Shown here: piece after piece, positions 1 to 62,529 of the stretch
Position numbering within the stretch: the first letter of the stretch is position 1
Layout of the letters: each line of letters begins with the position of its first letter
From: Candidatus Nitrosocosmicus sp.
Lineage (GTDB): Archaea; Thermoproteota; Nitrososphaeria; Nitrososphaerales; Nitrososphaeraceae
Length of the DNA stretch: 62,529 nt
Direction of reading: 5' to 3'
NCBI GenBank assembly: GCA_025934495.1
Contig: JAICXY010000007.1
Span: 1-62,529 of the forward strand
Program-made: the position numbers and the translations under genes
The notes under the pieces: generated by a model
Told to the model about the DNA's origin: nothing
What the model saw: the letters and a program-made list of their open reading frames with translations, nothing else
The model's database searches: none

Positions 1-1
1 A

Positions 2-238
2 AAATCTGCAAAAAAAAGAAATACCTTGTCACTGAGCATTGTTGCTTTTGCAGTTGCTTTTGCAATACTAATTCCAGTAGCATTTATTGATTCTGCACAT
101 GCATTAACAAAGTATGAAAACTGTATTATCAATGCAGCAAATAATCATGGAAAACTTTCACTTTCCGATGTTACAAACTGCTATGATAATGAGTTTAAAG
201 GAGCAAAGGGATCTGATGCAAATGGGCATCCATTATAA
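2..238 (+). CDS. Small secreted protein, 5' end outside window
   Basis: The reading frame is open from the left edge. It runs through a lysine-rich n-region (KSAKKR), a hydrophobic stretch (IVAFAVAFAILIPVAF) and an ALT-like cleavage region ending SAHA. The mature part is about 45 residues with two cysteines, in YENCI and NCYDN. The first in-frame start inside the window is a TTG at 26, but the positively charged residues before it belong to a signal peptide, so the true start probably lies just left of base 1. Small exported two-Cys proteins of this kind are common in Nitrososphaeria. No function is recognised. Confidence 0.6.
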   Translation, partial: KSAKKRNTLSLSIVAFAVAFAILIPVAFIDSAHALTKYENCIINAANNHGKLSLSDVTNCYDNEFKGAKGSDANGHPL

Positions 239-1053
239 CAGAAAAAAATAAATACTTTTTATCAAAAACACATAAACCAAAAATAACTTTAGATCTTTGA
301 TAATTCAAGTACAATTAGAAAATAATCATATAATTATAATTTTAAAATCATCTGAAAATTTATACATAATGTAATGTATATGTTTAATCGGACTAGGTAT
401 TTTTGTAATTTGTATCGATGATCTAGTTTTATTTATTTCTTGCATTATATCTGCTATACCTGTTCACGTGTTAGGTTAATTGTTATTGCATTATGCTTAC
501 CTATAGTTATTTTATTTGTTATACTAAATGATTAAATATTTTCCTATTTTTATTTGGGTTAAGTATATCTGAAGTTAGGTTATATTTTTAACATTATCTT
601 CAACTCTATTTGTACTTTGACCATGATTATTTCTTGCTTATTTTTACTAAATTGATAATCTCAAATGATTTTATGATATGATTTATTATTGGCGATTGTT
701 TTTTTAATTCCAGATACATCTGTTTTGGTCGTTTGTAACTGTGTCTCAAAAGTAATAATGTATCTTTGAGTTCCTTGCTGTTTATATATAATAATCCCTT
801 TATATAATTTATCCGAGTCTTTCTAGAATAGATTATTTAATTTACAAGATTCGGTTGTTCTATATAGTTTTTATCTATCAAAAAGTTATGATATACAATT
901 ATAGGAATTGCATTTATGCATCCATTTTTGTTATAATTTGATTGAAAATTTACTTTAACAAATTGTATAATCCTTCTTGCATGTTCATAGGTGTAGCTAT
1001 CTGATTATCTGGTAAGGAGATGAAATAATAATTGAATTTGATATTATTGGCAA
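239..1053. other. Intergenic, no gene recognised
   Basis: This stretch of about 800 bases is very AT-rich and has stops in all frames. I see no RNA gene, transposase motif or convincing inverted repeat. Confidence 0.5.
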
Positions 1054-1287
1054 TTGGAATTTAGTTTAAAGGATCTGAACAAAGATGGGTTTGGTTTATT
1101 TAGAAAAATATGTTTTATAAAAAAAGATTTTATAAATTATACAACAAAACATACAGTGCTTATGTGCTTTGATAATTTTATTTATTATCCCGAAAGATGG
1201 AGATACTCGACCCATTTACCCGATATTCCAGATATGATTGATTTAGGTAAAGATCAAAAATATTTGATCTACATATTAATTTATTAA
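1054..1287 (+). CDS. Hypothetical 77-aa protein
   Basis: An isolated frame starts at TTG, with in-frame stops shortly upstream. The product is rich in aromatic and charged residues (for example NFIYYPERWRYS), with no signal peptide, membrane segment or metal site. It has no operon partner. The composition is compatible with a real protein, but nothing in the sequence establishes one. It may also be a remnant. Confidence 0.25.
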   Translation: MEFSLKDLNKDGFGLFRKICFIKKDFINYTTKHTVLMCFDNFIYYPERWRYSTHLPDIPDMIDLGKDQKYLIYILIY

Positions 1288-1467
1288 TAAGGTCGCTATG
1301 AAGTTTAGCTTTTTTATATTATATTCTTAAACCATTAATCAATAATTCTTTCTCTTGTATATGATACTATTACATTATCGTTAGATCAAAAAAGATGGAT
1401 TATAATAACAAAGAGAAGAAAAAATGATAGAGTTATTAATTTATGATAGAAAGAATTGTTTTATTAT

Positions 1468-1683
1468 TTATAGTGTATTACCAGATCTTTCTATTTTAAA
1501 ACCAATTCTCACTTCAGCCTGATATTCAATTTTTTGTTCAGTATCGAGTCTGAACGTAACTTTACCCATTTCCCCCCATTGGATATTTTTTACAGTCTTG
1601 GATGCTTCCTTAAAAGCATTATTAACTGCATCAGTAATACTAGTTTCCGAAGTTCCTACAATATCTATATATTTATAAACCAT
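1468..1683 (-). CDS. Dodecin family flavin-binding protein
   Basis: At 71 aa this has the usual dodecin length and pattern: VYKYIDIVGTS at the start, an amphipathic helix (SITDAVNNAFKEASKTVKN), the flavin-stacking Trp in NIQWGEMG, then two beta strands ending EVRIGFKIER. Dodecins form hollow dodecamers that store or buffer flavins in the cytoplasm. It is monocistronic with AT-rich flanks. The family call is confident; the ligand is inferred. Confidence 0.9.
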   Translation of the reverse strand: MVYKYIDIVGTSETSITDAVNNAFKEASKTVKNIQWGEMGKVTFRLDTEQKIEYQAEVRIGFKIERSGNTL

Positions 1684-2289
1684 ATATATGAATAAAACAC
1701 ATTACTTAAAAAATTTTTTTTAATTTTCAAATAAAAGGTAAATTTATCTATGTATATTAATTATAATAGAAATATAGTGTGTTTTTGATAGAACATCAAA
1801 TATATTAAAAAATCAACAAAGACATGAAAATATTGAGGTGGAAATTATTCATAAAAGCAAAAAAAGAAAAAAAGACCATTTAGAAATTCTATCACATTTT
1901 TTAGAAGCGTATAATTAAAGTAGAATAAAATATTTTGTTGTGTTTTCAATTATCTACAGAAAATTGTATATAGTATTATCAGATAATTTAAATGATGAAG
2001 CATCTTTAAGGGAATGCTTCAAAAAATAGCATATAAATGATCTAATTATAAAGAGAACATTTGATGGGGATCAATAACTTATGATTATTATTCTATATAT
2101 CAATAATATTGAATTAACTAAAAGATAATGGAGTTACTAAATTTAATTTAAATATTTTTTTCTAAATTAATTTCCATGTATGTCATATTTTTGAACATTA
2201 AAATATTTAGTATAAAAATTATATGTTATACTACTTCAAAAGAAAAATATACTTATATCATCTCCTTCTCATTATAGTATAGGCTAATT
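1684..2289. other. Intergenic with a possible winged-helix remnant
   Basis: Between about 1838 and 2080 the plus strand can be read in pieces as a small helical protein (KKDHLEILSHFLEAYN, then LSDNLNDEASLREC), broken by stops and frame changes. This resembles the start of the small winged-helix proteins abundant in this lineage, now decayed. Nothing else is recognised. Confidence 0.3.
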
Positions 2290-3276
2290 ATGGTAGATCT
2301 AATTTACGGTCGAGGTATATCTGATATTGCAAGAGAAATGCCTATTTTAATAAACTTGATGAAAAAGTATATAAACATAAAATTATTCAATTCTAAACCT
2401 TTCATTTATGGTTCGGTAGATATAAATAATATCTGTAATTTACACTGTTCTCATTGTTATTGGTGGTTAAATAGAAAAAACGAAGAAGATGAACTAACTA
2501 TTGATGATTGGAGACAAATTATTCGAGAAAAATTCAAAAAAGAAAAAATATTTGTTACCACACTGATCGGTGGTGAACCACTACTTCGACCAGATATTAT
2601 TAAAACTTTTTGTGACGAAATGCCAAGAAGAATTTGTGTCGTTACAAATGGTACAATACAAATACCTAGATTTGACAATCTTTATTTTTATTGGATATCT
2701 TTGGATGGTACGGAAAAAATCCATGATAGCATACGAGGCAAAGGCTCTTACAAAAAAACAAAAGAAAATATTTTAAAGTATATTTCAGGTCCAAATCGCA
2801 ATGGCAAACCCGCATGGAAAGATATTTGGATTACAATGACAATCAATACTTTGAATTTTAACTCTATAAAAGATATCATTGAAGAATGGAAAGATAAAGT
2901 AAATAAAATCGGATTTCAATTCCATACTCCTTTTGTAAAAAAAGATCCTCTATGGATACCATATGGCGAAGAACGTAATAAAATAGTTGACGAATTAATT
3001 CAATTACAAAAAAAATATCCTAAATTTGTAATAAATAATGAAAAGCAACTAATACTAATGAAGGGAAATTGGGGCGGAAAAGGTACTACGCCAATTCAAT
3101 GTCCGACATGGGCAATACTTTCTTTAGATCATAAAGGAAAAGAAAAGAGACCATGTTGTATAGGAAGTTCTGATGCAAAGGGATTAAAACCTATTTGCGA
3201 GGATTGCGGACTAGGTTGTTATTCTGTGCTGGTTGCCCAAGGAATAAAGGGAAAGCAATTAAATATTATAAAATAA
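2290..3276 (+). CDS. Radical SAM protein with C-terminal cysteine cluster
   Basis: This 328-aa protein has the radical SAM 4Fe-4S signature CX3CX2C (Cys49, Cys53, Cys56 in CNLHCSHC), the SAM-binding GGEP at 94-97 and the strand VVTNGT. The last 60 residues carry six cysteines (271, 289, 290, 303, 306, 310), enough for an auxiliary cluster as in SPASM-type enzymes. Such enzymes modify peptides, cofactors or lipids by radical chemistry. No substrate gene or precursor peptide lies next to it, so the substrate is unknown. The N-terminus (about 35 residues before the barrel) has no clear domain. Confidence 0.85.
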   Translation: MVDLIYGRGISDIAREMPILINLMKKYINIKLFNSKPFIYGSVDINNICNLHCSHCYWWLNRKNEEDELTIDDWRQIIREKFKKEKIFVTTLIGGEPLLRPDIIKTFCDEMPRRICVVTNGTIQIPRFDNLYFYWISLDGTEKIHDSIRGKGSYKKTKENILKYISGPNRNGKPAWKDIWITMTINTLNFNSIKDIIEEWKDKVNKIGFQFHTPFVKKDPLWIPYGEERNKIVDELIQLQKKYPKFVINNEKQLILMKGNWGGKGTTPIQCPTWAILSLDHKGKEKRPCCIGSSDAKGLKPICEDCGLGCYSVLVAQGIKGKQLNIIK

Positions 3277-3299
3277 TTAAGTTGTGTTCGCAAAAGACA

Positions 3300-3720
3300 A
3301 AATCTTTGTTATGATATTTCACAAAAAGATTAAGCCAACTCTTTTATGCTTTAATTTACCTTTCTTCTTTTTATAGGGAAAGTAATCATCACAACTTTTG
3401 GTTCTATCCTTAATATACTGCATTGTTATTTCGATAATATGATTTTTCATTCCTTTACACAAAAATGGATATGATGTTTCGTTTTAGAAATTGCAAGTTT
3501 GATGTAGATACCAAGTACCATCGCCATCTGTGGAAACTGTATGTCGACCATATTCATCTATAATGCAAGATAAAAAACGCCCTATAGCAACAAACATGTT
3601 TCGTTCTTTTGATGTGCTTATTCCAAAGATTTCTTTATCTTTTGATTCAATATCAACAACAATCCATAATCAAATATATTCTTGTCTCTTACCGTTTCTG
3701 GTATTCAAAAAAGGAAATAG
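3300..3720 (-). mobile_element. Decayed IS transposase, C-terminal part (IS6/IS240-like)
   Basis: Reading the minus strand in several frames gives LWIVVDIESKDKEI, then TSKERNMFVA, VSTDGDGTWY and finally MQYIKDRTKSCDDYF. The first two blocks match the intact transposase frame at the right edge of the window (WLWIAIESETKNI, SKERNMFVAEHF). Frameshifts and stops make it non-functional, and the N-terminal half is not visible. It is the end of a DDE transposase copy of the same family as those at 30300 and 62177. Confidence 0.7.
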
Positions 3721-4150
3721 ATATCTTCAAGATATAGACATTTTTTAAAGTGAACAGGGCCATTTATAATAATACAATGTTTTAAATTTCAGAATTATTT
3801 TATTAATTCAAAAATAAATATCCTATAGGTGAGTTTTATTTAATTTAATTCAATCTGAATCAATGACATAATGATGTATGCATTAAATTTATAATCGCCT
3901 ACAATAAGTTTTTAATAGATATTCTATAGTACATATAGATGTTCTCTCATATGCTTATAAGATTTGAAGTGGTATATGATTTGATTATATAAGATGAGTG
4001 ATTTATTAAATGGGACATTTTTTACATTATTCATAAAAATAATATAATAGTGACTATTATATTTATTTAGAAATAATAAGTTAAATTAACGTCTTTTAGA
4101 TAAAAAATTATTAATATGTCGATATTAAAAAGTGGTTTTTTTATTTCATT
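3721..4150. other. Intergenic, no gene recognised
   Basis: AT-rich with stops in all frames. I see no RNA gene or repeat I can support. Confidence 0.5.
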
Positions 4151-4513
4151 TTAAATTTCATCTTCAATTAACTTTTTTAATGCATAACGGTGACATTTAG
4201 GATCTGATTCATTTTCATGACATAATAGAACAACGTCGTTATTTTTAGAAAAATCCCTTATCCATTTTATTTTAGATTTTGCTAGAGAAGTATTCATCTC
4301 TTTGCCGTATGAAATGATAAATTCATTCCAGTCAATTTTTCCTTGTTCAACCATATCAAATAACGCTCTAGAGGGAGCTAAATCATTAAACCATGCATCT
4401 ATTTTAATTTGAATATGATAAGACAGATTGATTGTAACTGCGATTTTAAAAAAATCATCTCTATAATTTTTTAAATTTGATAATGAGTCGGTATAAACAG
4501 TCACATATAACAT
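4151..4513 (-). CDS. DUF488-like protein
   Basis: This 120-aa protein ends with the DUF488 signature: a hydrophobic strand followed by LLCHE and, seven residues on, CHR (VVLLCHENESDPKCHRY). The two cysteine/histidine pairs suggest metal or redox chemistry. No activity is established for the family as a whole. It is shorter than most DUF488 members at the N-terminus and stands alone between long non-coding stretches. Confidence 0.7.
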   Translation of the reverse strand: MLYVTVYTDSLSNLKNYRDDFFKIAVTINLSYHIQIKIDAWFNDLAPSRALFDMVEQGKIDWNEFIISYGKEMNTSLAKSKIKWIRDFSKNNDVVLLCHENESDPKCHRYALKKLIEDEI

Positions 4514-5682
4514 AATACTTTATCATATTTTAAAATTAGCACAATGTTCGCCCTGCTGAAAAATTTTTCATAACAGTTAACCAATGATTCAATTTCTATG
4601 CTCTATTGTACACTTGATTGGGATTTAAAAAAAATGCTGGGTTTTTTGAAGGAAATGACGATAGAATGATAAAAATGCATTCAAAGTGCCGATTCTATAA
4701 GGTTTTTACCATGATATTGTGTTGATATATTGTTAGGTTTTACTTCCAGTCTATTAAACAATAGCGATGCAGAAATATCTTAAGGTGTCTTGGAAAAAAT
4801 ATGTAAAGAAAGATGAGCATTCATCGGTAATGCATCTAATATGTTAATTTATATGATTATATAGAGCAAAATCGATTTTAATGAAACGGAAATTACTGTT
4901 CTATTAATATTGGATATTCCTATTGTTTAATAGGATGAATATATGGTGTCATATCAACAATATAACATCTTGGAATAGGTTGAGAGTGCCATAATTCCAA
5001 TTATATTTTAAAAATAATTATATTGATTTATCATCCCAAACAAAAGGATCTTCCATACCTGGCAGAATATCTATATGTCTTCTCTAAGTTCATCGACCAA
5101 AAGAAAATAGACTGTTAGAATTAAAAATTATAAATAAGGATCTGTTATATATATATTATTTCACTATATCTTTCTATGTTTTCAATAAACTTTGGTTGAA
5201 GTATGATGTTTTTTGATCTCATATATTAACAATCGGCGATTGAATATGAGTGTCCATTTTCTAGTATACTTTCATGTAATGATGTAAATAGTTAATGTGC
5301 GAGTGATATACTTATTATCTTGTATGATTATCTTAGCTCAATGTTCCGATTCTTTCTTTTCAAGAGTAGATTGTGATTATTCTTTTAGTCATCCCTAAGC
5401 GATCTATCCGTAATACATTTCTCACAATAGTAGAAAGGACCGGTAACCAAGAGATGTTCTAATAATAGGCAAATGCAACAGATCTACAGTAATGTATAGT
5501 GATTACATAACTATATTGTATTTTATTAATAATAATATAATGATACCCTTATTAATATCGGTACATTCACATTATTGAAGATTAATTAAAGTTAAAAAAA
5601 GGCGCTTTATTTGATCAGTGTATCGAGATAAATATTTCATTATTTAAATAGAAGATTATCAATTAATTATATTTGTTAATAG
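4514..5682. other. Long intergenic region
   Basis: About 1.2 kb is AT-rich with no open frame of note. I could not recognise transposase motifs or an RNA gene. Given the decayed IS next door it may be old mobile DNA, but nothing visible proves that. Confidence 0.4.
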
Positions 5683-6537
5683 ATGTCAAATGAATATGCC
5701 CATCCAGAAGTTTTAGTTAATACTCAATGGACAGAAGAACACCTTAATGATTCAAACGTGAGAATTGCAGAAGTAGATTACGATCCAAAAACAAATTACT
5801 TTCTAGGCCACATACCTGGAGCAGTTTTATTTGATTGGAGACAAGATATTAATGATCCTATAAGAAGAAATATACTTTCAAAACAAGCCTGTGAAAAATT
5901 GCTTTCAGAAAAAGCAGGGTTAAATGATGATACTATTCTTGTATTATATGGTGATTTTAATAATTGGTTTGCAGCATTTGCATTTTGGGTTTTCAAATAC
6001 TATGGATATAAAGATATACGGATAATGAATGGTGGAAGAAAGAAGTGGCTTGAAGAAGATAGAATAGTTACTAAAGATATCTCAAATTATCCGACCGGAA
6101 ATTTTAAGGCCATTAATCCAGACGAAAAGATTAGAACATATTTAACCTATGTTTCAAATTCTATAGATAAACAAGATTCTGTTGTTTTAGTTGATGTAAG
6201 ATCTCCACAAGAATTTTCAGGAGAAATTACTGCACCACCAGAATATCCTACAGAACATGCCCAGCGAGGTGGCCACATACCTGGAGCAGTAAATATACCG
6301 TGGTCAAAAGCAGTAAATGAAGACGGAACTTTTAAAACTATGGAAGAATTAAAGAAACTCTATCAAGAACGAGGAGTAGTCTCAGAAAAAGAAATAATAT
6401 CTTATTGTAGAATTGGTGAGCGTTCATCTCATACTTGGTTTGTATTGAAATATCTTTTAGGTTACCCTGATGTGAAAAATTACGATGGATCATGGACCGA
6501 ATGGGGCAATATGATTGGAAATGTAATTGAAAAATGA
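5683..6537 (+). CDS. sseA: Thiosulfate sulfurtransferase (two-domain rhodanese)
   Basis: The 284-aa product is a classic tandem rhodanese. The inactive N-domain spans about 8-135 (HIPGAVLFDWRQD, NNWFAAFAFWVFKYYG) and the catalytic C-domain about 160-280. The active loop CRIGERSS begins at Cys242, the CysA-type thiosulfate:acceptor sulfurtransferase loop. It carries sulfane sulfur as a Cys persulfide. It faces the 3' end of a GcvH/TusA-like fusion 48 bases away, which hints at a shared sulfur-transfer role (inference). The ATG start gives the normal N-terminus of the family. Confidence 0.93.
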   Translation: MSNEYAHPEVLVNTQWTEEHLNDSNVRIAEVDYDPKTNYFLGHIPGAVLFDWRQDINDPIRRNILSKQACEKLLSEKAGLNDDTILVLYGDFNNWFAAFAFWVFKYYGYKDIRIMNGGRKKWLEEDRIVTKDISNYPTGNFKAINPDEKIRTYLTYVSNSIDKQDSVVLVDVRSPQEFSGEITAPPEYPTEHAQRGGHIPGAVNIPWSKAVNEDGTFKTMEELKKLYQERGVVSEKEIISYCRIGERSSHTWFVLKYLLGYPDVKNYDGSWTEWGNMIGNVIEK

Positions 6538-6584
6538 TATTAAAGTAAAATAAATATTCTACTATTTTTTCTAAATTTTTTGGT

Positions 6585-7322
6585 TTAATTTAGTTTCTTT
6601 ATCAAAATGTGAAACAAATAATTTGTGATGTTTGATCTTAAACTATTTTTTTCCATTATTATTTCTAACATCTCTTGTTTGTTTTCATCAGTCCAGCGAG
6701 ATACCTCCAAGTCAGCGGTTGGATCATCTGAAACAAGGTGAACTATTTGTCCAACTTCCATTTTTTTATCCATAAAATCGTCCAATTTTGCCAAAGTTGC
6801 AGAGCATTCAGTGCCAAGCTCATACATCTCAAAATCGGGATAATTTTTAAAACATTTTACATTAAATTTTTTAATCAATTTGGAAAGTTCGATTTTACAC
6901 TGATCGATTGATTGCAACGATTCTAGATTTTTAGGATCCAAAGGTTGTATTTTTGCTATCCACCCGCTTTCAAATGGGGAATCATTTACTCTCTTTGGAT
7001 TGGTTAATAAATCATTATTTGTTTCGATAATTTTTCCAGAAATAGGTGATCTAATGACTCCGAAATAACTCATGCTTTCTATAGTGCCTATGCTTTTACC
7101 TTGGATAATAGTTTCACCTATTTGCTTGAGTTTTATTTTTCTTATATTCCCTGCTATGTAGGAAAGTATGGGCATGATACCTACTTTAACTAATTTATAT
7201 TCATTAGCTAAATCTTTTTCAACATTATTATAATTAAAATCTGCCCAAGTAAAGTTTTGGATATCATATAGATAATTTGTAGGAAAAATACAATTATCAA
7301 TTTTAATAGTCATTAATGACAT
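6585..7322 (-). CDS. GcvH-like domain fused to TusA-like domain
   Basis: Residues about 35-130 look like a glycine-cleavage H / biotinyl-lipoyl domain (KVGIMPILSYIAGNI, IIQGKSIGTIES, IRSPISGKIIETNN, DSPFESGWIAKI). The lipoylated lysine after the ES motif is absent (IES-MSYFG). Residues about 165-225 match a TusA/SirA fold: YELGTECSATLAKLDD with Cys173 at the sulfur-carrying position (the CPxP motif is changed to CSAT), then VGQIVHLVSDDPTADLEVSRW. TusA proteins relay persulfide sulfur; lipoate-binding GcvH homologues act in some sulfur-oxidation systems. The gene lies 61 bases downstream of glmS on the same strand and faces a rhodanese. The fold assignments are by eye; a sulfur-relay role is inferred. 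Confidence 0.6.
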   Translation of the reverse strand: MSLMTIKIDNCIFPTNYLYDIQNFTWADFNYNNVEKDLANEYKLVKVGIMPILSYIAGNIRKIKLKQIGETIIQGKSIGTIESMSYFGVIRSPISGKIIETNNDLLTNPKRVNDSPFESGWIAKIQPLDPKNLESLQSIDQCKIELSKLIKKFNVKCFKNYPDFEMYELGTECSATLAKLDDFMDKKMEVGQIVHLVSDDPTADLEVSRWTDENKQEMLEIIMEKNSLRSNITNYLFHILIKKLN

Positions 7323-7383
7323 TTTTATGATATGGAAATAGTATTAATTTAAAGATATAGGCCATTGTTATAGTCTAGTTTTA

Positions 7384-9159
7384 TCATTTGACTGTAACAG
7401 ATTTAGCCAAATTTCTAGGATAGTCTGGATCAACTTGCATTTTAAGCGACAAGTAATAGGCCATAATCTGTAATGGAATAACTTCTACAATTGGATATAG
7501 ATGATCTATACTTTCAGGTATTTGAAGGTAATTATCGTATAGTTCGTGATTCTTGTTTGAAATTCCGATTATTTTAGCACCCCTAGATTTGATTTCATGT
7601 GTACTAGAAATAACGTCTTTATAAGTTTCATCAACAGGATTTATTACGATTACCAATGATTTGGCATCTATCAAAGCTAAAGGGCCATGTTTGAGTTCGC
7701 CAGCTGCAATACCCTCTGCATGAATATAAGCTAGCTCTTTAATTTTTAACGAGCCTTCTAAGGCAATGGAATAATGAAGAGATCTGCCTAATATGTAAAT
7801 ATCTTTAATTTCACTGTCGAGCATAGATACTATTGTTTTTATTTTTTCATCCAATTCTAAAGTTTTCTCTATATCTGTAACCAATTTTTTTTGATTTATT
7901 TTATTAAGAGAAAGTTGGTTGCCCGATAATAAATTGACAACATTGTATATAATCATTAGCTGGCCGATAAAACTTTTAGTTGCAGCTACGCCTATTTCGG
8001 GTCCGCAGTTCAAAACCAGAACAGAATCACTTATTCTTGCTAAAGATGATGTAGAAATATTAATAATTGAAAGAATTTTAGATCCATGCTCCTTTGCTTT
8101 TTTAACAGCATGAATGACATCGGCTGTTTCACCGCTTTGAGAGATGGCAATAATCGCGGAATTAGTTTCCAAAGTATCGGACATATATTGGAATTCACTA
8201 GACATTATGACCTCTGATTTAATTTTTGCGAATTTTGCCAAAAGATTTTTTGCCAATAATCCGGAATGGTAGCTTGTTCCGCTTCCAGTTATATATACAT
8301 TAGAAGCATTTTTGATAAATTTACAAAATTGTTGAAAATCATTATTTTTATTGATTGAATTAAAAAGAATAGATGGCTGTTCGTGAATTTCTTTTAATGT
8401 ATGATGTGCATATTTTCCTTTTTCAGTCGAACCCAATTCCCATGCGACCTGGGTGATAGGTCGAATAACTTTTTTGTTGTTTATATCAAATATGCTATAT
8501 TTATTATTGTCTATGGTAACAATATCCCCATTATCTAAAAAGATAGCTTTATCGGTATGTTTTAAAAAGCCGAGAACATCGCTTGATAAGAAAAGAGCAG
8601 AATTAGCAATTCCGATTATTAGAGGTTCATCGAACCTTGCGCCACAAATTAATCCATTTTTGAAAATGGCAACAAATGCAAAAGATCCCTTTAAAATTTT
8701 ACAGGTATATATAATAGATTTTTTATAATCATTATTGAATTCTTTACAGTATTTTTCCAAAAGATGTGGAATAACTTCGCTATCTGTTTGACTTTTAAAT
8801 ATATGGCCTTCTTTGGATAACTTTTCTTTTAATTCTTGATAATTTTCAATTATGCCATTATGAACAACAGCTATATCTGAGTTACAAGAAAAATGGGGAT
8901 GCGCATTCTTATCACTTACTCCCCCATGGGTTGCCCACCTTGTATGTCCAATCCCTATCTGCCCGGGTAATTTAGCAAATTCTAGAATTTTATCAACCTC
9001 TGCAACCTTTCCTACACCTTTGCTAATTAAAATTTTACCATTATTCATAGTTGCTATTCCGACACTGTCATATCCACGGTATTCCATTTTTTTAAGACTT
9101 TCTACTAACAGCGGAGCTGCCTCAATGAATTGTCCTTTGTACCCGATGATTGAACACAC
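7384..9159 (-). CDS. glmS: Glucosamine-fructose-6-phosphate aminotransferase
   Basis: The 591-aa enzyme makes glucosamine-6-phosphate from fructose-6-phosphate and glutamine, the entry to UDP-GlcNAc and cell-surface glycans. The start MCSIIGYKG places the Ntn nucleophile Cys2 correctly. The glutaminase domain shows RGYDSVGIA, GHTRWATHG and HNGIIENYQ. Two SIS isomerase domains follow (TGSGTSYHS, SQSGETADV; GRSLHYSIALEGSLKIKE, GELKHGPLALI) and the C-terminus ends KSVTVK. It is full length with all motifs present and may be co-transcribed with the downstream GcvH/TusA-like gene. Confidence 0.97.
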   Translation of the reverse strand: MCSIIGYKGQFIEAAPLLVESLKKMEYRGYDSVGIATMNNGKILISKGVGKVAEVDKILEFAKLPGQIGIGHTRWATHGGVSDKNAHPHFSCNSDIAVVHNGIIENYQELKEKLSKEGHIFKSQTDSEVIPHLLEKYCKEFNNDYKKSIIYTCKILKGSFAFVAIFKNGLICGARFDEPLIIGIANSALFLSSDVLGFLKHTDKAIFLDNGDIVTIDNNKYSIFDINNKKVIRPITQVAWELGSTEKGKYAHHTLKEIHEQPSILFNSINKNNDFQQFCKFIKNASNVYITGSGTSYHSGLLAKNLLAKFAKIKSEVIMSSEFQYMSDTLETNSAIIAISQSGETADVIHAVKKAKEHGSKILSIINISTSSLARISDSVLVLNCGPEIGVAATKSFIGQLMIIYNVVNLLSGNQLSLNKINQKKLVTDIEKTLELDEKIKTIVSMLDSEIKDIYILGRSLHYSIALEGSLKIKELAYIHAEGIAAGELKHGPLALIDAKSLVIVINPVDETYKDVISSTHEIKSRGAKIIGISNKNHELYDNYLQIPESIDHLYPIVEVIPLQIMAYYLSLKMQVDPDYPRNLAKSVTVK

Positions 9160-9333
9160 AATAAATTAATTATACCTATGATTTAAAACCTTTATTAAAC
9201 AATGAACTATACCATTATAAAATATATTATAACCTAAATATTTTTAGATCAAATATATGATATAAGGTAGTTTTCTGTAATATGATAAAATTTATACCGG
9301 ACAAAAAATATTATTGGTGATAGTCAATTATTT

Positions 9334-10314
9334 ATGATAATTGAAAAAAAATTAATTTATGAAAAGGGTGATAAAATTTATGAAAAAAAAATTACTATTT
9401 TGGAAAACGAGAAGATTCAAATCTTATCCAATCCTATAGCTTGGAGTATATTAAAATTAATATCGGATAAACCAAAATATACCGCACAAATAGCAAAAGA
9501 ATTAAAGATATATGAACAAAGTGCGTACTATTATATCAAAAAATTAATTTCAATTGAAGCAATTACAGAAATAGGAACAGATTTTGTACATGGTGGAACA
9601 GCTAAACTATACCAAAGTTCAAGTCCATCTTTTGGTATAGAATTGCCATGTGGTGAAAAACAACTGATAAATAATGGCAAAGAAAACGCCAAAATCAACA
9701 TTAGCAATGAACCAACTAGAACATTCTTAACCGGATTTATAAATGATGAAAATTTTTTCGATGGTTTAATCATCGTAGGCTCTCCTAATCCACATGGTAT
9801 TTTCAAAACTTCTGCAAGAGATGGACATTATGCAATTCATTTGGCTTTTTACTTGGGAACATTATGTAAGGTGCCTCAAGGTTTTATTGTAAAACTTGAT
9901 GAAGATGCAAAAGCAGAAAAGGAAATGACATATAACAATTTAATCGTGATTGGTGGCCCTGGTACAAACATAGTTTCATCAGAACTTAATCAATATTTGC
10001 CGATAAAATTCAATGAAAATAACTATTGGTCGGGTTTATTCGATAAAACTGGCAAAATATATCATTTAGACAATATAGGAATTATAGCCAAGGTTAAAAA
10101 TCCTTTTAATAAATCAAAAAATATTATTTTGATAGCGGGAGTACGATCAATAGGTACCAAATCTGCGGTAATAGCATTCACTAACTTCGGCAAAAAAATG
10201 TTTTCAAAATATATGGGAAATGAAACTGAATGGGCTGCAATAGTGCAAGGGTATGATATGAATAGTGATGGAAAAATTGATTATGTAGATATCGAGAAGG
10301 TTGAAGGAATATAA
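9334..10314 (+). CDS. Winged-helix protein with C-terminal GGP (S-layer-like) domain
   Basis: Residues about 25-100 form an ArsR-like winged helix (NPIAWSILKLISDKPKYTAQ, recognition helix around EQSAYYYIKKL, wing FVHGGTAKLY). The remaining 200 residues contain VIGGPGTNIVSSELNQYLP and ILIAGVRSIGTKSAVIAF, a pattern I associate with archaeal S-layer-type C-terminal domains that here carry no signal peptide. It ends with an acidic DMNSDGKIDYVD segment of calcium-loop type (DxNxDGxID). A cytoplasmic sensor or regulator is the natural reading; the ligand is unknown. It is converging with rps4. Confidence 0.6.
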   Translation: MIIEKKLIYEKGDKIYEKKITILENEKIQILSNPIAWSILKLISDKPKYTAQIAKELKIYEQSAYYYIKKLISIEAITEIGTDFVHGGTAKLYQSSSPSFGIELPCGEKQLINNGKENAKINISNEPTRTFLTGFINDENFFDGLIIVGSPNPHGIFKTSARDGHYAIHLAFYLGTLCKVPQGFIVKLDEDAKAEKEMTYNNLIVIGGPGTNIVSSELNQYLPIKFNENNYWSGLFDKTGKIYHLDNIGIIAKVKNPFNKSKNIILIAGVRSIGTKSAVIAFTNFGKKMFSKYMGNETEWAAIVQGYDMNSDGKIDYVDIEKVEGI

Positions 10315-10344
10315 CCCTTAAAAAAAAACATATGTGATATTTTG

Positions 10345-10851
10345 TTATTTATAGTTATTGCTAGCAGTTTCTACCACTGGGTTAAGATGAACTAAAATTT
10401 CTAATTCTTCATCCTTCTTTACTAAATATCCTGGTAGGTTTATTTTTCTATTTCCAATACTTACATGACCATGTACTACAATTTGTCTGGCCTGATATGG
10501 GGATTTTAGGTTAGAGCGCTTCATCACCATTGTTTGTAATCTCCTTTCCAAAATATCTTCAATTTTAAGATTGAGTATATCGTCCAGAGTAGAACTAGTT
10601 GTTACAAGCCCCAACCTCGACAAATAATTAAGTAAATTATTTTCTTTATCATGTCTTACCTCTATAGGAAGTGACAAAAGAGATCTAGCCTGATTTCTTA
10701 TCCTAGCAATTTCGGTTTGAGCTTTCCATAATTCTTTTTTATTTCTTAAACCATAGGAACCTACGACATATAATTCCGAACTTATCTGATCACTAGTCCA
10801 TATACTTCGAGGCCTAGTATAACTTTTTTTGGCTTTTCTTGGATCACCCAT
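10345..10851 (-). CDS. rps4: 30S ribosomal protein S4 (uS4)
   Basis: At 168 aa it has the archaeal S4 form: MGDPRKAKKSYTRPR at the start, an S4 RNA-binding domain (RRLQTMVMKRSNL, ARQIVVHGHVSIGNRKIN) and no bacterial N-terminal zinc knuckle. It is a primary 16S rRNA binder in small-subunit assembly. It follows rps13 after 14 bases, the usual archaeal order, but rps11 does not follow here. Confidence 0.95.
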   Translation of the reverse strand: MGDPRKAKKSYTRPRSIWTSDQISSELYVVGSYGLRNKKELWKAQTEIARIRNQARSLLSLPIEVRHDKENNLLNYLSRLGLVTTSSTLDDILNLKIEDILERRLQTMVMKRSNLKSPYQARQIVVHGHVSIGNRKINLPGYLVKKDEELEILVHLNPVVETASNNYK

Positions 10852-10865
10852 TTATACCACCTTTA

Positions 10866-11351
10866 TTATTTAGGGGAGCTCCCTGGAGAAGCAGGAGCCC
10901 TTCCGGCAACTTTCTTGACACCTACTGCCGTTGCTTTCCTACCTGTATTCCTCGTTCTTTGACCTCTGACACGTAACCCAAACATATGTCTATACCCTCT
11001 CCAGCTCATTACAGTTTTTTCCCTATCTATATCATTAGATTTAATAAAGTCTAAATCTGAGGTGATCAAATGTATATCAGTACCTGTATCCATATCTTTT
11101 CTTCTATTAAGGTACCAAGATGGTACACCTAGTGAATTAATATTTTTTAGAGCATTTTCTACATCTGAAATATCTTTATCAGTAAGAAAACCTACTCGAA
11201 GATAAGGATTGATGTTTAAAGACTGCAAAATAACCTGAGCTAAATTATAACCTACCCCTTTTACCAAACTCAACGCAATTATTGATTTTTTACTACCTTC
11301 AACATCTTTTCCGGCAATTCTAAGTATGTGTTTAAATTCTTCCTGCGACAA
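10866..11351 (-). CDS. rps13: 30S ribosomal protein S13 (uS13)
   Basis: S13 sits at the subunit head. The sequence shows LSQEEFKHILRIAGKDVEGSK, LVKGVGYNLAQ, SWRGYRHMFGLRVRGQRT and RNTGRKATAVG, the conserved tRNA-contacting tail. The frame extends 63 bases upstream with a hydrophobic sequence alien to S13. I therefore place the start at the TTG before SQEEF, giving 161 aa; a GTG five codons further upstream is the alternative. It is the first gene of a two-gene operon with rps4. Confidence 0.93.
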   Translation of the reverse strand: MSQEEFKHILRIAGKDVEGSKKSIIALSLVKGVGYNLAQVILQSLNINPYLRVGFLTDKDISDVENALKNINSLGVPSWYLNRRKDMDTGTDIHLITSDLDFIKSNDIDREKTVMSWRGYRHMFGLRVRGQRTRNTGRKATAVGVKKVAGRAPASPGSSPK

Positions 11352-11588
11352 TTTATTTATAATCACAGAAATTAAATTCCTAAATAAAAACCATGCTGGT
11401 AGAAATAAGATCAACTCGAATTTACAACTTCAAAAAGGATATAAAAATTTCATATATTAAAATTTTAAGGTATCTGCATTTTATTTTTTTTTAATCTTTA
11501 AATTGAAAAATTAAAAAATTTATAATATTATAAACGATTTAAGGCTAAATAAATCTTATATCTTGGAGTCTATAAATAATTTCGAAAT

Positions 11589-11696
11589 ATGAAAAAGGAG
11601 CAAAATTTAGTTGAACCAAAAATGACCGGTAACAAAACGGATTGTGAATGGGAAAAATATCAGAAAGAGTTAGAACTAGCAATAGAAAATCATTAA
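11589..11696 (+). CDS. Possible 35-aa peptide
   Basis: A short frame has an ATG start preceded by AT-rich sequence and encodes a charged peptide (for example DCEWEKYQKELELAIENH) predicted to be helical. Composition and position before PadR make it plausible, but a frame this short can arise by chance and I recognise no family. Confidence 0.25.
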   Translation: MKKEQNLVEPKMTGNKTDCEWEKYQKELELAIENH

Positions 11697-11790
11697 AAAA
11701 ATACTCTTTTATCTCTGTTACAGAATAACAATATATTTAATCGTTTAAGATAAAAATTAATAAGTCACTAGCGATATATAATACTCCAAT

Positions 11791-12312
11791 ATGATTACTG
11801 ATTGGTTTTCTAGGGTTGGAAGTGCCATTCCTAGAGGTTTTTCTCGTCATTATATTTTAGAAATTTTATCAGACCAACCAATGACAGGTAAGGAAATAAT
11901 TGACAAAGCTACAGTTCAGACTGAAGGAAAATGGAAGCCTTCTCCCGGTTTAATTTATCCATTATTAGGTAGATTATTAGAAGAAGGATTGATAGAAGAA
12001 CATGAAAATGGGAGATACAGAATAACAAAAAAGGGAACATCTATAGCATCAGATATAAAATATGCACATAATATAATACAAAAGCATCTTGATGTCGTAT
12101 TTAGAATTGGAAATATGGGAAGGTTTATGACAATGGATCTGCTTGATAGAATATTTACTATTGGTTCTACACTAAGTTCTAATTTAAATAGAATGACAGA
12201 AGAAGAAAAAAATAAATATAAAGAATTTTTAGTAAACGAACTTAACAAATTAAGTAAACAAGAAAAACTCCAAATTCAAGATAAAAAAATAGACGAAAAT
12301 AATATATTGTAA
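11791..12312 (+). CDS. PadR family transcriptional regulator
   Basis: This 173-aa protein has a PadR winged helix in residues 15-90: FSRHYILEILSDQPMTGKEI, WKPSPGLIYPLLGRLLEEGL and the wing EEHENGRYRITKKG. A helical C-terminal dimerisation segment follows. PadR proteins repress genes in response to small molecules. The start is five bases downstream of nothing obvious, but a zinc protein begins six bases after its stop, so the two are likely one transcript. Confidence 0.88.
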   Translation: MITDWFSRVGSAIPRGFSRHYILEILSDQPMTGKEIIDKATVQTEGKWKPSPGLIYPLLGRLLEEGLIEEHENGRYRITKKGTSIASDIKYAHNIIQKHLDVVFRIGNMGRFMTMDLLDRIFTIGSTLSSNLNRMTEEEKNKYKEFLVNELNKLSKQEKLQIQDKKIDENNIL

Positions 12313-12317
12313 TTCAT

Positions 12318-12746
12318 ATGAGTGATGATATTCTAAAAAAAGGGGCTGAATATTTATTAAAAGGTGGAACACTTTTGTCAGAATCTTGTCAAATTTGTAA
12401 CGGCCTTTTAATAAAGTTTAAAGGCAATATCATGTGTTTGAACTGTCAAAAAGCAAATGCAACTTATCCAAAGCTTGAAAAGGTATCCGATAAAAATTCT
12501 GAAGAAAAAAAAATAGATAAAATTCAAAAATCTTTAGGAAATCCCCATATTAATAAAACTAATGAATCTCTTGAAAGGGGGATATATGAAGATCTTCTTT
12601 CTCAAATCGAAGAAGTAATTGTTAAAAAAATCATTGAAAATATCGAAACCATAAAAATAGAAACCGACCCCGTGAAACAAAAAGATAATTTGAAACTACT
12701 TTTCCTTTACTTAAAAATTCTGAAGAAAATAAAAAGGATAAACTAG
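12318..12746 (+). CDS. Autoantigen p27 (SSSCA1)-like zinc protein
   Basis: The 142-aa product starts KKGAEYLLKGGTLLSESC and has a zinc knuckle CQICNGLLIKFKGNIMCLNC (two CX2C pairs), the hallmark of the Sjogren/scleroderma autoantigen p27 family found across archaea. The remainder is a lysine-rich, helical tail. Function in archaea is not established. It sits five bases after the PadR gene and is probably co-transcribed with it. Confidence 0.8.
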   Translation: MSDDILKKGAEYLLKGGTLLSESCQICNGLLIKFKGNIMCLNCQKANATYPKLEKVSDKNSEEKKIDKIQKSLGNPHINKTNESLERGIYEDLLSQIEEVIVKKIIENIETIKIETDPVKQKDNLKLLFLYLKILKKIKRIN

Positions 12747-12940
12747 GATAATATTCTCTGTAAATCTTTCATTTGATAGTTTTCAAAATGTGCTTGTATG
12801 TATATTTACATAATTTTATATAAATTATCTACATTTCAATTAAAATTATATTTATTTTCTGATTGTAGATATTTTGTAGAATAAGTATTTGACTCTATCC
12901 GCAATATCATTAGTAAGACGTACGTTTAAAACTCACGCAA

Positions 12941-14131
12941 TATACCAATTAGCATATATTTTCTAAAATATATCTCGTAACAAATGATTTCTCATCTTAA
13001 GGTGGAATCTTTTGTTCTGAAATATCTGGATACTATTTATTCAAATCTGAATATGATTGATAATATTGCAGTACTAACAGATCACGCTTGAATAAATTCC
13101 AAATCTCTTCCATTACCATAACTCTGGTGATGCAGTAGTTCGAAGGTATATAGGGATTAGTGTATCCTTGTTTCCTTCAAAATATTTTAGAACCTTCTTT
13201 GATTTATAATGAGGATGCGATTCTTCATCCATAAACTAATAGCATTTTGAATTAGCATAAATAGTTTATATAATCAAGAAATGTATCACATTGAATTTGT
13301 CATACTATCCGAATAGTTGTTTTCCCTCTATGCTTATGGTACCAAAAATACGTGAATGCTGGTGCGAGCCTGTTGCTCTAACTACAGAGGTCTTTTATTC
13401 TTATCAATCCAAATACACCTTACAAGAGGATCATAAAAGAAAAATGATTCATCTATAGATATTGTGGAAAATTCTTGTTCTTGTTCTTGTTCTTGTTCTT
13501 GCGGGGGCTGCTGCTGCTGCTGCTGTTACTGCTTTTGATGTTTATCCACAAATATCTGGGCGACCTTTTTTTGAAAACCTCTTTTTCCTCTTTGGAGGCT
13601 GTATTAACATGTACTTTTCTTGGCACATTTTGTTTAAAGCCCTACTTTCGAAGGATCGATGGTATATGTATGTGTATATAGTGATATTTGATACCACTTT
13701 TCTTTATGATTAATTCTTCAACCTGTTTTGTGGTCCAACCCTGGCTGTTGCTTTCTTTTAGTTCTTTCTTAATCTTATAATTTGTCTCTTCTGACAGATC
13801 GGCGATCTACCAGCTTTTGCTCTATCTTGTAGTCCTCCCAAGCCTTCTTTATTATATCTTTTTAACCCTTCAAGCCCAAACAAGGATTGCTTTGATGTAT
13901 TTCTTTTATAACATAAAAAGGAATTTTTCCATCTTCTTGTACTTTAATAACTAGCAGTAATAATCTTTTCTTAACTTTTGAATCATTTTTCTTTTTTATA
14001 CAACTACCAGTTTGGATTTGGTCGGTGATGACATTGAGAACAGATGAAATAATAAAAGGATCTAGATAGCTTTTGTGTTTTATGATGAGGATGATGATAA
14101 ATTGTTTAGCATACTTGTGCTAATTGGTATA
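12941..14131 (-). mobile_element. Decayed IS630-type insertion sequence, copy 1
   Basis: About 1.19 kb is bounded by imperfect inverted repeats reading TATACCAATTAGCA at 12941 and its complement at 14118-14131. The minus strand reads in fragments as an IS630-type transposase: a helix-turn-helix N-terminus (LLLLVIKVQEDGKIPFYVIK, LKRYNKEGLGGLQDRAKAGR), a Q/E-repeat linker, and ISIDESFFFYDP followed by WIDKNKRP with the catalytic Asp/Glu region. Stops and frameshifts inactivate it. It is homologous over its whole length to the element at 44567-45772, in opposite orientation. Apparent plus-strand frames here are shadows. Confidence 0.75.
13472..13525. repeat. Short tandem repeats inside the IS630 relic
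   Basis: Five copies of TTCTTG (13472-13501) are followed, after a G run, by six copies of CTG (13508-13525). On the minus strand they encode glutamine and glutamine/glutamate tracts in the transposase linker just upstream of the catalytic core. The sister element at 45180-45210 has a shorter, interrupted CAA/CAG/AAG tract at the same place. Confidence 0.85.
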
Positions 14132-14189
14132 GATAAACTGAATTTTCAAATAACTAATATCTTTTATGTGCAGCAAAAAATTATGTTTT

Positions 14190-14384
14190 TTAGCTTTTTG
14201 CTTTTATTTTAATTGTTGTAGTTTGATTTGATTCATTTATGTTTTTGTAATTATGTATGTGTATATATTCTTCTCTGTTATTGCATTTTTTACATTGCCA
14301 TAACATTATCTCTTTACAATGTGTACAAGTTTCGATTGATTCTAATATAGAGCCGCAACCTCTGCAAGACTCTTTGTTAAACAT
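14190..14384 (-). CDS. Small zinc-ribbon protein, 64 aa
   Basis: Four CX2C pairs or near pairs (CRGCG, CTHCK, CKKCN) occupy the first 40 residues, with histidines in the tail (YIHIHNY). This is a typical rubredoxin/zinc-ribbon layout binding one or two zinc ions. The function is unknown. It is one of at least six small zinc-ribbon genes in this window. It follows an IS relic and has its own AT-rich upstream region. Confidence 0.65.
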   Translation of the reverse strand: MFNKESCRGCGSILESIETCTHCKEIMLWQCKKCNNREEYIHIHNYKNINESNQTTTIKIKAKS

Positions 14385-15103
14385 TGATATTCTTCTATAT
14401 CACGTACCTTTTTTAGATATATAAATTTTATAAAACTTTTTATAATAATTTTAAAAAAAACAATTCATTAATAAGTTTATTATAAGAAATATTAATTTAA
14501 TAAAAAAAATTTATTTAATGTGATTTAATTTATATCTTTTATAAAAAAGCGTTACTATAAATGTAAATTCTATATTGGAATTAACATTTATAAATCAAAT
14601 ATGGTCATTTTTTGGAAAATATTATCTTATTTTAGGGACAAATAGTTTTCACATTTTATAAAATACTTTTACGTTTTTAATTTCTTTACATAATATGCAT
14701 TTATATAAATAACTCTAACCTTGGTAGAATCTGTAACAAATGTTCTTTTCTTTTATTTTTGTAAAACCTTTCCTATATAATTTCCTTGACCATTTTTCCT
14801 CATTTTAAACATTGCTAAACGAAACATCTACGTATTTATAAATTATGGAAATTGACATCTATCAAGTATTATTAAAATATAATGTGTTCCAATTTCATCC
14901 ACTTTTTTTTCAACTTTATTATTTTTAAATCGATTCGAATATCATAATTGTTACAAGACTCGGTAGTCCGGTTTTAATCTTCATTTTTGTTGATTATAAA
15001 AATCAACTAATAGGGGGACTATCTTGTTCTTCATTGTTTTGTAACATAAACATTTTATATCTTTTAGTATATATTGGTATATGATAATTCTTTTTATATC
15101 ATT
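14385..15103. other. Intergenic, no gene recognised
   Basis: About 720 bases are extremely AT-rich with no extended frame on either strand. I see no RNA gene or repeat. Confidence 0.5.
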
Positions 15104-15253
15104 TTATTCTGTGATTGATGCAGAATGATAGGCTTTTTTACATTTTGGACACATGGCATGTTCGCAAACGCATTCGATACAATAGTCGCTGTTTTCCTCA
15201 AATTCTATTTTATCCCCTTTATAAAAACATTCTTCACATATTGCATTTGCCAT
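15104..15253 (-). CDS. Zinc-binding peptide, 49 aa
   Basis: A short frame starts at ATG (MANAICEECFYKGDK) and carries CX2C, CX2CXC and CX2C motifs (CEEC, CIECVC, CPKC) plus a terminal histidine, enough for a double zinc ribbon. The density of paired cysteines makes a chance frame unlikely. It lies 30 bases downstream of a DUF6659-like gene on the same strand, in a probable operon with it and endA. Confidence 0.65.
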   Translation of the reverse strand: MANAICEECFYKGDKIEFEENSDYCIECVCEHAMCPKCKKAYHSASITE

Positions 15254-15283
15254 AATTCTAATAGGCGATCATCCTTTAATAGC

Positions 15284-15673
15284 CTATTTATTATTATGCT
15301 TTAACAGTGATTCAAGTACTATGTCTCTAACTTTGTCTATGTTTGTCTGTGATGATACAGACAAACATAAAATGTCTTTTTTGTATGGAAATGTCATTAT
15401 TGTAATTTTTTTTTGTTTTGTTATCAAATAATCTACTGGCCCGAATTTTTTAGAAAACGATTGGAAAAATGTCATATTTGAAAGTGATTGTAGATACATA
15501 TCTTGTTCTTCATTTATATCAAGCAAAGGCTCAATTCCTTTTTTAAAACCACCATAAATTACTTCGCTATTTTTATTTACTATGCCTACAAATCTTATTT
15601 CTTTATCAATATTAAATATGGATTCACAAAATTTTTCTTTATTTTGCTTAATTTGTTCATTTTTTTCTGACAT
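15284..15673 (-). CDS. DUF6659-like protein
   Basis: The product has about 129 aa when started at the internal ATG (MSEKNEQ), which I prefer because the ten upstream residues are hydrophobic and unlike the family. The pattern IRFVGIVNKNSEVIYGGFK, then MFPYKKDILCLSVSS and a final helix resembles the roadblock/profilin-like proteins widespread in Nitrososphaeria and grouped as DUF6659. Many copies per genome are usual and no function is known. It is 59 bases downstream of endA. Confidence 0.6.
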   Translation of the reverse strand: MSEKNEQIKQNKEKFCESIFNIDKEIRFVGIVNKNSEVIYGGFKKGIEPLLDINEEQDMYLQSLSNMTFFQSFSKKFGPVDYLITKQKKITIMTFPYKKDILCLSVSSQTNIDKVRDIVLESLLKHNNK

Positions 15674-15732
15674 TATTTTTAATTGGATTTGAATAACAAA
15701 CATATATTTTTAGATATCTGGAAATTTTACAC

Positions 15733-16371
15733 CTAGTTCTTTTTTATATTTTCAAAAAAGGACATTTTAATTGTTTTATAGTATATCACTTCTCCTCTTC
15801 TCTCTATGACGGCAATAACAGTATCCTTGCCCATATTCTCAATTTGTTCAATTGTGTCAACAAAATCTTTGGATTTAATATTTAATCCTTCATTAATTCC
15901 AATAGAAATGTATTTAGAAGGTTTTTTTCCATATTCTCCTCTATCATAAATTCTAAAATCGGTTCCAAATCCAAATCCCTCTTTTACTATATATCCTTTA
16001 CTTCTCAAATCTCTGTAAATTAGATATTTTGTTAAAATTTTCTTATCTTTTAATATTAATGTTTTGAGGAGGGATGAAAAATTATAATCTTTTTTTCCAC
16101 CAAGTTTCAGTTTATTTGTATTTAGTAAATAAAGTGCTTCAAGACCGCTGAGGAGATATTCGTTATTAAAAACTTCGCCAAAGCCCTTGTTTCTAAGTTG
16201 ATCCTTGAATTTGGTCTCTTCTACCAATATCTTTAATTCTTTTTCTTGAAATAATGCTTCTGCAATCAATATAGATTCGTTATTATTATCTAGTTGGAAA
16301 TCTGATGATGCATTATTGTCAATATTATCTAATTTGTCATTATTTTCGCCATTAATTATATCAATTGACAT
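15733..16371 (-). CDS. endA: tRNA-splicing endonuclease
   Basis: The 212-aa protein ends with the catalytic tRNA-intron endonuclease domain: LIYRDLRSKGYIVKEGFGFG, TDFRIYDRG (catalytic Tyr) and VIAVIERRGEVIYYK (catalytic Lys). The catalytic His normally sits in a P..HS.Y context; here the stretch reads KKPSKYISIG with no His. I recall a similar gap in other thaumarchaeal copies, so this may be a lineage trait. The first 70 residues are acidic and poorly conserved. It is divergent from rpl10e. Confidence 0.88.
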   Translation of the reverse strand: MSIDIINGENNDKLDNIDNNASSDFQLDNNNESILIAEALFQEKELKILVEETKFKDQLRNKGFGEVFNNEYLLSGLEALYLLNTNKLKLGGKKDYNFSSLLKTLILKDKKILTKYLIYRDLRSKGYIVKEGFGFGTDFRIYDRGEYGKKPSKYISIGINEGLNIKSKDFVDTIEQIENMGKDTVIAVIERRGEVIYYKTIKMSFFENIKKN

Positions 16372-16423
16372 AACACATAAATCAGAGGTTCACACCACAT
16401 TTATTTATTAAAAATAGGGATTA

Positions 16424-16930
16424 TTGTTGAAAGGTGTTAATTATAGAGAAATTCGAGGAATGCCTTTTGTAAGGCGTGAATATATTAGGGGAAAACCGCA
16501 AATTAAAATAGCAAGATTTGCATCAGGCCAACCTAAAAATCGTTATGATTATCTTTTAGAATTGGTTGTAACCGAAAGAATTCAGATTCGCCATAATTCT
16601 CTTGAAGCTGCTAGATTGGCAGCGAATAAAACAATGTCCCAAGCAGGCGATATGACTTTCTTTGCGCGTTTGCGGGTATATCCTCATGTAATTTTAAGAG
16701 AAAATAAAATGATTGCAACAGCTGGTGCTGACCGTTTGCAAGAAGGAATGAGACGGGCTTTTGGAAAAGCTACTGGGTTGGCTGCTCGAGTTGAAAGAGG
16801 TCATACTATTTATGAGGCCTATGTTACATCCGCTAATCTCGATTTAGCAAAAAAGGCTTTTAGAGTGGCATCAAGTAAAATAGGGTGTCCTACTCAAACT
16901 AAAATAACTCCTTTACACAAGGACAACTAA
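16424..16930 (+). CDS. rpl10e: 50S ribosomal protein L10e (uL16)
   Basis: At 168 aa this is full length for archaeal L10e: NYREIRGMPFVRREYIRGKP, IARFASG, LRVYPHVILRENKM, ADRLQEGMRRAFGKATG. It sits near the peptidyl-transferase centre. Two consecutive TTG codons open the frame; the second gives the usual MKG start. There is no Shine-Dalgarno sequence. It is divergent from endA, and pgk follows on the same strand. Confidence 0.95.
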   Translation: MLKGVNYREIRGMPFVRREYIRGKPQIKIARFASGQPKNRYDYLLELVVTERIQIRHNSLEAARLAANKTMSQAGDMTFFARLRVYPHVILRENKMIATAGADRLQEGMRRAFGKATGLAARVERGHTIYEAYVTSANLDLAKKAFRVASSKIGCPTQTKITPLHKDN

Positions 16931-16998
16931 CTATTTTATTTATTGACTTTTATTTTTTTATGAAAAATATTTTATAGCCATTTAATTTCATTTATTTT

Positions 16999-18210
16999 AT
17001 GACGGGGATCAAATCATTAACAGATTTTGCTGACTCATTTTATTTTAATAAAAAAGTCCTCATTAGAGTTGATTTTAATGTAAAAGTATTAGATGGCCTT
17101 GTGAGTGAAGATTACAGGATACGATCTACCATGTCAACTATCGAATACCTTGTAAGAAGGGGTGCAAAAATAATCCTAGCTTCCCATTTGGATAGGCCAA
17201 AAGGAAAAGACATGAGATATTCTTTGTTACCTGTATCTAAAAAGTTATCTGAAATTCTATCGCCGTTTAGAATCCCTGTTCTTTTTTCTAACGATTGCAT
17301 GGGCAAAGAAACCCTTGATAAAATCAATACATTGAATACTGGTGAAGTTCTTTTACTTGAGAATCTCCGTTTTTACCGTCAAGAAGAAGAAAATGATGAA
17401 GGTTTTTCAAAAATCCTAGCTTCTTATGCAGATGTCTATGTAAATGATGCTTTTAGTACTTCTCATAGGAAACATTCTTCAACCTATGGAACAGTACGAT
17501 TTTTTGATACGAAAATAGTGGGATTTAATGTTGCTAAAGAGATAGAATATTTATCTTTATTAAGGGATAATCCACCAAAGCCATTCAAAATAGTTATAGG
17601 TGGTGTTAAAATAAAAGATAAAATTGGTGCTTTGAATCATCTCCTACCAAAAGCTACTAAAGTTTTAATCGGTGGTGCAGCATCATATACTTTTTTAAAG
17701 GCTAATGGGATATCTGTAGGTGATTCTTTAGTGGATGATGATTATTTATCCTGGGCTTCTACCGCGTTAAATAATTATGCTGATAAAATTATTTTGCCTA
17801 TAGATCACAGAGTAGCTTTTTCTGAAAATTCTACTGAATATAAAATTGTAAAGGATCATATACCGAATAATATGAAAGGGTTTGATATAGGAGATAAAAC
17901 TGTACAAAAATTTATACAAGAAATACACAATAATGGCTTAGGAACCATTTTTTGGAATGGTCCTATGGGATTTTTCGAAAAAGAACTATTCTCTCATAGT
18001 ACTAAAAGTATTGCACTAAGCATGGCTTTGGCATATTGGAGGGGTGTCAAAACACTTGTAGGAGGAGGTGATACATTGGAAGCAATGAAGGAAGCTGGTG
18101 TTTCTGAAAGCGAAGTAACTCATGTTTCTACTGGAGGTGGTGCAAGTCTGAGGTTTTTAGCAGGGGATGAAATGCCTGGTATTGATATTTTGAAAAATAA
18201 TGGTAGTTAA
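16999..18210 (+). CDS. pgk: Phosphoglycerate kinase
   Basis: The 403-aa enzyme interconverts 3-phosphoglycerate and 1,3-bisphosphoglycerate with ATP. In an autotrophic archaeon it serves mainly gluconeogenesis. The N-domain shows VLIRVDFNVKVLDG, ASHLDRPKG, LLENLRFYRQEE and VNDAFSTSHRKHSS. The C-domain shows GGVKIKDKIGAL, FWNGPMGFFE and TLVGGGDTLEAM followed by STGGGASL. All substrate-binding motifs are intact. Confidence 0.97.
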   Translation: MTGIKSLTDFADSFYFNKKVLIRVDFNVKVLDGLVSEDYRIRSTMSTIEYLVRRGAKIILASHLDRPKGKDMRYSLLPVSKKLSEILSPFRIPVLFSNDCMGKETLDKINTLNTGEVLLLENLRFYRQEEENDEGFSKILASYADVYVNDAFSTSHRKHSSTYGTVRFFDTKIVGFNVAKEIEYLSLLRDNPPKPFKIVIGGVKIKDKIGALNHLLPKATKVLIGGAASYTFLKANGISVGDSLVDDDYLSWASTALNNYADKIILPIDHRVAFSENSTEYKIVKDHIPNNMKGFDIGDKTVQKFIQEIHNNGLGTIFWNGPMGFFEKELFSHSTKSIALSMALAYWRGVKTLVGGGDTLEAMKEAGVSESEVTHVSTGGGASLRFLAGDEMPGIDILKNNGS

Positions 18211-18636
18211 TTTACCCTGCGTTTTTCTTTTGTCCATTATTAATTTTAAAACCAATTAATGATTTGATTACATATAATTTTACTACTCTATTTACCACTC
18301 TTGATTCTGATCTCAGAGGGTTTTATCATGGATGCAAAGTAGGTAGTGATAACTACAATTTCAAATTATTGATATCTTTATGAAATTTTATTAATGATCC
18401 AACTACTTTATTTATTGGATTAACGAAAAAATGTAGTAGCAGGATCTTTGGAAGAAGTGTTCTTTATATATTACATTGATTATAGAAAATAGAAAAATAG
18501 TAAATATAATGATATAAGAAATTGCCATAATAATCTGATATCGTTTTGTTACTTTTGATTATTGAAAAATTCTAAATTATTGCATTTTTTTTGATAGAAA
18601 TAAATTATATGCCATATATTATATCTTTTATATATT
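18211..18636. other. Intergenic, no gene recognised
   Basis: AT-rich spacer between pgk and the geranylgeranyl reductase. It holds a TATA-like tract shortly before the downstream gene and nothing else I can name. Confidence 0.4.
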
Positions 18637-19824
18637 TTGGATATTCCAACTGATTGTATTTATGATGTTATTGTAGGAGGCGGAAGCGTATCTGGCTTAT
18701 TAGCTGCTAGAGAAATTTCATCTAATGGTTTTAAAGTATTAGTTTTAGAGGATGATCATGAGATAGGAACTCCAGAGCATTGTGGTGGTGTAGTAAGCCA
18801 AAAAGGATTAGAAAAATTAGGGATAATTCCAAGAATTAAAACTATTGAAACCAATATAACAAAAGCAATCATAAAATCTAAAAATAATTCCTTTCAAATA
18901 AATTCGGAAAATCAACATATTATAGTTATTGATAGACGCTCTTTTGATAAAGAATTGGCTTTTCAAGCACAAACAAGTGGAGCTGAAATAAATACAAAAA
19001 GTTCTATAACTTCCGTTAATTTTGTTGATAATTTATTTAGTATTAAATTAAGTTCAGGAAAAATATTTAAAAGTAAGTTTTTTGTGGAAGCAAGGGGTGT
19101 TAGCCATGTCCTTAAAAAAGGATTTAGAGATATTATTCCTTCTGGGCAATATGAGGTATATGCACATTGGATTCAAAAAGATACGATCGAAGTAGAATTT
19201 GACACTGAATTATACCCTGGTTTTTTTGCATGGATTATTCCAACTGGAGATGGAAAAGGAAAAATTGGTGTAGCTGGTAAAAACATCAATCCAAGCTTTA
19301 CACTTGACAAGTTCTTGGAAAAAAAAGGTAAACCATATTCTATTATTCGAAAAATTTATGCACCTTTATGGGTCCGTGGATATATAAAACCATTTAACCT
19401 TGATAGAAATGTTATAATTGGGGATGCAGCTGGGCAAACCAAACCTACAACAGCTGGAGGGATATATTCTGGTGGAATGGGAGGTATTTTTGCAGGTAGA
19501 TCTATCTCAAAATCATTGAATAATAATAATGATTGTTCATATTTGAAAGATTATCAAAACAATTGGATCAATACATTTGGAAAAGAATTTGATAGGATGC
19601 TATTGTTAAGAAAAATATTAGAACGATTAGATAATAAATCCTTAGATAAAATATTTTCTAGTATTCCTGCAATTTTCATTGAGAAAATTTCATTATCTAG
19701 CGACTTTGATTTTCATTCCGTGGCGTTGAAAAGTTTTTTAAACACCCGAACTTCAGTAAATTTTCTATATGCTTTAATGGGGAATGAATATCGAAAAATC
19801 ATAAGTGATCTAAGCAAGATATAA
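18637..19824 (+). CDS. Geranylgeranyl reductase family FAD protein
   Basis: The 395-aa protein has a Rossmann FAD site VIVGGGSVSGLLAAREI at residues 11-27, then EDDHEIGTPEHCGGVVS, the motif of archaeal digeranylgeranylglycerophospholipid reductases. The second FAD motif is VIIGDAAGQTKPTTAGGIY. These enzymes saturate the isoprenoid chains of membrane lipids. The start is TTG (DIPTDCIYD). Several paralogues are usual in this group, so the exact substrate (lipid core, menaquinone or chlorophyll-like chain) is not fixed by sequence alone. Confidence 0.88.
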   Translation: MDIPTDCIYDVIVGGGSVSGLLAAREISSNGFKVLVLEDDHEIGTPEHCGGVVSQKGLEKLGIIPRIKTIETNITKAIIKSKNNSFQINSENQHIIVIDRRSFDKELAFQAQTSGAEINTKSSITSVNFVDNLFSIKLSSGKIFKSKFFVEARGVSHVLKKGFRDIIPSGQYEVYAHWIQKDTIEVEFDTELYPGFFAWIIPTGDGKGKIGVAGKNINPSFTLDKFLEKKGKPYSIIRKIYAPLWVRGYIKPFNLDRNVIIGDAAGQTKPTTAGGIYSGGMGGIFAGRSISKSLNNNNDCSYLKDYQNNWINTFGKEFDRMLLLRKILERLDNKSLDKIFSSIPAIFIEKISLSSDFDFHSVALKSFLNTRTSVNFLYALMGNEYRKIISDLSKI

Positions 19825-19851
19825 ATGCGGTTTATATTTTTTTTAATTTAG

Positions 19852-20031
19852 ATGTCAAAACAATTACAATTACCTGTTTGTACATCTTGCAATAGGCCTA
19901 TTATGCCAAATGATGCCTGTGTGAGATTTTATTGTCCTAATTGTGGATATGTTCTTATTTGGAGGTGCGAAAGTTGCAGGGAATTTGCAAGGTTATATAA
20001 GTGTGTTGGTTGTGGATTTGAGGGGCCTTAA
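19852..20031 (+). CDS. Zinc-ribbon protein next to aEF1B, 59 aa
   Basis: A short gene starts at ATG and has four CX2C knuckles (CTSC, CPNC, CESC, CVGC) spaced as a pair of zinc ribbons, with the family block RFYCPNCGYVLIWRC. This small protein is conserved immediately upstream of aEF1B in many archaea, five bases apart here, which suggests a translation-linked role. The biochemical function is unknown. Confidence 0.85.
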   Translation: MSKQLQLPVCTSCNRPIMPNDACVRFYCPNCGYVLIWRCESCREFARLYKCVGCGFEGP

Positions 20032-20036
20032 ATAAA

Positions 20037-20318
20037 ATGGCTCGATTAGTAGCCAGAATTAAAATTCTTCCTTCAGATTCTGAAACTGATATTGAAGTTT
20101 TGATAAATAATTTAAAAACTGGTATACCTGAAGGAATGGAGTTAAAAGCACATGCTAAAGAACCAATTGCATTTGGATTAAATGCATTAGTAGGTGATTT
20201 TTTATTAGATGATGCTGAAGGAGAAATGGAGAAATTGGAAGAATCATTAAAAAAAATTGAAGGGGCTGGTGAAATTCAAGTTATTACTATAAGCAGGCAG
20301 TCAGTTAAGATAAAATGA
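20037..20318 (+). CDS. ef1b: Elongation factor 1-beta
   Basis: This 93-aa protein is the archaeal guanine-nucleotide exchange factor for EF1A, of normal length: MARLVARIKILPSDSETDIE, HAKEPIAFGLNALVGDFLL and a C-terminal beta strand IQVITISRQSVKI. It lies in a tight cluster after the zinc-ribbon gene and 29 bases before a Cdc48-type ATPase. Confidence 0.95.
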   Translation: MARLVARIKILPSDSETDIEVLINNLKTGIPEGMELKAHAKEPIAFGLNALVGDFLLDDAEGEMEKLEESLKKIEGAGEIQVITISRQSVKIK

Positions 20319-20347
20319 TTGTTAAAATTTGATTCTTTGCGATCTAT

Positions 20348-22555
20348 TTGAAAAAAAGCAATAATAATAATAATACCGATAATAATTTTGTAACTACTCT
20401 TAAATTAAGAGTAGCTGGATGTAAAATTAAAGACATGGGAAAGAAAAAAGCGTTACTTGATATTGTTGCTATGAATAAACTTGGAATTAGAGATGGTGAT
20501 ATTGTTGAAATTGTAGGTAAAAAAGTAACTGCTGTAATCGCTTCTACTTTAGACGATAAAAATAGAAAAAATCAATATATACATATTGATGGTCAAACTA
20601 GAAAAAATGCTTCTGTGAGTTTAAATGATTACGTCCTTATAAGAAAATCTAATCCGAAATTTGCTGAAAAAATTGTTCTATTATGCAATACTGCTCAAAA
20701 TTTTTCTGATGAATTTATTCCTTATCTTAATAGTCGATTTGAAGGTTATCCTGTCATTAGAGGAGATCAATTTATGCTAAATTTTCTGGGAACAACAATT
20801 GAATTTGTCATTCATAATACTTTTCCAAAAGACGTTGTGATGATAAATAAAAATACAAAAATAGTTGTAAAACCTGGGTTAGAGAAATTTCATAAAGAAA
20901 CCCTCGAAGTTACTTATGAGCAAATTGGTGGATTAAAGAAACAGATAACCCATTTAAGGGAAATTGTAGAATTACCTTTGAGACATCCGGAAGTGTTTTC
21001 TAAAATTGGCATAGAACCTCATAAAGGAATTCTTTTATTTGGACCCCCTGGCTGTGGAAAAACATTGATAGCAAAAGCATTAGCTTCGGAATCAAATGCT
21101 AATTTTTATATAATAAATGGGCCTGAAATTGTAAATAAGTATTATGGTGAAACAGAAAGCAAATTACGGGAAATATTTCAAAAGGCCAAGGAATCATCTC
21201 CAAGCATTATATTTATTGATGAAATTGATGCAATCGCACCAAAGAGAGAAGATACTTTTGGCGATGTTGAAAAAAGAGTTGTTGCACAATTACTTGCTTT
21301 AATGGATGGTATGGCTGATCGGGGCAATGTTGTAGTTTTGGGTGCAACAAATAGACCTGATAGTTTAGATCCTGCCCTAAGAAGACCCGGAAGGTTTGAC
21401 AGAGAAATTGAAATAGGGATCCATAACCTCGAGGGACGATTTGAAATTATAAAAATTCATACTCTTGGAATGCCATTAGATGCGGATGTTAATTTGAAAG
21501 AAATATCAAAAATGCTAAGTGGTTATACAGGGGCTGATATAAAAGCTCTTTCAAGAGAAGCTGCTATGAAGTCCATCAGACGTTATTTGAGCGATTTTGA
21601 TTTGGCAAATAATAAAGAGGTTCCATCAGAAATTTTAAATGGTATCAGAATCAAACAGAGTGATTTTATTAATGCAATGAAAGAAATTGTTCCCACTGCT
21701 TTAAGAGAATTTTATGTTGAGCCTTCTAGTATAAAATGGGAAGATGTTGGTGGATTGATCAAAGAAAAAAATCTATTAATCGATAATTTTTTGTCTCCTA
21801 TTGCATCTCCGGACAAATTCTTAAAAATGGGTCTTAAACCTGCAAAAGGAGCATTATTATTTGGACCCTCTGGCTGTGGAAAAACATTGATAGCAAAAGC
21901 ATTAGCAGCAGAAGGTTATTTTAATATCATATTTGTTAGAGGGCCTGAAATATTGTCTAAATGGGTTGGAGAATCGGAAAAAGCTATACGGGAAATCTTC
22001 AGGAAGGCCCGTACTTCGTCTCCTTGTGTTATTGTTTTTGATGAATTGGATTCTCTAGGAAGATTAAGAACTTCTGAAGACCTTACTGGAAATGAGCGTG
22101 TTTTATCTCAAATCCTATCTGAAATGGATGATTCAAGTAATTTTGGTGTTATTGTGATTGGAATTACTAGTAGACCTGATCTTTTAGATACTTCTCTATT
22201 AAGGCCTGGTCGATTTGATCTTATAATTTTTGTGAGTCCTCCAGACGAAGAGTCAAGACGAGATATTTTATTAAAAGTCACTTCAACAATGCCACTTTCA
22301 TCTGATGTTGATTTTAAAAAAGTATCTTCCATGACAAAAGGTTATAGTGGAGCAGATCTCGTTTCATTATGCCGATTTGCTGCTATAAATGCGATACAGA
22401 ATAATACGGATATGATTTATAATTCTAATTTTGAAAATGCTTTAACCATTGTTAAACCTTCAATAACTCCTGAAGTTCACAGTTGGTATTTGTCTTTAGA
22501 AAAAAAATTAACATCTGCAGTTCCACAGTTTAGTGATAAAATATTTTATGGATAG
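20348..22555 (+). CDS. Cdc48/VAT-type AAA+ ATPase
   Basis: The 735-aa protein has a substrate-binding N-domain (1-180, double-psi barrel [20 protein letters not shown]) and two AAA+ modules. D1 has Walker A GPPGCGKT at 232-239, Walker [13 protein letters not shown] and the arginine fingers in [11 protein letters not shown]2 has GPSGCGKT at 506-513 and VFDELDSLG. It unfolds proteins for the proteasome or remodels complexes. The D2 Walker A carries Ser instead of the second Pro. It starts at TTG and is downstream of ef1b. Archaeal paralogues are frequent. Confidence 0.93.
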
Positions 22556-22618
22556 TCATCATCTACCGTTCCCTACAATTTAAAAAACTATATAAATTCT
22601 TTTGTAAATGATTTAATT

Positions 22619-22840
22619 ATGAATTATCCTTTGAGAAATATTGTTTTTGAGAAAATAAAACAATTTGGAAATATTACAGATCATGATTTAATGAATTCTT
22701 TATCTAAGGATAATATAATTACACTTGAAGATGATTTGAATAAAATATTGTTAGATTTAGAAATATATGGATTAATCCAGGTGAACTGGATAACAAAGGA
22801 TAAAAAAAGAATCGAAATTGTGAATCAAAATAAAGGATAA
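22619..22840 (+). CDS. Small winged-helix-like protein
   Basis: This 73-aa product reads as helix-turn-helix-wing: IVFEKIKQFGNITDHDLMNS, then a helix with LNKILLDLEIYGLIQVNWI and a short basic tail. The layout fits a minimal winged helix of the type common in Nitrososphaeria, but no diagnostic motif is present. It lies 63 bases after the Cdc48 gene with a TATA-like tract between, so it may have its own promoter. Confidence 0.6.
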   Translation: MNYPLRNIVFEKIKQFGNITDHDLMNSLSKDNIITLEDDLNKILLDLEIYGLIQVNWITKDKKRIEIVNQNKG

Positions 22841-22860
22841 TATTTTTTGATTGTCTATTT

Positions 22861-23775
22861 CTATAATCTTACATACAATAGTGCATCTAAAGCTATTGAA
22901 ATAAAGATTATTACCAAATATGGGGCAGTAACTTTATAAGCTTTCCATGCAAAATAGGGTGTAGGATTTTTCATTAATTTATAGTGATATATTGCCATAA
23001 ATGAGCCCGCAATTAATGCAACTGTAGTATATAGCAATCCAAGACCAAAAAAATATAGCGAAGCTGTATATGGTATGAGAATAAGTGTACTTAAAAAAAT
23101 ATATTTTGAGGTAGTTTGATTCCCATGTATGACTGGAAGCATGGGTACTTTTGCATTGGTATAATCATCTTTCATTTTAATAGATAAACACCAGAAATGA
23201 GGGGGTGACCACATGAAAACAATCCATCCTACCAAGAATCCTAATAAATCCATACTGTTTGTAGTGGTTGCCCATCCAGCCATAGCTGCTGCACTACCTG
23301 CAAAACCTCCTATAACTACATTCCAAACACTTCTTCTTTTTAATAAAATTGTATATACAACAACATAAAAAAAAATTCCCAAAGCAATCATAAATGTTGC
23401 CATCGGATTTAATGTAAACCACGCAAGTATGACCGAAATTGCCGATATGGATATTCCATATACTAGTACTTTATTTGGCTTTAATCTTCCAGTAGGAATT
23501 GGTCTTTTTGAGGTGCGAGACATCAAATGATCTATACTTTTATCATAAAACATGTTAATTGCACTGGATCCCATCGAAGACAAACTTCCGCAAATTATTA
23601 AAAATAACAGTTTCCACCCAGAAATATCCCACGCTATATTGCTATTATTATCAAATCTTGTAGCAGCAAGCATTGATGTTACTGCAGTAATTACAAGAAC
23701 TACGACAATCCTTGGTTTTGAAATTTCAAGAAAGTTTTTAATGCTTGAAAATGCCCGATGATGACTAACGTGCAC
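22861..23775 (-). CDS. ctaB: Heme O synthase (protoheme IX farnesyltransferase)
   Basis: At 304 aa this is a UbiA-family prenyltransferase with about eight membrane segments. The allylic-diphosphate motif is NMFYDKSIDHLMSRTSKRPIP (N/D..xxD..D with TxxRP). The second motif region reads WVFMWSPPHFWCLS-like (IVFMWSPPHFW), typical of CtaB. It attaches a farnesyl group to heme B on the route to heme O/A for heme-copper oxidase. It is monocistronic on this strand. Confidence 0.95.
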   Translation of the reverse strand: MHVSHHRAFSSIKNFLEISKPRIVVVLVITAVTSMLAATRFDNNSNIAWDISGWKLLFLIICGSLSSMGSSAINMFYDKSIDHLMSRTSKRPIPTGRLKPNKVLVYGISISAISVILAWFTLNPMATFMIALGIFFYVVVYTILLKRRSVWNVVIGGFAGSAAAMAGWATTTNSMDLLGFLVGWIVFMWSPPHFWCLSIKMKDDYTNAKVPMLPVIHGNQTTSKYIFLSTLILIPYTASLYFFGLGLLYTTVALIAGSFMAIYHYKLMKNPTPYFAWKAYKVTAPYLVIIFISIALDALLYVRL

Positions 23776-23853
23776 GTGTTCTCATTATCTTGTAATCAAT
23801 TCCTGAATTTAACTTATTCGATAATATTTTACATCCATTATCCACTTTATTAC

Positions 23854-24168
23854 TTATCTCATGTCTCTTTTTTTATCTATTTCTTGAATTTTTTCTATAA
23901 TATCTTCAAGCTGTCCTGTGGACCATTTGACAAATCCTTCTATTATTTCCTGAGGTAATTTATTTATTTGAGATATTTTGACAAATCCTTCAAATATCTT
24001 TTCATATGTTTTACAACATACAGTCATGTTTATGATTGCATCATTGATAAAGTCGTTATTATTATTCCTTATGTAATTTTCTCTAAATCTTTCTAAAAGA
24101 TCGTTGGTTCTTTTAGTTACCTCATCTTTTCCAATTTCTTCATCATATTTATTATTGTCTTTATACAC
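23854..24168 (-). CDS. Hypothetical helical protein, 104 aa
   Basis: The whole product looks alpha-helical: an acidic N-terminus, TNDLLERFRENYIRN, MTVCCKTYEKIFEGF and GFVKWSTGQLEDIIEKIQEI. There is no membrane segment or metal motif apart from CC. I have the impression of a lineage-specific conserved protein but cannot name it. It lies 78 bases upstream of ctaB on the same strand and could share its transcript. Confidence 0.6.
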   Translation of the reverse strand: MYKDNNKYDEEIGKDEVTKRTNDLLERFRENYIRNNNNDFINDAIINMTVCCKTYEKIFEGFVKISQINKLPQEIIEGFVKWSTGQLEDIIEKIQEIDKKRDMR

Positions 24169-24509
24169 TTTTTATCAACCCTAGTTCGACCTTCTTTATA
24201 TTATAGATTGTTAATATGGTAATAAAATTAGTTTGTGCGAAATAATAAAATTCTTCTATTAGAAATTACAAAATGATTAATAATGTCTTGTTTATAGTAT
24301 TGTATAATTTTAATTGGATATGGCTAGCGATAGATAGAAGTAGGTCAGATACCCTAGTGCTTTCATCATGGTATTATCAGTTTTGTGTATCATCATTCCC
24401 AAGCATATTGCATTCTTACACTAATTTTATTTTTGTTAATTATTTTTGATAGCATTATAACAAAAACTTCACTATCTTTTTTTTAAGTTGTATTTTACTA
24501 TTTGTTTAT
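24169..24509. other. Intergenic between divergent genes
   Basis: A divergent promoter region of about 340 bases. AT-rich with no further gene seen. Confidence 0.4.
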
Positions 24510-25166
24510 ATGTCCAATAAGGATGCTATTGTTGATACTATTAATTCGTTTGGATCAGTTGGTATAAAAAAGTCTGAATTAAAAAAACAATATACAATAG
24601 AAAACTTTGATATTTTATTGGATGAATTAGATAAAGAAGGCAAAATTTGTATTTCTAAAAAGGGTACTTTTATATATTGTTGGAGTAAAGAATTTTTTTT
24701 AGATTATCTACTAAGTTCTGATCTAAAATTCAAATATCTTTATAAATATATTTCTACTATTCAAAATAAAATAAATAATTATTCTGATAGTATATTTAAA
24801 TATATTGAAAATATTGATTGTGAATTGCTTGAAATTAAAAATTCATTTAATCATATCGGAGAAAAAATTGATGACTTAAATCTTAAACTTCAGAAAAATA
24901 GTAATGCAATAAATGCCTTTTCTTTGGATGATTTTAAAGATAACTTTAATAGAATTTTGGGCGAAAAATCTACTTCAATTGGTTGGGTTGAATTATCTTC
25001 TATAAAAAATGAAATTTGCCATGTATATAATATATCTGATAATGAATTTTATGAATATGTTAGAACTATTACAGAATTATCTCCGGAAAAATATGAACTT
25101 TCTTCTGGTGGTTATGAAGGTGTTATTTTAAGGGGGATAGTTCATGGATTTGTGAGGACTATTTAA
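24510..25166 (+). CDS. Winged-helix / coiled-coil protein paired with AAA+ ATPase
   Basis: This 218-aa protein has an N-terminal winged helix (residues 1-55: DTINSFGSVGIKKSELKKQY, wing ICISKKGTFIYC), a long helical segment 60-140 with heptad-like hydrophobics (YISTIQNKINNYSDSIFKYI, IGEKIDDLNLKLQK), and a C-terminal alpha/beta part (LSSGGYEGVILRGIVHGF) that may be a second winged helix. Its stop overlaps the ATPase start by one base (TAATG), so the two are translated together. I recognise no family. A DNA-binding or adaptor subunit for the ATPase is a reasonable inference. Confidence 0.65.
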   Translation: MSNKDAIVDTINSFGSVGIKKSELKKQYTIENFDILLDELDKEGKICISKKGTFIYCWSKEFFLDYLLSSDLKFKYLYKYISTIQNKINNYSDSIFKYIENIDCELLEIKNSFNHIGEKIDDLNLKLQKNSNAINAFSLDDFKDNFNRILGEKSTSIGWVELSSIKNEICHVYNISDNEFYEYVRTITELSPEKYELSSGGYEGVILRGIVHGFVRTI

Positions 25167-26794
25167 TGTATCCTTATAAGTTATTGATAAATCCTTTTCC
25201 TAGTGGACCTACTCCCACATTAAAAATTGCCAAAATTCTAGGCGGTAGAAGGCACAAGGTAGCACTCAATAGTATTATAAATTGTGTTAACGATCTGTGT
25301 TTGAAATTGAATGAGGGTGTGTATTCTAATGAGGAATTATTTAAAGTTATTACTGTTATACAGGATATAGGTTCAGGCAAAACTCACCTTGCATTACATA
25401 TGAAAACTATTCCGGATATACTTGATAAAGTAATTATTTCTTATATTGACCTAGTACAAGTTCATCCTCGTGATATAGATACCATTTTCTCTGCAATAAT
25501 CAAGGGTTTTGATAATAATTATTTTAAAGACTTACTTGAAAAGCTTGTTGAATTTCTTAAACGATCTTATTCTATAAATCCTAAATTAGTAAAAAAGATT
25601 ATGAAATATGGTTTTTTTGATAGTCTTAATGGGAATCCAATCGAAGAAAAATTAAAGCAATTTTTAGAAAAAAAAATCCAACCGTCTTTCAACCATCTAT
25701 TTGAATTATTATCTTATGATTTTTCAAATGCCGAAATTCAAATAATTTTTGAAATTATAAAAAAAGGAACTTTAGATTCTTCGGGTATAAATACATTTGA
25801 CAATTTGGCTTTGATGCTAAATAGTTTATCTTCTGTTAATTTTAAATTGTTCAATAAAATTACTCTATTTCAAATCGATGAATTTGATGCCAATAAACAA
25901 TCTCTAGATTATATAAAAGGTTTGATTAATTCTCATATATCTTATTCTGTTTTAATGATGATAACTACACCTTCATATTATTCTGATATATCTCGAGTTA
26001 GTCCATCACTTTTTGATCGTTTGGAAAAAGCAAATTATAAAATTGATTTGGCCGGATCAAATTCTTTTGAGGAAATAAATGATATTGTTTTAGAATATTT
26101 AGAACAGAATACTTCTGGATTAGATGAAATTGATAAAACTGACCTATCATCAAAAATTAAAATAATATATGATGAATTTCCTGATTTTAGAAATATTAGA
26201 TCTATTCTAAACATTTTATACCATTCTATGGAGTTATCTTCAAAAAGAAACTATTATAATATCGATGAACAGTCAATTGAAGAATCCATAAAAACCATAT
26301 ATCCTGGTTTAAGATTGCGTGGAAGTATTATGGGTATTCCGATTTCTGATTTTATAAAAATGCGAAAGATATCGATAGATCGAAACTATCTTTCTATTGG
26401 TATTAAAAATGCGGTTAAAAACCTAATAAATTATGTAGAAGAATTAGGGACAGTTAAAAAATCGGGTGAAAGATTACAGGAAGGTTACTTAGATGCCGTT
26501 TATAACGATCAGCTTGGAAAAAAAATAGGTGTAACTATTGCTATCGATATTGATAAAAATAAAAATTTTGATAAAATAGTAAAAAGTAATAAGAGGAATT
26601 TATTGGTTGATAAATTAATTATCCTTACTACTAATATTACAAATGTTAAAAATAACGATACTACCTTTGTAACAGTTGATAGATGGAAATTAGTTGATTT
26701 ATTATATTTTAGTAAAAAATATGCTGATAATGAAATAAGATATGAAGATCCTCAAAAAGCTATATTATTGGCAAAATCTATTCAACTCTTTTAA
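25166..26794 (+). CDS. Orc/Cdc6-like AAA+ ATPase with C-terminal alpha/beta domain
   Basis: This 542-aa P-loop ATPase has a Walker A variant QDIGSGKTHLAL at about 66-77, Walker B TLFQIDEFD at 233-241, a sensor strand LMMITTPSYY and an arginine-finger candidate in SPSLFDRLEK. A helical lid follows. Residues 415-512 form a separate alpha/beta domain (YLDAVYND, IGVTIAIDID, KLIILTTN, FVTVDRWKLVDLL) reminiscent of the restriction-endonuclease-like fold but without a recognisable D/ExK lysine. It is translationally coupled to the preceding winged-helix gene. The role is unknown; DNA remodelling or defence are both possible. Confidence 0.7.
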   Translation: MYPYKLLINPFPSGPTPTLKIAKILGGRRHKVALNSIINCVNDLCLKLNEGVYSNEELFKVITVIQDIGSGKTHLALHMKTIPDILDKVIISYIDLVQVHPRDIDTIFSAIIKGFDNNYFKDLLEKLVEFLKRSYSINPKLVKKIMKYGFFDSLNGNPIEEKLKQFLEKKIQPSFNHLFELLSYDFSNAEIQIIFEIIKKGTLDSSGINTFDNLALMLNSLSSVNFKLFNKITLFQIDEFDANKQSLDYIKGLINSHISYSVLMMITTPSYYSDISRVSPSLFDRLEKANYKIDLAGSNSFEEINDIVLEYLEQNTSGLDEIDKTDLSSKIKIIYDEFPDFRNIRSILNILYHSMELSSKRNYYNIDEQSIEESIKTIYPGLRLRGSIMGIPISDFIKMRKISIDRNYLSIGIKNAVKNLINYVEELGTVKKSGERLQEGYLDAVYNDQLGKKIGVTIAIDIDKNKNFDKIVKSNKRNLLVDKLIILTTNITNVKNNDTTFVTVDRWKLVDLLYFSKKYADNEIRYEDPQKAILLAKSIQLF

Positions 26795-26876
26795 ATTGGT
26801 ATTTTTTTGAATTATTGATTGTTTTTATAAAACCTTATTTTTTAATAAATACATAAATAATTAAATATTATACATT

Positions 26877-27311
26877 TTGTTAAATTTGAAAAGGACTCTT
26901 AATACTCTTGATGATTTTATTAAAAATGTACATAAATTAGGATATACTATTGTTGAGTATAATGGGATTAAAATCCCTGTTTTATATATTGAAGATGAAT
27001 TTTTTGAAAAGATATTAAAAATATCCTATAACAAAAGAATATCAATCGATACGAATTTAAATATTTATGATGATGGTCAACATGTTTTTGTTGATATTGC
27101 TTTAAAATTTTTATATACCGAATTAGAAGAAACTTATCTTTTATATGCTAATAAAACTCTTGATTTTTTTTCTAATTTGGCTAGTTCTGGAATGATAGGA
27201 TTAGTTACATCAAAAAATCCCACATCTAATATTTTTTTTATTCAGTTACCAAAAAAGGATCAAGCAGAAAAAGCTCTTGAATTAATCAAGGAGAAGCTGA
27301 AAAAATTCTAA
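26877..27311 (+). CDS. Hypothetical 144-aa protein
   Basis: Starts at TTG (a second in-frame TTG three codons later is equally possible). Mixed alpha/beta composition with a strand-rich first half (YTIVEYNGIKIPVLYIEDEF), a central helix (ALKFLYTELEETYLLYANK) and a C-terminal helix (AEKALELIKEKLKKF). No signal peptide, membrane segment or catalytic motif. It lies 82 bases after the ATPase on the same strand and might belong to the same system, though the gap contains a TATA-like tract. Confidence 0.6.
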   Translation: MLNLKRTLNTLDDFIKNVHKLGYTIVEYNGIKIPVLYIEDEFFEKILKISYNKRISIDTNLNIYDDGQHVFVDIALKFLYTELEETYLLYANKTLDFFSNLASSGMIGLVTSKNPTSNIFFIQLPKKDQAEKALELIKEKLKKF

Positions 27312-27420
27312 TCTATTTCTGATACTTGGTTTTTTTTATTGTTATTATTTGCAAAGTATTAAAATTATTCATATGAATTTATTTTAAATATCAGTATTGT
27401 TTTTCTTATAGTGTTTTCAA

Positions 27421-28176
27421 TTGAAAAAAAGGATCCGAAAGCCCATAAAAGCTAAAACCAAATATCGTAAAATAATAATAATGTCTATTTTATTTGGAGC
27501 TCTACTTGTTGGTGGAACTGTGGCCACTTTTACTAACATTGGTAAGAATTCTAATAATGATGCTACAAAAAAGGCCCAAATTCAACAATTGATATCTATG
27601 TTAACAAATGCATCAATACCTGGTGCTAAAGCTTTGGGCGATGCTAAAGCTCCAATTACTATTGTGGAATTTGGAGATTATCAATGTCCATTTTGTGCTT
27701 CTTTTAATAATCAAACAAAAAATAATTTAACTGCTAATTATATAAATAAAGGTATCGCAAAATTTGTTTTTAAAGATCTTGTACTTAATGATCTACCCAA
27801 AGATAAATTATCTACATTGGCTGCTGAGGCATCCTACTGTGCTGCAGAACAAAATAAATATTGGCCATATCATGATGAAATTTATAAGAATTACAAAGGT
27901 GAAAATACTGGTTGGATTTCAAAGGAGTCTTTAATTGGTTTTGCTAAAAAAGTAGGAATAAATAACATCGAACAATTTACATCATGTTTGGATTCTCATA
28001 AATACAACCAGGTGGTTATGAAAAATGATCTTTTTGGAAAAGGAATTGGATTAGGTACAACTCCGACATTTTTTTTCTTAAAACAAAATACAACTAAAGT
28101 AGCTGCTATACAGGGATACCAGCCTTTCTCTGTATTCAGAAATGTAATAGATCAATTGCTTAATAGTACCGCCTAA
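27421..28176 (+). CDS. Membrane-anchored DsbA-family thiol oxidoreductase
   Basis: The 251-aa product has a basic N-terminus (KKRIRKPIKAKTKYRK), one membrane segment at about 18-38 (signal anchor) and a thioredoxin/DsbA domain from residue 70. The active site is CPFC at 89-92 within GDYQCPFCASF. Further motifs are FVFKDLVLND, AAEASYCAAEQ and the cis-Pro strand GLGTTPTFFFL. It would form or shuffle disulfides outside the membrane. DsbA-like proteins are numerous in Nitrososphaeria. TTG start. Confidence 0.9.
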   Translation: MKKRIRKPIKAKTKYRKIIIMSILFGALLVGGTVATFTNIGKNSNNDATKKAQIQQLISMLTNASIPGAKALGDAKAPITIVEFGDYQCPFCASFNNQTKNNLTANYINKGIAKFVFKDLVLNDLPKDKLSTLAAEASYCAAEQNKYWPYHDEIYKNYKGENTGWISKESLIGFAKKVGINNIEQFTSCLDSHKYNQVVMKNDLFGKGIGLGTTPTFFFLKQNTTKVAAIQGYQPFSVFRNVIDQLLNSTA

Positions 28177-28576
28177 TCTTTCTTTTTTATTTTAATACAA
28201 TATTAAATCGGAAAATTTATTTATTCCTTAACCTGTTGTCTATTAAAAGATCATCTAAAAGTATGAATTGTGATATTTATATATTTAATTCAAAAAGATG
28301 CTATTTATTTTAGACTAGATTTCTTATGGATATCACAATTATTATAAATAGTAATAACCCTACTTCATCGTTAAATAATTAGATAAGGAATTTTATGTTT
28401 ATTTTAATACTTTTATTGTTATTTTTTTTTGGTCTTTTGTTAAATGTGATCTAATATATTATTATTTAAGGATCTTAGAATATCCATACATACACACAGT
28501 CTAATTTACTTTTGGATTTAAAAGTTTTTGATTACATATTTAAGGTTGATTGTGTTAATCATGGTAAAACGTATGT
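28177..28576. other. Intergenic, no gene recognised
   Basis: Spacer between converging genes, AT-rich with several T runs that could terminate transcription on the plus strand (28177-28200). Nothing else is seen. Confidence 0.4.
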
Positions 28577-28951
28577 TTAGGTTCCGATGATTTGGTTAAC
28601 TTTTTTTATTAATTCATCATTTTCAATTGGTTTTCTAAGAAAGAGATCTTTATCGACCAATCCGAATCCATTCTTTCTAAATGTCTCGTAATACATTTCA
28701 CTAGCTGTCAAAAAACACACTTTGGTGTTTTGATCCTTCTCCTTTATTTTTCTATATAGCTCAAAACCATCCATGTTTGGCATTTTGATATCCAGAATGA
28801 TTAAATCATAAAAATCTGGTTTAAAGTTAGTTAGTGCTGCGAGGGAATCAGCAAATGTATAGACTTCAAATCCTCCTTCTTCTAAAACTATTTTACAAAG
28901 TAAAATGATATCTGGTTCATCATCCACAAAACAAATTCTTTTTTTTGCCAT
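28577..28951 (-). CDS. Single-domain response regulator (CheY-like)
   Basis: At 124 aa it is a lone receiver domain. The acidic pair Asp10-Asp11 (FVDDEPD), phospho-acceptor Asp54 (LIILDIKMPNMDG), Thr82 (CFLTASE) and Lys107 (FLRKPIE) are all in place. There is no output domain and no histidine kinase nearby, so it probably acts by protein contact with a kinase encoded elsewhere. Confidence 0.93.
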   Translation of the reverse strand: MAKKRICFVDDEPDIILLCKIVLEEGGFEVYTFADSLAALTNFKPDFYDLIILDIKMPNMDGFELYRKIKEKDQNTKVCFLTASEMYYETFRKNGFGLVDKDLFLRKPIENDELIKKVNQIIGT

Positions 28952-30112
28952 CTTATTTACTATGATCCTTAATTAATATGTGTGATTTCAACTACCTTTC
29001 TTTTAAATGGTCTGCTAAAAGTACATGTTAAGTGTTCTTCTCTAGTATTAATCATGTTTTAACTTGTATATGACCATTATTTATGTAATTGTATTATTTT
29101 GCAATATTTCCCATTATTTGAAAATTCCCCTGTGATCAGCAAAATTAAAAGTAATCCCTATCTAAATTTTATCATTGAAATGTACTTGGAAATCGTGGTA
29201 ATTGAAAAATTTTTACACTTTTTAGATGAAGGATGCAAAGAATAAATCTGTAGAAACAATATGAAAATCCTAAAATTGTTTTCAAATTCTATATTGAACA
29301 TCCATAAGTTTATCGCCTTTCAATGTTGTATATAAAAAATTGGCATAACAACTTCAAGATGGATGATATTTGATAATATTATTGTGGGTTATCTATATTA
29401 ATACTAAAAATATTGTCATCAGACCAATTTCATTATTTTTATTTTAAAGTTATTCTACATAAAAACATATGATTCTATATCAAAAGTAAGATAAAGAACA
29501 TGATAAAATTTATTTGATATTCGTTCGAGCAAAATGGATTTATTTGATGAGAAATTCAAGAATAAATAGATCTTTGAATTTTCTATAAAAGATACCAAAG
29601 AATTTATATATATACCATACATGAATTTTTTTTGGTTTTTTCTCTGACTTATATCTAGCATATGCTATAAATGATTTACAAGGTAGAATAATTTATCTTG
29701 TTCATAGGCCTATTTGTTAATCATAAAATGATAAGACTTGATGTTGAAATTTGATACTTTGCCAATATTATTTGTAATGCATGGGGCTAGGAAAAGGTAC
29801 AAAATCTATTTTGTTTTTATGAATCTGAAATGGGGCTGGCCATCTATCCTCAGGCAAAGAAAGATATCTATAGAACCGTATTTGATAGAACTAATCAAAT
29901 CAGTTTTTAGGATATACTCATTACTGGTTTTGAATTTTAGCCTGTATCTGCAATTGTACTGTATCGGTTTATTATGTGTATAATGGTATACTATAACTGT
30001 AAAACTAGAATAATCTAAACCAAAATCAATAAAGGATATACTAAACCATGGTAACGTGGTAATAGAATAAATATAAATGATCTGGGATTATGATCATGCC
30101 TCAGTTAGATAG
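28952..30112. other. Long intergenic region
   Basis: About 1.1 kb is AT-rich. Small frames on both strands (29455-29661, 29738-29983) lack recognisable features and overlap no motif; I treat them as chance or remnants. The region ends at the MITE-like insertion. Confidence 0.4.
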
Positions 30113-30122
30113 AGAAACGATA

Positions 30123-30258
30123 TGCTTTGTTGCATGATTCGAAAATCAGTTAAAAAGAAGATTTATGTATTATAATTACAATTGAATTTTAACTATTTCC
30201 GTTTTACTACCGCAACAAAATGTTAGCAAATAACGAAAAAATAATCATGCAACAAAGC
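30123..30258. mobile_element. MITE-like insertion with 16-bp inverted repeats
   Basis: A perfect 16-bp inverted repeat, GCTTTGTTGCATGATT at 30124-30139 and its complement at 30243-30258, encloses about 100 non-coding bases. A 10-bp direct repeat, AGAAACGATA, flanks it at 30113-30122 and 30259-30268, as expected for a target-site duplication. The 136-bp size and lack of coding capacity fit a miniature inverted-repeat element moved by a transposase in trans. The outer GCTTTGTT is shared with the ends of the IS at 42772-43814, so a related family is possible. Confidence 0.75.
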
Positions 30259-30299
30259 AGAAACGATAAATAAATATGTTCTATATTCCGTTATGACTA

Positions 30300-30960
30300 T
30301 AAAGTTAAGGAAAAAGATATGGACTTGGTTTTGTTTATTAAACATGACATCGAATAGGAAAAAGGACAAAACATGAAGTTGTTGTATATTTTGTACAACT
30401 TTACTTCATCGGCGGTCTTTTATTGATAAATACTTCTAAAATTATATCAAGATTTGTTCACAGAAGTCATAGTGCAATAAAGGGTGGATACAAATATGCA
30501 GGCCAGAGAAATTGTTTTATAGAAACAACAAAATCAGAATTTTTGTGTATCCATAATGATGAAACACAAATCATAGCTAGGTCTGAATAAATTCGTTATG
30601 GATAGTCATTTAACCTGAAAATAAATAAGATGAAAGGTTTCTATCTTATATCGTTGAAGAATATAGCAAATATGCGGTTTCTATATAGATGATGGTGGTG
30701 GTACCTGATATTTAATCGCATGTAGGTACTTAAAATTTAACATCATCATCATTTATCTTAGAGAAAAACATTAGTGAAAGAAAATATGCAATACTTTAAG
30801 GATAAAACCAAAGAATATTTTGATGGCTGCTTTATATGTCGAAAGAAAAATTGCAATAGAGTATGTACAATTGAGACCCAATGCTTTAACAATTACTTTA
30901 GCTAAAGAAAAGAAATGTGAACTATATCTGGGCTAGAATCTGGTTAATCTTTTGGATTTC
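30300..30960 (+). mobile_element. Decayed IS6/IS240-like element, nearly full length
   Basis: The left end TAAAGTTAAGGAAAAAG (30300-30316) is identical to the sequence preceding the transposase at the right edge of the window (62132-62148). Downstream, nucleotide similarity continues (tacttcatcggcggtctttt against ctttaatggtctttcattaa; gatgaaacacaaatcatagc against gatgaaactcaattcaaagt). Near 30790 the frame reads MQYFKDKTKEYFDGCF, the C-terminal block also seen at 3300. Multiple stops and shifts show that the copy is dead. Confidence 0.7.
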
Positions 30961-31014
30961 ATACTAAAGTATATTAACTGTTAATAGAGTCATAAGTTGC
31001 AAAATATTTTTGTG

Positions 31015-34000
31015 TTAGTGAATAAAAATCCTTAGTTCTTTTCCATCTATATTGATTGTTTTATAACTAAATCTATTATCAATTATTTCAGAAAAAATAA
31101 CATCTTTTACGCGTACAAGGTTTTTGATATCATCATGATGTTTCTTCAGATGAATAATTTCCTCCTTAGATATGTTTGATATGTATACACAGGAAAGTAT
31201 TTCAGTAGGGTTAAAACCTAATTCTTTTCGAAGCTGTTGTATATTTCTCGATAAATCCCTCACCAAACCTTTTATTATCAAATCATTATTTCTCGAAGTA
31301 TTAAGTATCAATAATATGTTTTCCTTTTCCATCGAAATATAGTCATCAATAGGTAAATAATCTATATCCAAGTCAGATTCACTTAATTCAATGAATTTAT
31401 CATTTGAATATTTACAAGAAAAGATCCCATTCTTATATATATCCAATAAAATTTGCATCTTATCCATTTTGGAAAATTCGTTTATTAAAATACCAATATC
31501 GGATTTTACTTTCTTGGCCACATTCTTTCTATTAATATTAACCCTTGGTAAAATCGGTGATTTTTTTTCCAACAATTTCAAAATTTTTTCAACATCATTT
31601 TCATATTTTAACTCATCGATAAAGAGATTTTGAATGTTTAACTGCTCAACTAGGATTTCATTTATTCCTTTAATCCTTAAAAAATCCGTATTACTACAAT
31701 AAATATAGGCAGATTCTAAAGGCCACCTTCTTTTTAGTTTTGATTTATTTCGAATTGAAAAAGACATCGAGGCTATCTCTTTAACAATGTCAAAGGCGGA
31801 TTCAATTTCATTATTTGATACTTTCGTCAGAATTTCTTTATTAGACCACCCTTCCATTAATATGGTCTTAAATTGTTTAAAACATGATAGATATAAAAAA
31901 TCTGTTGTATATGGACTAAATGGATGGAGCAAAACGTCAACATTCTTTAGGCATACAGATAAAACGGTATATATAGTGAATCTCCGTGATTGACCTTCTA
32001 ATTCATCATTCCATAAATCATATCTAATTAAAGGAACGTAAGTTTGACTTAATGAGGTAATTACAAATTCTTCGATTGATCTAGCTGCTTCATGGAATTT
32101 GCAAATATTAATAAAATTAGTAACATTATTAATTAATTTCCCCAATTTTGTCAAAATCCATATATCTGTAGTGTTCAGACAACCTTCATAAAAGATAGAT
32201 TCTAAACCATTTGAATCATAATTAAACTTATCATATTCACTATTTTGTTTATAATAAACATGTAAATAATATAGAGTACTGATAATCTGGTAAGGTCTAC
32301 TTTGCATTTCTTTAATACTAAAGTTTAGCGGTTCAATAGGAGAAGTTTTCCATAGGAAATAAAATCTAATTAGATCTACTGAATTTTCACTCAATAGTAG
32401 TGATGCATCTATAACATTACCAATACTTTTACTCATTTTATTTCCTTTTTCGTCTAATACATGACCTGTGAAAAGAAACGATCTAAATGGAGAACTAGAT
32501 GAATTCTTTAAAATCACATTTAACATCAATAAAGTATATGCCCAACCTCTTGTTTGATCAATTCCTTCGGTTAAAAATTCAACAGGAATTAACTCTTTAT
32601 ATTCTGCATCAGTTAATGATGCAAACGGAGCACTACCACTATTATGCCAAGTATCTAATACAAATGATTCTCTACTCATAACATTTTGACAATATGGACA
32701 AACAATCTGTATTTTGTCGATCCATGGCCTATGTAATTCAAAGTTTTTTCCATCTGGTAGAGTTATAGCTGATTCAATTATTTCCTTTCTGGAAAACAAG
32801 CCTTTCTTACCTGAACAAGTATTACAAGTCCAAATAGGCAAGGGTGTCCCCCAAAACCTTTCTCTTGAAATACACCATGGAACTTTTTCTTTAATTATTT
32901 CAACGTATCTATTTTTTGGCTGGTCATAATAATAGTTAATTTCATTAGCAGCGTCGATAGGTTTATTTCCTAATTTATCAATCATATAAAAATATTCTCT
33001 TCTGGCTAACCATACTATTTTATGATGGGATCTCCAACATGTAGGATATTTGTGATTAATTTTACCTATTTTTACTGCAGCATTGGATGAATACATTTCA
33101 TTAACTATTAATCCATCAGCATCTCTTACAAAGAGGTCTTTAAACTTTCCTGCTTTATCATTAAAAGTAACCTTGTCATCTATTGGAACAAAAATTGGAA
33201 TATTTCTTTTTGTTGCAATTTCAAAATCTTGCTCACCGTTTGCAGGAGAAAGGTGCACAATTCCGCTACCTGTTGTTACATCAACAAAATCTTCTGCCAC
33301 TACAAAATGAATAAGCTTTTGGGATGCAAGTTCATAAAGTCCCGGAATATCCTTAATAAGAGGATGAATATAGTATTTTCCTTCTAATTCTTTACCATAT
33401 AAAGTCTTGATTATTGCATAGTCTTTTATTTTCAATTCAAACATAAGGTCGTTTAATCTATTTTCTGAAACTATCCATTTTTCGTATTTTTCGTTATTTT
33501 TAATAGAAATCAATACATAGCGTGCATCAGGATGTACTCCAACCAATTCGTCTGTAATTAGAGTAAATGGCATAGTAGTCCAAACAATTAAAAAAATATC
33601 ATCATTTTCTAATTTCACTTTATAAAAAAATGAAGGATCATCCACCTGTTCATAACTTTGATTTATTTCAGAATTACTAAGTGAGGTCTGACAGGAGGGA
33701 CAATATGCCACTACACGAAACCTCTCATTTAAAATATTGCTTTCATAGGCTTTTTTGATATACAGCCATTCTCTCTCAATATATGCATCTGTATATGTCC
33801 AATAAGCGTTATCATAATCAAATGACATTCCTAATAAATTGTCAACATCAAGCCATTTCCTATTATATTCAGCAATAATTTTCTTACAGGTTTGAACTAA
33901 TTTTTCAATTCCTACTTTTTTTAAATTTTCACTTTTGCTTCCACTTAATCCTAAAACTTTTTCTGCATTCAATTCAACAGGTAATCCCTGAGCATCCCAT

Positions 34001-34257
34001 CCTGCCCTGAAAACAATTCTTTTTTTTTCAATAGAATTTTTTCGATACCACAAATCCTTGATTATACGTCCTCTTAAATGCCCTATGTGCGGCTCTCCAT
34101 TCATAGTGGGAGGTCCATCCACATATCCAATTGGTCTAGATAACCTATCACTATCATCAAGAAAATCTTTAACAACATTTTTTATTTTTGAATCCTGATA
34201 ATAATCCCTGATATAATTTTCAATTATCTTAATATCAAATTTTTCTGCTAATTTCAT
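31015..34257 (-). CDS. ileS: Isoleucyl-tRNA synthetase
   Basis: The enzyme (about 1080 aa) has the class I HIGH motif in NGEPHIGHLRGR, the editing CP1 domain (TTMPFTLITDELVGV), KMSKS in DEKGNKMSKSIGN, and zinc knuckles CPSCQ, CNTC and CPYC. I choose the ATG (MKLAEKFDIK) nine codons inside the longest TTG-started frame: a TATA-like element lies about 28 bases upstream of it, matching the short leaders of archaeal mRNAs. It charges tRNA-Ile; a tRNA-Ile(GAT) gene lies 11.6 kb away. Confidence 0.96.
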   Translation of the reverse strand: MKLAEKFDIKIIENYIRDYYQDSKIKNVVKDFLDDSDRLSRPIGYVDGPPTMNGEPHIGHLRGRIIKDLWYRKNSIEKKRIVFRAGWDAQGLPVELNAEKVLGLSGSKSENLKKVGIEKLVQTCKKIIAEYNRKWLDVDNLLGMSFDYDNAYWTYTDAYIEREWLYIKKAYESNILNERFRVVAYCPSCQTSLSNSEINQSYEQVDDPSFFYKVKLENDDIFLIVWTTMPFTLITDELVGVHPDARYVLISIKNNEKYEKWIVSENRLNDLMFELKIKDYAIIKTLYGKELEGKYYIHPLIKDIPGLYELASQKLIHFVVAEDFVDVTTGSGIVHLSPANGEQDFEIATKRNIPIFVPIDDKVTFNDKAGKFKDLFVRDADGLIVNEMYSSNAAVKIGKINHKYPTCWRSHHKIVWLARREYFYMIDKLGNKPIDAANEINYYYDQPKNRYVEIIKEKVPWCISRERFWGTPLPIWTCNTCSGKKGLFSRKEIIESAITLPDGKNFELHRPWIDKIQIVCPYCQNVMSRESFVLDTWHNSGSAPFASLTDAEYKELIPVEFLTEGIDQTRGWAYTLLMLNVILKNSSSSPFRSFLFTGHVLDEKGNKMSKSIGNVIDASLLLSENSVDLIRFYFLWKTSPIEPLNFSIKEMQSRPYQIISTLYYLHVYYKQNSEYDKFNYDSNGLESIFYEGCLNTTDIWILTKLGKLINNVTNFINICKFHEAARSIEEFVITSLSQTYVPLIRYDLWNDELEGQSRRFTIYTVLSVCLKNVDVLLHPFSPYTTDFLYLSCFKQFKTILMEGWSNKEILTKVSNNEIESAFDIVKEIASMSFSIRNKSKLKRRWPLESAYIYCSNTDFLRIKGINEILVEQLNIQNLFIDELKYENDVEKILKLLEKKSPILPRVNINRKNVAKKVKSDIGILINEFSKMDKMQILLDIYKNGIFSCKYSNDKFIELSESDLDIDYLPIDDYISMEKENILLILNTSRNNDLIIKGLVRDLSRNIQQLRKELGFNPTEILSCVYISNISKEEIIHLKKHHDDIKNLVRVKDVIFSEIIDNRFSYKTINIDGKELRIFIH

Positions 34258-34286
34258 CTTACTAGTTGAACCGAGTCTTTCCAATC

Positions 34287-34298
34287 TTTATATTTTTG
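34287..34298 (-). promoter_or_regulatory. Probable TATA box of ileS
   Basis: Reading the minus strand, AAAAATATAAAG lies about 28 bases before the preferred ileS ATG. The spacing matches archaeal TATA elements with a very short leader. Judged by eye only. Confidence 0.35.
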
Positions 34299-34427
34299 GG
34301 AATTAATATTAATACAGTTAAATGAAAAGATATACATATAAAATATTATTATTATCTAATACTTAAAATTCTTGTCACTAACCTAGAAGAACCATAGAAT
34401 TATATTAAAACCGTAATAACAAACTAT

Positions 34428-34970
34428 ATGAATATCTTTAACAATATAGGTGTTGGCAAGAATCCACCAAATGACATTTATGTAGTAATTGAAATACCAA
34501 AAGACAGTAATATTAAATACGAAGTTGACGAAAATTCGGGCATCTTACTAGTAGACAGAAAATTATACACCGCTATGACATATCCATTTAATTATGGATT
34601 TATTCCGCAAACAAAGGAAGAAGATGGCGATCCAATTGACGCTCTTATTTTAAGTAACGACCAATATTCACCCTTATCCGTAGTAAGATCAAAGCCTATA
34701 GGTGTTTTAATAATGGAAGATGAAGAAGGAAAGGATTCCAAAATAATAGCAGTACCTGATAAAAAAATTGATGCGATATATTCAAAATTTGAAGATATTG
34801 ACCAAATTGATGAAGGGATTTTAGAAAAAATAAAACATTTTTTTGAACATTACAAAGAATTAGAAAAAGACAAATTTGTCAGAGTTATCAATTGGGAGAA
34901 CAAAAATCAATCGTTAAAAATAATTCGAGATGGCATGAAAAGATTTGCAGAAGAGCACAATAAAGGCTAA
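34428..34970 (+). CDS. ppa: Inorganic pyrophosphatase
   Basis: The 180-aa family I enzyme hydrolyses pyrophosphate. The motifs are YEVDENSGILLVDRKLYTA, PFNYGFIPQT and the catalytic acidic cluster EDGDPIDALIL. C-terminal strands and helices complete the fold (VPDKKIDAIY, HFFEHYKELEKDK). Its 3' end overlaps the converging cdvC by four bases. Confidence 0.96.
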   Translation: MNIFNNIGVGKNPPNDIYVVIEIPKDSNIKYEVDENSGILLVDRKLYTAMTYPFNYGFIPQTKEEDGDPIDALILSNDQYSPLSVVRSKPIGVLIMEDEEGKDSKIIAVPDKKIDAIYSKFEDIDQIDEGILEKIKHFFEHYKELEKDKFVRVINWENKNQSLKIIRDGMKRFAEEHNKG

Positions 34971-36283
34971 AGAGCCTTATATTGCTCGCTCCATCGCATA
35001 TAGGCCCTCACATTTTCAAGACTAACACTCGGTTTTCTTACCTTAATCATATCTTTAAAATCGGATAAATTTATTGTCCTTGGTATCTCAGATTCATTTA
35101 AAGGGTCGCCATTTTCAAAGAGTTCATTTACAACTTTTAACTGCACCGATTGACAAATATCTTTAATATCACTTGCACTATAGGAATCAGATAGTTTAGC
35201 TAATTCATCTATTTTTAAGGAGGGATCATTATTTAATTTTGATACATATTGTTTAAAAAGATCTTTTCTTGATACTATATCAGGCAATGTTACATAAATC
35301 CTTTTTTGGAATCGCCTTAAAAATCCAGATTCTAAACTCCAAGGTTTGTTTGTAGCTCCAATTACATAAATAAATGAATGCCGAGATTTATCGTTTACTC
35401 CATCCATTTCGGTCAAAAACTGATTTTTTACCCTTACTTCACCACCAACTTCTCCATTTCTAGTACCTAGTAATGAATCTATTTCATCTATGAAAAGCAA
35501 AATAGGGACTTTTTCTTTTTCATGTAACTTTCTTGCAAAAGTAAACAATTTTGATATATTTTTTTCAGCCTCTCCTAACCATTTACTCATCATAGATGGC
35601 GCATCTATATTGATAAAATAACCATGTATTTCTGCTGCTGCGGCGGCTGCCAACAAAGTTTTTCCACATCCTGGTGGTCCAAACAGTAATATTCCACGAG
35701 GCCAGCCCAGTGGAAATAGATCAGCTCGTTTAGTGGGATAAACAATAGATTCACGAATAGCCCGTTTTGCATCATCCAATCCAACTACTTCATTCCAAGA
35801 AACTAATGGTTTTTCTTTAATAATCAAGTTTTCGAATTCTGAAGTTAAATCAGAAGTTTTATTTTTATCAACTGAAGAGTTATTATTTAATGAACTGTGA
35901 TTATTATCTATAGAATATAAAGATTTATTTATATTTTTGGTTAAAGTGGAATTAGTTTTAACTATTGATTTTAAATTTTTATTATTGGAGTGGTTTTTAT
36001 TATCTGATACACCATTTAATTCTTTAAGAGTTTGACTATCATCATCCAAAATTCCATTTGCCATTTGCAAAGCTTTAATTCGATTTTGATATGCACTAGC
36101 TCTTTCTAGATAAACTCTATTTAATTTGTATTCTGGATAAATTTCTACTAATCGTATTAAAGCCTCACTAGCACGTTGATATGATAGAATTGCAACAGAA
36201 TGGGAACCTTGAGAATCGAGTTTTATTGCTTCTGCAGCATATTTACTCGCAGTATTTTCTAATTCCTGAGGGGCCAGTGTCAT
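34967..36283 (-). CDS. cdvC: Vps4-like ATPase CdvC with MIT domain
   Basis: The 438-aa protein starts with a MIT domain (about 1-75, helices ENTASKYAAEAIKLDSQG and VAILSYQRASEALIRL), then a long Asn/Ser-rich linker (90-145), then one AAA+ module: Walker [13 protein letters not shown], Walker B ILLFIDEIDSLLG, sensor ATNKPWSLES and arginine finger FLRRFQKRIY. CdvC disassembles ESCRT-III-like CdvB filaments during cell division, the system used by Nitrososphaeria. It is not adjacent to cdvA or cdvB here, as is common in this group. Confidence 0.93.
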   Translation of the reverse strand: MTLAPQELENTASKYAAEAIKLDSQGSHSVAILSYQRASEALIRLVEIYPEYKLNRVYLERASAYQNRIKALQMANGILDDDSQTLKELNGVSDNKNHSNNKNLKSIVKTNSTLTKNINKSLYSIDNNHSSLNNNSSVDKNKTSDLTSEFENLIIKEKPLVSWNEVVGLDDAKRAIRESIVYPTKRADLFPLGWPRGILLFGPPGCGKTLLAAAAAAEIHGYFINIDAPSMMSKWLGEAEKNISKLFTFARKLHEKEKVPILLFIDEIDSLLGTRNGEVGGEVRVKNQFLTEMDGVNDKSRHSFIYVIGATNKPWSLESGFLRRFQKRIYVTLPDIVSRKDLFKQYVSKLNNDPSLKIDELAKLSDSYSASDIKDICQSVQLKVVNELFENGDPLNESEIPRTINLSDFKDMIKVRKPSVSLENVRAYMRWSEQYKAL

Positions 36284-36483
36284 TTTTTTACTTTCTTTCT
36301 ATCCCTTTTCAACTTATTTGAAAGAATACAAGGTAAATAGTTATTATCTAATGAACAAAAAAAAATAGACCAAATTTAATCTAATCTGACCAAAACAAAA
36401 AACAAATTAGTTTCTTTTTTTTTAATTGTTAATATAAAAATATTGACAATCCTTCTTACTACCATATCATTAAATTAAATTTA

Positions 36484-37284
36484 ATGATATCTGAAGATAA
36501 AATAGAGAATAATGAGATCCTAGGAGGGCTCGAAGAAATGGGTCTATCAAAATATGAATCTTCAGCATATTATAATTTACTTGGAAAAGGTATGATTTCG
36601 GCAACTGAAGTAGCATATAGTTCTAATTTGCCGAGAACAAAAATTTATTCCATATTGAAAAGGCTTGAGAACAAAAAATTAGTTTTAATAAATAATCAAA
36701 AACCACTCATGTGTAGGGCTATTTCACCAAAAGAAGCTTTTAATGGCATTATAACAAAATATGAAAATAAATTAAACGGATTGAAAAAAATGATTATTAA
36801 ATTGCAGCAAATTAATGATGAGGGATTACAAAGTAAAGGTATTGAGGAAAAAAAATATTTTGTTTTAAATCAATTTTCAACTACCAGTAAAATAATAGAC
36901 CTTATCAGAAAATCCCATGAATCAATTGACGCCATGATAAATCCATTGGGTAATAAATTATTAATTTATTCCAAAGACGAACTTAAAAAAACCATTATCG
37001 ATGGTGTAAGAGTAAGACTAATTTGTGATATCAAATGCGAATCAGAGAATAAAATTCTACCTAATGCAATAGAACAAAAATTTTCTCAAGTTAATACGAA
37101 TGTTTTTATTTTTGATAATTATAACATATTGATTCTAGATAGCATTGGAACAAAATCGGCATTAATTCATTCGAATGAAATTTTTTTATCAACAATGATG
37201 AATCAATTTAATGATTTGTGGTTCAAGCTAGAAAACAATTTTTTGAGATCAACAAACAAAATAGAATTTGTAAATAATATTTAA
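36484..37284 (+). CDS. TrmB family transcriptional regulator
   Basis: This 266-aa protein has the TrmB winged helix in residues 12-85: LEEMGLSKYESSAYYNLLGK, SATEVAYSSNLPRTKIYSIL, wing LINNQKPLMCRAISP. A coiled-coil follows (YENKLNGLKKMIIKLQQ), then the C-terminal sensor domain (SHESIDAMINPLGNKLLIY, VRLICDIKC). TrmB proteins sense sugars or other small ligands. It ends overlapping the converging nnrD by four bases. Confidence 0.9.
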   Translation: MISEDKIENNEILGGLEEMGLSKYESSAYYNLLGKGMISATEVAYSSNLPRTKIYSILKRLENKKLVLINNQKPLMCRAISPKEAFNGIITKYENKLNGLKKMIIKLQQINDEGLQSKGIEEKKYFVLNQFSTTSKIIDLIRKSHESIDAMINPLGNKLLIYSKDELKKTIIDGVRVRLICDIKCESENKILPNAIEQKFSQVNTNVFIFDNYNILILDSIGTKSALIHSNEIFLSTMMNQFNDLWFKLENNFLRSTNKIEFVNNI

Positions 37285-38150
37285 TTTAACACATCAAAAT
37301 CTTTCATAACTAAAGGCAATTCCTCTAATAAGTTAGATGCCATCAAATGTAAACCATATTTATTATACAAATTATAAGCAGCCAGTCCATTGAAAAACAA
37401 ACCCAAAATAGATGATTCAAAAGAATTATTTTTAGTTAAGAATCCGGATACTAAACCCGATAATATATCTCCAGTGCCACCAACGGTCATAGATGGAGTT
37501 GTTCGTTCAATAACTGAAACCAGATTTCCGTCGGAAACAATATTCCAATAACCTTTTAAAATGATTACAATCCCGTATTCTCTAGCCTTTTTTATAACTG
37601 TATCAATCTGTTCAGATTTTGATTGTCCCGCATCTTGTCCAAACATTCTTTTAAATTCGCCTGGATGAGGAGTAACTATGGATTTTGTATTTGTTATTTC
37701 ATGGAGAACATCGGGAATTAAAGCTGATGCATCCAGAATTAAACATGTTTTATCTTCTAAAAGTTTTTTAATTAAGAAACAAAGTGAATTTATTTTAGAA
37801 ATGCCTAAACCCATACCGATAGCTGCACTATGAACTTTTTTAGGCATCAAAGACAATAATTTTCTTGACGAGCCCATTGTTAATTTATCGTCTGGTAGTG
37901 GCAGAAAAATTAGATTAGGTGAGAACATCCTTGAAGAAATTAAATTAACTTTTGGAATAGCCGTATAAACCAAATCCGTTCCACTTATCAATGCGGCGAT
38001 TGATGATAGAAGGGGTGCTCCATGATATAATCTACTACCACCTACAATTAATACGATACCATTATCACCTTTACGAGATTGAACATTTCTTGGTTTGATT
38101 ATATTTTTAATAAATTTACTATCTACATTGATAAAATTAGATATTTCCAA
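37281..38150 (-). CDS. nnrD: NAD(P)H-hydrate dehydratase
   Basis: The 289-aa ribokinase-like enzyme repairs hydrated NAD(P)H using a nucleoside phosphate. It shows KGDNGIVLIVGGSRLYHGAP, the substrate loop IVTPHPGEFKRMFG, VIILKGYWNIVSDG and the catalytic anion hole TVGGTGDILSGLVSGF. The partner epimerase domain (NnrE), often fused, is absent here and would have to be elsewhere. Confidence 0.92.
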   Translation of the reverse strand: MEISNFINVDSKFIKNIIKPRNVQSRKGDNGIVLIVGGSRLYHGAPLLSSIAALISGTDLVYTAIPKVNLISSRMFSPNLIFLPLPDDKLTMGSSRKLLSLMPKKVHSAAIGMGLGISKINSLCFLIKKLLEDKTCLILDASALIPDVLHEITNTKSIVTPHPGEFKRMFGQDAGQSKSEQIDTVIKKAREYGIVIILKGYWNIVSDGNLVSVIERTTPSMTVGGTGDILSGLVSGFLTKNNSFESSILGLFFNGLAAYNLYNKYGLHLMASNLLEELPLVMKDFDVLN

Positions 38151-38254
38151 TAGGCTGATATATTCAACGTGACTTTTATTTTTATTTTAATTCATAAATT
38201 AAACAAATAGTATAATAATATTTTTAATTACCTTTGAACAAATATACATTATAA

Positions 38255-38458
38255 TTGGAACAGAATAAAAATAAAAATAAAACAAATAAAGAGAATATTC
38301 AAAATGAATTAATTTCAGTCGTACCATTGGAGATAGATACTCATTTTAAACTATTTGGAAAACATATGTGGGAAGTAAAATACGAGGAAAAATGTCCTCT
38401 ATGTGAAAAAAAAATAGACGAGTTCGGTTATTGTGCCTGTAATGCTTGCTCAGGCTAA
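38255..38458 (+). CDS. Small protein with C-terminal zinc site
   Basis: This 67-aa product starts at TTG with a Lys/Asn-rich leader (EQNKNKNKTNKEN). The last 45 residues contain FKLFGKHMWEVKYEEKCPLC and then CACNACSG, giving two cysteine pairs for zinc. It is the first of four same-strand genes leading to rpo12 and ahcY. Unknown function. Confidence 0.6.
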   Translation: MEQNKNKNKTNKENIQNELISVVPLEIDTHFKLFGKHMWEVKYEEKCPLCEKKIDEFGYCACNACSG

Positions 38459-38715
38459 AACTACAAATACTAACCTGAAGGTTTAAAAAAATTATCTCTA
38501 ATGAAGTTAAAATAAATATTTAAACATAAAATTATCAATCTAATTCGAAAATATGAAAATAGAATAAAAGGTTTTATCTTTGTTGTTACAATTACAAAAT
38601 TTGCATATTATTTACAATTCATCAAAATTCAAAATGAAAAGATAATTAATCCAATTTTACGGTTATTGATATAATATATCCATAATTAATGTCTCTACTA
38701 TCAAAAACATATTAA

Positions 38716-38928
38716 ATGAATAATAAAATAAAAATTAAATACAAGGTACGTAAAAGATTATACGTGAGTGATGAGGTACTAGGCGTTGTTACATACGAGT
38801 GCATGTCTTGCGGAACATTAGTAACTGCAGAAGAACTTTCATATTTGCCAGAAATAAAATGCATATGTGGATTCAGAGTTTTTAGAAAGATAAGACAGCC
38901 CATCGTCAAACAATTAAAAGCAATATAA
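38716..38928 (+). CDS. rpo12: RNA polymerase subunit Rpo12 (RpoP)
   Basis: The 70-aa protein has the Rpo12 core: YECMSCGTLV, KCICGFRVFRKIRQPIVKQLKA. The zinc ligands come from CX2C and CXC pairs. Rpo12 (eukaryotic Rpb12) anchors the Rpo3/Rpo10 assembly platform. The N-terminal 25 residues, basic and Val/Tyr-rich, are longer than in many archaea. It is followed after 12 bases by a small zinc gene. Confidence 0.88.
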   Translation: MNNKIKIKYKVRKRLYVSDEVLGVVTYECMSCGTLVTAEELSYLPEIKCICGFRVFRKIRQPIVKQLKAI

Positions 38929-38940
38929 AAAAATAAGAAT

Positions 38941-39117
38941 ATGAAAATAATATGTCCTGATTGTAAAGAAAAAGCTTTTCTTTCAGACGATTTTACATTT
39001 GTTAAATGCGATAGGTGCGGCTTTGAGATGACTTATGGAGAATACGTCAAATATATCGCACATAAAGATGCAAGGTATTCCGATATTTTAAGCGACTATA
39101 AGGAAAAAAATTATTAG
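38941..39117 (+). CDS. Zinc-ribbon protein, 58 aa
   Basis: A short gene starts at ATG and has CPDC and CDRC knuckles (MKIICPDCKEKAFLS, VKCDRCGFEMTYGEYVKYI), one zinc ribbon, and a charged helical tail. It sits 12 bases after rpo12 and 10 bases before ahcY, so it is part of an operon. Function unknown; transcription or translation linkage is suggested by the neighbour. Confidence 0.75.
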   Translation: MKIICPDCKEKAFLSDDFTFVKCDRCGFEMTYGEYVKYIAHKDARYSDILSDYKEKNY

Positions 39118-39127
39118 GTATTTTTTT

Positions 39128-40342
39128 TTGCATGAATATAAAAGTTTAATTGAACAAGGAAAACTAGAATTTCTTTGGGCAAAATACAACATGCCCATAA
39201 TTAATAAAATAGTTAAAAAATATCAAAATAAAAAAGTATTAGAAGGGTTTAGTTTAGGTATATGTTTACATATTACAAAAGAAACTGCAGTATTGGCTAA
39301 TGGATTAAAACACTTGGGCGCCAAGATATTCTTGTGTTCAGCAAACCCACTTTCTACTCAAGAACATATAGTTTCATTATTAAACGAAAAAGAAATTCGA
39401 GTATACGGCAAAAGAGGAGAAACACTTGATGATTTTTATAATAATATGAATGTCGTACTCGATAAAAAACCCAATATAATAATCGATGATGGAGGAGAAT
39501 TCCATAAAAGGGCTATTCAAAAAAAATATAAAACTTTAGGTGGTACAGAAGAGACAACCTCTGGTATAAATAGACTTAAATCTTGGGCCAAAAAAAAATT
39601 AATAACATATCCTATTATTGCAGTAAATCAATCTAATACAAAATATCTTTTTGATAATAGATATGGCACTGGTCAAAGTTCTTTAGACGGTATTCTAAGG
39701 ACAACGGGGATTCTATTGGCCGGAAAGAGAGTAATAGTTTGTGGCTATGGATGGGTCGGAAAAGGTATTGCATCTGTTTTAAAAGGTCTAGGAGCCAAGG
39801 TCTTTGTTACAGAAATCAATCCAATTCATGCGTTAGAAGCTTTTATGGATGGTTTTGAAGTAAAACCTTTGATGGAAACAACTCTTTTTGGCGATTTATA
39901 CATAACTTGTACAGGGCAGGTTAGGGTAATCAGACAGGAACACATGGAAAAAATGAAGAACGGAGTAATATTATGTAATGCGGGACATTTTGATGTAGAA
40001 ATAGATACAAATTATCTAAACAAAGAGGATTTCCATCCAATTACAATTAGAAAAAATTTAAAGTGTTATAATATAAATAGAAAAAAGATTTATCTACTTT
40101 CAGAGGGACGGGTTATAAATTTAGTCGGTGCAGATGGAAACCCGCCTGAAATAATGGCCCTTTCTTTTGCAAATCAATTATTATCAATTATTTATTTGTC
40201 AAAACATTATAAAGATTTGGAAAATAGAATATATAATGTTCCAAAAGAAATAGAAAATCAAACAAGTCAATTAGCATTACAATCGTACGGTATTAGAATA
40301 GATTGCATTACTCCGGAGCAAAAAAGGTACTTTTTTTCTTAA
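39128..40342 (+). CDS. ahcY: Adenosylhomocysteinase
   Basis: The 404-aa NAD-dependent enzyme splits S-adenosylhomocysteine into adenosine and homocysteine, relieving inhibition of methyltransferases. It shows LGICLHITKETAVL, CSANPLSTQE, IIDDGGEFH, TTSGINRLKSW, AVNQSNTKYLFDNRYGTGQS and the NAD site VIVCGYGWVGKGIASVLKG. It is slightly shorter than bacterial forms, normal for archaea. TTG start ten bases after the zinc-ribbon gene. Confidence 0.96.
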   Translation: MHEYKSLIEQGKLEFLWAKYNMPIINKIVKKYQNKKVLEGFSLGICLHITKETAVLANGLKHLGAKIFLCSANPLSTQEHIVSLLNEKEIRVYGKRGETLDDFYNNMNVVLDKKPNIIIDDGGEFHKRAIQKKYKTLGGTEETTSGINRLKSWAKKKLITYPIIAVNQSNTKYLFDNRYGTGQSSLDGILRTTGILLAGKRVIVCGYGWVGKGIASVLKGLGAKVFVTEINPIHALEAFMDGFEVKPLMETTLFGDLYITCTGQVRVIRQEHMEKMKNGVILCNAGHFDVEIDTNYLNKEDFHPITIRKNLKCYNINRKKIYLLSEGRVINLVGADGNPPEIMALSFANQLLSIIYLSKHYKDLENRIYNVPKEIENQTSQLALQSYGIRIDCITPEQKRYFFS

Positions 40343-40343
40343 A

Positions 40344-40620
40344 TTAAGTATTTTTTTTCTCAACTGTAGAAACATTCATGTCATATTGAAAGATTGGCTT
40401 AATCGTAATTTGTATTTTAAAAAGCAAATTATGCGGTTTGGTCCATAAAAATAGAATTACAACAAGGACATTTGGTATCGGGCCGATCTTAAGATGAATC
40501 ACACTCAAGTTTGTATTCTTGATGTAATAACAAAGTTTTACTCGTTTTATAGGCCTTATATTTTTTACAATGTGATTTACAATGCGTTTTGAAAGAATAT
40601 GTTTCAATTATCATGATCAT
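40344..40620 (-). pseudogene. Broken zinc-finger gene of thaumarchaeal type
   Basis: One minus-strand frame reads FKTHCKSHCKKYKAYKTSK then KCPCCNSI; a second frame supplies the continuation KPHNLLFKIQI. The combination CKxHCxxYK...CPCC...KPxN resembles a family of small zinc-ribbon proteins found in many copies in Nitrososphaeria. A stop and at least one frame shift separate the parts, so the gene is inactive. Confidence 0.5.
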
Positions 40621-40961
40621 ACTTAAAAAAATGATGAAAGCTATTCTATCTTGATCACACTATTAATCGAATATATTCTATTAATACGCTAAGCGATACA
40701 ATGATGATCAGTACGCCAAAGGAAATTTTTTGGCTAATTTCCAGATATAAAGGTAAAAGAATATGATTTAGAATTTTTTAATAGATTAATTCGATTTAAA
40801 ATTTATTGCTTAAAGGTCGAGATATTAAATCGATTATTTTAAAAATTTAAAAAAATGGTTGTGACCCTCTCAACAAGATATAATAGCATATTATGATGTA
40901 GTATAAATTTTCAAATGAATATAGAATCTATATCTTTTTGTTTATACCAAAGTATATATAA
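40621..40961. other. Intergenic, no gene recognised
   Basis: AT-rich spacer downstream of nob1. I see no gene or repeat. Confidence 0.4.
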
Positions 40962-41450
40962 TTATAGACCAATTTTTTTAAATTTTAATTTATTTCCACA
41001 ACAATTACAATACATATATTTAACTTCAGAATATATTTTGCAAATGCTGCAAAATTTTTTGGTTTTGACTATTTCAAAATCGCTCTTGCCTGGCACAATT
41101 GTATCAATTAATAGAAATTTTGCCATATTGATAACAGTATAATCTGTAGATATAATAGGAAGATTTAATTGAATACCTAAAGCAATAATTGAACAATCTG
41201 GTTTTGATAAACCAAATTGCCCGAGTGATTTTATCTTTTTATTTATATATCTAATATTATCCATAGATGGTTCTATGACTATTACTTTTTGTAGTGACAA
41301 TAATAAATTAAGTCCGTCGATTTTTTTTTTAATATGGGTTATTTCATTCAAAATATCAGGCGATATGTAATATCGCAGGCCGTAATCGGATTGAAAAGGA
41401 ATTCCCATGTAAAAAATATTCGAATCTGCAATGTATTTTTTAATAGCCAA
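40962..41450 (-). CDS. nob1: rRNA maturation endonuclease Nob1
   Basis: At 162 aa this has a PIN nuclease domain (IADSNIFYMG with the first catalytic Asp, LSKPDCSIIALGIQL, ISTDYTVINMA) followed by a zinc ribbon with CSIC and CNCC knuckles, then a basic tail. Nob1 cuts the 3' end of 16S rRNA in pre-30S particles. It overlaps the end of nadK by 11 bases, so the two are coupled. Confidence 0.9.
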   Translation of the reverse strand: MAIKKYIADSNIFYMGIPFQSDYGLRYYISPDILNEITHIKKKIDGLNLLLSLQKVIVIEPSMDNIRYINKKIKSLGQFGLSKPDCSIIALGIQLNLPIISTDYTVINMAKFLLIDTIVPGKSDFEIVKTKKFCSICKIYSEVKYMYCNCCGNKLKFKKIGL

Positions 41451-42246
41451 GTTTGTTCATCTGTCTTAATTTATTTTTATTGAATCTTAAAAAAATTGCG
41501 TCATGCTCATATCTAGAAATTGAAATCTTATCATCTTTGCAAATTTCTTCGATTTGTTGACCATCTATAATTAAATTAATGTCATAATTAGCATATAAAT
41601 TCAATTCCACCATTTCAGAGATAATAAAGGAGGGCATCCTATTGACAGAAGCAATAGGTGTTACCAAAATACATTCAAGGTTTTCATGTAAAATAGGACC
41701 ACCATTTGATAAAGAATGACCTGTAGATCCAGTAGGGGTTGAAATAACTACTCCATCCATTTTCTGAAAAAGGCTATCACCGCCTAAAGAGATATGAAAA
41801 GTTGGTGTTTTAGTCAGATCCGATCGAATAAAAACAAAATCATTCAATGCATGATAAAAAGCTTTATCATTTATTTTTACAATTATTTGAATTCTATTAT
41901 CTAAAAAATATTCCCCATTTAACAAATAAGGAATAATTGAAATTGCCGAGCCTTTGGAAACTTCTGAAAGTATACCTCGAGTACCGCCAGCATTGATACT
42001 TAAAACAGGTATTCCATAGGTTAAAGTTCTGAAAGTTCGTAACGTTGTTCCATCACCCCCAACTGCAATAGCCAAATCGATTTCTTTTTTATTATTGCGT
42101 TCATAAAAGAAATCTTTATTAATCAAATAATCAACAACCTTTATTCCTTTTTCTATTAGTTTTTCTTTTAAAACAAGAGAAACTTCTTTTGCTTCAGCAT
42201 TATTATATTTGATGAAAAATGCTATGCAGTTGATGTCTTTTCTCAA
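41440..42246 (-). CDS. nadK: NAD kinase
   Basis: The 268-aa enzyme phosphorylates NAD to NADP. It shows the GGDGTTLR loop (LAIAVGGDGTTLRTFR), the NE-like INAGGTRGILSEV, and STPTGSTGHSLSNGGPIL, plus TPIASVNRMPSFI. Full length for the archaeal family. First gene of a pair with nob1. Confidence 0.94.
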   Translation of the reverse strand: MRKDINCIAFFIKYNNAEAKEVSLVLKEKLIEKGIKVVDYLINKDFFYERNNKKEIDLAIAVGGDGTTLRTFRTLTYGIPVLSINAGGTRGILSEVSKGSAISIIPYLLNGEYFLDNRIQIIVKINDKAFYHALNDFVFIRSDLTKTPTFHISLGGDSLFQKMDGVVISTPTGSTGHSLSNGGPILHENLECILVTPIASVNRMPSFIISEMVELNLYANYDINLIIDGQQIEEICKDDKISISRYEHDAIFLRFNKNKLRQMNKLGY

Positions 42247-42771
42247 TTGATATTTTATATTATCTGGTAGTAGTATATTTTTTTACTTGTCTGATAAATT
42301 ATCAAATATTAAATTTTAGATATACAAAAAGAATATTTTTGGTGTTAAAATCGAGGCAAAAAGATTATGATTGTTCCCTCCACTATAGATATAATTTTTG
42401 TATAATGATCTAAAAAAATTCTACTAGTTCTATACCTGCTTTAATTCAAAATTTCTTTCTTCTACGTGGAAAATAATCAAAACAATCGTCTCTATCTTGT
42501 AATGCATTGTCTGTTTAATAATGCTTTTCTCATAAGGAGAATGGATGCGATAAGGTAATTTTAGAAACTGGCAAGCTGATGAGGTTACTCTGTACCTCCA
42601 TTTGGTAAAATAGAATATACTCTGAATTTCTATCCAAAGTTGTATAGAAATTGTTAGGCTATCATAAACCTATTTTCCTTTTTTGACATGTTCGTTCAGA
42701 GGATTTCTTTACTTTCCTCTCTTGTTGCAAAACATATCCAAATGTATTTTGGACCTAATTTTATTGAATTC
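42247..42771. other. Intergenic before an IS
   Basis: About 525 bases without a gene that I can recognise. It ends where the 17-bp inverted repeat of the next element begins. Confidence 0.4.
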
Positions 42772-42826
42772 TCTGCTTTGTTTCCTAATTCTTCCTCCTC
42801 CTTTAGTCATATTTAATCATGGTTTC

Positions 42827-43759
42827 CTAGATTTTCCTAAACAGATTATACAATGAAACCTTTATCATCATCTCTTTTACCATGTTTTGAAACCGGCTAG
42901 CAGATACATATACTCACCAAATGTTCTCTTTATCGTCGAAAAAACTGTCTCGGCAATCCACCATCTATGGCCAAACTTTCTTTTAGCCTTCCATTTCAAC
43001 AGGTCGTCTTTTGTATGTAATCTTATTTCCATGTCCTTAAACTGTTATTCTATTAGAAATGATGGAATTTTTTCTCACCTTAATTCCCAGAGCAATTCCT
43101 TTCTATTCAAGAAATTGAAAGTTTGTGTTTGTGTTTGTATCCTGGGCACCATCGGCAATGACAGATTCGATCATTATACTTGGATTATCCAAAACATCGT
43201 TAACCAGTTCCTTTGACATACTGCTGCTGCTATCATGTACCTTCTCATCGGTTACCTCTAAAGCAAGGATTTCTTTGGTCTTTATGTTTACGGCTATGTG
43301 GATCTTAAGATAGTAGCCTTTCCTATTAAGAACATTCCATTTCTCATTTATCCACTGCCCTCTATTTGTTACTTTGATAGCCGTGCTGTCTGCTGCATTT
43401 ATGATATACCCATCATCATCATCATCATCATCATCATCTTCTTTATTGACATGGCCATTATTGATGCTGACATTTAATTTGTTGATCCTTTTATAGATAT
43501 GACCATAACTAGGTGATCTTCTTGGAAGAGTTTTTTCAGTTGCCTTGGTTATTCCTTCTGTTTGTCTATAAGGTAGATGAAATGAGTAACGTATGTAACC
43601 AACTACTAGTATGAAGGAGTCCTGAAAGATAAAGGGTTTGCCCCTCTTGTTTTTATTCATTCCTTCTAGCTCTGAGCCCCAATTATTAAGAAACTCATAT
43701 TAAAACAATATCTCCTCACGGCGAACCAATGATCGATTGTAAGAGGGCCAGTTAATCAA
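42827..43759 (-). pseudogene. IS5-like DDE transposase, interrupted
   Basis: The frame begins near a TTG (INWPSYNRSLVRREEIL), hits a stop, then continues YEFLNNWGSELEGMNKNKRG through a 185-residue open stretch (FSFHLPYRQTEGI-type block, AADSTAIKVTNRGQW with the first catalytic Asp, YLKIHIAVNIKTKEILALEV, VIADGAQD). A shift near 43103 moves the C-terminus (AETVFSTIKRTFGEYVSAS, ALYNLF-like SLYNLF) to another frame. A nine-Asp tract encoded by CAT repeats lies just before the first catalytic motif. Confidence 0.75.
43411..43437. repeat. (CAT)9 microsatellite in transposase gene
   Basis: Nine CAT units encode a run of aspartates on the minus strand, inserted between the N-terminal region and the catalytic AADSTAI of the IS5-like transposase. 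Confidence 0.9.
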
Positions 43760-43814
43760 GAACGATAATTGGTTCAATCCCAGCTAAATAGATTGAGTTA
43801 GGCCACAAAGCAGA

Positions 43815-44566
43815 ACCAATCTATCATAAAAGATCTTTTACATATAATATACCTCTTAGTTAAAACCAAAAGAATGATTTGCATCTCTATTAATTTACGC
43901 CAACGAAAAATACAAACCGAAATCGTGAATGTAATCATTCAATTTATAGGTTATGCTTTTTATGAGAAAGTTATTCTAATGCAGTAGAAGAAGCATTATT
44001 TATTATTTTAATGGATTTTTTATTTAATGAAAATATTTGCTTTACACTTTTCTATTTATGACTGGCAGAAACATACACTATTAAATATGATAATACCTTG
44101 CTAGCATTTTGTATAGTCATCCTAAATAATAGTATCATATATGGTTTTGATTTATTTGGCGATTTCGTAATTTGATTAGGAAAATAGATATTAACATACA
44201 AACTAATAGATATTTAAAAAAAAATTCAGTGGATGTGTTATATAGGAAAAAGAAATCTTCCGGAAGTAGAATAAAACACAATTAGATGTGGTCGATTGCT
44301 GTATAATTAATATGACCAACCAACATTATTCACATCTCAGCAAATTAAGCCGTATTTGCTATTTGTAATTCATTTTGAATCTGATAAAAATTAAGGGAAT
44401 CTCTTTTCAACATGAGAAGAATACAATTGAGATCTACAACCAACAAAATTCTCGATCCAAAATCCTTGGCATCTCTATTAAGAAGTATTATAGAAAAAAT
44501 AATATAGGTTAATTTGAAACAATTTAGTAATAATTTTTAATATAAACAAAGAAATACACAATATAC
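43815..44566. other. Intergenic between two IS elements
   Basis: About 750 bases separate the IS5-like element from the IS630 relic. Stops occur in all frames and no gene or RNA is recognised. Confidence 0.4.
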
Positions 44567-45772
44567 TATACCAATTAGCACAAGAGTGCTAAATAATTTG
44601 TAATGGCAAGCATAATAAAACATACAATCTATCTTCTACCTTTTGCATTATTCTATATGTTCTTAATGTCATCACTATTAACAAAATCCAAACTAGGAGT
44701 TATAAAAAAGAAAATGATCTAAAAGTTAAGGAAAGACTACTACTGTAACTAATTATTATCTGATTTCTAGAAGATAGACAGATTCCTTTTCATGTTGTAA
44801 AAGAGATGCATAATAGAAGTAATCCTTGTTTGGCTTCTGATTAGTTAAAAAGATATAATAAAAAAGGCATTGACGGATTAAAGGATAAAACAAAAAGCGG
44901 TAGATTGGCTGATGACTGAAGAGGTTATTTTTAGCATAAAGAAAGAACTACTATCAAACCCCTAACAGTGTTGGACAACAACAAAACAAGTAGGAGAGTT
45001 AAATGTAAAGAAAAGTGGGATAAAGTATCACTATACTCACATATACATATACCGTCGTATCCTCCGTTAAATGGGGATTCAAGCAGAAGAAGATGTCAAG
45101 AAAGATGCTTATTAATACTGCAATATCTCAAGAAGAAAGACAATTTCAAATAAAGACAGAACAAATACCTGTGGATAAGCGGCAACAACAGCAGAAGCAG
45201 CAGCAAAAAACACGATTATCATAGTATCTTTGAATAAATCATTCATTCTTCTTTTATGATTCTTTTGTAAGAAGGGTGTTTGACTATGTGAAAAGACAAG
45301 ACCGGTCGTTAGAATAACAGGCTCATAAACAATTATAAATTTTTGGAGCTATGTATATAGAAGGAAAAAGGCAGTTATTCAAACAGGATGATGTATTCAA
45401 CTGCGATGATATACATTTTTTGATTATCTGAAGAAAATAATTAATTCCACACTTCAAAATACTACTTTTCATGGATAAGGTATAGTCTTCTCATTATAAA
45501 TCAAAGAATGAGATCAAATATTTTGAAGAAACAAGGATACACTAATCCCTGTATATCTTCCAACTACTGCATCACCTGATTTTATAATGATGGAAGAGAT
45601 GAGGTGTTGAATATAGCCAAGAGAGATCTATTTGTCCTAAAATATTGTGCATCGTTTACAGATTATAAAAATAAAATAAGATATCTTGGTATTTCAGAAC
45701 AAAAAGATTAAAACTTGATATGATAAATTATTTATAGAGATGGAATTTAGAGAACATATGCTAATTGGTACA
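44567..45772 (+). mobile_element. Decayed IS630-type insertion sequence, copy 2
   Basis: About 1.2 kb starts TATACCAATTAGCACAAG and ends with its imperfect complement at 45759-45772. From the ATG at 44603 the plus strand reads in pieces as an IS630-type transposase: LLPFALFYMFLMSS, HVVKEMHNRSNPCL, LKRYNKKGIDGLKDKTKSGR, IKKEL-type helix, a Q-rich linker, then NKSFILL and ending RYLGISEQKD. Stops and shifts disable it. It is collinear with the element at 12941-14131, in the opposite orientation. Confidence 0.75.
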
Positions 45773-45841
45773 ATAGGTGATTTTAAATGAGAAACTACAT
45801 TTATATTAGAAAAACCAAAATCTAAAAAATTATTAAAAACA

Positions 45842-45915
45842 GGGCCGATAGCTCAGCTTGGTGGAGCGTTCGACTGATAATCGAAAGGTCGAGGGTTCAA
45901 ATCCCTTTCGGCCCA
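45842..45915 (+). tRNA. tRNA-Ile(GAT)
   Basis: Seventy-four bases fold as a full cloverleaf. The acceptor stem is GGGCCGA with TCGGCCC, D-arm GCTC...GAGC-type, anticodon stem TTCGA/TCGAA with loop CTGATAA (anticodon GAT), T-arm GAGGG-TTCAAAT-CCCTT, discriminator A. No intron; CCA is not encoded. A decayed tyrosine recombinase follows within 60 bases, so this tRNA is the likely historical attachment site of an integrated element. Confidence 0.95.
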
Positions 45916-45970
45916 TAAAGTACACCGGTTGAAATATTCCGGCGAGTACAAAATTTTATCATAGGAGGAG

Positions 45971-46720
45971 ATGATTAACAATTCCTATTAAATTAAGTAC
46001 ATTGCTAAGTCAAGTTAACAATTTAAAAGATATGGAAAATTCATCGTTAATTAAAGAGTTCTGTGGTTTTATGAAATACAATAACTCTAGCGAGCGTCAT
46101 ATTATCAATAATCTTAGTTATTTTTAATTTTGATAAATTTTTTAATTCAGAAAAACTACTCAAGGATATTAAAAGACAAGATATCATAACCTTTTTAGAT
46201 AGTAAAATAAAATCCTCAGAAATAGACCCTGAAAAGAAATGGATAACAACTTGGAATCATTATTTTAATCATTTAAAATTTTTCTTTAGATGGTTATACA
46301 ACAACCATGATAAAACAGATAATCAAGATAATAATAATGACGATAGGAAATCTCTACAAGGTTGGGATACACTGGCATTCTTAAAAATAAAATTGAAGAA
46401 GACAAAAAGGATTAGCCCTTATTGACAAAACGAAATTTGGGATAAAGATGAATTATTAACAATAATAAAGTATGAACCATTTAAAAGAAACAAGGCTGCG
46501 CTATCATTATTTTGAGATCTGAATGCCAGAAATCATAAAATTATTTTAAAGATTAAGAATATTCAGTTAAAAGAAAAGTATGGAGAAGGAGAAGTTCCAC
46601 ACGAAGCTAAACTGGATGTGGCCCATGGGAATCATATAACAAAACATCTCGAAATTACGGTTGTAGAATATTATATATGGTCTGCCACCTTTCCTCCTTA
46701 TTGGCATACTAGACCATGGT
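45971..46720 (+). pseudogene. Decayed tyrosine recombinase (integrase)
   Basis: A strong GGAGGAG precedes an ATG at 45971. The coding sequence then runs through at least two frames: STLLSQVNNLKDMENSSLIK (SAM-like N-terminal domain), LKDIKRQDIITFLDSK, NHYFNHLKFFFRWLYNN, WDKDELLTIIKYEPFKRNKA, and KEKYGEGEVPHEAK. Two in-frame TGA codons fall where the family has Trp (for example LSLF*DLNAR), consistent with TGG to TGA changes. The catalytic C-terminal R..HxxR..Y part is no longer legible. It sits 55 bases after tRNA-Ile. Confidence 0.75.
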
Positions 46721-46851
46721 GTACAATCTATCATAGTCAAAATCATATCTAAATGGTTAGCTTTAAGTTGTTATAAAAAATATCGAGATAATTTGAGTTA
46801 TGACATGCTTCAGATAACTCATTAAATACTATTAATAACATAATAAAAAGA

Positions 46852-47835
46852 TTGGTAGGAGGTTCAAAGAGTGCAGTATATGCAGCTTTATTTGGAAATA
46901 TGGCAATTGCAATTTCAAAATTGGTTGCCGCTCTTTTTACAGGAAGCACTTCGATGTGGGCTGAAACCTACCACTCATTTTCTGATACTTTAAATCAGAT
47001 ACTGCTATTAATTGGTATTAGAACAAGCAAAAAAAGAGTTAGTGAAAGGCATCCATTTGGATATGGCAAAGAGCAATTCTTTTGGTCATTTATTGTATCA
47101 ATTCTTATCTTTGGGATATCAGGATTCATATCTTTAGAACGAGGGATTGTATCATTATTGGATCTTCAATTGCATCAGCAAATTGAAAATATGACAATAA
47201 ACTATGTAATTCTTGCTATATCTTCTATATTTGAAGCAAATGCCCTTAGAATAGCATTTTTCTCTTTTAAAAAAACAATAGAAGGAAGAGGAGATAGATT
47301 GACCTTTTCTACCGTGATTGATGAGTTCAAAGAAAGCAAAGATACATCTGTATTAACTGTATTGGTAGAGGATACATCAGCATTAATAGGAATAGCCGTT
47401 GCAGCATTAGCATTATTTTTAACTGAAGTAACAGGCAATAGATTTTTTGATTCGATAGGTTCGATTATGATAGGTTTTATATTGATGGCATTTGCCGTGT
47501 TTTTGGCAAAGGAAAATAAAGAATTGCTTATTGGTGAATCAATATCAAGACGAGATTATAGAAGAATTAATGCAATTGTATCAAAAATACCGGAAGTAAA
47601 TAGAATAATTTCTATACGTTCAATGTATCTGGCCCCCGAAGATGTTTTAATAGCAATAGAAGTAAGTTTGGTGGACAATTTGGATACAGATTCAATTGAA
47701 TCTGTAATCGATAACATAGAAAATAAGGTAAGAGAGATCATTCCTTATGCCGATCCGTCCAAGATATATGTGGAACCTGAACGAGACAGTAGTAGTAGCA
47801 TAAGAAATCGATATCATCAACATCTAAGAAAATAG
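46852..47835 (+). CDS. Cation diffusion facilitator (CDF) family transporter
   Basis: The 327-aa protein has about six membrane segments. The first block (AVYAALFGNMAIAISKLVAALFTGSTSMWAE) is followed by the metal site in TYHSFSDTLNQ (an HxxxD pattern), HPFGYGKEQFFWS, and a second D site in LVEDTSALIGI. The C-terminal cytoplasmic domain is a ferredoxin-like fold (INAIVSKIPEVNRIISIRSM). It exports divalent metals such as zinc or manganese. The start is TTG; a stop 17 codons upstream limits extension. Confidence 0.92.
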   Translation: MVGGSKSAVYAALFGNMAIAISKLVAALFTGSTSMWAETYHSFSDTLNQILLLIGIRTSKKRVSERHPFGYGKEQFFWSFIVSILIFGISGFISLERGIVSLLDLQLHQQIENMTINYVILAISSIFEANALRIAFFSFKKTIEGRGDRLTFSTVIDEFKESKDTSVLTVLVEDTSALIGIAVAALALFLTEVTGNRFFDSIGSIMIGFILMAFAVFLAKENKELLIGESISRRDYRRINAIVSKIPEVNRIISIRSMYLAPEDVLIAIEVSLVDNLDTDSIESVIDNIENKVREIIPYADPSKIYVEPERDSSSSIRNRYHQHLRK

Positions 47836-49306
47836 GCGTAGATTATTTTGTAATTTTAAAAATGCGTATCATACAATAGAGTATTATATTTTACTATGTT
47901 GCAGCATAGAGTATTCGTTTTCAAAATAGTTATCTAACATAAATCAATAAGTCAATACAACATATGAAATGATCCTCCACAATCAAGCTCTTGTTAGAAG
48001 AAGTGACATTCTACTAGGTTTTGAGTTCAACCAACTGGAATAATAGTCATCTTAGAGAATTTGTTATTGGTAAACCTATGATTCACACACCAAATAGAAT
48101 CTTATTTTCTATGAATAATGATTTATCGGGCCGTCAATCCTTCAAATTTGATCTTATATGAATATACAGAAATGATGATGTCATGGTTGTCAGGGTTGCT
48201 ATAGTTTTTCTATTATTGTTTTTTTATTATTAAAGAAATTTATTTCCAAAAATAACAGTATAAAATCCCTGACATCTATGACATCCATGACGTAATATCA
48301 ATATCGATTTTAATGAGTTTCAATAGAGTTGATCACTATAAAGGAAAATATAAGTACGAAGATAATGAAAATAGAATATTGAAAGCATAAGATAAACATC
48401 CATTAGTCGTTATTTTTCTGTAGAGTGAAATCGAACTTGGCTAGTGAATGTTGATATTTTGGAATGCCTTTGATCAATATCTTTAATTATAATCAAGTTT
48501 TATATAAAAAGAATTTTTCTTAATTTTTGAAATCTTATCGGAAGGTGTTCTAAAGTAAATGTTGTTATATATTACAAATCAACAGAAAAAAAATGTTATG
48601 GTTGGGTTTAACAATACTATACAAAGTAACATTAATAAACTTTTCTATAAATCTAATAATAAAAATATCAAAATGTTCTTAAAAGAACTTGTCAATTAGA
48701 TACGTCCATATATTATAGACATAGTAAAAAAAACTGATCTAATAGTAACAATTCTTCCGATAGATTTCAGATTGGTTGAATAGACTTAATATGTAATACC
48801 TGATAGAAGGAAAGAAACACCGAGACTACTTCTAGCACAATATATTACTAAAAGAAAATCCTAGGATAATACAGTTGTTATTTTACAAAGATGGCTTGAT
48901 GCAATGAAGTAAGGCCATTGGATAGAAACTTTAGTTCAAAACAAAGGATTGAGTCATAATTAAAGAACACTAAAGGATTTTTGATATTAGAAAATCTAAA
49001 AGTAAAGTATAGGTGGAGGACAAGAACTTTAATCCACCGATAACAAAGACCTTTTCGAATTGCCTTTTTGTACTTTTGGATGGTAGCGTCTTCTTAAATA
49101 AAGACCAATTGGCTTTTTCTATTTCAAGTAGAAGTTACCTGAATGAAAGAACTGTCTAACCCATTTGGATCATTAATAGTACCTATCTAAAAACTTATTC
49201 AGTGAAACATAATATTACTTGCATTATTCAAAGAATGCACTTAAATGTCTTGGTATATCATTATTCCAGTTAACAGATATGCATGTTGTTGTGATAACAC
49301 CGATTT
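47836..49306. other. Long intergenic region in the accessory zone
   Basis: Nearly 1.5 kb contains no convincing gene. At about 49117-49190 the minus strand ends with INDPNGLDSSFIQVTST, followed by a stop and GAAATAGAAAAA; a similar tail (VDPNGKINTLIHTTAT) occurs at 50368-50445. The rest is unreadable AT-rich DNA, probably remnants. Confidence 0.4.
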
Positions 49307-49774
49307 CTAACTTGAATAGCTGTTTCCATAAATTGAATCAGGCGATCTCTTGTCTATAGCACTTGATATCTTATTGCCTTTGTGATATTGCTCATCACTT
49401 ACCTTTTCCATCCACTCGGTTGTTCTGCCGTCAAGCTGTTCCTGAATGGCAATATGGATCATGGCAGTTCTTGCAGTAGCACCATGCCAGTGCTTTTCAC
49501 CTGGTGAAATCCAAACTACATCACCTGGATGAATTTCCTCGATAGTACCATCACCCCAGCGCTGAACCAGACCGCAACCAAAAGTAACGATCAGGTGCTG
49601 TCCTAACGGATGAGTATGCCATACAGTACGAGCACCAGGTTCAAATGTAACATTTACTCCAACAGCTCGTGCTGGACCGTTTGCCTGAAACAACGGATCA
49701 AAGCGCACATTCCCTGTGAAATAATCTACCGGTCCTTTGGTGGAGGACTGTGAACCACTTTTTTTGATTTCCAT
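49307..49774 (-). CDS. Cupin domain protein
   Basis: A single-cupin protein of 155 aa. Motif 1 reads [20 protein letters not shown] (two His and a downstream His as metal ligands), motif 2 [18 protein letters not shown]. The closest family by memory is the bacterial cupin often annotated as (R)-mandelonitrile lyase-like or found beside carboxymuconolactone decarboxylases. Metal-dependent, substrate unknown. Its codon use is somewhat richer in GC than the neighbours, suggesting acquisition from bacteria. Confidence 0.85.
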
Positions 49775-49882
49775 TTTTCAAGATATTGGAACTCTATTAT
49801 TTTAATAGTCTGCTGAAAAAGGATCTGGGTTTAACTTTCAGATATAACGTGCCTCTGTATTCTTTTCCATGCTTGTAAAGTA

Positions 49883-50098
49883 TCATAGTCCAAAGAACTG
49901 ACGCCCTCTCTTTAACTTGCCATATAGATTGTATTGGTTTTCAAATCCTCTTTGGATTCTTGCTAAAACCTCATCTTTATCTGTTCCAACTATTACAGAT
50001 TTCATATTGTTTAGCTGAAAGTTATAATGTATCTCATCGTCAACTATTTTGATAACACCTTTGTGATGTCTATCTTTATTGTGGTGAATGTTACTCCA
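49883..50098 (-). pseudogene. Fragment of a small hypothetical gene
   Basis: A 66-codon minus-strand frame has no usable start. It reads KGVIKIVDDEIHYNFQLNN, then MKSVIVGTDKDEVLARIQRG and FENQYNLYGKLKRGRQFFGL before a stop. The composition is protein-like. An in-frame stop immediately upstream suggests the 5' part was lost or shifted. Family not recognised. Confidence 0.4.
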
Positions 50099-50180
50099 TC
50101 AATAGGATCTGGTTGGAATAAAAACCGAGCCGTTATGAATATTTAAAAGTTTTTATATATTACGCAGTGTATTACAATGC

Positions 50181-50339
50181 ATGTTATATCCTGTAATTAA
50201 ATGTGAATGTGGTAACAAAAAAGTTGCAGATCCAAGGAGTAAACATCTAGAAGAAATTTTGCTGTTAAAATGGTGTCCCAATTGTAGAAGAAGAGGATAT
50301 TGGAAAATTTTATCTGATGATGAATCTAGATGGGATTGA
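50181..50339 (+). CDS. Zinc-ribbon protein, 52 aa
   Basis: A short gene starts at ATG and encodes CXCG and CPNC knuckles (VIKCECGNKKVADPRS, LKWCPNCRRRGYWK). One zinc ribbon with a basic stretch between the halves suggests nucleic-acid contact. Isolated; function unknown. Confidence 0.6.
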   Translation: MLYPVIKCECGNKKVADPRSKHLEEILLLKWCPNCRRRGYWKILSDDESRWD

Positions 50340-50569
50340 TATACCTCAAATTTTTTTCTTTTTTCTTTTTTCTATTTCAAGTAGCTGTTGTATGAATTAA
50401 GGTATTGATCTTCCCGTTTGGATCTACTAATAATACATGATAAAATCTTTATGTAGTGTAAAAAGAGCAACAAGTAAATAGATTTTAGATATCAACGTGA
50501 TCAATGAGAACAACTTTATACAAGATAAAAAAAGAAAGTATGTCAAAATCAATTACAAAACATTCTTTC

Positions 50570-51457
50570 TTATATCTTTGTTGCCTTTGTAATAAGATAA
50601 TCTAGTCTCAATACATTGTCATTGATATAGGGCGTTATAGTTTTCAATACATCCTGCCTTAGTTCTTCAATCTTTTTTGGATCATTGATTGTCTGAATTG
50701 CATGTATCATAGGACCTCCTTTTGTAATTGATGTCATCCAAGAATGATTTGGACTTTGTACAGGTTTATTTATGACTCCTCGTTCAAAATGGATATCTCT
50801 TACTTTAAAACTATTTTCTACAAGACGTTTTTCTATGACTTGTGGAATTCCCCATTGACTTGGAGAATTAGAAGAGAATGAAGAAGAACTGGCAGTGTAC
50901 TTTGCTATTATATCAAACAGTTTTCCATTTAGAAGTTCAGCAGGCCATGTTGAAAATGCAATACGACCACCTGGTTTTGTAATGCGCAACATCTCTTTTA
51001 TGGCTACTTGTGGATGAGGAGCAAACATATGTCCAAAACTAGAGAGAACAACATCAAATTTTTCATCTTCAAATGGAAGGTTCTCAACGTCTGCTTCCTT
51101 CCATTCTATATTATTAACTTCAGCTATAGATGCTTGCTCTCTTGCTTGGACTAACATCTCTGGAATAATGTCTATACCTGTCACTTTTTTAGCGCCAGTC
51201 ATTCTTTTAGCAGTTATAGCTGTATTTCCAGTACCACATGCTACATCTAAAACATGATCGGTAGAAGAAATATAGCATAACCTAACAAGGTGAGCAGATA
51301 CAGGAAGTAAATGTACAGCAATTTCATTGTAAGAACCTAATGACCATGGTGTACTGTATTTGGTTACTGTTGTTGAATATGTTGCTTTTGTTACATCATT
51401 ATTACTATTATCATTGCTCAATGTTTCAATGAGCTTCTCTTGGATATTGATAAACAT
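50570..51457 (-). CDS. Class I SAM-dependent methyltransferase
   Basis: The 295-aa protein has the motif I glycine loop VLDVACGTGNTAI at about residue 68, motif II VTGIDIIPEMLVQAREQA, motif III WKEADVENLPFEDEKFDVVLS and a post-motif helix EMLRITKPGGRIAFSTW, all typical of the UbiE/Coq5 type. The substrate is not determinable; related stand-alone enzymes act on small metabolites or arsenite. It is monocistronic. Confidence 0.88.
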   Translation of the reverse strand: MFINIQEKLIETLSNDNSNNDVTKATYSTTVTKYSTPWSLGSYNEIAVHLLPVSAHLVRLCYISSTDHVLDVACGTGNTAITAKRMTGAKKVTGIDIIPEMLVQAREQASIAEVNNIEWKEADVENLPFEDEKFDVVLSSFGHMFAPHPQVAIKEMLRITKPGGRIAFSTWPAELLNGKLFDIIAKYTASSSSFSSNSPSQWGIPQVIEKRLVENSFKVRDIHFERGVINKPVQSPNHSWMTSITKGGPMIHAIQTINDPKKIEELRQDVLKTITPYINDNVLRLDYLITKATKI

Positions 51458-51530
51458 TTATCAACACATAAGAGTTAAGACAAATTGTATTTCGCCTTAT
51501 GAATATGACATAAAGATGTTTGATTATTAG

Positions 51531-51935
51531 GAGTTTTCAAATACTGTCACTACTGTCACTGATTCACAAGATAGTGGAAGTAGCCAGAACAACATCCACA
51601 ACAAACCACCATCCTCCTCTGTTGTTGCTGGACAGGATGCAGGTATACAAGAGAGTGACAGTATCAGTAACAATGCCTCTATCTTAAGCAGCAATGATGG
51701 CTTGAAAACGATAGGCAAAAACTATGACAGTGATTTGACAAGCGACAATAACGGCTTAAACCCAAAGATAGGAAAGAAAGGTTCATTATATTATTGCAAG
51801 GAGCATCCTAAATTTGAGAATATTCACCTAGAAGAAGTAAGAATCATTTATGTTATTCAAAAGAACATGTACAAGAGAATCCGAATATTCCATCTTAATA
51901 CAATAGGATATGGAAATTCAGAGCAGCAAGGATAG
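51531..51935 (+). pseudogene. Truncated hypothetical gene, C-terminal part
   Basis: The frame is open from a stop at 51528 without ATG or near start until a TTG at 51702. It encodes a Ser/Asn/Gln-rich segment (SQDSGSSQNNIHN, SSSVVAGQDAG) then KKGSLYYCKEHPKFENIHLE and a basic end. It looks like the C-terminal third of a longer protein of a lineage-specific type, cut at its 5' end next to the methyltransferase gene. Confidence 0.45.
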
Positions 51936-52024
51936 TACATATGCTAACTGAAGTAAAATAAGTGTAACACGTTGCACTCTAAATCTAATGAGAACATGAT
52001 GTTATTTTTTTCAGAAATACCTAA

Positions 52025-52574
52025 TTATTTATATGCTTGTAGTCCATTAATCCCATTTTCAAGTTGAAACTTCTGTGATTGTTGTCTTTTTATATGTTCA
52101 TTGTATATCTCAACTCTTATTTCAAGGAACTTAAGGTCTTGTTGATTTTCCACTAATTCTATTATATCCTCTTTACTCAATCCTTCTTTCTTTATTCGTC
52201 TATACAGATGGAAGAATATGGAAAAGTCATTCCTAAGATCATTATATATTTTTACAAGACCGTCCATTCTTTCAAATCGTAGGTAATCTTCATGGAAATT
52301 TAGGACCCCATCTGTTTTAATATCAAGTTCTATAGCAACATCTGAAAGCGGTTTCTTATCTTTGAACATTTGAAAGGCCCTAGCATATGGTGATAGAATT
52401 CGTTTTTCTTTCTCCTTTTTCTCACCTTCTTCTTGAGAATCTCCTGTAGCTTTTCGAATAACCTTGCCAATATCTTAGTGAAATATGAACCTCCTTAGCT
52501 ATATCACTTGTTGACTTTCCTTCTTCAGCTAGTTTGATAACTTGTCTTTCTTTTTCCTTTCTACTTAGAAGCAT
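52025..52574 (-). pseudogene. Frameshifted HTH protein
   Basis: The ATG at 52574 starts LLSRKEKERQVIKLAEEGKS with an HTH (TSDIAKEVHISL) that runs out of frame. Restoring one base near 52484 gives a continuous product: DIGKVIRKATGDSQEEGEKK, RILSPYARAFQMFKDKKPLS, DVAIELDIKTDGVLNFHEDY, ending ENGINGLQAYK. The full product would be about 180 aa with a helix-turn-helix and a helical tail. A single-base deletion is the simplest explanation. Confidence 0.65.
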
Positions 52575-52927
52575 TACAGCAATCTATGTTCGAATATCAA
52601 ATAAAGAAACATCTGATTCTATTGATTCTCTGATACTTTACGTCATTCCATACGTGAAGTAGTCTGTTATAAATCCCAATACAATCTTGTTATAGATTAC
52701 CTATTTTCATTCTATTGAATGTCCAAAATGATGAATCGAGTTGACAATCAAATAAACTATAATAGAAAATTATCACTTTTTTCTGCTGTCATAGAGGTCA
52801 ATAATATTACCATGCCTGTTGATTCACTAATCATTCCTTCTCTTTCTCATCCTCTTCTTTACCTGATTCTGCACCAGCAAACCCTCTTATCGGTCCTTCT
52901 GCGGATGCTCAAGAGGCCATCAAACAT

Positions 52928-53947
52928 TTGGAATCAACGCTCAACAAACAACTCTCTCCAATGCTTAAAAAAATAGCGATTGAAGCTTATAATATTCACT
53001 ATACTGAAAATAGAGGAATCACAAGAGAAGATTTGGTATCTAGGTTTCAATACTCTCTCAGCACTGCTAAAAAAATCATAAATGAAAGTCAAAGTAACAA
53101 ACTCTTAATTCATCTAGAAGGACGAAAGCAAAGCAGGTTCAAAGAGTATTTTCTATCTACTGAAATTGAAAGATTCCTGCAAAAGCAATCCAATATGAAT
53201 AACAGTAATATGACTAAAGGGAGGCAACATCAACAGCAGTTAGATTCATCTCAACTAAGTGTTATCCAGATGTTAGTTAATGAGATTACTGCAAGTGAAC
53301 CTACATTTCATAAACTAATGATACATGTAAAGATGGGTATTGCTGATCCTGCTGTTGGATTTGACCAAGATTATAACATTCTAACCGCTAAAAATGGATG
53401 GATAATAAAAAGTCAAAGAAATAGAGCCAAGGTTAAATCATTCAAGTTAGAGCATAAATGCAGCTGTACTATACAGGTATATCCCAATGGAAAACTGATT
53501 GTTATGCTAGAATGCTCATACAGACCTTTTAAACTTCAAGATGAAGGGGGTAGCCAGGAATTCTGGAAGTCAATAGGCAAAATAGAACTTTTATTAGGCC
53601 AAGAGTTTAGTCAGACTTTAATCATACCGCCTTCTGATCAATGGTTATTAAAAGAATATGATAGAGATGTTACAATACCAGAAACGGATCTTGTAAAAAA
53701 ATATCCTTGCATTATACAGTGGTACAGCAAGGAGGACATCAAGCTACGAGCACTTGGCCGCGTCTTTCAAATCTACGGTAATATAATGCCTCTGTGCGGC
53801 AAGTGCTTGAGGATTGAAGATAGGATAAGTATTAAAGAAGATATACCTCTTAAACAAGGAATAGATGAAATAGCAGTAAATGATCGACCTCTTGAAATTG
53901 CCTCTGCTCTTGAAATGCTCAATAATAAAAGAAATAAAGACCAATGA
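52928..53947 (+). CDS. Hypothetical protein with HTH-like N-terminus
   Basis: The 339-aa frame starts at TTG but can be read upstream without a stop for some 50 codons (SSSSLPDSAPANPLIG, SADAQEAIKHLE) that look coding yet lack a start, so the N-terminus is either truncated or shifted relative to the frame at 52719. Residues 20-60 form a possible winged helix (NRGITREDLVSRFQYS). The long C-terminal part carries CSCTIQVYPNGKLIVMLECS and a CGKC pair. No family recognised. Its neighbours suggest a mobile or lineage-specific gene. Confidence 0.55.
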   Translation: MESTLNKQLSPMLKKIAIEAYNIHYTENRGITREDLVSRFQYSLSTAKKIINESQSNKLLIHLEGRKQSRFKEYFLSTEIERFLQKQSNMNNSNMTKGRQHQQQLDSSQLSVIQMLVNEITASEPTFHKLMIHVKMGIADPAVGFDQDYNILTAKNGWIIKSQRNRAKVKSFKLEHKCSCTIQVYPNGKLIVMLECSYRPFKLQDEGGSQEFWKSIGKIELLLGQEFSQTLIIPPSDQWLLKEYDRDVTIPETDLVKKYPCIIQWYSKEDIKLRALGRVFQIYGNIMPLCGKCLRIEDRISIKEDIPLKQGIDEIAVNDRPLEIASALEMLNNKRNKDQ

Positions 53948-54136
53948 TAATGACAATTCCAATATTACACCATTCAAATATAAGTAAATGTCATAACTTT
54001 CAACAGCCAAATCAACGTCCATATGAGCTTTTGAGTATCATTTTGAATCATATCCAATTTGAAACTTTTCTGCAACAAGTTTAAATAATATTTTCTACTA
54101 ATAATATAATTAAAGAAGTTACTGAGATTTTGGGCT

Positions 54137-54159
54137 TATAAATATTATATTTATATAAG
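54137..54159 (+). promoter_or_regulatory. Archaeal-type TATA region before the NRPS cassette
   Basis: TTATAAATATTATATTTATA-type sequence lies 15-35 bases before the ATG at 54171, with AAGG just after it. The TATA element is in host-like AT-rich DNA, directly at the junction with the GC-rich genes, so the cassette may be driven by a host promoter. Confidence 0.45.
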
Positions 54160-54170
54160 GAAATCATGAC

Positions 54171-55919
54171 ATGTCACAATCTGTTCCGCACCGATCGAAT
54201 TTAGACCATGTCGGAGGAGAGAAGGTCTCCGAGTTGCGCCTGCTCGCACAACGGCAGCCTGATCTGAACAGAGTCCGGTGCCTCGGACGGCATCAGAATG
54301 TAGTACGTGAGCATGAGAGCAATGCACTCCGTTGTTCTCCTGGTGAGCGACTTAATCATCTTCTCGAGGAAGCCTGCATCCACTTCTCGACGAATGATGC
54401 TGTAATCGGAAGCGGCGGCATCGTTTTGAGTTATCGCGATCTTAACCGCCGTGCCAATAAGCTCGCTCGTCATCTGCTTGCCCGCGGAATCAAGTCCGGC
54501 GACCGCGTCGCAATGATGTTCGACAGATCGCCAGAAACATACGTGGCGATGCTTGCGGTGATGAAAGTCAATGCGGCCTATGTGCCGCTTGATGCTGCCT
54601 TTCCGATCGAACGCATTCGCTTCATTCTCGGAGACGCAGACGTTTCCGCCATCGTGTCAATGTCAAGTTTGGCGAATCACCTCTCCGGTACCAATGTCAA
54701 CAAGATATTTCTCGATTCGGAAAGACTGGAGATAGATGCACAGGCGGCCGATCCGTTGACCGGCGTTGCGCCGCCGATTGAGCCCCTCTGTTATATCATC
54801 TACACATCGGGCACCACCGGTAATCCGAAGGGCGTCGGTATCGGACACGCAAGTATTTGTAATTACGTGCGCGTCGCCGCTGAGATTTATGGCTATGCGC
54901 CTGGCGATCGTGTCTACCAAGGCATAACGATCGCGTTCGATTTCTCCGTCGATGAGATCTGGGTGTCGCTGATGGCCGGTGCGACGATCGTCCCTGGGCC
55001 GGTCGGCATGACCCTGATGGGCGACGAGCTTGGAGACTTTCTACGCGAACGCCGTGTGACAGTAATGGGTTGTTGTCCGACACTGCTCACCACCATCGAG
55101 CAGGAGTTGCCGGACCTGCGGGTCCTGATTGTCGGCGGTGAGGTTTGTCCGCAAAATCTCGTAACCCAATGGTATCGCCCCGGCCGCCGCATTCTTAATA
55201 CTTACGGTCCCACCGAGACGACCGTCACAGCAACAATGACCGAGCTGCGACCGGATAAGCCAGTCACGATTGGTGTACCGATCCCGACCTATTCGATCGT
55301 CATCCTCGATCCGCACGAAGACAAGACCGTTCCGACCGGTGAGATAGGTGAGATTGGTATCGCAGGCGTCGGACTAGCTCTTGGTTACATGAATCGCGAT
55401 GACCTGACAATGAAGAAGTTCATTTGCGATTTCTTGCACATCACAAATAATCCCTCCGGCAAAATATATCGCACCGGCGATCTTGGTCAGATCAACGAGA
55501 ACGGCGAGATCTACTACCGCGGCCGTATCGACACGCAGGTCAAGATTCGGGGCTATCGTATCGAGCTCAATGAAATCGAATCGGTGCTGCTCGACCTACC
55601 TCAGGTCGCACAGGCCGCCGTGATTACATTCGAGCTCGAAGAGGGCGTCGTCGAAATCGTTGCCTATTATGCTCTCAAGCAGGGAATCGAACTACCGCAT
55701 AGCGAGATCTCGCAGGCTCTGCGCAGCAAGCTTCCAGCCTACATGGTGCCAGCCTTCCTCGAGCCAGTCGACGCCATACCAATGACGCTGAGTAACAAGA
55801 CCGACTACAAGAGGCTGCCCAAGCCTCAGTTGCAGCGTTTTTCTGCCGCGCAAGGATATGTTCTGCCCAAAACCGAGCGCGAGCGCATGCTGCACGACGC
55901 GCTTGTCGGGGGTCATTAG
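54171..55919 (+). CDS. Pls-like NRPS, adenylation domain and start of carrier (frameshifted)
   Basis: The first 582 residues encode an amino-acid adenylation domain. Visible core motifs: A2-like AAYVPLDAAFP, A3 YIIYTSGTTGNPKGV at 208-222, A4 AFDFSVDEIW, A5 NTYGPTETTV at 343-352, A7 YRTGDLG at 433-439, A8 RGRIDTQVKIRGYRIELNEIE and A10 NKTDYKRLP with the catalytic Lys. After Pro550 the carrier domain begins (LPKTERERMLHDAL) but a stop follows at once. Removing one G from the GGGGG at about 55906-55911 joins it to the next frame in good register. Higher GC than all flanking DNA; probably acquired from bacteria. Start ATG 11 bases after AAGG. Confidence 0.9.
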   Translation: MSQSVPHRSNLDHVGGEKVSELRLLAQRQPDLNRVRCLGRHQNVVREHESNALRCSPGERLNHLLEEACIHFSTNDAVIGSGGIVLSYRDLNRRANKLARHLLARGIKSGDRVAMMFDRSPETYVAMLAVMKVNAAYVPLDAAFPIERIRFILGDADVSAIVSMSSLANHLSGTNVNKIFLDSERLEIDAQAADPLTGVAPPIEPLCYIIYTSGTTGNPKGVGIGHASICNYVRVAAEIYGYAPGDRVYQGITIAFDFSVDEIWVSLMAGATIVPGPVGMTLMGDELGDFLRERRVTVMGCCPTLLTTIEQELPDLRVLIVGGEVCPQNLVTQWYRPGRRILNTYGPTETTVTATMTELRPDKPVTIGVPIPTYSIVILDPHEDKTVPTGEIGEIGIAGVGLALGYMNRDDLTMKKFICDFLHITNNPSGKIYRTGDLGQINENGEIYYRGRIDTQVKIRGYRIELNEIESVLLDLPQVAQAAVITFELEEGVVEIVAYYALKQGIELPHSEISQALRSKLPAYMVPAFLEPVDAIPMTLSNKTDYKRLPKPQLQRFSAAQGYVLPKTERERMLHDALVGGH

Positions 55920-58350
55920 CGCCAAGCATATCTCGATCGAGCACCACTTCTTCGATGATCTCGGTGCCAATTCGCTGTTGATGGCGCGTGTCTGTGCAGC
56001 GATCCGCAGGAATTCGAGCATGTCAAACGTGTCGATGCGTGATATTTACATGCATCCGACGATCGCTAGACTAGCACACCACCTCGATTCTTCGATCGAC
56101 GAATCTGTTGCAATGAAGACGGAACCCTTTCACGTTCCATCGAACCTATCGTACGTCACCTGCGGGGCCATGCAGATTGAGTTCTATGCAGCCTATCTGC
56201 TATTCGGACTCTTGATCTTCGTGGACGGTATCCAATGGGCGACGGCCTCTGACAGCTCGGTGGGGCTCTACGAGCGCAGCGTCGCATTTGGCGCAGGATT
56301 GTTTGTTGTGCTGACCGCGGTTCCCATCGCCTCGAAATGGCTACTGATCGGCCGCTTCAAGGCGCAATCGATTCCGATCTGGAGCTTTGCATATTTTCGC
56401 TTCTGGGCTGTCAAGACCTTGATGCGCACATCACCTGCGGCCGCATTCATCGGCACACCCCTCTACAACATCTATCTGCGTCTGATGGGTGCTAGGATCG
56501 GCCGCAATGTAATTGTGAGGTGCCATTTCGCACCGGTATGTACCGACCTTGTGACGATCGGTGACAACACCATCGTCGGCAACGAAACAAGCCTGCTCGG
56601 CTATCGCGCGCAGTCAAACTTCATCCATATGGGCCCTGTAACTATCGGCAGCAACGCCTTCGTTGGCGAAGGCAGCGTACTCGACATCGACACTACGATG
56701 GGCGACAACACACAGCTCGGTCATGCCTCGTCGCTTCAGGGTGGCCAGCGTGTGCCGGATGGCAAGCGCTACCATGGCTCGCCGGCAGTTGAGACTTTCT
56801 CTGACTATTGCCCGATCAAGGACAAGAACGACACTACACTTCGAGGCGCCATCTATGTGTCGCTCATCCTCTCGACAATGTTCATGATCGCTGTGCCTAT
56901 GGTGATGATCCTCATCTATCATGCCTGGGATCTGTATTGCCCGTCTACTCTATCCTCTCTGCATTGCCAGGCGATCTTCTCCATGTCGATTCCCTTGCTG
57001 CTCGTCCTTTCGGCGGCGTTTTTCTTTGGCGCGCTCGGTCTCGGGCTTGTGGTCGTGTGTGTCATTCCGCGTCTCTGCATGCTAGCGCTGCGGCCCGGCG
57101 CGATCTACCCGAATTTCGGCTTCCACTACATGCTGCAGAGCATCATACGGGGCGTCAGTAATTCGGATTTCTTCGGTCGGCTGTTCGGCGACTCGTCAGC
57201 AATAGTGACGTATATGCGCTACGTCGGCTGGAACCTGAACACGGTCTATCAGACTGGCTCAAACATGGGAAACGACCAGAAGCACGACAACCCGTTTCTC
57301 TGCAATATTGGCAGCGGCACGATAGTTTCGGACGGACTGAAGATGCTCAACGTTCAGATGTCGGCGACGTCATTCCGACTTACCGAGTCGAAGATCGGCG
57401 ACAATAACTTTCTAGGCAACGGCATCTCCTACCCGCCGAATGGTCGCACCGGAACCAACGTCCTGTTCGGCACCAAGACCTTGGTGCCGATCGACGGTCC
57501 GGTGCGCGAGAACGTCGGGCTGCTCGGCTCGCCGGCCTTCGAGATTCCGCGCAAAGTCTGCCGCGATAGCAACTTGAATGCGTCGTTCGACGAGCAAACG
57601 CGTCGTGCTCGGCTGCGCCGGAAGAACGCGTACAATTTCATCACAGCCTTGATATTCCTTGCCAGCCAGTGGATGGCAGTCTTTGCCGACTTCGTGCTCG
57701 GACAATCTGCAATCGCGAGTTACGACCGTTTTGGCATCTACGCGTTCTTCGCAGCCAGCGTAGTAGGTATCGCCTTCAACATCGCCTTCTTTATCGTGCT
57801 CGAGCGCGCAATCTTAGGCTTCAAGCGACTCAAACCTCATCTCGCCTCGATCTACGATCCGTATTTCTGGTGGCACGAAAGGTACTGGAAAATAGACGCT
57901 TTCCCTATCCTGACAATGTTCGCCGGCACCCCGTTCCGCGGAGTGCTGCTTCGCGCCATGGGCATGAAGGTTGGTGCCAAGATTTTCGATTGCAGCTTGG
58001 GCAACCATGAATGCTCGCTGACGGAGGTCGGTGACTACGCCAATCTGAACGAGGGCAGTGTGTTGCAAGCACATTCACTCGAGGAAGGTGTGTTCAAGTC
58101 CGACTACATCCGGCTCGGCAACAGATGCTCTATCGGCCCAGGGGCCTTAGTTCACTACGGCGTCAGCACTGGAGACGACGTTGTACTCGATGCCGATTCC
58201 TTCCTAATGAAAGGCGAGATCCTAGAATCACATACAGAGTGGTGCGGAAATCCGGCCAAGATGGAAAGCCGCCACGTGTCTCAGGTCGATGTTTGTATCC
58301 CCCTGAATGTTGCGGATGCCATCGTCCGAAAAGAGTTTTCACCTCAATGA
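55858..58350 (+). CDS. Pls-like NRPS, carrier and C-terminal membrane/beta-helix region
   Basis: In the frame shared after the shift, the carrier motif reads HHFFDDLGANSLLMARV, with the phosphopantetheine Ser codon at 55972. Then come membrane helices (YAAYLLFGLLIFVDGIQWA; AGLFVVLTAVPIA), a left-handed beta-helix of hexapeptide repeats (IGRNVIVRC, VTIGDNTIVGNET, VTIGSNAFVGEGSVL), two more membrane hairpins, and two further beta-helix blocks (IGDNNFLGNG; LGNRCSIGPGALV). This is the C-terminal layout of TIGR02353-type enzymes such as epsilon-poly-lysine synthetase (Pls), where it performs iterative peptide-bond formation. The ATG assigned at 55858 is not a true start; translation belongs to the upstream frame. 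Its stop overlaps the next gene (ATGA). Confidence 0.88.
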   Translation: MFCPKPSASACCTTRLSGVISAKHISIEHHFFDDLGANSLLMARVCAAIRRNSSMSNVSMRDIYMHPTIARLAHHLDSSIDESVAMKTEPFHVPSNLSYVTCGAMQIEFYAAYLLFGLLIFVDGIQWATASDSSVGLYERSVAFGAGLFVVLTAVPIASKWLLIGRFKAQSIPIWSFAYFRFWAVKTLMRTSPAAAFIGTPLYNIYLRLMGARIGRNVIVRCHFAPVCTDLVTIGDNTIVGNETSLLGYRAQSNFIHMGPVTIGSNAFVGEGSVLDIDTTMGDNTQLGHASSLQGGQRVPDGKRYHGSPAVETFSDYCPIKDKNDTTLRGAIYVSLILSTMFMIAVPMVMILIYHAWDLYCPSTLSSLHCQAIFSMSIPLLLVLSAAFFFGALGLGLVVVCVIPRLCMLALRPGAIYPNFGFHYMLQSIIRGVSNSDFFGRLFGDSSAIVTYMRYVGWNLNTVYQTGSNMGNDQKHDNPFLCNIGSGTIVSDGLKMLNVQMSATSFRLTESKIGDNNFLGNGISYPPNGRTGTNVLFGTKTLVPIDGPVRENVGLLGSPAFEIPRKVCRDSNLNASFDEQTRRARLRRKNAYNFITALIFLASQWMAVFADFVLGQSAIASYDRFGIYAFFAASVVGIAFNIAFFIVLERAILGFKRLKPHLASIYDPYFWWHERYWKIDAFPILTMFAGTPFRGVLLRAMGMKVGAKIFDCSLGNHECSLTEVGDYANLNEGSVLQAHSLEEGVFKSDYIRLGNRCSIGPGALVHYGVSTGDDVVLDADSFLMKGEILESHTEWCGNPAKMESRHVSQVDVCIPLNVADAIVRKEFSPQ

Positions 58351-58794
58351 ACGCCAAGGTCAGTCTTAAGAAAATGATCGCCGACAATTGGGAATCGATA
58401 GGAGAGTTTGATCTTGGTGCGGGCTGGACTGTCTAGTGGCGAGTATATCCATTTGGTTGTCGAAACTTTGTTCGCTCCCGACGTGTGCCCGCGAGATGTC
58501 TATGTCGGGGACCGATTAGTCGGCTTCCTGATGTATGACGTAAAGAAAAAAGGGCAAGGCGCAGGAAGCCTCAATCTATCACATCATATCTATCGTAATT
58601 ACCAAGGCAAAGGCTATGGTCAAGTGGCGCTGAGCAAGGCTCTGGAGGATATTCGAGTGAGCCCGTGGATGGAAAGGATATCGATCCGCTACATACCCGA
58701 AAATCCAGTTGCGAAGACGTTCTACACCAGCATCAGTTTTGTGGAGGTGGGACCGGACTGCGATGGAAAGGTGATCGCGGTTCTGAAACTGTAA
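58347..58794 (+). CDS. GNAT acetyltransferase, frameshifted
   Basis: The ATG overlaps the NRPS stop (ATGA), which argues that it is the real start. The first 29 residues (NAKVSLKKMIADNWESIGEF) match the beginning of diamine N-acetyltransferase-type GNATs, then the frame stops. One base fewer in the GGG near 58420 joins it to YIHLVVETLFAPD, VGDRLVGFLMYDV, the acetyl-CoA loop RNYQGKGYGQVAL and YTSISFVEVG. Without repair only a shorter protein from an internal TTG at 58408 could be made. It may modify the NRPS product or its amino-acid monomer. GC-rich. Confidence 0.75.
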
Positions 58795-59477
58795 TGTCCG
58801 ACGGTACTGTAGATCCCTTAATAAAGCGAGCAATCGATGCCCTCGCCGTGCCAGGTCTGCTGATCGGCCATCGTATGATTTCGCAAGGCGATGAGTTCGC
58901 GCTACTTCACGAGGAGATGGCGTCGTTATCCTTCCCTACGATCGAAAGGTGCCGAGCCAGTGGCGCCGAACGGCGTGCGGCGCGCGAGCTGATGAACTCG
59001 ATGGGTTTTGCTGGTCTTCCAATCCTCAGGAGCACATTTGGCGCACCGATCTGGCCAGCAGGAGTTGTAGGCTCGATGGCGCACGATGATAGAATTGCTG
59101 TAGCCGCTGTCGGTCTGCAGCATGACCTTGATGCGGTCGGCGTCGATATCGAACCAATAGCGCCGTTGCCACCGGAAATGCTTGAGCTGACTGCTACACC
59201 GCGGGAGCGGCATGCGATTGCTGACAACCCGTTTGGGGCAAAGATTCTCTTTGCCATCAAGGAGGCGGTCTACAAGGCGGCCTATACACTCGATCATGAG
59301 TTTCTTGATTTTCACGATATTGATGTTGACCTTACCCGCCGGCTTGCGACGACCAGAGCCGGACTCACGCTCAAGCTCCATTGGTGCATTTTCTCTCACG
59401 TGCTGGTTGTGGCGGTGGTCCAGAAGGATTCTATGGACCACTTGGCTTCGAACTGGAACCAGGGCAGATCCATTTGA
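58794..59477 (+). CDS. 4'-phosphopantetheinyl transferase (EntD/Sfp type)
   Basis: The intact 227-aa enzyme starts within TAATG at the GNAT stop, so it is translationally coupled. It shows GSMAHDDRIAVAAV (93-106), the Mg-binding GVDIEP with Asp118 and Glu120, and the catalytic FAIKEAVYKAAY (153-164; Glu157, Lys161). It would convert the NRPS carrier from apo to holo form. Archaea rarely have such enzymes, so its presence in the same cassette makes the pathway self-sufficient. GC-rich like its neighbours. Confidence 0.93.
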   Translation: MSDGTVDPLIKRAIDALAVPGLLIGHRMISQGDEFALLHEEMASLSFPTIERCRASGAERRAARELMNSMGFAGLPILRSTFGAPIWPAGVVGSMAHDDRIAVAAVGLQHDLDAVGVDIEPIAPLPPEMLELTATPRERHAIADNPFGAKILFAIKEAVYKAAYTLDHEFLDFHDIDVDLTRRLATTRAGLTLKLHWCIFSHVLVVAVVQKDSMDHLASNWNQGRSI

Positions 59478-59538
59478 ATTCAGAAACTAATTTATTTTTC
59501 AAATCGATTTTATATAATTTATACGTGGTCGTTATGTA

Positions 59539-59748
59539 CAAGTTTCCCATCCAGGTGGTCCTTTAGAAATTCTAGAGCGAGATGTTCCTGAACCTGATGT
59601 ATCACAAGTCCGTATCAAGGTTCAAGCCTGCGGTATATGCCATGGTGATTCTGCAGCTAGAGATGGGTTGTTTCCAGGCATTCAGTATCCTCGTGTGCCA
59701 GGCCATGAAGTTGCAGGAGTAATCAATTCGGGGAATAAATTTTGTTAA
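59539..59748 (+). pseudogene. Zinc alcohol dehydrogenase, N-terminal fragment
   Basis: The frame reads HPGGPLEILERDVPEPDVSQ, then VRIKVQACGICHGDSAARDG and FPGIQYPRVPGHEVAGVINSG before a stop. These are the catalytic-zinc Cys (ACGICHGD) and GHE motifs of medium-chain alcohol dehydrogenases. The start is missing and at least 250 C-terminal residues are gone. Composition is host-like. It lies just past the end of the GC-rich cassette, so the cassette or a linked deletion probably disrupted it. Confidence 0.8.
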
Positions 59749-60887
59749 AATATTTAGAGTCCCACCAAATTTCCTATAGAACTTAATTGATCAATTTTTA
59801 CTAATCCACCACAACCTGTAGGTCCAGCTAAAGCACTAAGACCTCCAATAACTAAACCTGGTGGAAGTATGAATGAATCTATTCCACCTATTGCTGCACC
59901 ACTAAGAGCATTTTACCGCATCTTAACAGTTATGTAAACAGATGGATACCATCTATATGAAAACCGGCACCAAAATATCATCTTAATTTTTAAGCAATTT
60001 GACCGAATAATTTATGAATGTATCTTATCGATTCTCAAGATTAGATGATTAGTTTTCCACAATAAAGGACTCTGATAATCATAAGTTTCTTTTAGATATT
60101 AAATTAATTAATCTGTTGTTTGTGGATGTTAAAAAATTTCCAGATCGAAAAATTGATCCTGCTGCCACTGGACTACTATAGTATAATTGAAAACTTAATG
60201 CAATAGCTGAAATGACATGTTTATCCATCGGGATGCTCTCTCATATACTACGAAATAAAGGATGAACTTGACCATTTTTAATACCGAGATTCTATATTCT
60301 ACAATGCCTGATTTTTTATTAGCATCTCTTCCCCAGCGGTAAATGGATATTTCCTTTGCTGTCATCATCATCCTCATCCTCATCCTCATCATCAGCAATA
60401 TCTATAATCATATCCTTCATATTCATTTTTTCTTTTGTGGTGTAATGGCCTTTGCTTAAGACATTCTCCTTTATAATACATTTCATTTTAAGGTTGAAAT
60501 CAACGACCAAGGAACCTAAATTTAAACACATCTTTAGTATAACAGTTAAATTTGACAGTTGTTTTTGTAGTCTCTAAAAGAATTGTCCATTTTTATATTA
60601 CAGTTAAGATTTTGTGCTTGTTTTGTCACTTCATTATGATATCAATTTACGGTTGGACCGTATTGACAATTGGACGATTCGGACAGTTCTTTCTATAAAA
60701 TTGGTGATGTTGTAGTGCAATAAAAGATGCCTCTATTTTTAAAGATGCATAACAAGGAGGTGCTAAACATAAGTTAACAGAACCGATATCAGTGATCTCA
60801 TCTATTTAGATTAGATGCAAACCGTACTACTTCATCAGATTTTTGTACTTTATATTTGCCATATAAAATCTAGAGAAAACATAGAGA
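59749..60887. other. Remnant-rich region
   Basis: At 59755-59930 the minus strand reads GLVIGGLSALAGPTGCGGLV-like sequence, a fragment of unidentified glycine-rich protein. At about 60195-60531 minus, two overlapping frames share an acidic tract (ADDEDEDEDDDD) encoded by CAT/CCT repeats and pieces such as KKSGIVEYRISVLK; this looks like another decayed transposase but I cannot assign the family. The rest holds nothing I recognise. Confidence 0.4.
60363..60396. repeat. CAT/CCT trinucleotide repeat
   Basis: Imperfect CAT and CCT units encode an Asp/Glu tract on the minus strand in a decayed frame, resembling the CAT repeat in the IS at 42772. Confidence 0.8.
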
Positions 60888-61916
60888 ATGAATGATAACA
60901 TGAGTGGAAAAGGCCACTACTACCACCTAACTCCTGATTTGTCAATACACAGAATAATCAATGGCATGTGGCAGGTTGCAGGAGGACATGGATATATCGA
61001 TCATGAATTGGCAATCAAAGATATGATGAAATATCATGAGGTGGGATTCACTAGCTGGGATCTAGCAGATATTTATGGCCCCGCAGAAGATTTTATTGGA
61101 CAGTTCCGGCGTAGATTATCTGAACTAAAAGGAAAAGAAGAACTCGATAGAATACAGTCACTAACAAAATGGGTGCCACAACCAGGAAGAATTACACGTT
61201 CTATTGTTAAAGAAAATATACAAAGATCTCTTCAGAGAATGGAAGTAAGATCTCTAGATTTGCTACAGTTTCACTGGTGGGATTATGATAATCTATATTA
61301 CCTGGATGCTCTCAAATACCTGTCCGACCTTCGTGATGAAGGAATAATCAAGCAGATAGGTCTTACAAATTTTGATACTGAACGTATGCAAATTATAATC
61401 GATACAGATTTACATGTTGTATCAAACCAAGTTCAATATTCGATCATAGATCGTAGGCCAGAAGAAAAGATGGTTCCATTTTGCATGGAGAATAATATCA
61501 ATCTTATTGCCTATGGAAGCCTGTGCGGAGGGTTGATGTCAGAGCGATATCTAGGAAGAATACAAGAACCTTCTGGTGGGGAGTTAAATACACTAAGCTT
61601 ACGAAAATACAAGAAGATGATAGATATATGGGGCGGATGGAATCTGTTCCAAGAACTTTTATCTACTCTGAAGGACATTGCACAAAAGCACAATGTAAGT
61701 ATTGCAAATGTAGCAACCCGATATATTCTGGAGAAATCTGCAATAGCAGGTGTCATTATAGGTGTTAGACTTGGAATATCTGATCACAGAAACAATAATG
61801 CCCAAGTATTCAACTTTAGTTTAGATAAGTTAGATTATGATGCCATAGATACTGTATGTACAAAGTCAAATAATTTGTTTGATATCATTGGAGACTGCGG
61901 TGATGAATACAGATAG
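60888..61916 (+). CDS. Aldo/keto reductase
   Basis: The 342-aa NADPH-dependent oxidoreductase of the AKR TIM-barrel family shows GMWQVAGGHGYID near the start, the catalytic Asp58 and Tyr63 in DLADIYG, the His of LLQFHWWDY, IGLTNFDTERM and the cofactor region (PFCMENNINLIAYGSLCGG; IAGVIIGVRLG). Substrate unknown. Host-like composition and full length. Start at the first ATG; a second Met four codons later is the alternative. Confidence 0.9.
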   Translation: MNDNMSGKGHYYHLTPDLSIHRIINGMWQVAGGHGYIDHELAIKDMMKYHEVGFTSWDLADIYGPAEDFIGQFRRRLSELKGKEELDRIQSLTKWVPQPGRITRSIVKENIQRSLQRMEVRSLDLLQFHWWDYDNLYYLDALKYLSDLRDEGIIKQIGLTNFDTERMQIIIDTDLHVVSNQVQYSIIDRRPEEKMVPFCMENNINLIAYGSLCGGLMSERYLGRIQEPSGGELNTLSLRKYKKMIDIWGGWNLFQELLSTLKDIAQKHNVSIANVATRYILEKSAIAGVIIGVRLGISDHRNNNAQVFNFSLDKLDYDAIDTVCTKSNNLFDIIGDCGDEYR

Positions 61917-62131
61917 GTGTTCTTAGGGCATTATTTTACTTTGCGAACATTATTGATCCTCATTCTTATTTGAACAGTAGATGACATATAACACTCGCTC
62001 AGTGTTGGTAGCAGATTACAAGGAATGATGTAGCAGTATACTGTGGATTCTTTCTACTTTTTATATCTTATTGATCTTGTATTATTATAGCATCTTAATA
62101 TTTTTGAATTCCAATAATCCTGAAGGCTCTG

Positions 62132-62148
62132 TAAAGTTAAGGAAAAAG
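62132..62148. repeat. Left end motif of the IS6/IS240-like element
   Basis: TAAAGTTAAGGAAAAAG is identical to bases 30300-30316 and precedes the transposase start in both copies, marking the element end. Confidence 0.7.
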
Positions 62149-62176
62149 CTATAGATTTCTTCCTTGCTTATAATGT

Positions 62177-62529
62177 ATGATACAACAAGTTAGAAAAAGA
62201 ACATCTCTTGAAGATATAGTATATTCTTTACACCTTTACTTTAATGGTCTTTCATTAAGAAATACATCCAAAGCAATTTCTCGATTCGTTAAAAGAAGTC
62301 AGACTGCAATAAGACAGGATTGGATTCAAAAGTACAAACCTGAAAGATTATCTTACAATAAGACCAAGATATCTGAATTCATAATCGATGAAACTCAATT
62401 CAAAGTAGGTTCAGAAATCATATGGTTGTGGATTGCTATCGAATCTGAAACTAAGAATATTCTTGCAACAAGTCTATCAAAGGAGCGAAATATGTTCGTA
62501 GCCGAACATTTTCTATCTGATATTGTAGA
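62177..62529 (+). CDS. IS6/IS240-like DDE transposase, 3' end outside window
   Basis: An open frame of 117 codons runs off the right edge. It begins IQQVRKRTSLEDIVYS and shows an HTH (LYFNGLSLRNTSKAISRFVK), the first catalytic Asp in IIDETQFKVGSE, WLWIAIESETKNI, and SKERNMFVAEHF. No stop or shift is seen so far, so this copy may be intact. The first ATG (62173) is followed by an in-frame stop; the second (62177) gives the frame. Decayed copies lie at 3300 and 30300. Confidence 0.85.
   Translation, partial: MIQQVRKRTSLEDIVYSLHLYFNGLSLRNTSKAISRFVKRSQTAIRQDWIQKYKPERLSYNKTKISEFIIDETQFKVGSEIIWLWIAIESETKNILATSLSKERNMFVAEHFLSDIV

Follow-up and report, generated by a model that had tools for sequence, protein, structure and literature searches.

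Genes of the Pls/PosA type build short positively charged amino-acid chains in bacteria. To our knowledge, nonribosomal synthesis has rarely been described in Archaea, most of which lack the 4'-phosphopantetheinyl transferase (PPTase) that it requires. Among the closest described systems is PosA, the delta-poly-L-ornithine synthetase of Acinetobacter baumannii, in which an adenylation (A) domain and a carrier domain precede a C-terminal domain of six helices and three beta-helices recognized by TIGR02353; the enzyme uses ornithine, has the pocket code DMEHNGTVSK and is encoded by a single-gene operon with no adjacent PPTase (PMC10522769). The epsilon-poly-L-lysine and poly-diaminopropionate synthetases of Streptomyces albulus (PMC10522769, PMC4668381) belong to the same family, and carry Ala (Lys) or Phe (DAP) at code position 2 and Glu at position 3. 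Enzymes with cationic products are reported to have Asp at position 1 and Glu at position 3, the Glu being described as conserved in the family, and position 2 is Phe in the PDAP/PDAB synthetases, Met for Orn and Ala for Lys; a few archaeal family members were already noted in 2023 (PMC10522769).

The nearest counterpart in gene order is an alphaproteobacterial operon in which synthetase, GNAT acetyltransferase and PPTase genes follow one another with overlaps, as in the soil alphaproteobacterial MAG L010 and on the Aureimonas plasmid pAU20a. Here we describe a locus of this order on an archaeal contig. It shares with PosA the domain architecture and the TIGR02353 profile, and with the S. albulus enzymes presumably the chemistry, but it differs from PosA in its pocket code, in its presumed substrate and in having its own PPTase gene. 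Compared with its relatives in L010 and in the Pseudolabrys MAG L009, to which its proteins are 63–73% identical, it has a split synthetase, a dead GNAT gene and a lower GC content, and the pocket code is DFDGIGTVTK rather than DFEALGSVTK or DFEALGTVTK. We consider it likely, with a probability of roughly 0.75, that a Nitrososphaeraceae archaeon acquired an operon of the alphaproteobacterial type, with synthetase, GNAT and PPTase genes, that directs the synthesis of a homopoly-amino acid. The cassette is real, foreign and of a known kind, acquired recurrently within the order, partly decayed and unusual in its pocket.

A GC-rich cassette on an archaeal contig

The window, by which we mean the whole stretch of 62,529 nucleotides analysed, is contig 11 of a draft archaeal MAG (3.56 Mb in 200 contigs, 96% complete, 1.3% contamination) and encodes archaeal-type uL16, CDC48 and isoleucyl-tRNA synthetase (IleRS) genes. 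The sharp GC-rich block described in the first-pass annotation was recovered by best-fit GC segmentation at 54,186–59,464 (54.8% GC, versus 33.6% outside); the archaeal genes lie in DNA of 23–38% GC, and the contig is AT-rich on both sides of the block. The block edges lie about 15 nt or less from the first start codon and the last stop codon, so that insertion of the cassette into archaeal DNA was almost gene-precise; insertion-element ends and target-site repeats were looked for at the edges and none was seen. The features are as follows.

54137..54159, + strand: TATA-rich stretch, possible host-type archaeal promoter (sequence; upstream regions of native genes compared)
54171..55919, + strand: ORF1, synthetase A domain, 582 aa (TIGR01733, 410 bits; PF00501; PF13193)
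55858..58350, + strand: ORF2, carrier and Pls/PosA C-terminal polymerisation domain (PF00550; TIGR02353; AlphaFold model)
55908..55912, + strand: G5 run, one base beyond what the frame needs, between A and carrier domains (alignment to bacterial protein)
58347..58794, + strand: GNAT acetyltransferase pseudogene (alignment with TH526, L010, Aureimonas and Phyllobacterium GNATs)
58794..59477, + strand: Sfp/EntD/PptT-type 4'-phosphopantetheinyl transferase, 227 aa (PF17837 and PF01648)

Within the TATA-rich stretch, TTATAAAT lies approximately 33 nt and TTTATATA 21 nt 5' of the first ATG; these may mark an archaeal promoter, a tentative suggestion because the upstream region is AT-rich. A truncated zinc alcohol dehydrogenase fragment of ~45–50% GC (59522–59750; read by eye as ...KVQACGICHGDSAARDGLFPGIQYPRVPGHEVAGV) follows right after the cassette, and an IS5-family transposase gene shorter than the family model is present on the minus strand at 43103–43660, ~11 kb before it.

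A split synthetase of the Pls/PosA family

ORF1 ends at a TAG codon and ORF2 lies in the +1 frame relative to it; alignments of the L009 and L010 synthetases switch between frames +2 and +3 of the window at the GGGGG of 55908–55912. Because this frameshift splits the synthetase, the assembly as it stands encodes no fused enzyme; the extra base is either an error in the sequence or a lesion of recent date. ORF2 nevertheless matches TIGR02353 over its full length (1–695 of 695) with 654 bits against a cut-off of 423, carries the carrier Ser codon at 55972–55974 and keeps all six invariant carrier columns, although carrier helix 1 is replaced as a consequence of the frameshift and the Pfam carrier match begins at position 14. 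The AlphaFold model of ORF2 (mean pLDDT 76, pTM 0.79; pLDDT ~40–60 at the carrier start) contains three membrane-helix pairs (96–164, 327–408 and 579–655), with a strand-rich repeat region after each pair, and the C-terminal domain is accordingly predicted to consist of six membrane helices and three left-handed beta-helices. Matches to ORF2 in the PDB, which holds an acyltransferase-like piece only, were to hexapeptide acyltransferase. By its C-terminal domain, A domain, carrier Ser and predicted helix/beta-helix architecture, the product of ORF1 and ORF2 belongs to the Pls/PosA (TIGR02353) family; an A-carrier-terminal arrangement in one frame, which is usual but not universal in this family, is absent from the window. 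Thus the A-domain motifs, carrier Ser and TIGR02353 domain named in the first-pass annotation all stand, as do the ATGA (58347–58350) and TAATG (58792–58796) overlaps, but the synthetase is not one continuous gene.

A single homopolymer error at G5 may account for the split, in which case the living archaeon would have an intact, active synthetase. The change is of one base in a homopolymer, both sides are conserved, and the translation continued across the joint aligns to L010 without a gap. However, no errors of this kind are seen in native genes of the contig, and the several lesions of the adjoining GNAT indicate that the region does accumulate indels; we give this explanation about one chance in three. 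It is improbable that the two halves work as a split enzyme, an A domain and a separate carrier-C-terminal protein, or are joined by a +1 ribosomal shift at the G run or at CAT-TAG-C. In many actinobacterial relatives the A domain is indeed not fused, an A-type domain being encoded ~1 kb downstream, and a +1 shift at the stop would preserve carrier length, but a split protein loses carrier helix 1 at the very point where the Pfam match is delayed and the model is of low confidence, and we know of no +1 shift site of either form in archaea.

Loss of the acetyltransferase and retention of the PPTase

The GNAT listed in the first-pass annotation is a pseudogene: relative to TH526 and bacterial GNATs, the window copy has four out-of-frame deletions (1, 1, 2 and 1 nt), the frame from the ATG at 58347 stops after ~29 codons so that no intact GNAT fold is encoded, and a Pfam search of the remaining ORF in this region of the window gave no match. 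One guess is that the bacterial GNAT N-acetylates the monomer or the product for self-protection. The assignment of the last gene to the Sfp/EntD type was borne out by both Pfam families listed above and by the motif residues (catalytic D/E/KE..K), all of which are intact. This PPTase is the sole PF01648 match in the window's genome, and the cassette is self-sufficient in this activity.

Probable alphaproteobacterial origin

In L010 the operon is intact (synthetase 6252–10418, GNAT 10449–10901, PPTase 10898–11545), and pAU20a has the three genes in the order of L010 and the window; partial or reordered versions occur on Phyllobacterium, Shinella, Sphingomonas and Rhizobium plasmids. Within the order to which L010 belongs, a related A domain was found in 27 of 397 genomes, exceeding 59% identity in L010 alone. 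The bacteria nearest to the window are 69–72% identical over the A domain (L009 and L010) and, in a species-genome contig scan, 63–66% identical over the carrier and C-terminal part. The window copy pairs as sister with that of TH526 (SH-aLRT 99), this pair lies next to L009/L010 (100), and L009/L010 are the window's nearest neighbours in both A-domain and C-terminal trees. By gene order and phylogenetic position, therefore, the cassette is an alphaproteobacterial operon. A virus- or phage-borne cassette was considered and rejected: the viral contig scan contained no relative, and phages gave weak partial matches only.

The possibility of contamination, or of a chimeric assembly with a bacterium, is raised by the GC jump, the fragmented draft state of the MAG and the short distance, only 3 kb, from the right edge of the block to the contig end. 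It is contradicted by the archaeal uL16, CDC48 and IleRS genes on the same contig, the gene-precise edges, the AT drift of the cassette, the presence of a sister copy in a second archaeal MAG, assembled independently, in which AT-richer DNA directly follows the PPTase gene, and the location of other family copies beside archaeal EF-2 and TFB. Moreover, the near-identical co-assembled bacterium that would have accounted for the block was not found in the species-genome contig scan, and the cassette cannot be assigned to such a bacterium because the nearest bacterial copies are only 63–66% identical. We reject this explanation, whose likelihood we put at a few per cent, and conclude that the cassette was transferred from, or via, a relative of L009/L010-type bacteria. 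The central claim of the first-pass annotation, that a foreign cassette of Pls/TIGR02353 type, complete with a PPTase gene, lies on an archaeal contig, is upheld by the domain matches and by the archaeal genes around it.

Among Actinobacteria, the TIGR02353 proteins of L018, L020, L028, L033 and L034 seemingly have carrier domains in tandem, two or three each, and lack a fused A domain; mostly, an A-type domain lies ~1 kb downstream.

A sister copy and the mode of transfer

The copy in TH526 (L011), a Nitrososphaerales MAG, is 73% identical to that of the window over the C-terminal part and 82% over the PPTase, and GC drops from ~60% to ~40% right after its PPTase stop. Its GNAT is also eroded, by an 8-nt and a large deletion, and is fused in frame to the PPTase; the two GNATs have no lesion in common and were broken differently. 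Third codon positions differ at 25.6% between the two cassettes, compared with 55–64% for native genes within the window's genus. Vertical inheritance from a Nitrososphaeraceae ancestor was rejected because the copies are too similar at these positions, which leaves either two transfers from similar donors or an archaeon-to-archaeon transfer.

Downstream of the TH526 cassette, L011 3600–3790 is a second GC-rich (~54%) shred with AT-richer flanks and without a Pfam match, possibly another bacterial remnant. TH526 also has a second PF01648 (PPTase/AcpS-like) match, in a 118-aa frame on L075 (G040 contig 760, 4480–4800), in a MAG with 6% contamination.

Maintenance and decay of the cassette

Apart from the G5 shift, the window synthetase contains no stop codon, against a neutral expectation of ~28 (minimum 13 in 500 simulations); the corresponding expectation is seven for the partial TH526 synthetase and ~4 for the window PPTase, whose lack of stops is not decisive alone as the simulated range extends from 0. 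Residues invariant among 21 bacterial relatives are kept at 88 of 90 sites in the window and at all 13 in TH526. The ratio of rates at codon positions 1+2 to position 3 is 0.40 for the window (CI 0.29–0.56, below 1), slightly above the 0.29 and 0.26 of bacteria, which are under tighter constraint (bootstrap P ~0.02; ML branch-length ratio ~0.44 in the window versus 0.14). From these sequence comparisons the window synthetase is clearly constrained, if mildly relaxed. Parsimony counts of substitution direction gave a GC>AT excess on the window (81:17) and TH526 (39:9) branches, as expected in an AT-rich host, with 50:23 and 30:35 in bacteria.

The cassette may alternatively be a dying passenger, functional in its bacterial hosts and captured by chance, that the archaeon is in the course of losing, the GNAT first and then, via G5, the synthetase. 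Consistent with this, 5.3 kb hold four GNAT deletions and one synthetase frameshift, whereas eight native genes syntenic with complete relatives (31–42 kb, ~9 kb coding) hold no frameshift, so that the cassette lesions are not general sequence noise; constraint is relaxed; and the cassette is present in only 2 of 70 genomes of the window's family. Yet nonsense mutations are wholly absent and nearly all invariant residues retained where neutrality predicts many stops, the lesions cluster in the GNAT, and the pocket changes match those of another archaeal copy (see below). This course of events is conceivable, but we would not bet on it at even odds. We instead read the synthetase and PPTase as probably long maintained beyond the point at which the GNAT could be dispensed with, and the G5 change as either recent or erroneous, although part of the purifying selection could be bacterial if the window and TH526 copies diverged in, or were acquired separately from, bacteria.

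Related synthetases in Nitrososphaerales

When the cassette was looked up in related genomes, as the first-pass annotation had proposed, it proved not to be unique to the window: TIGR02353 proteins occur in 7 of 400 Nitrososphaerales genomes. Both A-domain and C-terminal trees divide them into three separate clades (window and TH526; G090 and G131; G161, G234 and G392), which indicates that acquisition has been recurrent. Members of the other two clades have archaeal hosts, like the window, but are only distantly related to its copy. The G392 copy shares a contig with archaeal EF-2 and TatC and the G234 copy with TFB and uL16, and a PPTase adjoins the synthetase in G090, G131 and G392. Movement of synthetase and PPTase together, in three clades, would show how a single event can bring secondary metabolism to an archaeon. 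We found no report of such a synthetase for ammonia oxidisers in the literature searched, although archaeal family members as such were noted in 2023 (PMC10522769).

The archaeal host origin of the G161 copy is less certain, as it lies within a GC-rich island of ~11.5 kb (contig 19; L078 1271–12729; 63–67% GC in a contig of 52–57% GC). This island also holds a weak PPTase match and hydantoinase-subunit-like genes, and is possibly a larger recent transfer or a mis-assembly.

An unusual pocket code

Our code extraction reproduced the published PosA code (PMC10522769), and in the window gave Asp at position 1 and Phe at position 2 but Asp in place of the Glu at position 3, a departure from the code of enzymes with cationic products. 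Of the bacterial relatives, 45 yielded a readable code and three more did not (one row duplicates L010); each of the 45 has Glu at position 3, and none has Asp or the full code DFDGIGTVTK. In 385 alphaproteobacterial genomes, a search for exact matches to one degenerate DNA pattern for the Asp version gave none; a pattern also permitting Glu matched two of three genomes.

The same DFDGIGTVTK is, however, found in G131, which belongs to another archaeal family; its synthetase falls in a different clade, where its sister, G090, has DFEALGTVTK. In the window and G131 alike, three pocket residues have changed in the same way (E to D, A to G, L to I), as has a nearby M (to I). At the 228 columns where L009, L010 and G090 agree, they share six identical changes, three of them within the nine pocket columns (hypergeometric P = 0.0008, a descriptive value, as the question was framed after the codes were seen). 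An A-domain swap was rejected as the source of the shared code, since both A-domain and C-terminal trees separate the two copies; it may reflect convergence in archaea or separate import from unsampled bacteria. It is rather unlikely that the captured synthetases have been re-tooled for a substrate unused by known members and that soil archaea thereby produce a polymer not described before. A code that breaks the Glu rule in two unrelated archaeal copies poses a concrete biochemical question, namely which amino acid is polymerised.

Because of the Phe at position 2, the substrate is probably a short diamino acid, for example 2,4-diaminobutyrate or 2,3-diaminopropionate, though with a preference presumably shifted by the Asp at position 3; as this Asp breaks the family rule, the assignment is weak. 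Our current model, drawn by analogy with epsilon-poly-lysine synthetase and PosA, is that the PPTase would arm the carrier Ser, the A domain would activate a small diamino acid and load it onto the carrier, and the membrane C-terminal domain would link residues via the side-chain amine, yielding a short cationic chain at the membrane as the predicted product class. An active system could allow soil archaea of the ammonia-oxidising order to produce polymers that are cationic and possibly antimicrobial or surface-bound. Acquisition followed by maintenance has against it the frameshift between A and carrier domains, the relaxed constraint, the Asp at pocket position 3 and the lack, in the archaeal genomes tested, of any match above cut-off to TIGR00709, the 2,4-diaminobutyrate transaminase profile; the best match in the window's own genome was judged by eye to be an acetylornithine/LysJ-type aminotransferase.

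On the Skermanella plasmid L083 (2837–4129), ectB, encoding diaminobutyrate transaminase, directly precedes a Pls/PosA synthetase with the code DFECLSVVTK, which suggests a poly-diaminobutyrate product in that bacterium.
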